In this document: positions 1 to 33,696 of the stretch, piece by piece | Position numbering within the stretch: position 1 is the first letter of the stretch | How the letters are laid out: each line of letters starts with the position of its first letter | DNA from: Alphaproteobacteria bacterium | Lineage (GTDB): Bacteria; Pseudomonadota; Alphaproteobacteria; Sphingomonadales; JAKSBY01 | NCBI GenBank assembly: GCA_021774625.1 | Contig: JAJFIV010000014.1 | Location: 1-33,696, forward strand | Direction of reading: 5' to 3' | Length of the DNA: 33,696 nt | Notes under the pieces: model-generated | The model's database searches: none | Told to the model about the DNA's origin: nothing | Seen by the model: only the letters and a program-made list of their open reading frames with translations | Translations under genes and position numbers: made by a program

Positions 1-336
1 GATACCGGATGGACCACTGGCGGAGATACTGGTGGAACCACTGGCGACGATACTGGAGGGACCACAGGCGAAGATACTGGTGGAACCACTGGCGAAGATA
101 CCGGAGGGACCACTGGCGACGACACTGGCGGAACCACCGGAGATGACACTGGCGGAACCACTGGGGACGATACCGGAGGGACCACAGGCGACGATACTGG
201 CGGGACCACCGGTGATGATACGGGTGGAACCACAGGCGATGATACGGGTGGAACCACTGGCGACGATACCGGAGGGACCACAGGCGATGATACGGGTGGA
301 ACCACAGGCGATGATACTGGCGGAACCACAGGCGGC
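1..336 (+). repeat. Tandem 24-bp repeat, 14 units, coding
   Basis: Fourteen direct units of 24 nt run without interruption, each encoding the octapeptide [D][T]GGTTG[DE]. The first unit is slightly diverged (Trp replaces Gly) and the last ends in Gly-Gly. Differences between units are mostly synonymous third-position changes (ACC/ACT/ACA, GGC/GGT/GGA), so the peptide is more conserved than the DNA. The array extends to the window edge and is probably longer. The period is a multiple of three, so unit gain or loss keeps the frame. Confidence 0.95.
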
Positions 337-762
337 GGTGAGACAACAGGCGGAGAAACGACGGGTGGCGAGCCTGACGACCTGTTTGCCGAGGCCGGGA
401 CTTACGACCCAATTTTTCTGGGGAACGACATTCTTCTCAATGGCTGTGGCTCGACCCTGAATGATGATCTTATCTGCCTGCTGGACGATCCGTCGCTGTT
501 CACCTTTACCTGGACCCTGGATGACATGGTCCTCGGCACCGGCTTTGAATTGCTGTTGGCGACGGGCGAAGACACAAAATTCAATCAGCCGGGTAATTTC
601 CTGATAATGCTTGAACTCGCCCTGAATGGTCGGCCGGACCTGGTCAGCGTGGACACGGCCATCATTCACCTCCTTGATTCCGCTGTTATTCCCATCCCCG
701 CCACGATCCTGCTGTTTGCGGCGGGGCTGGGCCTTCTTGGCTGGCGCCGCCGCAAGAATTAG
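1..762 (+). CDS. Thr/Gly/Asp repeat surface protein with C-terminal IPIPA sorting signal (5' partial)
   Basis: The gene is open in frame 1 from the window edge to the TAG at 760-762, giving 253 visible residues; the start lies outside. Residues 1-112 are fourteen near-identical octapeptides of the type TGGTTGDD, followed by GETTGG variants. Residues about 118-228 form a non-repetitive acidic domain with two cysteines. The C-terminus is a tripartite sorting tag: IPIPA near residue 230, a hydrophobic helix (about 234-247) and the basic end WRRRKN. This matches the PEP-CTERM/VPLPA-CTERM class, which is processed by exosortases and linked to extracellular polysaccharide in other bacteria. Thr-rich repeats in such proteins are candidate O-glycosylation sites, which is an inference here. 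The next operon downstream encodes a polysaccharide synthase and export pair. No homologue of the middle domain is recognised. Confidence 0.75.
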   Translation, partial: DTGWTTGGDTGGTTGDDTGGTTGEDTGGTTGEDTGGTTGDDTGGTTGDDTGGTTGDDTGGTTGDDTGGTTGDDTGGTTGDDTGGTTGDDTGGTTGDDTGGTTGDDTGGTTGGGETTGGETTGGEPDDLFAEAGTYDPIFLGNDILLNGCGSTLNDDLICLLDDPSLFTFTWTLDDMVLGTGFELLLATGEDTKFNQPGNFLIMLELALNGRPDLVSVDTAIIHLLDSAVIPIPATILLFAAGLGLLGWRRRKN

Positions 763-888
763 CGCTTCCAAAACACTCCTTCTGCGTGTATAAATAAATA
801 TATAACAAATAAACTGGGGCATATATAGCCGTTTGGTTGAAGTGGGGGCAGTCCGGTTTTTCGCGCCGCTTCAGGGAATGGAGCGTTT
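763..888 (+). promoter_or_regulatory. AT-rich intergenic region, probable nfrBA-like promoter
   Basis: This 126-nt gap separates the repeat-protein gene from the glycosyltransferase gene. Its middle (about 787-835) is strongly AT-rich, with TATAAATAAATATATAAC, unlike the flanking coding DNA. No clear terminator hairpin is visible after the upstream stop. A GGAG Shine-Dalgarno at 880-883 lies 5 nt before the ATG at 889. A promoter is likely, but the -35/-10 elements cannot be fixed by eye. Confidence 0.3.
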
Positions 889-2562
889 ATGGGAGGCGTA
901 TTTGGCGGGGCAGATCTCATCGATTCCGCCGCAATTTATCTTTACTGGCTAAAAATCTTTTTGATTTTTGTTGCCGCAGGCATCAGCCTGAACGGGCTGG
1001 ATGACGCTTTTATCGACGTTGTTTTTGTCCTGCGCACACTCTATCGCAGGCTTTTCATCTATACCCGCCATCCGCGCATGACCGCATCACAGCTGGCAAG
1101 CGGCCCGGAAGCTCCCATTGCAATCCTGGTTCCGGCCTGGCAGGAGTCCGCAGTCATCGGAAAAATGCTCAACCATCTCAGAAAAACATACCGCTATCAT
1201 GATTACCGGATTTTTGTCGGCGTCTATCTGAATGATCCGGAAACAAGGCTTGCCGTCGAAAAAGCGCTGCAGAGTGACACCGGCGAAAGAGATCATTGCC
1301 CTGCCCGGCACGCCGGGGTCACGATAGTAAAAGTGCCGGCGTTTGGCCCCACCAACAAAGCCGATTGCCTCAATCACATCTATCGCGGCATTCGCGAATT
1401 CGAACGCAAAACCGGCCAGCGTTTTGAGATTTTTGTCCTGCACGATGCCGAGGACGTTGTTCACCCGCTGGAACTGAGGCTTTATAACGCCCTGATCCCG
1501 GCAAAAGACATGGTGCAAATCCCGGTGATACCGCTGGAGCGGCGGCTCGGCGATCTGGTCGGCGGGCACTATCTGGACGAATTCGCCGAAAGCCACACCA
1601 AGGACCTGACGGTGCGGGAGGCGCTGACCGGAATCATTCCGTGCGCCGGTGTCGGCTGCGGCTTTTCCCGCCGCGCGATCCTGTCTGCGGCCAGGGGGGG
1701 CAATCCCTTTCATACCGGCAGCCTGACCGAAGATTATGACTTTGCCCTCAAACTGGGAACCGGCGGCGGCAGCTTTGCCTTCGTGCGTATGCCGTTATTA
1801 AGCGCCGGGAGTGGAATGCGCCTCTCCGCCGGCTGCCATCTGATCGCCACCCGCGAATTTTTTCCCGACAGTTTCCGCGCCGCCGTCCGTCAAAAGGCGC
1901 GCTGGCTGATCGGTATTGCCCTGCAGGGCTGGAAAAGCCAGGGCTGGCAGGGCGGTTGGATGCAAAAATATATGCTGTTTCGGGATCGGAAAGCCCTTAT
2001 TTCCGCCCAGTTCAACATGGCGGCTTATTTTATTGCCGCCAATATAATATTTCTTTGGCTCTTCTACCGGCTCTTTCCGGAAGGTCCGCGCTTTCCGCCC
2101 GTTGTGGAGCAGGGTGATCCGGCCTGGTATCTCCTGCTGCTCAATGCCGTATTTTTAACCAGCCGTCTATTTCAGCGGGTTCTGTTTGTCGGTCTTATTT
2201 ACGGCTGGCGACAAGGCCTGATGACCCTTCCCCGCCTTGTGGCCGCGAATATGATCAATTTTGCCGCTTCCGTCCGCGCGTTGCGTCTTTATACCGTATC
2301 CAAACTGACCGGGCGGCCCCTCGCCTGGGATAAAACCGCCCATGCCTTCCCGACGGACCGGCAATTACGGCCGTTCAAAACCCGGCTTGGGGAAATACTG
2401 ATCAAGGACGGCGCCCTGAGCCGGTCTCATCTTTCCAAGGCTTTGAAAGAACAGGGAAAGCGACACAGCAAACTTGGCGAAATACTGGTCGGCCATGGCT
2501 GGATCGGTCCGGCGACCGTGAAATCTGCGCTGGCGAAACAGCGGCGGGGGTTGGCGGCATGA
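889..2562 (+). CDS. nfrB: NfrB-like membrane glycosyltransferase with C-terminal MshEN c-di-GMP-binding domain
   Basis: This 557-residue protein resembles phage N4 adsorption protein B. It has an N-terminal membrane segment (about 17-32), a GT2 catalytic domain (about 75-345) and further membrane segments (about 370-392, 412-440). Visible GT2 hallmarks are DAED at 186-189, TED at 280-282 and QKARW at 335-339. Residues 499-551 form an MshEN (GSPII_E_N) domain: RLGEILIKDG starts the first c-di-GMP motif, with the conserved L and Q at fixed spacing, and KLGEILVGHG starts the second. In E. coli, NfrB is an inner-membrane synthase of a secreted polysaccharide and is activated by c-di-GMP through this domain. 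The gene overlaps the downstream nfrA-like gene by 4 nt (ATGA), so the two are probably co-translated. The sugar substrate is unknown. Confidence 0.85.
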   Translation: MGGVFGGADLIDSAAIYLYWLKIFLIFVAAGISLNGLDDAFIDVVFVLRTLYRRLFIYTRHPRMTASQLASGPEAPIAILVPAWQESAVIGKMLNHLRKTYRYHDYRIFVGVYLNDPETRLAVEKALQSDTGERDHCPARHAGVTIVKVPAFGPTNKADCLNHIYRGIREFERKTGQRFEIFVLHDAEDVVHPLELRLYNALIPAKDMVQIPVIPLERRLGDLVGGHYLDEFAESHTKDLTVREALTGIIPCAGVGCGFSRRAILSAARGGNPFHTGSLTEDYDFALKLGTGGGSFAFVRMPLLSAGSGMRLSAGCHLIATREFFPDSFRAAVRQKARWLIGIALQGWKSQGWQGGWMQKYMLFRDRKALISAQFNMAAYFIAANIIFLWLFYRLFPEGPRFPPVVEQGDPAWYLLLLNAVFLTSRLFQRVLFVGLIYGWRQGLMTLPRLVAANMINFAASVRALRLYTVSKLTGRPLAWDKTAHAFPTDRQLRPFKTRLGEILIKDGALSRSHLSKALKEQGKRHSKLGEILVGHGWIGPATVKSALAKQRRGLAA

Positions 2563-4466
2563 CGTCAAAATTTTTTATATTTTTGGCAGGAACCGTCATT
2601 TTTGCGCCGCTGACCCTAACGCTCCGGACACTCCCTCCGGCTGAGACGTCAAAAATCACTAGAGAAAGTATAGAAGAAGTTGATGATCTGACCCGCTTCC
2701 GGCTCTACCCGCATCTCGACCGCACATACCGCGCCCTGGAGGGGAAAGATTATAATGAGGCTTCGCTGGCCATCAGCCGCGCCGAAAAAATCGCTCCGGG
2801 TTATGTTGTCTTGGCATGGCTCAAAGCGGACATAGCGGCGGAAATAAATAAAGATACGGTCATTCACGCGCCCCGTGCAGCATATATCAGGATAGCGGAA
2901 CCACAGACCGTGGAACACATGGGGTTTGCACGGGCGCCGGATTCTGTTCCAATGCAACATCCAACCTTGTCGATGCGCGGCTACACAGCGCTGGCAAATG
3001 GCGATGATCCCAAAGCCGCAGCCTTGTTGGCGGCGGCGTTTTTCGAAGAAACGGCATTGTCCGACATGCAGCGACGGCAGATCGCCCGCGATCTAGGCTA
3101 TCTGCATTTTAAGCTGGGCGAACAGAAAATGGCCGCCCGCTGGTGGCAAATGGCGCTGGACCGTCAGTATGATGCCGAGACCGCCTTATTGGCGGCCACA
3201 GCGCTGATCGCCGCCAAAGAGGAGCGGGCGGCAAAATATCAGCTGGATGCAATTGACGTCTCGCGGCTTTCCCGGCAGGCCCGCATCCGCTACCATGAAA
3301 TAGCCGCCAGACTTTCGCCGGATGCGAAAATGAAGCATCTGGCTGAAATCGCCGAGATTGAACCCACCGCTGACCGCTATTACAATCTTGGATTTCTGCA
3401 AACGGGGGCCGGTGATTTGGCCGCTGCCCGGCTGTCCTTTGCCAGGGCGCGTTTTCTGGACCCGGCAAATGCGGAAATACTCGGCGCCTTGGCCTATACG
3501 GAATTATCGCTTGGCAATCTTGAGAGCACGATTCTTCTGTTCGAAGAACTGGCGCGGGAAAAACCCGGCGATGCGACCCTGCATGCCCAACTGGGTTATC
3601 TCTATAAACAGACCGGGGACCAGCGCTTTGCCCGTTATCATTTTGAACAGGCGATCGATTATGCGGCGACGGCCGCCACCAAAGAGGAATTTCTGGCCAC
3701 CGCTGATCCGCTCCGCCGGGAAATTGCCGCCCTTGAGCGGGGATATTCAGTCAGTTCTTATCTGTTTTTTCGCGACAACGGTTTTGTGCAGAGTAATCTG
3801 ACAGCTGCCGCACAAGCCATCGGCGGATCCCAGGGGTCATTTCAGGCTGCCGTCCGGCCCGGCCATTATATCAGGGCACTGGATCACATTCCTGCGGAAA
3901 TTTATGGCCGTCTGATATGGGCGTTTGAGGATGACAGCTATCGGCTGCGCCGCGACAGCCTGCAAGCGGGGCTGGGCGTCAGGCTGAAGCCTATTCAATC
4001 GCTGAATCTGGTGCTGGCGGCGGAACGTCTTGTCTCGCTCGGCACCAATGCACGGGACGACTGGCTTTTGCGCGCCAGCTATTCTTACGGGGCCGGCGGA
4101 GGGCTCCCGGCAGATAAGAAAAGATGGTTTTATTATAATCTTTATCTCGATGGCGCTTTGATCGATCCCGATGATCCGGATTTGTTCGGCGCTTTCGAGG
4201 GGCAGGCCGGCTGGGCCTTCCGTCTTGGTGATAAATGGACTGCGGTCCCTCACCTGCTGGCCAGCGGCCTGATCCAGAAGGATGACGTTGCAACCCTCAG
4301 CCTGCTGGAAGCCGGACCCGGTGTCAGCCTGCGTTACTATTTCGGCGGCGGCGACTACGGTGCGTCGGCCGCAGCGGCGGAATTCCGGCTGCAATATCGC
4401 GGAAAACTGGCCGGATCATCGGACAGCAAATCGGGTCTGGCATTAACCGCCGCCATCAGCTACTGA
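2559..4466 (+). CDS. nfrA: NfrA-like outer-membrane TPR protein (polysaccharide export/N4 receptor family)
   Basis: This 635-residue protein begins with a secretion signal (about 1-30), continues with Ala-rich TPR-like helical repeats (about 45-385), and ends in a beta-rich domain (about 400-635) with alternating aromatic strands and a terminal ITAISY-like strand. The C-terminal part resembles the domain conserved in phage N4 adsorption protein A (motifs such as GHYIRALDHIP, and RLVSLGTNARDDWLLR in the barrel-like region). E. coli NfrA is much longer (about 990 residues), so this is a compact version. The family is the outer-membrane partner of NfrB and probably acts in glycan export, analogous to PgaA. 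The order here is B then A. Its 3' end overlaps the convergent downstream gene by 7 nt. Confidence 0.8.
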   Translation: MTSKFFIFLAGTVIFAPLTLTLRTLPPAETSKITRESIEEVDDLTRFRLYPHLDRTYRALEGKDYNEASLAISRAEKIAPGYVVLAWLKADIAAEINKDTVIHAPRAAYIRIAEPQTVEHMGFARAPDSVPMQHPTLSMRGYTALANGDDPKAAALLAAAFFEETALSDMQRRQIARDLGYLHFKLGEQKMAARWWQMALDRQYDAETALLAATALIAAKEERAAKYQLDAIDVSRLSRQARIRYHEIAARLSPDAKMKHLAEIAEIEPTADRYYNLGFLQTGAGDLAAARLSFARARFLDPANAEILGALAYTELSLGNLESTILLFEELAREKPGDATLHAQLGYLYKQTGDQRFARYHFEQAIDYAATAATKEEFLATADPLRREIAALERGYSVSSYLFFRDNGFVQSNLTAAAQAIGGSQGSFQAAVRPGHYIRALDHIPAEIYGRLIWAFEDDSYRLRRDSLQAGLGVRLKPIQSLNLVLAAERLVSLGTNARDDWLLRASYSYGAGGGLPADKKRWFYYNLYLDGALIDPDDPDLFGAFEGQAGWAFRLGDKWTAVPHLLASGLIQKDDVATLSLLEAGPGVSLRYYFGGGDYGASAAAAEFRLQYRGKLAGSSDSKSGLALTAAISY

Positions 4467-4900
4467 CTGACCCCCAAAAGGAGGGTAGCGCCAAGCGCGA
4501 CGAGCGCCAGTAACTTCAGGACTTCCGCCGAAACAAATAACATATGCGCCTGGGATTTCGGCGGCTCGTGCCCTTCGATAACGGCTGCGGCACGACGCAC
4601 CAGATAGGGCGTAAGCCAGGCTCCCTGTACGATAATGACCAGCAGAATCAATCCAATCAGAAGGGTGAGCGTTCCTTCCGGCTTTGCCAGCCAGGCGACA
4701 ATCAGCATCAGAACCGCCAATACCATTTCGACACGGCTGAACAACCGGAATGTTACGCGCCCGACATCAAACGCCGCCTTACGTTCCAGTGACTTTGCCC
4801 GGAATTTAACGGGCGTTGCGATAAAGGACAGCCCGATAATCATCCCGGCCCATAACAGCGCCAGAATGGCGAGCGCAATATAACCCTGTTCGATGCTCAT
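4460..4900 (-). CDS. Small four-helix membrane protein, function unknown
   Basis: This 146-residue protein has four predicted membrane segments (about 6-28, 57-72, 77-95, 122-143). A conserved-looking motif, ATPVKF, follows the first helix, and DVGRVTFRLFSRVE leads into the second. I do not recognise a named family with confidence; it resembles small DUF-type inner-membrane proteins of Proteobacteria. The ATG at 4900 is preceded by AGGT at a suitable distance. It converges on the nfrA-like gene with a 7-nt overlap and diverges from the M13 peptidase gene. Nothing links it to either neighbour. Confidence 0.7.
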   Translation of the reverse strand: MSIEQGYIALAILALLWAGMIIGLSFIATPVKFRAKSLERKAAFDVGRVTFRLFSRVEMVLAVLMLIVAWLAKPEGTLTLLIGLILLVIIVQGAWLTPYLVRRAAAVIEGHEPPKSQAHMLFVSAEVLKLLALVALGATLLLGVSQ

Positions 4901-5013
4901 GGCAGTGACCTTACAGGAAATGGCAGACCTTCACAAATACTGCATTTAAGTTTATGAGAGATTTGCCTGAATGGCTAAATACGAGCAACAATCAAGTCGA
5001 CAGAGGGGATCTG

Positions 5014-7074
5014 ATGAGAAATATCTATTTAGCGGCCAGCGCCGCCATCCTGATTGCTGCCTGCAGCGAAAATGGCGGGCAGCCGCAGACCGAAAGCCCG
5101 GCGTCCGGCGTTATCCTGGAAAATTTTGATACCAGCGTCCGGCCGCAGGATGACTTTTACCGTTATGTAAACGGCGCCTATCTGGATCATTTGGAAATCC
5201 CGGCGGACAAATCCCGATACAGTGTCTTCAACGAGCTGGCGGACCGCAATGAGGCCTATCTCAAGGTCATTGTTGATGATGTGGTGGCTGCCGACACTGA
5301 AACCGGTTCCGAGGCGCAGAAAGTTGCCGATCTTTATAAGAGCTTTACCGATACCGCACGCATCAACGAGCTTGGCGTTGCACCCATCGGGGATGAACTG
5401 GCCTATATCGCCAAGCTTTCCTCCCGCGAGGATCTGATCGATGCTTTTGCGCATTTTGCAGCCCAGCGCGGCGGCGGATTTGGCAATGGCCCGGGGGTCG
5501 TCATACCCTTTTCATTTTCAGTCGGTCAGGACGCCAAGGAAGCCAGCCGTTATAGAGGATTTTTAAGCCAGTCGGGTCTGGGGCTGCCGGACCGCGAATT
5601 CTATTTCCTGGAAGATGAAAAATCCCGGCAACTGCTGGCGCAATATCAGGATTATATCGCAAAGCTGTTTGAACTGGCCGGTCTGGATGACGCCGGGGCA
5701 AAAGCGGCAACCGTGATCGCCATGGAAAAGGCCCTGGCCCAACATCACTGGATCCGCACAGAAAACCGTGATCGCGATAAAACCTATAACAAGGTGACTC
5801 TGGATGAGTTGCAGGCTCTGACACCGCATTTTGACTGGTCCCGCTACTTCACGGCTATCGGCACTGCGGCACAGGATACGGTGATTATCCGCCAGCCCAG
5901 TTATCTGGAAGGGTTTAATCAGGTGTTCGCAGATGCGCCCATCAATGAGTGGAAAACATATCTGACATTCAAGCTTCTGCATGGTTATGCTCCGGAATTG
6001 AGCGAGGATTTCGTAAATGCCAATTTCGACTTTTTTGGCAGGGCTATGCAGGGAACGCCCGAGATTCAGCCGCGCTGGAAGCGGGGCCTTGCGCGTATCA
6101 ATGCGGATATTGGCCATTCACTCGGCAAGCTGTATGTCGCACGGCACTTCACGCCTGAAGCCAAACAGCGCATGAGCGAACTGGTGGAAAATCTCCGCGC
6201 CGCCTTTTCCGACCGGCTGGATACGCTGGAATGGATGAGCGCCGAAACCCGCGAACAGGCGCGGGACAAGCTGAATAAATTCCGGCCGCAAATCGGCTAT
6301 CCTGACAAATGGCGGGATTATTCCTCCATTGAGATCAAAGCCGATGATCTGATTGGCAACGTAAAGCGCGCCCACGCCTATGCGTTCCGGTTTAATATGG
6401 ATCAGCTTGGCAAGCCCGTTGACCGCGAGGACTGGTTCATCAACCCGCAGCTGGTGAATGCCTTCTATAGTTCAACCCGCAATGCCATTGTCTTCCCAGC
6501 CGGGATCCTTCAGCCGCCATTTTTCGATATCGAAGCCGATGACGCGGTAAATTATGGCGCCATTGGCGGCGTTATCGGCCATGAAATGGGCCATGGTTTT
6601 GACGATCAGGGGTCGAAGTCGGATGGCGAGGGCAATCTTCGCAACTGGTGGACCGAGGCTGATAAAGCGGAGTTTGTTAAACGCACCGATGCCCTTGTCG
6701 CCCAGTATAACCAGTTCAGCCCGCTGGAAAACCTTCATATAAACGGCCGGCTGACCCTGGGGGAAAATATTGGAGATCTCGGCGGTCTCAGTATTGCCTA
6801 CCGCGCTTATAAACTGTCACTTGACGGTCAGGGCGGCCCGGAGGTTGACGGCTACACGGCCGAGCAGCGTTTCTTTATTGGCTGGGCCCAGATCTGGCGC
6901 AATAAAATGCGGGAAGCCGCCGCGCGGCGGCAGCTGATTCTCGATTCCCACTCAAGAGGGGAATTTCGCGCCAACGGCGTTATGATGAATATGCCGGCTT
7001 TTTATGAAGCCTTCGACGTTAAGGAAGGGGACGGGTTATATCGGCCCCCCGAAGACCGGATCAGTATCTGGTAG
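5014..7074 (+). CDS. pepO: M13 (neprilysin/PepO) family metalloendopeptidase, lipoprotein
   Basis: This 686-residue zinc endopeptidase of the M13 family is probably anchored in the envelope. The start at 5014 is chosen over an in-frame ATG at 4954 because GAGGGG (5003-5008) sits 5 nt upstream and because it places a signal peptide at the N-terminus with lipobox IAAC. The zinc motif is HEMGH at 523-527, and the third ligand and partner Asp are in ENIGD at 584-588. The motif NAFYSSTRNAIVFPAG upstream of HExxH is typical of M13 substrate-binding segments. Length fits the family (about 650-700). The gene stands alone, divergent from the small membrane protein and convergent with pepN. Expected substrates are short peptides. 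Confidence 0.93.
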   Translation: MRNIYLAASAAILIAACSENGGQPQTESPASGVILENFDTSVRPQDDFYRYVNGAYLDHLEIPADKSRYSVFNELADRNEAYLKVIVDDVVAADTETGSEAQKVADLYKSFTDTARINELGVAPIGDELAYIAKLSSREDLIDAFAHFAAQRGGGFGNGPGVVIPFSFSVGQDAKEASRYRGFLSQSGLGLPDREFYFLEDEKSRQLLAQYQDYIAKLFELAGLDDAGAKAATVIAMEKALAQHHWIRTENRDRDKTYNKVTLDELQALTPHFDWSRYFTAIGTAAQDTVIIRQPSYLEGFNQVFADAPINEWKTYLTFKLLHGYAPELSEDFVNANFDFFGRAMQGTPEIQPRWKRGLARINADIGHSLGKLYVARHFTPEAKQRMSELVENLRAAFSDRLDTLEWMSAETREQARDKLNKFRPQIGYPDKWRDYSSIEIKADDLIGNVKRAHAYAFRFNMDQLGKPVDREDWFINPQLVNAFYSSTRNAIVFPAGILQPPFFDIEADDAVNYGAIGGVIGHEMGHGFDDQGSKSDGEGNLRNWWTEADKAEFVKRTDALVAQYNQFSPLENLHINGRLTLGENIGDLGGLSIAYRAYKLSLDGQGGPEVDGYTAEQRFFIGWAQIWRNKMREAAARRQLILDSHSRGEFRANGVMMNMPAFYEAFDVKEGDGLYRPPEDRISIW

Positions 7075-7083
7075 AGCAGTAAG

Positions 7084-7181
7084 CCCCGCACTTCGATACG
7101 CCCCTTCGGGCCACTCAGCGTGAACGGCTGGCCTGAACATTCGCGTTGTGTAGCTTCAATGCGGCGTATCGAAGTGCGGGG
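7084..7181. repeat. Long palindromic element between convergent genes
   Basis: Two perfect 19-nt inverted arms, CCCCGCACTTCGATACGCC at 7084-7102 and its reverse complement at 7163-7181, flank a 60-nt core. The core contains CTTCGGGCCACTCAGCGTGAACGG, a segment resembling the CTTCG...CTCAGC..GAACGG dispersed repeats found in many proteobacterial intergenic regions. It lies between the stop codons of pepO and pepN (7074 and 7193). It could form a large cruciform or hairpin and act as a bidirectional terminator, but there is no U-run. No second copy was seen in this window. Confidence 0.8.
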
Positions 7182-7192
7182 GCAGATCCTGT

Positions 7193-9832
7193 TTATTCCA
7201 GGCTTTTGGCGGCGATTTCATAAACATCCTTGGAAAGGCCGTCCTGTTTGACGATGCGCTCCAGTTCAGCCTGTATCAAACCCTGCCGGGCGGAGTCATA
7301 TTTTCTCAGCCGGCTGAAAGGCACAATCAGCCGGGATGCCATCTGCGGATTGCGGCTGTCGAGTTTCAGAATCATGTCAGCCAGAAAACGATAGCCCACC
7401 CCTGATTTATCGTGAAAACGGACCTGATTGCCCGCGGTAAATGCTCCGATGAGCGCCCGTGCCCGGTTGGGGTTTTTGAGGGTAAAGGCCGGATGCGCGG
7501 CAAGCTTTTGCACGTCCGCCAGTGTGGTCTCGCGCTTTGACAGCGCCTGGAGAGTAAACCATTTATCAATCACCAGCGCTTCATTTTTCCACTGTTCATA
7601 AAAGGCGGCAAGGGCCTGCTGGCGCGCGGGGGCATCGGCACCCGAAAGCGCGATCAGCGCAGCGATGCGGTCGGTCATATTATCCGCCATCTCGAACTGC
7701 CTGAACGCCAGATCAATGGCCGCCCGGCTATCGTTCTGCATCAGATAACCAAGAGCGGTGTTTTTCAGTTTACGCCGGGCCTTTTCCCCCCGATCCAGGC
7801 TGTAAGCGCCACCCTGATTATTCTCGTATGCCGCCTGCCAGCGGTCAGCAAGCGATCGCAGCAATTCATCCCGCACAAATTCACGGGCCTGATGAATAGC
7901 GTCCGGGTCAATCACATCCATCAACTGGCCAAGATAAATTTCCGACGGCAGGTCCACCGCTTCAGCGGCCAGCGCCGGATCAAGGGTCCGGTCATCAAGA
8001 ACGGCCGCAATGGCCTCTATAAAATCACCGGACAAGATTGGTTTCCGATTGTTTTGAATATCCCGGATCAAGTCCAGGATAATGCCGGTTGCCAGTTGCT
8101 GCCCCGCTTCCCAGCGGGCGAAGGGATCATTGTCATTGGCCAGCAAAAACATGAGGTCGGCGCGGGTCAGACTGCTGGCCATCATCACCGGGGCGGAAAA
8201 ACCGCGCAGCAGTGACGGAACGGGTCTGGATGGTACATTACGAAAGAGAAAATGCTGTTTATTGTCCCGGATATTCAGCAGATAACCGCTGCCATTCGCA
8301 GTTCCGTCTCCGTCCAGTTCCACCCGCATTTCCGCGCCATTGTCATTCAAAAGACCAACCTGCAGCGGAATATGCATGGGTTTTTTGCTGGTCTGCCCAG
8401 CGGTGTCCGGCACATTTTGCGTGACCGTCAGGCGGTATTCGCGCTGATCTGCATCATAGGCATCCTTCACGTGCAGCAGCGGGGTGCCCGCCTGTTCATA
8501 CCATAACTTGAACTGACCAAGATCAATATTTGAGGCATCCTGCATGGCCGCAGCGAAATCATCGCAGGTCACCGCCTGACCGTCATGGCGCTCGAAATAG
8601 AGGTCCATGCCCTTGCGGAAATGATCCGGTCCCAGCAGCGTGTGCATCATGCGGATGACTTCCGCGCCCTTGTTGTAAACCGTCACCGTATAGAAATTAT
8701 TGATTTCCATATAAGCGTGCGGGCGCACCGGATGCGCCATGGGTCCGGCATCCTCGGAAAACTGATGGGCCCGCAAAATGCGCACGTCTTCAATTCTTTT
8801 CACCGCGCGCGACCCCATATCGCTCGAAAATTCCTGATCGCGGAACACCGTCAGGCCCTCTTTCAGGGAAAGCTGAAACCAGTCGCGGCAGGTCACCCGG
8901 TTGCCGGTCCAGTTATGGAAATATTCGTGGCCGATGACTGTTTCGATCCCTTCAAAATCCTGATCGGTCGCAGTTTCCGGCCGGGCCAGCACATATTTGG
9001 TGTTGAAAATATTGAGGCTTTTATTCTCCATCGCGCCCATATTGAAATCGGAAACAGCGACGATGTTGTAAATGTCGAGATCATATTCGAGGCCGAATGT
9101 ATCCTCGTCCCACTTCATGGACTTTTTCAGGGCGGCCATCGCATAATCGCATTTGCCGATATCCCCTTCCGCCGCATAAAGACAGAGCCTTACCCGGCGG
9201 CCCGATCCGGTGATAAAATAATCTTCCAACAGCGCGAGATCGCCGGCAACGAGGGCAAACAGGTAGCTCGGCTTCGGGAACGGATCGTCCCAGCGCACCC
9301 AGTGACGCCCGCCCGCAAGTTCTCCTTTTTCCACCAGGTTCCCGTTGGACAGCAGAACCGGATATTTGACCCGATCCGCTTCAATCCTGACGGAATAGCG
9401 CGCCATCACATCCGGCCGGTCGAGATAATAGGTGATGCGGCGAAAGCCTTCCGCCTCGCACTGCGTGCAGAAATTGCCGCCGGACTGATAAAGTCCCATC
9501 AGCCTGGTGTTTTCCTGCGGTTTGAGATCGGTCACGATTTCCAGCGTGAACCGGCCGGGAACGTCCTTGATCGTCAGTGTGTCCGGCGTCAGATCATAAA
9601 CTGACGGTTCCAGCACGCCCCCATCAAGGGAAACCGAAACCGGCTTGAGATCCGGCGATCCATCAAGCCGCAGGGGCGCATCACCCTCTCCGCTCCGCAC
9701 GATTGCCATACGATTGACCACCCGGCAGACAGGTTCACTAAGGTCAAAATCCAGCGACACGCTTTCAATGGTAAATTCCGGCGGCTGATAATCCTTCAGA
9801 TAAATCGTCCGCGGCGTTTCTATTTTGCTCAC
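7193..9832 (-). CDS. pepN: Aminopeptidase N (M1 family)
   Basis: This 879-residue alanyl aminopeptidase removes N-terminal residues from peptides in the cytoplasm. The exopeptidase motif GAMEN lies at 266-270 and the zinc site HEYFH at 302-306, with Glu325 as third ligand in the KEGLTVF context. Length and the C-terminal alpha-helical half (about 550-879) fit the E. coli PepN type. The start is GTG at 9832, 12 nt after the stop of the Lrp-type regulator gene, so the two probably form an operon read leftwards. It faces pepO across the palindromic element. There is no export signal. Confidence 0.96.
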   Translation of the reverse strand: MSKIETPRTIYLKDYQPPEFTIESVSLDFDLSEPVCRVVNRMAIVRSGEGDAPLRLDGSPDLKPVSVSLDGGVLEPSVYDLTPDTLTIKDVPGRFTLEIVTDLKPQENTRLMGLYQSGGNFCTQCEAEGFRRITYYLDRPDVMARYSVRIEADRVKYPVLLSNGNLVEKGELAGGRHWVRWDDPFPKPSYLFALVAGDLALLEDYFITGSGRRVRLCLYAAEGDIGKCDYAMAALKKSMKWDEDTFGLEYDLDIYNIVAVSDFNMGAMENKSLNIFNTKYVLARPETATDQDFEGIETVIGHEYFHNWTGNRVTCRDWFQLSLKEGLTVFRDQEFSSDMGSRAVKRIEDVRILRAHQFSEDAGPMAHPVRPHAYMEINNFYTVTVYNKGAEVIRMMHTLLGPDHFRKGMDLYFERHDGQAVTCDDFAAAMQDASNIDLGQFKLWYEQAGTPLLHVKDAYDADQREYRLTVTQNVPDTAGQTSKKPMHIPLQVGLLNDNGAEMRVELDGDGTANGSGYLLNIRDNKQHFLFRNVPSRPVPSLLRGFSAPVMMASSLTRADLMFLLANDNDPFARWEAGQQLATGIILDLIRDIQNNRKPILSGDFIEAIAAVLDDRTLDPALAAEAVDLPSEIYLGQLMDVIDPDAIHQAREFVRDELLRSLADRWQAAYENNQGGAYSLDRGEKARRKLKNTALGYLMQNDSRAAIDLAFRQFEMADNMTDRIAALIALSGADAPARQQALAAFYEQWKNEALVIDKWFTLQALSKRETTLADVQKLAAHPAFTLKNPNRARALIGAFTAGNQVRFHDKSGVGYRFLADMILKLDSRNPQMASRLIVPFSRLRKYDSARQGLIQAELERIVKQDGLSKDVYEIAAKSLE

Positions 9833-9844
9833 AGAGCGCCGTCC

Positions 9845-10315
9845 TTACTTCTTTTCATTGATATAATGCAGCGGCACCGCGGTGGTATATTTGATCTGTT
9901 CCATAGCAAAGCTGGAGGAAACATCCAACATATCCACATCACCGATCAGCCGTTTGTAAAACGCGTCGAAAGCCGGGATATCCGGGACCGCCACCCGCAT
10001 CAGATAATCCGAATCGCCGCTCATCCGGTAAAATTCAACGACTTCAGGGAAGGCCGTCACCACTTCAGAGAAATTATCGAACCATTTTGCATTGTGCTGG
10101 CTGGTGCGGATCGAAACAAAAACATCGACCCCGACATTGAGTTTTTTCCGGTTCAACAGCGCCACCCGGCCCGTAATATAGCCTTCCTTTTCCAGATTCT
10201 GGATACGCCGCCAACAGGGCGTGGTGGACAATCCAACCTTTTCCGCCACCTCGGATGTGGGTAAAGTGGCATTTTCCTGTAACAGTGCAAGAATTTTCTT
10301 ATCAATCTCATCCAT
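9845..10315 (-). CDS. Lrp/AsnC family transcriptional regulator
   Basis: This 156-residue protein has an N-terminal winged helix-turn-helix (about 1-60, starting MDEIDKKILALLQENA, with recognition-helix motif TTPCWRRIQNLEKEG) and a C-terminal RAM/AsnC ligand-binding domain (about 68-145). Family members are feast/famine regulators that bind amino acids. It is the first gene before pepN, so it may co-regulate peptide or amino-acid use and autoregulate from the AT-rich 10316-10460 region. The effector amino acid cannot be deduced. The nearby ilvA is not in the same operon. Confidence 0.92.
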   Translation of the reverse strand: MDEIDKKILALLQENATLPTSEVAEKVGLSTTPCWRRIQNLEKEGYITGRVALLNRKKLNVGVDVFVSIRTSQHNAKWFDNFSEVVTAFPEVVEFYRMSGDSDYLMRVAVPDIPAFDAFYKRLIGDVDMLDVSSSFAMEQIKYTTAVPLHYINEKK

Positions 10316-10460
10316 GGAATAATAACCTCAAATTTATAAAATCAGTAAAATATATTTCTACCATATGAGTGCAGGATAGGTAAGTTTAATATGATTTTCT
10401 ATCAACTTTTCGTTATTATTTCTAATGTATAAGATTAGAAAAACTTGGGTGAATTGTGGC
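10316..10460. promoter_or_regulatory. Divergent AT-rich promoter region between lrp-type gene and DUF6356 gene
   Basis: This 145-nt gap between divergent genes is markedly AT-rich (for example TATAAAATCAGTAAAATATA and TTTCTAATGTATAAGATTAG). It should contain both promoters and probably binding sites for the Lrp-type protein, which often binds AT-rich DNA. I could not assign precise -35/-10 boxes or operators. Confidence 0.4.
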
Positions 10461-10709
10461 ATGATGAAATTTTTTAGCGAACATCCGGCCAGCGTCGGTG
10501 AAACATATTTCGAGCATCTTCTGTGTGCAACGGGATTTTCGATCCGTATGATTATTGGCGGTATTGCTTGTTTTATTCACGCCCTGCTGCCGTTTCTGTT
10601 TGTAAAAACCGCCAGCAAATACATCACGGAATTACACGAACAGATGGTCAGAAAGCGCTCAAAGCTGCCAACGCAGACAAATACAATCGCCCGAAAATTC
10701 GAGGCCTGA
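10461..10709 (+). CDS. DUF6356 family protein
   Basis: This 82-residue protein has the family's N-terminal pattern (HPASVGETYFEHL), then a hydrophobic stretch (about 27-50, rich in Ile, Gly and Phe) and a polar basic tail. The family is common in Alphaproteobacteria and has no known function; the hydrophobic centre suggests membrane association. The start at 10461 (MMKFF...) is chosen because GGGTGA at 10447-10452 lies 8 nt upstream, while the in-frame ATG at 10425 has no ribosome-binding site. It diverges from the Lrp-type regulator gene. Confidence 0.75.
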   Translation: MMKFFSEHPASVGETYFEHLLCATGFSIRMIIGGIACFIHALLPFLFVKTASKYITELHEQMVRKRSKLPTQTNTIARKFEA

Positions 10710-10753
10710 GCAGGGCCGGAGGTCCGTAGCGAAGCGCGGTCTCAAGACTCTCC

Positions 10754-11977
10754 CTAAAACGGGTTCAGCTGTTGAACCTCAAAACCTTCGGCCTCCAGCG
10801 CTTTGATCACTCTCTCCATATGCTGCCGGTCCTTGGTTTCCACGACGATATCCAGTTCGGTATATTTCAGCGCAATGGGCGAAAAAGAGCGTTGATGAAC
10901 AACATCCACAACACTGCCCCGTTCTCGAGCAATGATATTAATGACCTTGGCGAGGCCGCCCGGCTGATCCAGCGTCGTAACTTTAAAGCGCGATATCCGG
11001 CCATCCCTGGCCAGGCCCCGCATGAGACAGGACGCCAGAATACGGGAGTCGATATTGCCGCCGGCCAGCACCAGACCGGCCTTCCGGCCCGCAAACCGTT
11101 CCTGGTTATCCAAAATCGCCGCCAATGGCACGGCGCCCGCACCCTCAACGACTACCTTCTCCACTTCCATCAATAGATTGACCGCTTTTTCAATGGCGCT
11201 TTCCGGCACGATGATAATTTCATCGACCAGGGCCTTGACCACTTTACGGGTCAACAGGCCGGGTTTTTTGACGGCAATCCCTTCCGCGATGGTCTGGAAA
11301 ACGGTTTCCACTTCGCGGCCTTCCAGCACCGCTTTCATGGCCGGGTAACTTTCCGTCTGAACCCCATAAACCTTGATGTTGGGTTTAATGGCCTTGGCCG
11401 CGGTCGCAATGCCGGAAATCAGTCCGCCACCGCCGATAGGCACCAGCAGGCAGTCAAGGTCCGGAAAAGTTTCAAGAAATTCGATGGCCGCGGTCCCCTG
11501 CCCCGCCATAATCAGAGGATCGTCATAGGGGTGGATAAAAATTTGATCTTCCCGGTCGCGGATGACATTTGCCGCGTCAGTGGCCTCCGCCAGTGTTTCG
11601 CCTTCCAGCACGATATTGGCCCCAAACTCCTCAGTCTTTTTGACTTTGTTGAAAGGCGTTCCCACCGGCATCACGATGGTTGCCGGAATGCCGAGCTTGC
11701 CGGCATGATAGGCCACCGCCTGCGCATGATTGCCCGCAGACGCCGCAATCACGCCCCGTTTTTTTTCCTCATCCGTCAGGCAGAAAAAGCGATTAACCGC
11801 GCCGCGTTCCTTAAAAGATCCGGTAAAATGAAAGAATTCGCATTTCAGATAAATATCCGCGCCCGTGACCTTTGACAGCGTTTCGGAGGGTATGGCCGGC
11901 GTTTCCTTGACCACCCCTTTGATGTTTTCACGGGCGTTCAGAACATCCTGATATGATATGGGCAATGCGTCCGGCAC
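10754..11977 (-). CDS. ilvA: Threonine ammonia-lyase (threonine dehydratase) with C-terminal ACT domain
   Basis: This PLP enzyme deaminates threonine to 2-oxobutyrate, feeding isoleucine synthesis or threonine breakdown. Lys56 in SFKERGA is the PLP lysine, and GGGGLISG is the phosphate-binding glycine loop. Residues about 331-407 form an ACT domain for allosteric control. The start is GTG at 11977, with AAGGAG (11984-11989) 6 nt upstream; an upstream ATG at 12073 would overlap the divergent gene and adds non-homologous residues. The 407-residue length fits single-ACT enzymes of the catabolic/IlvA-short type. It diverges from the hydrolase gene with a 71-nt gap. Confidence 0.93.
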   Translation of the reverse strand: MPDALPISYQDVLNARENIKGVVKETPAIPSETLSKVTGADIYLKCEFFHFTGSFKERGAVNRFFCLTDEEKKRGVIAASAGNHAQAVAYHAGKLGIPATIVMPVGTPFNKVKKTEEFGANIVLEGETLAEATDAANVIRDREDQIFIHPYDDPLIMAGQGTAAIEFLETFPDLDCLLVPIGGGGLISGIATAAKAIKPNIKVYGVQTESYPAMKAVLEGREVETVFQTIAEGIAVKKPGLLTRKVVKALVDEIIIVPESAIEKAVNLLMEVEKVVVEGAGAVPLAAILDNQERFAGRKAGLVLAGGNIDSRILASCLMRGLARDGRISRFKVTTLDQPGGLAKVINIIARERGSVVDVVHQRSFSPIALKYTELDIVVETKDRQHMERVIKALEAEGFEVQQLNPF

Positions 11978-12048
11978 GTTCTTCTCCTTGCGCTCTTCAG
12001 CGTCCTTTGCCACACTTAGCCAGATACTGTCTATGACGGATTGCACAC

Positions 12049-12600
12049 ATGCTTTTGGAACGGCAAAAATCACAGTTTCTTTTGATCGATATGCAGGAAC
12101 GCCTGCTGCCCGCGATCACCGGCGGCGAGCGGGTGGTCAAAAATGCCGGTATTTTACTGGAAACCTGCAAGGTCCTGAAAATTCCGGCGGCGGTTTCCGA
12201 ACAATATCGCAAAGGGTTAGGGGCGACAGTCCCCGCCCTGCAGGGTCATATCCAGGACTGCCCCACCTTCGAGAAAATGCATTTTTCCTGCGCCGCTGAT
12301 GAGGCATTGCTTAACCACCTGACGGCCATCAAAGACCGGGGGCGCGGCCAGATCGTCCTCGCCGGAACCGAAGCCCATGTCTGCGTCGCCCAGACAGCAC
12401 TGGAATTAAAACACCTGAATTTCGAGGTTTTCGTCGCTGCCGACGCCATTGCCAGCCGCACCGGGGAAAACCGCAACCTGGCTCTTGCCCGGTTTCGTTG
12501 CAACGGAATCGAAGTTGTTTCCACAGAAATGGTCCTGTTTGAATGGCTGCATGTGTCCGGAACGGGCGAGTTCCGGTCCCTGTCGAAACTGATCAAATAG
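12049..12600 (+). CDS. Isochorismatase-like cysteine hydrolase
   Basis: This 183-residue protein has the isochorismatase/YcaC fold. The apparent catalytic triad is Asp14 (LLIDMQ), Lys76 (FEKMHFSC) and Cys112 (GTEAHVCV), with the cis-peptide segment just before the cysteine. Such proteins hydrolyse amides or ethers of small acids; the substrate cannot be told from sequence. There is no signal peptide, so it is cytoplasmic. It ends 5 nt before the stop of the convergent ThDP enzyme gene and diverges from ilvA. Confidence 0.88.
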   Translation: MLLERQKSQFLLIDMQERLLPAITGGERVVKNAGILLETCKVLKIPAAVSEQYRKGLGATVPALQGHIQDCPTFEKMHFSCAADEALLNHLTAIKDRGRGQIVLAGTEAHVCVAQTALELKHLNFEVFVAADAIASRTGENRNLALARFRCNGIEVVSTEMVLFEWLHVSGTGEFRSLSKLIK

Positions 12601-12605
12601 AAAAG

Positions 12606-14489
12606 TCAGGCCCGCTTTTGCCCCTCATGCCAGTCCGGCGCGTCAGCGCCGCCGCCATGTTTAGCGATGATCACATCCAGCACATAGGCGCGACCGGACC
12701 GTTCGGCTTCGGTCGCGCGTTGCAAGGCGGCCGCCAGATCACCGGGCTCCGTCACCCGTTCCCCGTCAATGCCATAGCCCCGGGCGATGGCGACATGGTC
12801 GATATCCGGATCATCAAGGCTAATGCCGATATACTGCCCTGATCGGGCGCCACGTCCCTGCAGCCCGGCAATTGCCCAGCGGTTGGCCTGATAGCCGCGA
12901 TTGTTAAAGATGACGAATATGATGGGAAGGTCGAAACGTTTTGCGGTCCACAGCGCCTGTACGCCAAACTGGAAACTGCCATCGCCCATCAGGACCGCCA
13001 CCTGTTTATCGGGCGCACCCAGCTTGGCGCCGATGCCCGCGCCAACACCCCAGCCAAGGCTGCCGCCGGAGGAAATCAGATGCTGACGTCCGTCGCCGGG
13101 CTGGTCGAAACCGACATAATTCCAGATCGCCTGATCGGAACTGACCCCCTCTGTTACGACGATGGCGTCAGAAGCCAGCGCCTTGTCGATCTCCGCCGCC
13201 AGCCGCTCAACCGCGATGGGAGCTTGATCATAGACCTGCTCAAGCTTCAATTTAAGTGCGTCCTGACGTTTCGCCTTCAGCGCAGCGCCGGCTTTGGCCC
13301 GCGCTGCAATCTGCCCGGCATCAAGATTGACTTTTGCCAGTCCCGCATTGATTTTCTGCAGCGTTACTTCGGCATCGGCCCAGATGGCGAGGTCGGCAGG
13401 ATAAGACCGGGCCAGATGATCTTCCCGGATGCCGAATTCGATGATTTTCGCGTCATGCGGAATCAGGGGATGGCCGCCGCGTGCCAGTGACAGGCGGCTG
13501 GCGCCGGCCAGCACCACCACGTCGAAAGGCTTATCGGGCTGAAGAGACCGCCTGAGTGCCCCGAGATAACGCGGATGGTCCGTCGGAAAGCCCATGGACG
13601 ACCGGCTTGAGGAGGTATCCCCGCTGACGGTTGCCCCCAGTCTGTCCGCCAGTTCGACCATTTCCTCAAGTCCCCCCCAGCGCGGCAGTTCCGCACCGGA
13701 AATCAATAAGGGATTCTCTGCCTCCGCCAGCCATTTGACGGCCTGATCTATGGCGCCTGTATCCGGATAAACACGGGTATCGGACAGGGTGCGGGCGGCC
13801 GGAATGATCTCCGTGTCTTCCAGTTTCCCGGCCCAGATATCCGCCGGAACGCCAATGAATACCGGGCCTGTCGGCCGCATTGAGGCCAGCCGGAATGCCT
13901 GGCGCATGGATTCGCCGAGATTGTTCAACTCGCTCGCCCGGAAAGACAGTTTGGTGTAAAGTTCGGGGATCGCCTCAACCTTCTGGGTTTCGGTAAAAAC
14001 CCCCAGATTATCACTGCCCGTCGCACTGAAACCGACGCTGACCACCACCGCAGAATTGTCTGCCCAGGCATTGACGATCAGCCCCAGCGCGTTGGCCGTG
14101 CCGGTGATGGAATGAACATTGACAAAAGCCGTCTCGCCCGTCACCCGCGCGTAACCATCCGCCATGGCCATGACCGAGCCTTCCTGCAGGCCCAGCACAT
14201 ACTGAATCTCGGGATAATCCACCATTGCATCGACAAAGGCGGCCTCATAGGCGCCGGTATTGCCGAAGACATATTTAACACCCCAGCTTTTAAGCGTTTC
14301 GCAGGTGATGTCGCCGCCGGTGACATTGGAAAGCGTGATAGTGGATGCGGCCTCTGCCGGGTCCGCCATCACGGCCCGGGCCAAACCGTTGGCCGCCACC
14401 GCGCCAATCCCCATTTCCCCGGTCCGCCGCATAAAATCGCGCCGCGATATCCCGCCCGCCAGCAATTGCTGAAAAATCTCTCTGATCAT
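12606..14489 (-). CDS. Tat-exported ThDP-dependent enzyme, acetolactate synthase/benzoylformate decarboxylase-like
   Basis: This 627-residue protein has the three-domain ThDP-enzyme plan: PYR domain with catalytic-type Glu103 (GLQEGSVMAMADGYAR), a central domain, and a PP domain with the GDG motif at 502-504 and NN at 529-530 that bind Mg-ThDP. The N-terminus carries a twin-arginine motif, SRRDFMRR (15-22), followed by a weakly hydrophobic Ala/Gly stretch ending ADPAEAA. The start at 14489 is supported by AGGAG at 14498-14502, 8 nt upstream. A Tat signal on this usually cytoplasmic family suggests export folded with cofactor. The substrate is probably a 2-oxo acid, but this is inference. It is alone on its strand, next to a secreted amidohydrolase gene. 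Confidence 0.88.
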   Translation of the reverse strand: MIREIFQQLLAGGISRRDFMRRTGEMGIGAVAANGLARAVMADPAEAASTITLSNVTGGDITCETLKSWGVKYVFGNTGAYEAAFVDAMVDYPEIQYVLGLQEGSVMAMADGYARVTGETAFVNVHSITGTANALGLIVNAWADNSAVVVSVGFSATGSDNLGVFTETQKVEAIPELYTKLSFRASELNNLGESMRQAFRLASMRPTGPVFIGVPADIWAGKLEDTEIIPAARTLSDTRVYPDTGAIDQAVKWLAEAENPLLISGAELPRWGGLEEMVELADRLGATVSGDTSSSRSSMGFPTDHPRYLGALRRSLQPDKPFDVVVLAGASRLSLARGGHPLIPHDAKIIEFGIREDHLARSYPADLAIWADAEVTLQKINAGLAKVNLDAGQIAARAKAGAALKAKRQDALKLKLEQVYDQAPIAVERLAAEIDKALASDAIVVTEGVSSDQAIWNYVGFDQPGDGRQHLISSGGSLGWGVGAGIGAKLGAPDKQVAVLMGDGSFQFGVQALWTAKRFDLPIIFVIFNNRGYQANRWAIAGLQGRGARSGQYIGISLDDPDIDHVAIARGYGIDGERVTEPGDLAAALQRATEAERSGRAYVLDVIIAKHGGGADAPDWHEGQKRA

Positions 14490-14692
14490 TGATAAGGCTC
14501 CTGGCTCATTTGTACATACACTATGAGGAGATACTTGAAAGTGCAACGATTCCACATGGAATTACGGAAGAAGGCCCAGGCGCTTGCGACGCCAACGATC
14601 AGTAACATGATGGCGGCGCCATACATGCGGGCCGGTTTTTCTTCCGCCAGCGCCATGGATTTGAGGCCGGCGCCGGGAAACAGCAAGAGAAT
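14490..14692. other. Intergenic stretch, possible gene remnant on the minus strand
   Basis: The 576 nt between the ThDP enzyme start and the amidohydrolase start hold no intact gene. The left part carries the ribosome-binding site and presumably the promoter of the ThDP gene. On the minus strand it is open and would encode a hydrophobic segment (ARMYGAAIMLLIVGVASAW), which could be the 3' end of a lost membrane-protein gene. The reading continues antisense through the doc remnant, so chance openness is possible. I see no RNA gene here. Confidence 0.25.
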
Positions 14693-14998
14693 GGCGGCCT
14701 TTTGGAATCCGCGTTGGCGCGGCCACAAAATCCTTTCCTTTACGCCGAAACACCCATTGATATGCCACGATTGGCTGCAAGTTATGGATACGGAATCGCT
14801 ACAAATCACCCCTTTATCGATGGTAATAAGAGGACAGCTCTGGTGGTCAGCCAAACTTTCCCCGCCCTGAATAATCATACTTTTAACGGCTTGTATGAAG
14901 AAGAGTATGCCGCCTTCGTCAAAGTAGCCAACAGTCAATGGCCCGAGGATCAATTGGCGGAATGGTTTGCCGCCAACAGTGTCGAAACATCCGCTTAA
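14690..14998 (+). pseudogene. doc: doc-like (Fic family) toxin gene, 5' truncated
   Basis: The frame encodes a Doc/Fic C-terminal portion: GLLESALARPQN, then the Fic core HPFIDGNKRTAL, then the usual C-terminal helix ending before TAA at 14996-14998. Doc proteins are about 125-130 residues; here only about 100 match and the N-terminal 30 or so are absent. The frame is open back to 14606, but the residues before the GGLL segment do not look like Doc and there is no ATG. TTG at 14702 is the only obvious in-frame alternative start and would drop conserved residues. No Phd-type antitoxin gene precedes it. The Fic motif itself is intact, so a residual short product cannot be excluded. Confidence 0.75.
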
Positions 14999-15006
14999 GT
15001 ATCCCC

Positions 15007-15065
15007 CATTGCGCTTCCGGCAAAGATGAGGCAAGCTTCCTCAAAGAAATCAAGAGAGATTATTC
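15007..15065 (+). repeat. Duplicated leader, copy A
   Basis: The 59 nt before the amidohydrolase ATG closely match the 61 nt before the S9 peptidase ATG at 16183. Shared blocks in the same order are CATTGCGCTTCC, GCAAAGAT, GGCAAG, CAAAGAAA and TTATTC before ATG. The similarity continues into both signal-peptide codons. Here the Shine-Dalgarno is AGAGAGA, 6 nt from the ATG. Confidence 0.85.
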
Positions 15066-16085
15066 ATGTCTTTCCTGCGCGTATTTCTGGCGGCATCTGC
15101 CATTGCGATTCTTCCCGCCCAAACATTTGCCGCCGACGGCCCCGTTATCGACGTGCATCTTCACGCTCTGGGCGCGGCTGATCAGGGACCGCCGCCCGTT
15201 GGTGTTTGTGCGCCCTTTCCGGAAGGTGTGCTGAATGACGCGGGTCAGGAATGGGGCCGGAGTTTCATCGCCATGATGAAGTCCCCTCCCTGCGATGATC
15301 CCATCTGGTCGGCTATGACCGACGATGAATTGCGGGATCAAACCCTCGCCGAACTCCGGCGTCTAGGTGTTATCGGCGTCCTGAGCGGCCCGCGGGAACG
15401 GGTTGCCGCTTGGAAAGACCTGGCACCGGATCATATCATTGCAGGGCATCAGATGAATCTGGAGCGGGATCCCTATTCCTCGGAAGAGGTAGCATCCTAC
15501 TTCAACGAGGGTGGATTTGAAGTGCTGGCGGAGGTTACCAATCAGTATGCCGGGATTGCGCCTAATGATCCCCGTTTTGACGATTATTGGGCGGTCGCGG
15601 AAAAATATGACATCCCGGTCGGCATTCATATCGGTGCAGGTCCGCCGGGTTCGCCCCTTCTCTTTCCCAAGTTCCGGGCGTCTTTGCACAGCCCGTTATT
15701 GCTGGAAGAAGTGCTCCTGAAACATCCCCGGCTTCGGGTTTATATCATGCACGCCGGTTGGCCCATGCGGGATGATTTGCTGGCGATGCTGTTTAACTAT
15801 CCCCATTTGTATGTGGGGGTCGGTGTCTTACAGATGGGGCTGCCTAGGGCCGAATATTACGATTTTCTGCACAGTATCGTCCGGGCGGGGTACCATAAAC
15901 GTATCATGTTCGGCTCAGACCAGATGGTCTGGCCAGGGCTGATAGAAGCCGGGATCAAGGCAATTGAGGAAGCGCCTTTTCTCTCGGATGTGCAAAAGCG
16001 TGATATTCTCTATAACAATGCGGCCCGTTTCCTGCGTTTAAGCAAGGAAGAAATAACCCGTCATCAGAATCTTGCATCTTATTGA
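15066..16085 (+). CDS. Secreted amidohydrolase (amidohydrolase_2 family)
   Basis: This 339-residue protein has a Sec signal peptide (about 1-23, cleavage near TFAAD) and a TIM-barrel metal-dependent hydrolase domain. Metal ligands are visible as HLH (His31, His33), His188 (VGIHIGAG), His229 (IMHAGWP) and Asp285 (FGSDQM). The family contains decarboxylases and lactone or amide hydrolases; the reaction here is unknown. It probably acts in the periplasm. The gene shares a duplicated leader and signal-peptide region with the S9 peptidase gene 97 nt downstream, so both may be expressed alike. Confidence 0.88.
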   Translation: MSFLRVFLAASAIAILPAQTFAADGPVIDVHLHALGAADQGPPPVGVCAPFPEGVLNDAGQEWGRSFIAMMKSPPCDDPIWSAMTDDELRDQTLAELRRLGVIGVLSGPRERVAAWKDLAPDHIIAGHQMNLERDPYSSEEVASYFNEGGFEVLAEVTNQYAGIAPNDPRFDDYWAVAEKYDIPVGIHIGAGPPGSPLLFPKFRASLHSPLLLEEVLLKHPRLRVYIMHAGWPMRDDLLAMLFNYPHLYVGVGVLQMGLPRAEYYDFLHSIVRAGYHKRIMFGSDQMVWPGLIEAGIKAIEEAPFLSDVQKRDILYNNAARFLRLSKEEITRHQNLASY

Positions 16086-16121
16086 TCCACGGTCGATACT
16101 TTCTCTGACGTAAGGCAATTA

Positions 16122-16182
16122 CATTGCGCTTCCCGCAAAGATACGGCAAGATTTTCCCAAAGAAAATCAGAAGGGGTTATTC
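16122..16182 (+). repeat. Duplicated leader, copy B
   Basis: This is the second copy of the leader described at 15007, directly before the S9 peptidase start. It carries a stronger Shine-Dalgarno (AGAAGGGG) at the same 6-nt spacing, with the same TTATTC spacer. No strong terminator hairpin is apparent between the amidohydrolase stop and this copy, so read-through plus a second promoter are both possible. Confidence 0.85.
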
Positions 16183-18384
16183 ATGCTATTTTTTCGCGCC
16201 ATTCTCATTGCATCTGCCGTCACGATCTTTTCTCCGCCAACCTTCGCCGAACAACTGACCATCGAACGGTTGGAAGCGAGCCCCGGTTTGAACGGACCGG
16301 CAATTCGCGGGCTGAAACTGTCGCCCGACGGCAGCCGCATCACTTTCCTGAAGGGCAAGCAGGATAATTTCCGCCAGCAGGATTTATGGGAATTTGACCC
16401 CGAAACCGGGGAGAGCCGTCTGCTGGTCGATTCCGTTGCGCTGGTCGCCACTGAGGAACTGACGGAAGTGGAAAAGCAGCGCCGGGAACGGCAGCGGATT
16501 TTCGCTTCCGGCATTGTCGAATATTACTGGAACGAGGCTGGCAATGCGCTGCTGTTTCCGCTCGGCGGCGACCTTTATTACCTGCCGCTGGGCGGCGAGG
16601 TCCGGCAACTGACGGCGACGGATGCGTTCGAGACCGATCCCCGTTTTTCGCCCCGGGGCAATTATGTGTCTTTTATCCGCGATCAGAATCTTTTCGTGAT
16701 TGAGATTGCAGCAGGCAAGGAAAAAAAGCTGACCAGGGATGGCGGCGGGCTGATTTCCAACGGCATGGCGGAATTTGTCGCCCAGGAAGAAATCGACCGC
16801 AACACCGGATACTGGTGGGCGCCGGATGAAAGCCGCATCGCCTTTACCCGCATCAATGAAAGCCCGGTGGTGGAAGCCAAACGCTATGAATATGGCGCGG
16901 ACGGCGTGAAGGTAGTGGAACAGCGCTACCCCTTTGCCGGCACGGATAATGTGCTGATCCAGCTGGGCGTGGTCGGAATCGGGGACGGCAAAATCCGCTG
17001 GTTCGATCTTGGCGATAATCCGGATATTTATCTCGCCCGGGTCAACTGGCTGAATGACAGCAAAACCGTTGCCTATCAGCGGCAATCACGGGATCAGAAG
17101 AGCCTCGACCTGATCTTTGCCGATGCAAAAAACGGCAAGCAGAAAACCATTCTGACCGAAACATCCGAAACCTGGATCAACCTGCATGACGACCTGAAAT
17201 TCCTGAAGGACGGCAAGCGCTTTATCTGGGCCTCGGAACGGGACGGTTTCAATCACCTTTATCTCTATGACCTGGAAGGCAAACTGATTCGCCAGCTCAC
17301 CAAAGGAGACTGGGTTGTTGGCCGCCTACGCATGGCCGATGAGAAAAACGGCCTTGTCTATTTCGAAGGCTTTGCCGATACGCCGCTGCAACGGCAGCTC
17401 TATTCGGTTTCGATGGAGGGCGGTGATCCCCGGCGCGTAACACCCGATGCCGGTTCGCACAGCACCACCGTCGCCGCCGACGCCCGCTATTTCATCGATA
17501 ATTACAGTTCCACGACCACACCGCCGCGGGTGGTACTGCGCAGCATGGACGGCAAGGTCATGAGCTATCTGGAGGAAAATCCGCTGGATGGCTCCCACCC
17601 CTACGCCCGCTATCTCGACAGCCACCTCACACCGGAATTCGGCTCTATAGAGGCGGAAGACGGCACCCCTCTCTATTATTATATGATCAAACCCGCCGGC
17701 TTTGATCCCGCCAAAAAATATCCGGCCATTGTTTCGGTCTATGGCGGGCCGGGGGCGCAAACGGTGCGCAACGGCTGGAGCGTTAATTTCAACCAGATTC
17801 TGGCGCAACAAGGCTATGTTGTCTTTCAGCTTGATAACCGCGGTAGCGCCAATCGCGGCGTTGCTTTCGAGGCCCCGCTCTACCATGCCATGGGCGAAGT
17901 GGAAGTGCGCGACCAGCGCACAGGCGTCGAATTCCTGAAATCCCGTTCCTTCGTCGATGCGGACCGGATCGGCGTCTCGGGATGGTCCTATGGCGGCTAT
18001 ATGACGCTCAACCTGATGTTCAAGGCCGGCGATCTGTTCGCTGCTGGCGTGGCAGGCGCGCCGGTCACCGACTGGCGGCTTTACGATACCCATTATACGG
18101 AACGTTTCCTCGGCCATCCTGATGCGCCCGGCGATGTCTATACCAAAACCAGCGTGTTTGACGATATTGACGGGCTCCAGGACCCCCTCATAATCATTCA
18201 CGGCATGGCCGACGACAATGTGGTCTTCTCCAACACCGTCAATCTTGCCGCGATCCTGCAGCAGAAACGGCTGCCGTTTGAGATGATGACCTATCCCGGC
18301 AAACGTCATCGCATTACCGGCGAAGGCGAGCGCATTCATCTGAACAAAACCATCCTCAACTTCTTCGACCGGCATTTGAAATAG
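16183..18384 (+). CDS. S9B family peptidase (dipeptidyl peptidase IV type), secreted
   Basis: This 733-residue serine exopeptidase is predicted to be exported by a signal peptide (about 1-22, TFAEQ). The N-terminal part is a DPP-IV beta-propeller with the substrate-amine motif QEEIDRNTGYWW. The C-terminal alpha/beta hydrolase domain has the triad Ser602 (GWSYGG), Asp677 (HGMADDNV) and His709 (GKRHRI). DPP-IV enzymes release X-Pro or X-Ala dipeptides from peptides. His709 is followed by Arg where Gly is usual, a small deviation. It follows the amidohydrolase gene with the duplicated leader and ends 8 nt from the convergent TRAP operon. Confidence 0.94.
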   Translation: MLFFRAILIASAVTIFSPPTFAEQLTIERLEASPGLNGPAIRGLKLSPDGSRITFLKGKQDNFRQQDLWEFDPETGESRLLVDSVALVATEELTEVEKQRRERQRIFASGIVEYYWNEAGNALLFPLGGDLYYLPLGGEVRQLTATDAFETDPRFSPRGNYVSFIRDQNLFVIEIAAGKEKKLTRDGGGLISNGMAEFVAQEEIDRNTGYWWAPDESRIAFTRINESPVVEAKRYEYGADGVKVVEQRYPFAGTDNVLIQLGVVGIGDGKIRWFDLGDNPDIYLARVNWLNDSKTVAYQRQSRDQKSLDLIFADAKNGKQKTILTETSETWINLHDDLKFLKDGKRFIWASERDGFNHLYLYDLEGKLIRQLTKGDWVVGRLRMADEKNGLVYFEGFADTPLQRQLYSVSMEGGDPRRVTPDAGSHSTTVAADARYFIDNYSSTTTPPRVVLRSMDGKVMSYLEENPLDGSHPYARYLDSHLTPEFGSIEAEDGTPLYYYMIKPAGFDPAKKYPAIVSVYGGPGAQTVRNGWSVNFNQILAQQGYVVFQLDNRGSANRGVAFEAPLYHAMGEVEVRDQRTGVEFLKSRSFVDADRIGVSGWSYGGYMTLNLMFKAGDLFAAGVAGAPVTDWRLYDTHYTERFLGHPDAPGDVYTKTSVFDDIDGLQDPLIIIHGMADDNVVFSNTVNLAAILQQKRLPFEMMTYPGKRHRITGEGERIHLNKTILNFFDRHLK

Positions 18385-18392
18385 GGGTGTTT

Positions 18393-19667
18393 CTATAAGA
18401 TATCCGGCAGGAACATCACAATGCCGGGAAAGACCGCGATCAGCACTGCAAACGCCGCCATGATCAGAAAGAAGGGGAGCGAAGCCCTCGCGATGCGGCT
18501 GATGCTTTCGCCGGTCAGGCCCTGAACGACAAACAGGTTGAAACCGACGGGCGGGGTGATCTGCGCCATTTCGACCGCGATCACCAGAAAGATGCCGAAC
18601 CAGATGGGATCGAACCCGGCGGCGGTCACCAGCGGTAGCACAATAGGCAGGGTCATGACGATGGTGGAGAGGCCATCCAGTACGGTGCCAAGCGCGATAT
18701 AGAAAATCAGCAGCAGAAATATCAGCGCCAGCGGATTGAGGCCGAGACCGGCGATCCCGGCGGCAATGGCTGAAGGCAGGCCGAGAAAGGCTATGGCTTT
18801 CGACAGAAACAGCGCACCGGCGATGATCAGCCCGATCATCGAATTGGTGCGGACAGCGCTGAAAAATGCTTTTTTGAGGGTTGCGCCGCTCAGGCTTTTC
18901 TGAAAAGCGGCAACCAGCAAGGCGCCGAACACGCCGATAATGGCCGCTTCCGATGGGCTGGCAATTCCGGCATACATGGAGCCCAGGACCAGCGCGATCA
19001 AGAGCAGCACCGGGCCGAGCTGGCCAATAGCCCGGAAAAAACCCGGGCCGGGCTGATCTTCCCCTTCGCCGGCCCGCCCCGCCCGGATCGCAATATAGAC
19101 CATATAGAGAAAAGCCAGCAAAAGACCCGGAATGAGGCCGGCGATAAAGAGCGACAGGATGGAAACTTCCGCCAGCACGCCATAGAGGATGAGAATGATC
19201 GAAGGCGGAATGAGAAAACCCAGCGTCCCGGCCCCGCACAGCGACCCCATGGCGAGATCCCTGTCATAACCACGCTTTTCCAGCTCCGCCAGGGTCATGC
19301 GGCCGACGGTGGCGGTGGTTGCGGCAGACGAGCCGGAGACGGCGGCAAACAGGGTACATGCGGCGACATTGACATGAAACAGCCGGCCCGGCACCCGGCG
19401 CATCAGAGGCGCGAGACCATTGAACAGATTTTCCGACAGTCTGGTGTGAAACAGGATTTCCCCCATCAGGATAAACATCGGCAGCGCCACCAGTTCCGGC
19501 GAATTGAGACTGGCCCAGAGGTCGAAAGCCAGCAGTTTCCCGACCGGCACATCGGTAAACAGGCTAAGCGATATGGCTCCCGTCGCCATCAGGGCAAACC
19601 CGACCCAGACACTGGCCCCGAGCAGCAGGATCAGGGCGAGAATGACGGCGGAAAGCGGTGCGATCAT
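18393..19667 (-). CDS. dctM: TRAP transporter large permease (DctM)
   Basis: This 424-residue integral membrane protein of the TRAP large-subunit family has about 12 hydrophobic segments, with typical motifs such as GSSAATTATVGRMT, GTLGFLIPPSIILILYG and EMAQITPPVGFNLFVVQG. It imports an organic acid-type substrate using a sodium or proton gradient, together with the small permease and binding protein. Its ATG overlaps the stop of dctQ by 4 nt, so it is the last gene of a three-gene operon. The substrate is not deducible. Confidence 0.95.
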   Translation of the reverse strand: MIAPLSAVILALILLLGASVWVGFALMATGAISLSLFTDVPVGKLLAFDLWASLNSPELVALPMFILMGEILFHTRLSENLFNGLAPLMRRVPGRLFHVNVAACTLFAAVSGSSAATTATVGRMTLAELEKRGYDRDLAMGSLCGAGTLGFLIPPSIILILYGVLAEVSILSLFIAGLIPGLLLAFLYMVYIAIRAGRAGEGEDQPGPGFFRAIGQLGPVLLLIALVLGSMYAGIASPSEAAIIGVFGALLVAAFQKSLSGATLKKAFFSAVRTNSMIGLIIAGALFLSKAIAFLGLPSAIAAGIAGLGLNPLALIFLLLIFYIALGTVLDGLSTIVMTLPIVLPLVTAAGFDPIWFGIFLVIAVEMAQITPPVGFNLFVVQGLTGESISRIARASLPFFLIMAAFAVLIAVFPGIVMFLPDIL

Positions 19668-20167
19668 TCCGCTGCCTCCGGCGCTTGCCTTTGCAGCAGG
19701 CGGATAATGCGGGCAAACAGGGCCAGGGTTAGAATGACCGGCCCGAGGGCAAACAGGGCCTGCGGCAGCCAGAGCGGCGTGGCGCTGGGAAAGAAGGAAA
19801 CTACGCCCCGCTCATAGGTGCCGAACGCCCAGGAGCCAAGCGCAAATGCCATGAAGCCGGACAGAGCCAGAGCGGTGACGGAACAGGCCAGATCAAGCCT
19901 GCGCACCCCTCCCGCACTTAAGCGGTTCTGTACGAGCGACATCCGGATATGACCACCGTTTGCCAGCGTCCAGCCGGAGCCGAGGAAAAACACCATGGCC
20001 ACCAGATAGCCGGAATATTCCGTCACGATGGGCAGGCTGGTGGCAAAAAAACTGCGCAGGATGATTTCCGCCAGGCCGAGTGCAAAGAGCGCAAACAGCA
20101 ACAAAGCCGCAAGCCAGGCGCCGAAGCGGCAGATTTGATCGATGAGCGTGAGAAACGCACGCATCAT
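19664..20167 (-). CDS. dctQ: TRAP transporter small permease (DctQ)
   Basis: This 167-residue protein has four hydrophobic segments (about 15-37, 48-66, 88-108, 130-152) and the DctQ-like motif FLGSGWTLANGGHIRM near residue 56. It pairs with DctM in the inner membrane. The start ATG overlaps the dctP stop (ATGATG against TGA), and its end overlaps dctM by 4 nt, so the operon is tightly coupled. Confidence 0.92.
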   Translation of the reverse strand: MMRAFLTLIDQICRFGAWLAALLLFALFALGLAEIILRSFFATSLPIVTEYSGYLVAMVFFLGSGWTLANGGHIRMSLVQNRLSAGGVRRLDLACSVTALALSGFMAFALGSWAFGTYERGVVSFFPSATPLWLPQALFALGPVILTLALFARIIRLLQRQAPEAAE

Positions 20168-21165
20168 TCCCTGCCCTCCGCGGCCTGCCGCGACAAAAAG
20201 GCATCGACTACGGTTTTGGCCGCCGGGCCGTTATCCGCCAGAAATTCGTCCCAGATCGGCCGCGCACGCTGCCGCATCTCCGCTTTCATGCCGGGTGACA
20301 AATCCTCCAGGATCAGGCCGTTCTCCTTAAGGATCGCCAGCTTGGCCTGATCATCCCTGCGGCTGACCTCCCAGAAATCCGGCTCCAGTTCCCGCGCCGC
20401 CCGTTCCACAGCTTCCCGCATCTCGGTTGGCAGGGCATTCCAGCTATCCAGATTGACCGCCATGATGTTGGAAATCCAGGTATGGTTTGTCGGATACATA
20501 TAGTCGAGGAAATCCCAATATCCTTGCGCTGAACCGGTGGCGGTCGACGTCATGGTGGCGTCCAGAACGCCCGATGCCAGCGCCGCAACAACATCCTGGC
20601 TCGGCATCTGCACCGGGATCATGCCAAGCCGGACCACCAGCGCAGACGACAGCCGGTCATAGGTGCGGATTTTCAGACCTGCCAGATCCTCGATCCGTTC
20701 AATCTTTTTCTTGGTGTAGAAATATTGATTGGGCCAGGGGACGATATAAATGACTTTCAGATTATGGCGGGCAAAGGCATCCTCTACCGCAGGCCGAAGG
20801 CCGGTATAAAGATCGGCCAGGCCATCATGGCTGGACACCAGAAAAGGCAGGGATTCCAGGCCGAGAATAGGTTCCGTCCCCACCTGCTGGAAGCCAGGCA
20901 TTTCCGCTATATCGACAATGCCTTCTTCCAGTGCCCGCAAGGCATCCGGCCCCTTGATGCCCAGCACTGCGCCGGGATGAACGCTGATGGTCAGGGCGCC
21001 TTCCGTCACTTGCGCAACTTTTTCCGCAAAACGGTAAGCATTCTGCGTGTGAAATTCCCGCACGCTCCAGGGCAGCGACAAATCCCAGTGCTCGCCTTCG
21101 CTTTCCGAACAGGAAACGAGCAGCAAAATCATCGGAATGGAAAAGAAACCGCGCAGCACAGACAC
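20164..21165 (-). CDS. dctP: TRAP transporter substrate-binding protein (DctP), predicted lipoprotein
   Basis: This 333-residue protein captures the substrate for the DctQM permease. The start is GTG at 21165, with AGGGAG (21172-21177) 6 nt upstream; it yields the signal VSVLRGFFSIPMILLLVSC, with lipobox LVSC and the lipid-bearing Cys at 19. Most proteobacterial DctP proteins are soluble, so a lipid anchor is uncommon. The conserved LAGLKIRTYDR segment contains the Arg that in this family usually binds a substrate carboxylate, and a VVAALASGVLDA helix follows. A carboxylate substrate is likely; its identity is unknown. It is the first gene of dctPQM. Confidence 0.92.
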   Translation of the reverse strand: MSVLRGFFSIPMILLLVSCSESEGEHWDLSLPWSVREFHTQNAYRFAEKVAQVTEGALTISVHPGAVLGIKGPDALRALEEGIVDIAEMPGFQQVGTEPILGLESLPFLVSSHDGLADLYTGLRPAVEDAFARHNLKVIYIVPWPNQYFYTKKKIERIEDLAGLKIRTYDRLSSALVVRLGMIPVQMPSQDVVAALASGVLDATMTSTATGSAQGYWDFLDYMYPTNHTWISNIMAVNLDSWNALPTEMREAVERAARELEPDFWEVSRRDDQAKLAILKENGLILEDLSPGMKAEMRQRARPIWDEFLADNGPAAKTVVDAFLSRQAAEGRE

Positions 21166-21213
21166 CGGATACTCCCTTGACCGCCACGACCCTAACTCAT
21201 TCATGGCGCAACG

Positions 21214-21250
21214 CAAAAAGAAACCGGTGCAGGTATTACGCCTGCACCGG
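21214..21250 (-). terminator. Rho-independent terminator of the PilZ gene
   Basis: A perfect 10-bp stem, CCGGTGCAGG (21224-21233) and CCTGCACCGG (21241-21250), encloses a 7-nt loop. Read on the minus strand it is followed by TTTCTTTTTGC, a U-rich tail. It lies 30 nt after the PilZ stop codon and upstream of dctP, insulating the two units. Confidence 0.85.
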
Positions 21251-21280
21251 GATATCTAACGTTGGGCTGGAGAGTTTGGT

Positions 21281-21691
21281 TTAAGCGGCCGACAGCATTT
21301 GCTGCCGCAGCGATACCGGCATTTTTTGCGTTATCTCATAGGGACGTTCCTTGAACTGAACGCCGATGGACCGGCCTTTCCGCCAGACGGTTTCGCAGAT
21401 CAGCCGCTGGTTCAGGCGCGGAATAACGATGGAACGGACGGCTCCGGCAGGAAGCTTATCCACAAAGAAGAGATGGGCGCCGTTGGAGGATATGTCCCGC
21501 AGATAAGCCGTGGAATAACGGCCCTTGCATTCAACGAGGCCGATCAGGTCTGCGGCGACCCGGATAAAACGGCGGCGCTCGGCAGGATCGGCCGATAAGG
21601 CAGCCTTCAGTTGCCCCCGTGTGTTTCGGGCGCTTTTTTTGTAAGCGCGTTTTGTGTTTTTACGATCAACAATGCTGGGTGAATATGTCAT
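21281..21691 (-). CDS. PilZ domain protein (c-di-GMP receptor)
   Basis: This 136-residue protein has a basic N-terminal tail (1-38) and a single PilZ domain (about 38-118). Both c-di-GMP motifs are present: R40-R41-F-I-R44 for RxxxR, and D66-I-S68-S-N-G71 for [D/N]xSxxG. The start at 21691 is chosen because GGAG lies 7 nt upstream; a longer frame from TTG at 21757 lacks such a site. It is a monocistronic unit with an AT-rich upstream region (about 21758-21870) and the terminator at 21214. The target of the receptor is unknown. Confidence 0.85.
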   Translation of the reverse strand: MTYSPSIVDRKNTKRAYKKSARNTRGQLKAALSADPAERRRFIRVAADLIGLVECKGRYSTAYLRDISSNGAHLFFVDKLPAGAVRSIVIPRLNQRLICETVWRKGRSIGVQFKERPYEITQKMPVSLRQQMLSAA

Positions 21692-21876
21692 ATGCCTGCT
21701 CCATCTTCTGAAAGCCAATGCGCCCCATCTTCTGATGAACAGATCAAACTTTCGCAAAAAAAATTTAATTTTTAACTTAAATTTGTAGTAATTTGCGCGT
21801 TAAGGATAAATATCCCCTGCGGAAATCACATTGGTTCGCTGCCAAAGAATTCATAACAAACTGAAATATAATGATT

Positions 21877-22644
21877 TTATGTTTGTTTTTCCTTGGAAAC
21901 CGCATTAACGAACGCATCCTGCCATCCGGCCATATTGCGCTTGGCGTCTTTGATAAAAGGGCTGATCCGGATCAATCCGAGGAAAAATTTTGCCAGAATA
22001 CGCCCCGGCAGACGCATGGGACGGAAAAACTGAAACAGCAGAATGATTCGATCCTCGCCGCTGTCATTCCATACTTCGTGATAATAGGTGTCATCAAAAA
22101 TCAGCAGTTTGCCCTCTTCCCAAAGATGGACCGTTCCATCCAGCATGATCCGGCATTTTTCCCGCTCCGCCGGTACCTTGAGGGCGAGATGACCGTTGAT
22201 CATCGCCTTGGTAACCCCTTTATGGTGAGGAATATGCAGCCCCGGCGCATGGATAGAGAACATCGCCGTCATCAGGCCCGGAATCTGTTCCACGATGCGC
22301 GTGGTTTGCGGGCAGGCAGCCGCCTGACCCTGCGCCTTGAAGCCGTAGCCCCAGAGAAAAAAGGACTGCCATTTGCCTTCATTGGTGAGCCGTGCGTGAT
22401 CCGGCGAAACGTCTTCCAGCGGCGGCACGGCGTGGCGATGACGCATCACCATCATTGCCTCATCGCGGATAACCTCCCATTCCGCTTCCAGGCTTTTTGC
22501 CCAGGGAAAGATTTCGCGGTCAAAAACAACCGGATCTCCAACAAGGGAATAGCGCCGGAGCCAGAGGTTGATCCATAGCCGCAGCCTGCCGCCATAGCGC
22601 AGCATCAGTTTTCGCGACCGCGACCAGTCTTGGGGATTTGCCAT
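21877..22644 (-). CDS. Aspartyl/asparaginyl beta-hydroxylase family dioxygenase
   Basis: This 255-residue Fe(II)/2-oxoglutarate oxygenase belongs to the AspH family, which also includes lipid A hydroxylase LpxO and ornithine-lipid hydroxylases. By comparison with AspH, the metal histidines are His140 (IPHHKG) and His189 (DDTYYHEVWND), and Arg199 would bind 2-oxoglutarate. The WEEGKLLIFDD motif precedes His189. The start at 22644 is chosen because longer frames run into the diguanylate cyclase gene; its ribosome-binding site is weak, so translation may depend on the upstream gene 55 nt away. The substrate could be a lipid or a protein. Confidence 0.87.
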   Translation of the reverse strand: MANPQDWSRSRKLMLRYGGRLRLWINLWLRRYSLVGDPVVFDREIFPWAKSLEAEWEVIRDEAMMVMRHRHAVPPLEDVSPDHARLTNEGKWQSFFLWGYGFKAQGQAAACPQTTRIVEQIPGLMTAMFSIHAPGLHIPHHKGVTKAMINGHLALKVPAEREKCRIMLDGTVHLWEEGKLLIFDDTYYHEVWNDSGEDRIILLFQFFRPMRLPGRILAKFFLGLIRISPFIKDAKRNMAGWQDAFVNAVSKEKQT

Positions 22645-22699
22645 GGGATTTACATACCGGATCGCTTTATCAAAGCGCAACGCATTTGGCCGAAAAGCG

Positions 22700-23977
22700 T
22701 CAAACTGCCACGGTGCGGTTGCGGCCCTTGTTTTTAGCCTGGTACAGCGCCTTGTCCGCAGCGGCCACGACCGAATGCTGGGTTTGTTTTTTATCCTTGC
22801 GGGCCGCAACACCGGCGCTAAAGGTGATGGTGATGCCCAAAATACCCTTGGCCCGTTTGGTGCGGCGTTGTTCCGCCTGATTTTCGGAAAGTCGTTTCGG
22901 CCGGTCTTTGGCACGGATACCTAAACGGTGCGCCGCAAGACTTTCTCTTACGGCTTCGACAAAATGGGCGCTTTCCACGGCTTCACGCCCCGGAAAAAGA
23001 ATGGCGAATTCCTCGCCGCCATAGCGAAAATATTTGCCCCCGCCGGCGACGGTCTGCAAATGCCGCGCCACCATGCGCAGCGCCTGATCGCCGACATCGT
23101 GGCCATACTTATCATTCACCCGCTTGAAATGATCCACATCGACCATGGCAACGGCGAAAGCCCTCTTTTGTTTGCGCAGTTCAACGTTAAAAGCGCGGCG
23201 CGATGGAATGCCGGTCAGATCATCGGTAAAGGCAAGCCGGTAAATTTCACCCACCAGAGAGACAAAAACAATTATTGCGGCCGCCGTGTATAACAGGCCG
23301 GTTCCAACAATACCGGTCTCAAAGGCCGACGCCACGGCAACAGAAAGCAGGATTCCGATGCTGCCGGCCGCTACATTTGCCGAGCGGAAAAATTGCCGGC
23401 CCAGGATTAAAAGAAAAGCGATGGCAAAAGTAATGGCTGCCAATTGCGGCGCCTGCTGGGGAATGCCCGTGACAGAACCAAATGGCTGCCAAAACAGTAA
23501 GCCCGCGACCATCTCTCTGATCCCGTTTTGAAACGCAGAGGGAAAGGAACCGTTCAGCCCATCCCATAGATACCAGATAAAAGCAGCTTGTGCGGCAATC
23601 AACAGGGCTTTTAGACCGCCGCGGCCTTCACCCGGTTTGTCCCCGCCCCAAAGATTGATCAAAATCAGATTCAGCGGAAACAGAATCAGCCATGCGGCAA
23701 AAAGAAAACGGTCTGGCGCACTCTCGTCGCCTGCCGGAAAAATATTATGAGTGAGATAACCGCCGAGAGCCACCATTAAGGCGACCAGCGCGAAGGCGCT
23801 GAGCTTGAACCGGTACGCGCCAAAGACCGTGAAAATCGCCAGCACATAGACGCTGCGTTCCAGCATCTTGAGATCGAGGCCTGCCAGCCGGTTTTCGCCG
23901 GCCACATAGAGCGCCGCGAAAAAAATGGCGATGGGCCAGAAAAAAGTGGTCAATATTCGAAACGGTCCAGAAATCAC
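22700..23977 (-). CDS. Membrane-bound diguanylate cyclase (GGDEF) without inhibitory site
   Basis: This 425-residue protein has an N-terminal membrane domain of several helices (about 8-28, 42-80, 92-110, 122-138, 178-245) and a C-terminal GGDEF domain (about 248-425). Catalytic features are MVDVDHFK (Asp280) and GGEEF at 320-324, so it should make c-di-GMP from two GTP. The RxxD inhibitory motif expected before GGEEF is replaced by AGGG, so product inhibition at that site is unlikely. The region after GGEEF has an extra basic insertion (about 350-372). The GTG start at 23977 has no good Shine-Dalgarno but overlaps a short upstream frame. No known sensory fold is recognised in the membrane part. 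Confidence 0.9.
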   Translation of the reverse strand: MISGPFRILTTFFWPIAIFFAALYVAGENRLAGLDLKMLERSVYVLAIFTVFGAYRFKLSAFALVALMVALGGYLTHNIFPAGDESAPDRFLFAAWLILFPLNLILINLWGGDKPGEGRGGLKALLIAAQAAFIWYLWDGLNGSFPSAFQNGIREMVAGLLFWQPFGSVTGIPQQAPQLAAITFAIAFLLILGRQFFRSANVAAGSIGILLSVAVASAFETGIVGTGLLYTAAAIIVFVSLVGEIYRLAFTDDLTGIPSRRAFNVELRKQKRAFAVAMVDVDHFKRVNDKYGHDVGDQALRMVARHLQTVAGGGKYFRYGGEEFAILFPGREAVESAHFVEAVRESLAAHRLGIRAKDRPKRLSENQAEQRRTKRAKGILGITITFSAGVAARKDKKQTQHSVVAAADKALYQAKNKGRNRTVAV

Positions 23978-24003
23978 GAAATATGAACGAAGGCGAAAGG
24001 CAT
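23974..24003 (-). CDS. Possible 9-codon leader ORF overlapping the diguanylate cyclase start
   Basis: A strong Shine-Dalgarno-like AGGGGG lies 4 nt before an ATG at 24003. The frame encodes MPFAFVHIS and stops at TGA within GTGA, whose GTG is the likely start of the cyclase gene. This layout is typical of translational coupling. Alternatively, a sequencing frameshift could hide a longer N-terminus of the cyclase. Confidence 0.35.
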   Translation of the reverse strand: MPFAFVHIS

Positions 24004-24077
24004 TCGTCCCCCTGCAATTTATAATATCCGGGGATTTTGCACCAGGACCCTTAACGTCCGGTCAACAGGCGTATTTT

Positions 24078-24245
24078 TCAGCCGGTGACGCCAATGATAA
24101 AAACTGCGGCAAGAAATATGGAAAGTACGATGAAAAGAACAAGCAAAAGGTCCAGCGTTTTATCCTGACCCCCTTTCTTTTTCCGGGTGCGCAGGCGTTT
24201 TTCCCGGATACGCTTTTTTATTGCCGATTTATCCCAATGATTCAC
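24078..24245 (-). CDS. 55-residue single-helix membrane protein, unknown
   Basis: This short gene has GTG at 24245 with AAGGGAG 6 nt upstream and a TGA at 24078-24080. The product starts MNHWDKSAIKKRIREKRLRT, a very basic N-terminal part (1-29), followed by a single hydrophobic helix (about 31-53). The charge pattern predicts an inner-membrane protein with the N-terminus in the cytoplasm. It lies 74 nt upstream of the leader ORF and the cyclase gene on the same strand, so co-transcription is possible. I recognise no family. Confidence 0.7.
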   Translation of the reverse strand: MNHWDKSAIKKRIREKRLRTRKKKGGQDKTLDLLLVLFIVLSIFLAAVFIIGVTG

Positions 24246-24303
24246 ATATGGCTCCCTTTGAACAGCAGTTTTACCAATAACTGAAAGTCTGTCACCATAA
24301 AAT

Positions 24304-24336
24304 AAGGGCCCGCCGCCGTGCTGGCAACGAGCCCTT
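24304..24336 (-). terminator. Probable terminator of the phasin gene
   Basis: Inverted arms AAGGGC (24304-24309) and GCCCTT (24331-24336) flank an inner GCC...GGC pairing. On the minus strand the hairpin is followed by ATTTTAT, a short U-rich tail. It sits 25 nt after the phasin stop codon. Confidence 0.6.
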
Positions 24337-24361
24337 AAGGGAGGGAGGGTCTTAAAAAACT

Positions 24362-24802
24362 TTACTTGGCAGCCTGTTTGGCCTGGGTCTTGACTTCCTC
24401 GACACCGGTATCGACACGGGTCTGAAGCACGTCAAAAACCTGCTGGTTGACTTTCAGGGTCAGTTCGGACAGCTCACGGGCATAATCCCAGCTGCGGGTA
24501 AAAGCGTTCTGCGCCAGTTCGAACTGCTTGGACGCATTGGCTTCCGGCGTTTTGCCAGAGAGAACTTCTCCGGTTACTTCGGAAATATTCGCAACTTCGT
24601 CCTTGACGATTTCGGCCTGACGGGCCGCAACCGCTTTGAAGCCTTCAACCGCGGCACGGTTGGCCTTGGCAAGGGCTTCAACATTCTTCTTGTGAGCTTC
24701 AACCAGCTCGGAAGCGTCAAAATTAGGGGCTTTGAATGCATCCATCAGGGCTGAAAAATCAAAAGCCGGGAAGGTGTTGTCTGTGGTTTTCTTGGTCGTC
24801 AT
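24362..24802 (-). CDS. phaP: Phasin (polyhydroxyalkanoate granule-associated protein)
   Basis: This 146-residue amphipathic helical protein has the phasin_2 pattern: FDFSALMDAFK near the N-terminus, a VEALAKANRAAVEGFKAVAARQAE helix with heptad-like Ala/Val spacing, and a charged C-terminal helix ending TQAKQAAK. Phasins coat PHA granules, so the organism probably makes PHA. The start at 24802 has GGAGAA just upstream; a longer frame to 24853 is not supported. TGC-rich boxes upstream suggest PhaR control. It is a single-gene unit ending at the hairpin at 24304. Confidence 0.9.
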   Translation of the reverse strand: MTTKKTTDNTFPAFDFSALMDAFKAPNFDASELVEAHKKNVEALAKANRAAVEGFKAVAARQAEIVKDEVANISEVTGEVLSGKTPEANASKQFELAQNAFTRSWDYARELSELTLKVNQQVFDVLQTRVDTGVEEVKTQAKQAAK

Positions 24803-24839
24803 TTTTCTTCTCCATTCAGGAAATTCGAGTAATAATATA

Positions 24840-24912
24840 TTGCGCTGCAACATTACCCTCTCATATGCTGCTGCGACTGCGAATTGTCAAGACTTTTTTT
24901 GCTGCGCTGCAA
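24840..24912 (-). promoter_or_regulatory. TGC-rich boxes upstream of phasin, possible PhaR operators
   Basis: Upstream of the phasin start are TTGCGCTGCAA (24840-24850, arms TTGC/GCAA), a TGCTGCTGCGACTGCGAA cluster (about 24865-24883) and GCTGCGCTGCAAAA (24901-24914). PhaR, the PHA-responsive repressor of Alphaproteobacteria, recognises TGC-rich sites at phasin promoters. The assignment follows from this similarity only. Confidence 0.45.
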
Positions 24913-24917
24913 AATAA

Positions 24918-25286
24918 TTATTTGCGGCAGGAAGAAGCTGATGGAGAATAATCAATCACGTAAAGAGCGCCACGACCGGAATGGTCAGATTGATATAAGA
25001 TAGCCTTTCCATCGGGGCTCCAGCGCGGGTATTTTTCGTTATCCGCACCAAAAGTTATTTTTTTCTGATCAGAGCCGTCCGTGCACATCACATAAAGCCC
25101 ATAATCACCATCACAGTTTGAAGTAAAGACAATATGCCCGTTGTTCGGATGCCAGTCGGGATAGCTGTCATCGCCCAGTGTTGTGGTGAGGCGCACTTCT
25201 TCGCCTGCCGCCATATTTTTACGGACGATATCAGCGACCGGAAAATAGGGTGCGCTTCTGATCAGCTTGCCATTACTTGCGGACAT
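24918..25286 (-). CDS. Short WD40-like (PD40/TolB-type) beta-propeller protein
   Basis: This 122-residue protein contains two clear PD40 repeats: YPDWHPNNGHIVFTSNCDG, then YPRWSPDGKAILYQSDHSG, each followed by LYV. Such repeats normally come in sets of six or more, so this is either a fragment or part of a split protein. It has no signal peptide. GGGGG lies 8 nt before the ATG at 25286. It starts 26 nt after the stop of another propeller gene on the same strand, so the two probably form an operon. Function is unknown. Confidence 0.65.
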   Translation of the reverse strand: MSASNGKLIRSAPYFPVADIVRKNMAAGEEVRLTTTLGDDSYPDWHPNNGHIVFTSNCDGDYGLYVMCTDGSDQKKITFGADNEKYPRWSPDGKAILYQSDHSGRGALYVIDYSPSASSCRK

Positions 25287-25312
25287 TTTCCATCCCCCTT
25301 GATAGTCGAATA

Positions 25313-26155
25313 TTACTGTAATTCGAGAATGGCCGAAAGCGCTATGCGTTGAAAGGCCCCATCACCGCGCTTAAAGAGCAGAAAATTGCCGTCTGGAGTG
25401 AAGGCCGGTGACATTTCCCACTCATCGGTATTGGAAACTTGCAGACAAACCGGCGCGGTCCAGCCGCCGTCCCTGCCGAATGACACATAGAGATCTACAT
25501 CTTCTGTTTCAGGATCATACCGGCTGAACACAAGGATGCCGGCGCGGGGCTCATAAGCCATATCATTGTCCGACTGATCTGTATTGAGCGTATCAACGGG
25601 TTCAGCTGCAATTGTGCGCGCAGCAAGATTCGCCCGGTAGATATCAACCATTCGCCGCTCCCCGGCCCGAGCAGAGGCAAAAAGGATCACATCGGGCGCG
25701 ATTTCCACCGCATGTCCATCCCAATAAGGAGACATGAGTGGTTCAATGGGTCTTGGTTTCCGCCAGTCCTCGGTCATCTCGGCATACCAGATATTCTGGC
25801 GGAGGGCTTTACTGCCACTCAGCGCTCTGGTGGAGGTGAAATAGAGACGTCTGCCATTCAGCGAAAGAACCGGTTGGTAATCCGCATATGCATGAGGCGG
25901 AAAAAGGGGCTGCGCCGCTTGCCAGTGCCCCTCTCGACACTTCCTGACTGCAAGGCGGGCACGACCTTCAGACCATTCCGTATAGTAAAATGCGGAATAG
26001 TCGGGGGCGATTGCGAGGCCGTTCACAGAAACAACCTGACCGGAATCCACCAAGTCTAAAAACACCCCTTTGCATGTGTCTGAAGCGAAGGCGGGGGATG
26101 CAGGAAAAAGAGCTGAAACAGACAAAACAAACAGGCAGACCGACCGCAGACACAT
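25313..26155 (-). CDS. Exported WD40-like (PD40) beta-propeller protein
   Basis: This 280-residue protein begins with a Sec-type signal (MCLRSVCLFVLSVSALFPAS, cleavage near AFASD) and carries about four propeller-like repeats, for example NGLAIAPDYSAFYYTEW, QPVLSLNGRRLYFTS, VEIAPDVILFASAR and MSPAFTPDGNFLLFKRG. It probably lies in the periplasm or at the surface. The start at 26155 gives a good signal peptide; the longer frame from 26242 would overlap parC. The ribosome-binding site is weak. It lies 34 nt after the parC stop and may be read with it. No enzyme motif is seen. Confidence 0.75.
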   Translation of the reverse strand: MCLRSVCLFVLSVSALFPASPAFASDTCKGVFLDLVDSGQVVSVNGLAIAPDYSAFYYTEWSEGRARLAVRKCREGHWQAAQPLFPPHAYADYQPVLSLNGRRLYFTSTRALSGSKALRQNIWYAEMTEDWRKPRPIEPLMSPYWDGHAVEIAPDVILFASARAGERRMVDIYRANLAARTIAAEPVDTLNTDQSDNDMAYEPRAGILVFSRYDPETEDVDLYVSFGRDGGWTAPVCLQVSNTDEWEMSPAFTPDGNFLLFKRGDGAFQRIALSAILELQ

Positions 26156-26189
26156 GCAAGCGGTCCGAGAACATTGAGCAACCTTATCC

Positions 26190-28442
26190 TTAGCCAAACT
26201 TATTGTTCCTCGGAAAACCTGTCGGCGGGAGGCGGCCGGCATTGCCGCGCTTGCCTTCCCAGGACAGGAGGTCGGTTTCGGTACGGGTGCGGTTCCCGGC
26301 CCCGCCCATGGTCCAGCTGAGGCCGTTTTCCCTGTTGAAAACCGTCAGATCCGAAAGACCGCCATCCTTATAGCGCTGCAACAGAACCCCCCGGCCCCGC
26401 GTCATGACGGGAAGCTCGGCCAGCGAAAAAATCAATAATTTGCGGTTATCGCCAACCACTGCAACGCTGTCACCCTCGGCAGGGCGGCAAATCGCCGCCC
26501 TTATGCGGCCTGAAACATTCATCACCTGTTTGCCGTTGCGGGTGGCGGCAATGACCTTGTCCGTCTCAACCACAAATCCCTTCCCGTCGGTGGAAGCAAC
26601 AATAAGCTTTGCGCCCGCCTGATAGGGCATCAGGGCGACGACATCATCCCCGGCATCCAGGTCGATCATCAGACGCACCGGTTCGCCATGGCCGCGCCCG
26701 CCCGGCAGCTTGTCCGCCGCAAGAGTGTAAAAACGCCCGTTGGAGGCAAACAGCAGGATTCTGTCCGTGGTCGAGGCATGAAAGCGGAAACGGCCTTCAT
26801 CGCCTTCCTTGAACTTGATGTCTTCGGTCTCGGCCAGATGCCCCTTCATGGCGCGAATCCAGCCCATTTTGGAACAGATGATTGTGACAGGCTCTTTTTC
26901 GATCATCGCTTCCAGGGGAATATTATCGCTCACCGGCGCCTCGCCGAAAAGGGTGCGGCGGCGGCCAAGCGCGGTCTCCTTGCCGAATTTGGTCCTGATA
27001 CCGGCAATTTCCGCCTCGATCCGGTCCCAGCGCAGGATTTCATCCTTCAACAGCGTCTTCAGTTCCTTACCCTCTCTGTTCAGCGCCTTGTGTTCCTTGC
27101 GAAGTTCAATTTCCTCCAATTTGCGCAACGAACGCAGACGCATATTAAGGATGGCTTCCGCCTGCACTTCAGTGAGCTCGAAACGCTCCATCAGCGACTG
27201 TTTGGCATCATCCTCCTCGCGGATAATACGGATCACCTCATCAAGGTTGAGATAGGCGATCAGATAACCGCCCAGCACTTCCAGCCGGTGGTCAATCTTG
27301 CCGAGCCGGTAGCGGGCGCGGCGGATCAGCACCTCCATCCGGTGATCCAGGAAGGCCAGAAGCACGTCCTTCAGCGACATCACCTTCGGCTCCCGCCCCT
27401 TATCGAGCACATTCATATTGAGTGAAATGCGGACTTCCAAGTCCGACATTTTATAAAGACTTTCCATCAGCACATCGGGTTCGACCGTGCGGGCGCGCGG
27501 TTCCAGCACGATGCGCACATCTTCCGTCGATTCATCCCGGATATCGGCAAGGATCGGGGGCTTCCGGTCAGAAATCAGTTCGGCGATTTTTTCGATCAGC
27601 CTGGATTTCTGGACCTGATAGGGGATTTCATGAACAACGATCTGATAGCCGCCGCGCCCGGTCTCTTCCTTCAGCCAGTTGGCACGCAGACGAAAGGCGC
27701 CGCGCCCGGTCTCATAGGCCTCGATAATATTCTGCCTTGGCTCGATAATGGTGCCGCCGGTGGGGAAATCCGGCCCGGTGACAAATTCCGCCAGTTTTTC
27801 CGCTGTCACGAAATCCAGCCGGCCCTTCAGTCTGGCATCCACCAGATGGGACAGCGCCGCGCACAATTCATCCACATTATGCGGCGGAATGCTGGTTGCC
27901 ATGCCGACGGCGATGCCGGTGGCGCCATTGGCAAGAAGATTGGGAAAATTCGCCGGGAAAACCACCGGCTCCCTGTCTTCGCCGTCATAGGTTTCGCGGA
28001 AATCGACGCTGTCTTCATCAAGGCCTTCCATCAGCGCCCCGGCGACCGCGGTCAGGCGCGCTTCCGTATAGCGCATGGCGGCGGCGTTATCGCCATCCAC
28101 GTTGCCGAAATTGCCCTGCCCGTCCACCAGCGGATAGCGGACGGAAAAATCCTGGGCCAGGCGCACCAGGGCGTCATAAACAGACTGATCGCCATGGGGG
28201 TGATATTTACCGATCACATCGCCAACGACGCGGGCGCATTTCTTGAAGCCGGCTTCCGGATCAAGTTTCAACAGCCGCATGGCATAGAGAAGCCGGCGGT
28301 GAACCGGTTTCATGCCATCCCGGACATCCGGCAGCGAGCGCGCCATAATTGTGGAAAGCGCATAGGAAAGGTAGCGTTCCCCAAGGGCGTCGCCAAAGGG
28401 CGTGTCAATAATCTGATCCGCAGGGTCGATATTTATTGTCAT
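26190..28442 (-). CDS. parC: DNA topoisomerase IV subunit A
   Basis: This 750-residue protein is the DNA-cleaving subunit of topoisomerase IV, which unlinks daughter chromosomes. Tyr125 in [11 protein letters not shown] is the cleavage tyrosine. The segment [15 protein letters not shown] is the quinolone-determining region; Gln86 and Asp90 stand where E. coli has Ser80 and Glu84. The C-terminal domain (about 500-750) is a short beta-pinwheel type, which together with length favours ParC over GyrA. It follows recO in the conserved alphaproteobacterial order, separated by 62 nt. Confidence 0.96.
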
Positions 28443-28504
28443 TAGGCGAATATAGCAGGGGCTTTGCGAAAATCCACAATATCTGGTGGCTTCAGGAAAA
28501 GAAA

Positions 28505-29257
28505 TTACGGATCAGGCTTAAGCGCTTCCAGGCAGCCGATAAACCGTTCGCGGGCCTGCGGCATCGCGCCGTTTCCCTTCATCACCAGTACATTATGGCG
28601 CAGAAAATGCCCGGTCAGCGAAAGCCCGGCCAGAATATCCTGCACTGTCACCTCTTCACCTCTTTGCGGCGCCAAAAAGGCGGGCAACCGCAGGAGTTTT
28701 TCACGATATTGTTCTCCCGCTTCCCGGCTGACGGCCCGGCCGGATTTTGGCGATACATAGATCAGGTCTTCAACAACCCCGGTCGCCGCGCAGGCGCTGA
28801 AATCAAGCCCGAACCCCAGTTCCTTCAAAAGCCCCAATTCATAGAGGACCATGCCGCGTCCCCACTGATCGGGCGTGCCGGTTTCTTCACAAAGAAAGTC
28901 CAGATAGGCTCTAAGGCCCTGATAAACAGGCGCATTCTGCTCCCGCTCCGGTAATGAAAGCAGGGTCATGGCGCAAACAGCCGACAAGGCGAGCAGCCGG
29001 GCTTCCTCGCCGTAAACCGCCGCCAGGTGGGTTTTGACTGGTTCGGCCGCAAAACGCCCGAGATTGGTTTCCACCCGGGCGCGCCAGGTGACGGAAATCT
29101 GGTTGCCCGGCTGAAGCACCCCGCGCAACCGCCTTCCAGAGCCACCCGCGACATACCCCCGCGCCCGGCCGTGTCCGGGCGTTATGACATCGAGGATGAC
29201 ATCATTCTCACTATGTTTTCGCGCATCCAGCACAATGGCATTGTCAGACCAGTCCAA
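28505..29257 (-). CDS. recO: DNA repair protein RecO
   Basis: This 250-residue protein of RecFOR recombinational repair loads RecA on SSB-coated DNA. It has an N-terminal OB-fold (about 1-80, beginning [18 protein letters not shown]) and a helical C-terminal domain (about 85-250). The start is taken as TTG at 29257, because family members begin at this point and longer frames overlap era; the Shine-Dalgarno is modest. It follows era by 17 nt, so co-translation is likely. Confidence 0.92.
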
Positions 29258-29274
29258 GAGAATTACCCGTTTTT

Positions 29275-30168
29275 CTATTCCACATAGTCGAGGCCCATGG
29301 CTTTGTAATGGGACCGCTGCTCCGACCATTTTTCGGCGATTTTAACGAACAGGAACAGATGAACCTTACAGCCGAACGTTTCTTCCATTTCCGCCCGGGC
29401 GTCGGCGCCGATGGATTTCAGCATGGCGCCGCCCTTGCCAATGACAATCCCCTTCTGGCTTTTGCGGTCAATATATATGGTCTGATCGATCCGCACGGAG
29501 CCATCCTTTTTTTCATGCCAGGCCTCGGTTTCGACCGTTGAGGCATAGGGCAGTTCCTGATGCAGCTTCAGATAAATCTTTTCACGGGTGATTTCGGAGG
29601 CCATCAGGCGCTGAGTGAGATCGGCAATCTGGTCCGGCGGATAGTGCCACGGTCCTTCCGGCGCTCCGGCGGCAAGATGTGCTTTCAGATCGGGAACGCC
29701 ATCGCCGGTGAGCGCGGAAATCATGAAAATTTCCATAAAGACGCCGGTTTGCTGAATTTTCTGCGCCAAGGCCAGCAGTTTTGGTTTATCGACCAGATCG
29801 ACTTTATTGATGGCTGCGATAACCCGCATTTTGTTTTTCTTCAACGCGTCAATAATCCGTATCGTGCCCTGATCCAGACCCTTTTGCGCATCAATCAGCA
29901 AGACTACCTGATCCGCCCCGTCGGCCCCGGACCACGCCGCCTGCACCATGGCCCGCTCCAGCCGCTTTTTGGGTGTGAAAATCCCCGGCGTATCGATGAA
30001 AACCAGTTGCGCATCACCCGCCATGGCGATCCCGGTGATCCGGGTGCGGGTGGTTTGCACTTTATGGGTGACAATGGCGACCTTCGATCCGACAAGGCTG
30101 TTCAGAAGCGTCGATTTGCCAGCATTGGGCGTCCCGATCAGCGCAATAAATCCGCAGCCTTGGGTCAT
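29275..30168 (-). CDS. era: GTPase Era
   Basis: This 297-residue ribosome-assembly GTPase binds 16S rRNA. G1 is GTPNAGKST (12-20), G3 is DTPG (59-62), and G4 is NKVD (121-124). The C-terminal KH domain (about 200-297) has the GIVIGKGGAMLKSIG motif. Length is normal. It lies 3 nt downstream of rnc, the usual partner, and 17 nt upstream of recO. Confidence 0.97.
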   Translation of the reverse strand: MTQGCGFIALIGTPNAGKSTLLNSLVGSKVAIVTHKVQTTRTRITGIAMAGDAQLVFIDTPGIFTPKKRLERAMVQAAWSGADGADQVVLLIDAQKGLDQGTIRIIDALKKNKMRVIAAINKVDLVDKPKLLALAQKIQQTGVFMEIFMISALTGDGVPDLKAHLAAGAPEGPWHYPPDQIADLTQRLMASEITREKIYLKLHQELPYASTVETEAWHEKKDGSVRIDQTIYIDRKSQKGIVIGKGGAMLKSIGADARAEMEETFGCKVHLFLFVKIAEKWSEQRSHYKAMGLDYVE

Positions 30169-30171
30169 ATT

Positions 30172-30834
30172 TTACTTCTTTTCATCGGTAAGTTTTGCAA
30201 GCAGACACCGGGCTGCCGCCTGTTCCGCCCGTCTTTTGGAACTGTCCGCCGCACTTTCGGCGCCATATCCGGGGATCGAAGCTTCGATAACGAATTTCGG
30301 CGCGTGATCCGTGCCCTTGCGTTCCAGCACCTGATAGAGAGGCGGATCGAGTTTGCGCCCCTGCGCCCATTCCTGCAAGGCGCTTTTGGCGTCCTTGCGC
30401 GGACCGGATTCCTGCTTGAACCGGTCCCGCCAGTATTTCCCGATAAAATGTTTGGCGGCTTTCAGGCCGCCATCCAGATACAGAGCTCCGATAACCGCCT
30501 CCAACACGTCCGCGAGAACGGCCGGCTGGCCCCGCAGATCATCCGCATTCGGTCCATCCTGAACCTTTATGAACTGATCAAGGCCGATTTCCGCACAGAG
30601 TTCGGCCAGAGTTTCCTTGCGAACCAGAGAGGACAGCCTGCGGTTCAGCCTGCCTTCCGTATCACCCGGGTAAAGCGCATAGAGTTTGGCGGAAACGATC
30701 AGGCCCAGAACCCGGTCGCCGAGAAATTCGAGCCGCTGATAATGCCGCGGGCCACCCAGACTCGGATGGGTCAGCGCCTCTTCCAGCAGGGCCGGATCAC
30801 TAAATTGATGATGGAGAATGTCCTTCAGAGACAC
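30172..30834 (-). CDS. rnc: Ribonuclease III
   Basis: This 220-residue double-strand-specific endonuclease processes rRNA and other RNAs. The signature RLEFLGDRVLGL supplies Glu36 and Asp40, and DVLEAVIGALYLDGG supplies Asp109 and Glu112, the Mg ligands. A dsRBD occupies about 150-218. The start is GTG at 30834: TGAGGA lies 5 nt upstream and the GTG follows the lepB stop after one base (TAATGTG), indicating coupling. An in-frame ATG at 30846 would overlap lepB by 11 nt and is less likely. Confidence 0.95.
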   Translation of the reverse strand: MSLKDILHHQFSDPALLEEALTHPSLGGPRHYQRLEFLGDRVLGLIVSAKLYALYPGDTEGRLNRRLSSLVRKETLAELCAEIGLDQFIKVQDGPNADDLRGQPAVLADVLEAVIGALYLDGGLKAAKHFIGKYWRDRFKQESGPRKDAKSALQEWAQGRKLDPPLYQVLERKGTDHAPKFVIEASIPGYGAESAADSSKRRAEQAAARCLLAKLTDEKK

Positions 30835-30835
30835 A

Positions 30836-31699
30836 TTATTCCTCATCGGGCTCATTGGGGCGCAGCGAGTCAAAAAACCGGTTATAGCGCATGGCCTGAA
30901 ACCATTTCCAGGGCTGCCAGAATTTGGCATTGCCATCGGTGGAGAAAAAAAGCATTTCCGCCCGGCCGACCAGATTTTCAAACGGGATATAACCGACGCC
31001 TTCTGACATGGGCCGGCGGCTGTCCAGCGAATTGTCGCGATTATCGCCCATGGCGAAATAGTGGCCATCCGGAATTGTATAAACGCGGGTATTGTCAAAG
31101 CTGTGTCCCGGAACAAGATCCAGCGTCATGTAATTAACGCCGTCGGGCAGCGTTTCCCTGTATTGCGGATAATGGCAGGTGACGATGGCGCCGGAACCGA
31201 TTTTTCGGTATTCCGGCCGGTCCCGGCAGGTTGCATTGGGCGTTTCCTCGAAGGTGAAATCCTCGACCCGTTCCCGCTTCACCGGCACGTCATTGATATA
31301 AACGACGCTGTTGCGCAGTTGAATCCGATCGCCGGGCAATCCAATGACCCTTTTGATATAATCCGTGCGGCCATCGCGCGGCAGTTTAAAAACGATGACA
31401 TCGCCCCGCTTGACATCATTTGCCAGAATTCTCCCGGAAAAAAGTTTGAGACTGCCGGGAAGAGAATGCCGGCTGTAACCATAGGAAAATTTGGAAACAA
31501 ACAGATAGTCGCCAACCATCAGGGTCGGCAGCATGGATTCGGATGGAATATTGAACGGCTCATAGGCAACTGTCCGGATACCGACGGCAAGAATAACCGC
31601 AAAGACAACGGTCTTGATAAATTCCACAAAACCGTCCGATTTTTTCTCACTGGCGCCCGCGTCTTTATCCGGCGCTGACGTTTTGGAAATCTCCGACAA
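30836..31699 (-). CDS. lepB: Signal peptidase I
   Basis: This 287-residue inner-membrane protease removes signal peptides from exported proteins. One membrane segment is at about 28-45. Catalytic Ser55 is in PSESMLPTL and catalytic Lys116 is in DYIKRVIGLPGD; the MGDNRDNSLDSR box follows. The start is TTG at 31699 with AGGAG (31706-31710) 6 nt upstream. It sits between acpS and rnc in the conserved cluster. The many exported proteins in this window would depend on it or on signal peptidase II. Confidence 0.97.
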   Translation of the reverse strand: MSEISKTSAPDKDAGASEKKSDGFVEFIKTVVFAVILAVGIRTVAYEPFNIPSESMLPTLMVGDYLFVSKFSYGYSRHSLPGSLKLFSGRILANDVKRGDVIVFKLPRDGRTDYIKRVIGLPGDRIQLRNSVVYINDVPVKRERVEDFTFEETPNATCRDRPEYRKIGSGAIVTCHYPQYRETLPDGVNYMTLDLVPGHSFDNTRVYTIPDGHYFAMGDNRDNSLDSRRPMSEGVGYIPFENLVGRAEMLFFSTDGNAKFWQPWKWFQAMRYNRFFDSLRPNEPDEE

Positions 31700-31765
31700 A
31701 ATTTTCTCCTTTATTCCACGCTGTTCGCCGCATGAAGCGTTTCCGGCCCTTGTCTGTCAACTGTT

Positions 31766-32182
31766 TTATATTTGAACCAACCCGGCCGGAACCGCTGTGA
31801 TCAGTACAATCGCCTGCGCCCAGGGATAATCGTCGGTAATTGTTAAATTCATCTGAGCGACCATACCCGACGGGGTGATCGCATCCAGCCTGGCAAGGGC
31901 GCCGCCCGTCAGTTGCATGGTTGGTTGTCCCGTCGGCAGATTAATAACGCCCATATCGCGCCAGAAAACGCCGTGGCGGATTCCCGTTCCCAGCGCCTTG
32001 GCGCAGGCTTCCTTCGCGGCGAAGCGTTTGGCGTAGCTTGCCGCCCGGCCGGCCCGGCGCTCCGATTTGGCAATTTCGATTTCGGTATAGGTCCGCTGAA
32101 CAAAGCGCTCGCCAAAACGTTCCAGCGTCTTTTCGATCCGCGAAATATCGATCATATCGTTGCCAAGGCCGATGACATGCAT
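31766..32182 (-). CDS. acpS: Holo-[acyl-carrier-protein] synthase
   Basis: This 138-residue enzyme transfers 4'-phosphopantetheine from CoA to ACP. Mg-binding Asp9 is in [11 protein letters not shown], and Glu58 is in [15 protein letters not shown]. The length is normal. It starts 2 nt after the pdxJ stop and is followed by a 66-nt gap before lepB. Confidence 0.96.
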
Positions 32183-32184
32183 AG

Positions 32185-32949
32185 TTACCGTTTCCCGTAT
32201 ACCGATCGCTTGCCTGCAATCTGCGCGCGGCCCTGATCCATCAATTCCCGCATATGCCGGATCGCCGGCGGCAGTCCGACAAAAATGGCTTCCCCTATCA
32301 GGAAATGACCGATATTCAATTCCACGATCTCGGGAATGGCGGCGATATCCATAACGGTATCATAGGAAAGTCCATGCCCGGCATGGATCTCCAGCCCTTT
32401 GGCGCTGCCATATTCCGCCGCATCTGCAATGCGTTTCAATTCTTCGTTACGGGCATCCCCCAAAACATCACAATAGCTGCCGGTATGAAGTTCAACCACG
32501 GCCGCGCCAACATCATACGCGGCGCTGACCTGTTCGATGTCCGGGTCGATAAACAGGCTGACACGGATATTATTGGCGCTGAGCTCCTTTATATAACGGC
32601 GGATATGCTGTTTTGCGCCAACTACATCAAGACCGCCTTCCGTGGTTAGTTCTTCCCGCTTTTCCGGAACAATACAGGCTGCTTTCGGCTTATGGCGGAG
32701 CGCTATTTCCAGCATTTCTGCCGTCGCCGCCATTTCCAGATTCAGCGGCAGGGGGATTTCAACTGCGAGCCGCCGGATATCATGATCGGAAATATGCCGC
32801 CGGTCTTCCCTGAGATGCGCGGTTATGCCGTCGGCGCCTGCCTCCGCCGCCATGCGCGCGGCGCGGACCGGGTCAGGGTGATGGCCGCCACGGGCATTGC
32901 GGATGGTCGCCACATGATCGATATTCACGCCAAGCCGTAATTTTCGCAT
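32185..32949 (-). CDS. pdxJ: Pyridoxine 5'-phosphate synthase
   Basis: This 254-residue TIM-barrel enzyme makes pyridoxine phosphate from 1-deoxyxylulose 5-phosphate and 3-amino-1-hydroxyacetone phosphate, the last ring-forming step of DXP-dependent vitamin B6 synthesis. Typical motifs are [40 protein letters not shown] and [19 protein letters not shown] precedes the ATG at 32949. It lies 12 nt after the DUF2062 gene and 2 nt before acpS. Confidence 0.97.
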
Positions 32950-32961
32950 CCTTTCTTCCTT

Positions 32962-33552
32962 TCAGCCTTTGGGCCGCCGCTCGCCGGCAGCCTCTTTATA
33001 CCCACTTTTCTGTTTCTGCAAAAGCCGCCCCTGACGCCGCCTCTTGTGTCCTTCAATAAAACGGCAGGTCGGCCAGTAAATGACAAAATATACCAGGATT
33101 GCCACTGGCAGGCTGCCGAGGGTCATGGGCAGCAAAACCGGCGACAGGGCTTTCAGTGGATTGGCCACCAGATGGCTGGGAGAAATGATATCCGCCAACA
33201 CCACATCGGTTTCCAGGCCGATCATCAATGCACCGATACGATAAGTCAAAATCCAGATAAAGGGAAAGGTCCAGGGATTGCCAATCAGTGTCCCGATGGC
33301 GGCGGCAACATAATTGCCGCGCACCACCCACGCCACGCCCAGTCCCATCAAGGTATGCAAGCCGATAAAGGGCGTCATCGACACCGCACCGCCGGCGGCA
33401 AAGCCCGCCGCAATGGCGCCCGCGCTGCCCGGCAGCCGCACAATCCTGAGCTGGAAATAGGAAAAAGCCCTGAACCAGCCCATTTTGGGCCAAAAAGAAG
33501 CCTGGATCTTTTCCAGAAAACCGAGTTTTTTTCGTCGGCGAAAGAGCATCAA
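32962..33552 (-). CDS. DUF2062 domain membrane protein
   Basis: This 196-residue protein has the DUF2062 core: AAGFAAGGAVSMTPFIGLHTLMG, then AAIGTLIGNPWTFPFIW, with about three to four hydrophobic segments (about 42-75, 82-115, 145-170) and basic ends. The family's function is unknown. It is the first visible gene of the pdxJ-acpS-lepB-rnc-era-recO-parC cluster. An insertion sequence begins about 10 nt before its start codon, so its native promoter has probably been displaced. Confidence 0.88.
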   Translation of the reverse strand: MMLFRRRKKLGFLEKIQASFWPKMGWFRAFSYFQLRIVRLPGSAGAIAAGFAAGGAVSMTPFIGLHTLMGLGVAWVVRGNYVAAAIGTLIGNPWTFPFIWILTYRIGALMIGLETDVVLADIISPSHLVANPLKALSPVLLPMTLGSLPVAILVYFVIYWPTCRFIEGHKRRRQGRLLQKQKSGYKEAAGERRPKG

Positions 33553-33561
33553 TTTCCCTTA

Positions 33562-33696
33562 GAGTCTGACTCGAAACTATTTCTATAGATTCAATACCTT
33601 GCCAGGCGCCTTGTTACCAGCCTGATGTGAGCGATGAGGAGCCAGCTTTCGGCTGAGAGGATTGATTTTTCCCAGTCTTTTGCCAGTCTGCGGCAC
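33562..33696 (-). mobile_element. Insertion sequence of the IS5 family, one end only
   Basis: The window stops inside this element. The visible end contains the 3' part of a transposase gene. Near 33562-33572 lies GAGTCTGACTC, an odd palindrome that probably belongs to or abuts the terminal inverted repeat. The exact border and target duplication cannot be fixed because the other end is missing. It lies immediately upstream of the DUF2062 gene. Confidence 0.7.
33591..33696 (-). CDS. IS5-family DDE transposase, C-terminal 34 residues
   Basis: The minus-strand frame ends at TGA (33591-33593) and reads CRRLAKDWEKSILSAESW, then LLIAHIRLVTRRLARY. This matches the C-terminus typical of IS5-family (IS427-like) transposases, where a KDWE/KDFE helix carries the late part of the DDE domain and the protein ends in RRLAR. 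The rest of the gene lies beyond the window, so its integrity is unknown. Confidence 0.8.
   Translation of the reverse strand, partial: CRRLAKDWEKSILSAESWLLIAHIRLVTRRLARY

Follow-up and report, generated by a model that had tools for sequence, protein, structure and literature searches.

A PEP-CTERM repeat protein with a sugar-binding-like predicted fold encoded next to an nfrBA-type exopolysaccharide operon in a Sphingomonadales bacterium

The nfrBA-ybcH locus of Escherichia coli directs the NGR exopolysaccharide, which is the receptor of phage N4, and a wecB gene adjoining nfrB is a published hallmark of the pathway (PMC8669469, PMC8669472 for the locus; PMC8669469 for wecB). The published survey of NfrB neighbourhoods does not mention a PEP-CTERM protein. 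The PEP-CTERM/EpsH system described by Haft and co-workers in 2006 (PMC1569441) combines a class of C-terminal sorting tags with a single exosortase serving several clients, the regulator PrsR, a sigma-54 box and an association with exopolysaccharide (EPS). What PEP-CTERM proteins do at the surface has been an open question since then, and the one experimental precedent points to EPS retention: PepA of Aquincola tertiaricarbonis, encoded by an RpoN-dependent PEP-CTERM gene upstream of prsT, shifts EPS from the soluble to the bound state (PMC9850573). Our literature search found no paper naming PEP-CTERM together with NfrB, and a link between the two appears to be undescribed.

Here we analyse a stretch of 33,696 nt, hereafter the window, which carries a PEP-CTERM repeat gene ahead of nfrB and nfrA (Table 1). 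Its first base is base 1 of contig C6, in a genome of 2.99 Mb and 35 contigs. The repeat protein adds a recurrent neighbour to NfrBA. Its family brings a conserved and foldable lectin-like domain to a locus whose glycan synthase is defined, so that the question of PEP-CTERM function can be tested on one domain and one glycan.

The NfrBA operon compared with that of E. coli

As in E. coli, a GT2 synthase with an MshEN domain is followed by an overlapping TPR/outer-membrane exporter, NfrA. The two NfrB proteins are 41% identical and invariant at the HDAED, TED and QxxRW motifs, but that of the window lacks about 190 C-terminal residues; its NfrA matches the E. coli protein over the C-terminal 380 residues, and no ybcH follows nfrA. 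The repeat protein does not take the place of YbcH as a homologue, since hhalign gave a probability of 0.1 and the N-terminal protein has no Pfam match (YbcH is DUF4434). NCBIfam NF012033 (glycosyl transferase family protein) matches NfrB with 571.5 bits (cut-off 537). The NfrB equivalog NF008411, a full-length model of 723 positions, scores 524 bits over residues 15-552 and does not reach its cut-off of 1170, and by these matches we class the product as NfrB-type, not as an equivalog of the E. coli enzyme. NfrA carries TPRs and NfrA_C (PF13283, 105.9 bits, cut-off 25). WecB homologues are present in the genome and, like the wecB gene next to nfrB in a relative (G016), hint indirectly that the product may be a ManNAc-type glycan. 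To judge by sequence nfrBA is an ordinary NGR-type EPS synthase/exporter operon.

A sequence-only reading of this DNA had proposed that NfrB ends in an MshEN domain with both c-di-GMP motifs, and NF053729 (MshE-type c-di-GMP motif) bears this out with 53.4 bits against a cut-off of 38 over the 53 residues 499-551. The two motifs are of 24 residues each: motif I, RLGEILIKDGALSRSHLSKALKEQ, is followed after a 5-residue spacer by motif II, KLGEILVGHGWIGPATVKSALAKQ, in which K stands for R and V for L, both conservative replacements. Motif I fits the published MshEN consensus better than does that of E. coli NfrB (PMC5013675), and residues L490, G491 and L537, whose mutation lowered the function of the E. 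coli protein (PMC8669469), are aligned with L500, G501 and L548. Through this motif pair the operon is probably switched on by c-di-GMP. The motifs are lost in the closest relative, G001. A GGDEF diguanylate cyclase gene about 18 kb from nfrB (22700-23977, minus strand) could supply c-di-GMP.

The 4-nt overlap noted in the same reading belongs to nfrB and nfrA (ATGA, 2559-2562), while the repeat gene itself ends 126 nt ahead of nfrB. Between the repeat gene and nfrB we found neither a sigma-70-type promoter nor a terminator, and no terminator-like site within 600-1000, so that transcripts may possibly read through from the repeat gene into nfrBA. The window holds no Rfam family and no tRNA.

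Table 1. Features of the repeat gene, of nfrBA and of the adjoining genes (window coordinates except in the first line).
Feature	Position	Strand	Basis or remark
N-terminal half of repeat gene	L057:9449-11401		3' end of C18
C-terminal part of PEP-CTERM repeat protein gene	1..762	+	5' end missing at contig start
14 octapeptide units, mostly DTGGTTG[D/E], 24-bp array	1..336	+	TRF array 1-334, period 24
PKD-like domain (predicted), conserved Cys pair	373..690	+	AlphaFold2 mean pLDDT 91.5; VIA-align Z 10.3
PEP-CTERM sorting tag: IPIPA, hydrophobic helix, WRRRKN	697..756	+	TIGR02595
nfrB: GT2 synthase with HDAED, TED, QxxRW motifs	889..2562	+	Pfam GT2, E. coli alignment
MshEN c-di-GMP motif pair	2383..2541	+	NF053729; consensus from PMC5013675
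nfrA: TPRs and C-terminal NfrA_C (outer-membrane exporter family)	2559..4466	+	Pfam
DUF4149 membrane protein, convergent with nfrA; bystander	4460..4900	-	Pfam
pepN (M1 aminopeptidase), bystander; synteny anchor 3' of locus in many relatives	7193..9832	-	

The repeat protein, its domains and its family

The open reading frame of the repeat gene is open-ended on its 5' side, as contig C6 begins inside the gene. Elsewhere in the genome this repeat DNA was seen once, at the 3' end of contig C18. A 651-residue open frame there comprises a membrane segment, a region of about 430 residues and then the repeat, with manC (mannose-1-phosphate guanylyltransferase gene) on its 5' side. No unique overlap between C18 and C6 was found and the bridge consists of the matching repeats and of homologues; because the latter (in G001, G040 and others) hold both halves within one frame, we read the two as a single gene split by assembly. 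The whole protein would then comprise an N-terminal membrane segment, a domain of about 300 residues, the octapeptide linker, a PKD-like domain and the tag. Its start in the C18 frame, MTRQIDKKWLYGLAGLAVAGIIILSG, was read by eye as a signal or membrane segment.

An octapeptide-repeat protein with an IPIPA-type tag ahead of nfrB-nfrA had been described from the sequence alone, and this description stands: the linker has 14 units and TIGR02595 (PEP_CTERM) matches the tag with 19.9 bits in the protein scan (cut-off 16) and 22.7 bits in the genome scan. Pfam PF07589 remains under its cut-off on the same tag (17.5 bits, 20.7), and the other PEP-CTERM proteins of the genome end in similar xPxPA tags. 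Matches of the repeat protein to Prion_octapep (PF03991) and LPXTG were rejected as weak or known cross-noise. Within the array codon positions 1 and 2 are uniform at 98-99% and position 3 at 62%; since variation falls mainly on third positions, the peptide is what is kept. Across the order the linkers consist of TGGD, TTDG, DPT, TD, PE, SSG, PGP or NGGG repeats and, because the architecture is kept while these sequences differ completely, the linker seems to serve as a flexible spacer rather than as a specific sequence. A frame shift in the TGGSGGD array of G008 (L059, about 7700-7780) puts the halves in different frames, by error, as a pseudogene or by repeat slippage.

Proteins of the surface and proteins binding carbohydrate frequently contain malectin/CBM-like and PKD-like folds. 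No Pfam family matches the N-terminal domain; its model (AlphaFold2, 21 homologues, pLDDT 81) shows a helical part and a sandwich (residues 175-350), the latter about half of the domain and malectin/CBM35-like. With Z from 11.6 to 7 the sandwich matches the C-terminal domain of Bacteroides beta-glucuronidases, YxiM, plant malectin-like ectodomains, malectin and CBM35. The predicted fold thus resembles malectin and CBM35-type domains, but at the level of sequence no relation of the domain to a solved structure could be detected. The model of the C-terminal domain resembles the PKD domains of collagenases, and here too no convincing sequence relation to a solved structure was found. Judged by its model the N-terminal head probably binds sugar, a resemblance of fold alone being no proof of sugar binding.

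Within the order the N-terminal domain is present in 49 of 398 genomes, spread over 19 of 84 genera, and within the class in 33 of 385; six of the seven genomes that contain it in a draw of 398 from the phylum belong to the order or class. This distribution places the repeat protein in a PEP-CTERM family that is conserved and as yet undescribed. Among class-wide relatives of the domain the tag is often missing altogether, which implies that the domain has wider uses. Such relatives (L156-L158, L160-L162, L168-L174), often shorter and secreted, with ..SPN or ..SPS at the C-terminus, form a separate undescribed group. Proteins of G052 and G003 (L147 1580-4717, L148 3523-5562) carry two copies of the domain in one frame, and G053 has two more paralogues of the repeat protein apart from nfrBA (L127, L128), one of them with no detectable low-complexity linker.

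The exosortase and sigma-54 setting

An exosortase was sought on account of the sequence-only reading and is present: the genome encodes a single one, XrtA (PF09721, E 1.3e-73), lying in an EPS-type cluster that also encodes a PEP-CTERM-associated outer-membrane protein (TIGR03016). PrsR is present as well (704.6 bits, cut-off 502.6), and there are 14 PEP-CTERM matches, the repeat gene and 13 others. A sigma-54-type -24/-12 site, TGGCACGGCATTTGCT, lies 118 nt 5' of the repeat gene and matches the consensus at 11/11 positions. The best site near the start of the other PEP-CTERM ORFs scores 11/11 in 3 of 13 and 10/11 in 5 of 13. Of 3000 windows drawn at random from the genome, 23 reach at least 10/11, and about 20 of these we estimate from the sampling scheme to be the repeat gene's own site resampled. 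A PEP-CTERM regulon with this sigma-54 pattern was described by Haft and co-workers (PMC1569441). The members in family f8 (f1 to f8 are our working labels of GTDB-level families, not taxon names) mostly have no clear sigma-54 site and their tags deviate (SAPP/SEPP). Over 60 sampled genomes an exosortase occurs in 24 of 26 with the protein and 24 of 34 without it (P 0.05, relatives not being independent); it was not found in G022 (81% complete) and G040 (94% complete), both with the repeat-protein family.

The locus thus has in common with the PEP-CTERM/EpsH system the class of tag, a single exosortase with several clients, PrsR, the sigma-54 box and the association with EPS, and differs in that this client has a conserved Pfam-less N-terminal domain family and a hypervariable linker (PMC1569441). 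With PepA it shares the tag, sigma-54 control and a proposed EPS-binding role, and in f5 and f4 orthologues also the linkage to prsT; the likeness drawn here is one of features, and the repeat gene here adjoins nfrBA in several families. We therefore lean, with modest confidence, towards a sigma-54-controlled, exosortase-sorted and probably sugar-binding EPS-retention protein that is housed with NfrBA and not obligately coupled to it. PrsR and sigma-54 would activate the gene at the same time as the remaining PEP-CTERM genes of the genome, its product would pass through the inner membrane, and XrtA would cut off the tag and deliver the protein to the surface. There the sugar-binding-like head on its long flexible linker may capture secreted EPS and keep it cell-bound, much as PepA does in Aquincola; candidates are the EPS of the XrtA cluster, the NfrBA glycan, or both.

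Gene neighbourhoods and competing readings

Co-localisation of the repeat gene with nfrBA, sought in relatives, recurs: the gene lies upstream of nfrBA in several GTDB families. It adjoins nfrBA on the same strand of one contig in ten relatives (G001, G008, G014, G026, G040, G053, G062, G080, G095 and G110), and adjacency was inferred by matching contig ends in our genome, G003 (f3) and G016 (f4), whose contigs are broken inside the repeat. As repeats break contigs exactly at this gene, its absence from fragmented genomes is weak evidence. In f1 and f8 the locus runs from cob genes through (manC), the repeat protein and zero or one gene to nfrB, nfrA and pepN. The named records Emcibacteraceae OB4, Emcibacter NORP245 and Sphingomonadales HyVt-439 share this neighbourhood, and to judge by named records f8 is apparently the Emcibacter family. 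Genes inserted between the repeat gene and nfrB vary and include HTTM/DCC1-type, C5-epimerase-like and opposite-strand 2OG-Fe(II) oxygenase genes (L061 9516-11294, L062 6528-8429, L063 6514-7935).

The sequence-only reading took the protein for a dedicated scaffold or acceptor of the c-di-GMP-induced NfrBA glycan. The adjacencies and named records speak for it, as do the stretch free of terminator-like sites, the loss of both repeat gene and nfrBA in genus g19 of f8, and the presence in G016 and G010 of a methyltransferase-like gene and wecB (UDP-ManNAc supply) 3' of the repeat gene, wecB standing between it and nfrB in G016. Against it, the protein occurs in 11 of 13 sampled f5 genomes and nfrB in none (60-genome set), and in G056 nfrB lies within 165 nt 3' of a cob-type methylase gene where the repeat gene is missing. 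The repeat gene and nfrBA are apart in G004, G007 and G052, the closest relative has lost the MshEN motifs, and over the 60 genomes no association of protein and NfrB was seen (NfrB in 15 of 26 with the protein and 17 of 34 without it, P 0.6). Moreover cobT, cobD, a tetrapyrrole methylase gene and pepN lie nearby, so that the linkage may be inherited. Nor is the link a general feature of NfrBA: among the 80 named records with the best NfrB matches, which span many phyla, the N-terminal domain occurs in Emcibacteraceae OB4 only, and the C-terminal domain, that record apart, in no more than two Sphingomonadales/Emcibacter MAGs. We consider a dedicated partnership unlikely. A surface-scaffold role, the other part of that proposal, accords with the sugar-binding-like fold and the PepA precedent.

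Coupling that is not obligate, as in the reading we prefer, follows from f5, which keeps the protein with no nfrB, and from G056, which has nfrBA with no protein. The f5 gene is found in the interval from cobT to pepN, with prsT and a sugar transferase of XrtA type next to it, and an exosortase gene lies 17-20 kb away. By these neighbourhoods the protein is primarily part of the exosortase/EPS system, NfrBA being its neighbour in some families.

That protein and NfrBA do not work together at all and merely share an old cob-manC-X-nfrBA-pepN block is also unlikely in our view: the block does hold cobalamin genes and pepN, which have no EPS link, and either partner can be absent alone (f5; G056; f7, where cobD adjoins nfrBA and the repeat gene is not between), but lineages with nfrBA keep it next to the protein, manC and sometimes wecB, and in f5 the repeat gene adjoins other EPS genes.

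A more ambitious variant, which we regard as quite doubtful, is an EPS module with two signals, in which c-di-GMP would activate synthesis of a ManNAc-type glycan by NfrBA and PrsR/sigma-54 would supply the lectin-like surface protein capturing that glycan. The repeat protein would then be a third NfrBA partner that substitutes for YbcH, and within the order it might also serve N4-like phages as a co-receptor. Two delta-type records (L189, L203) also have PEP-CTERM-like ORFs near nfrB.
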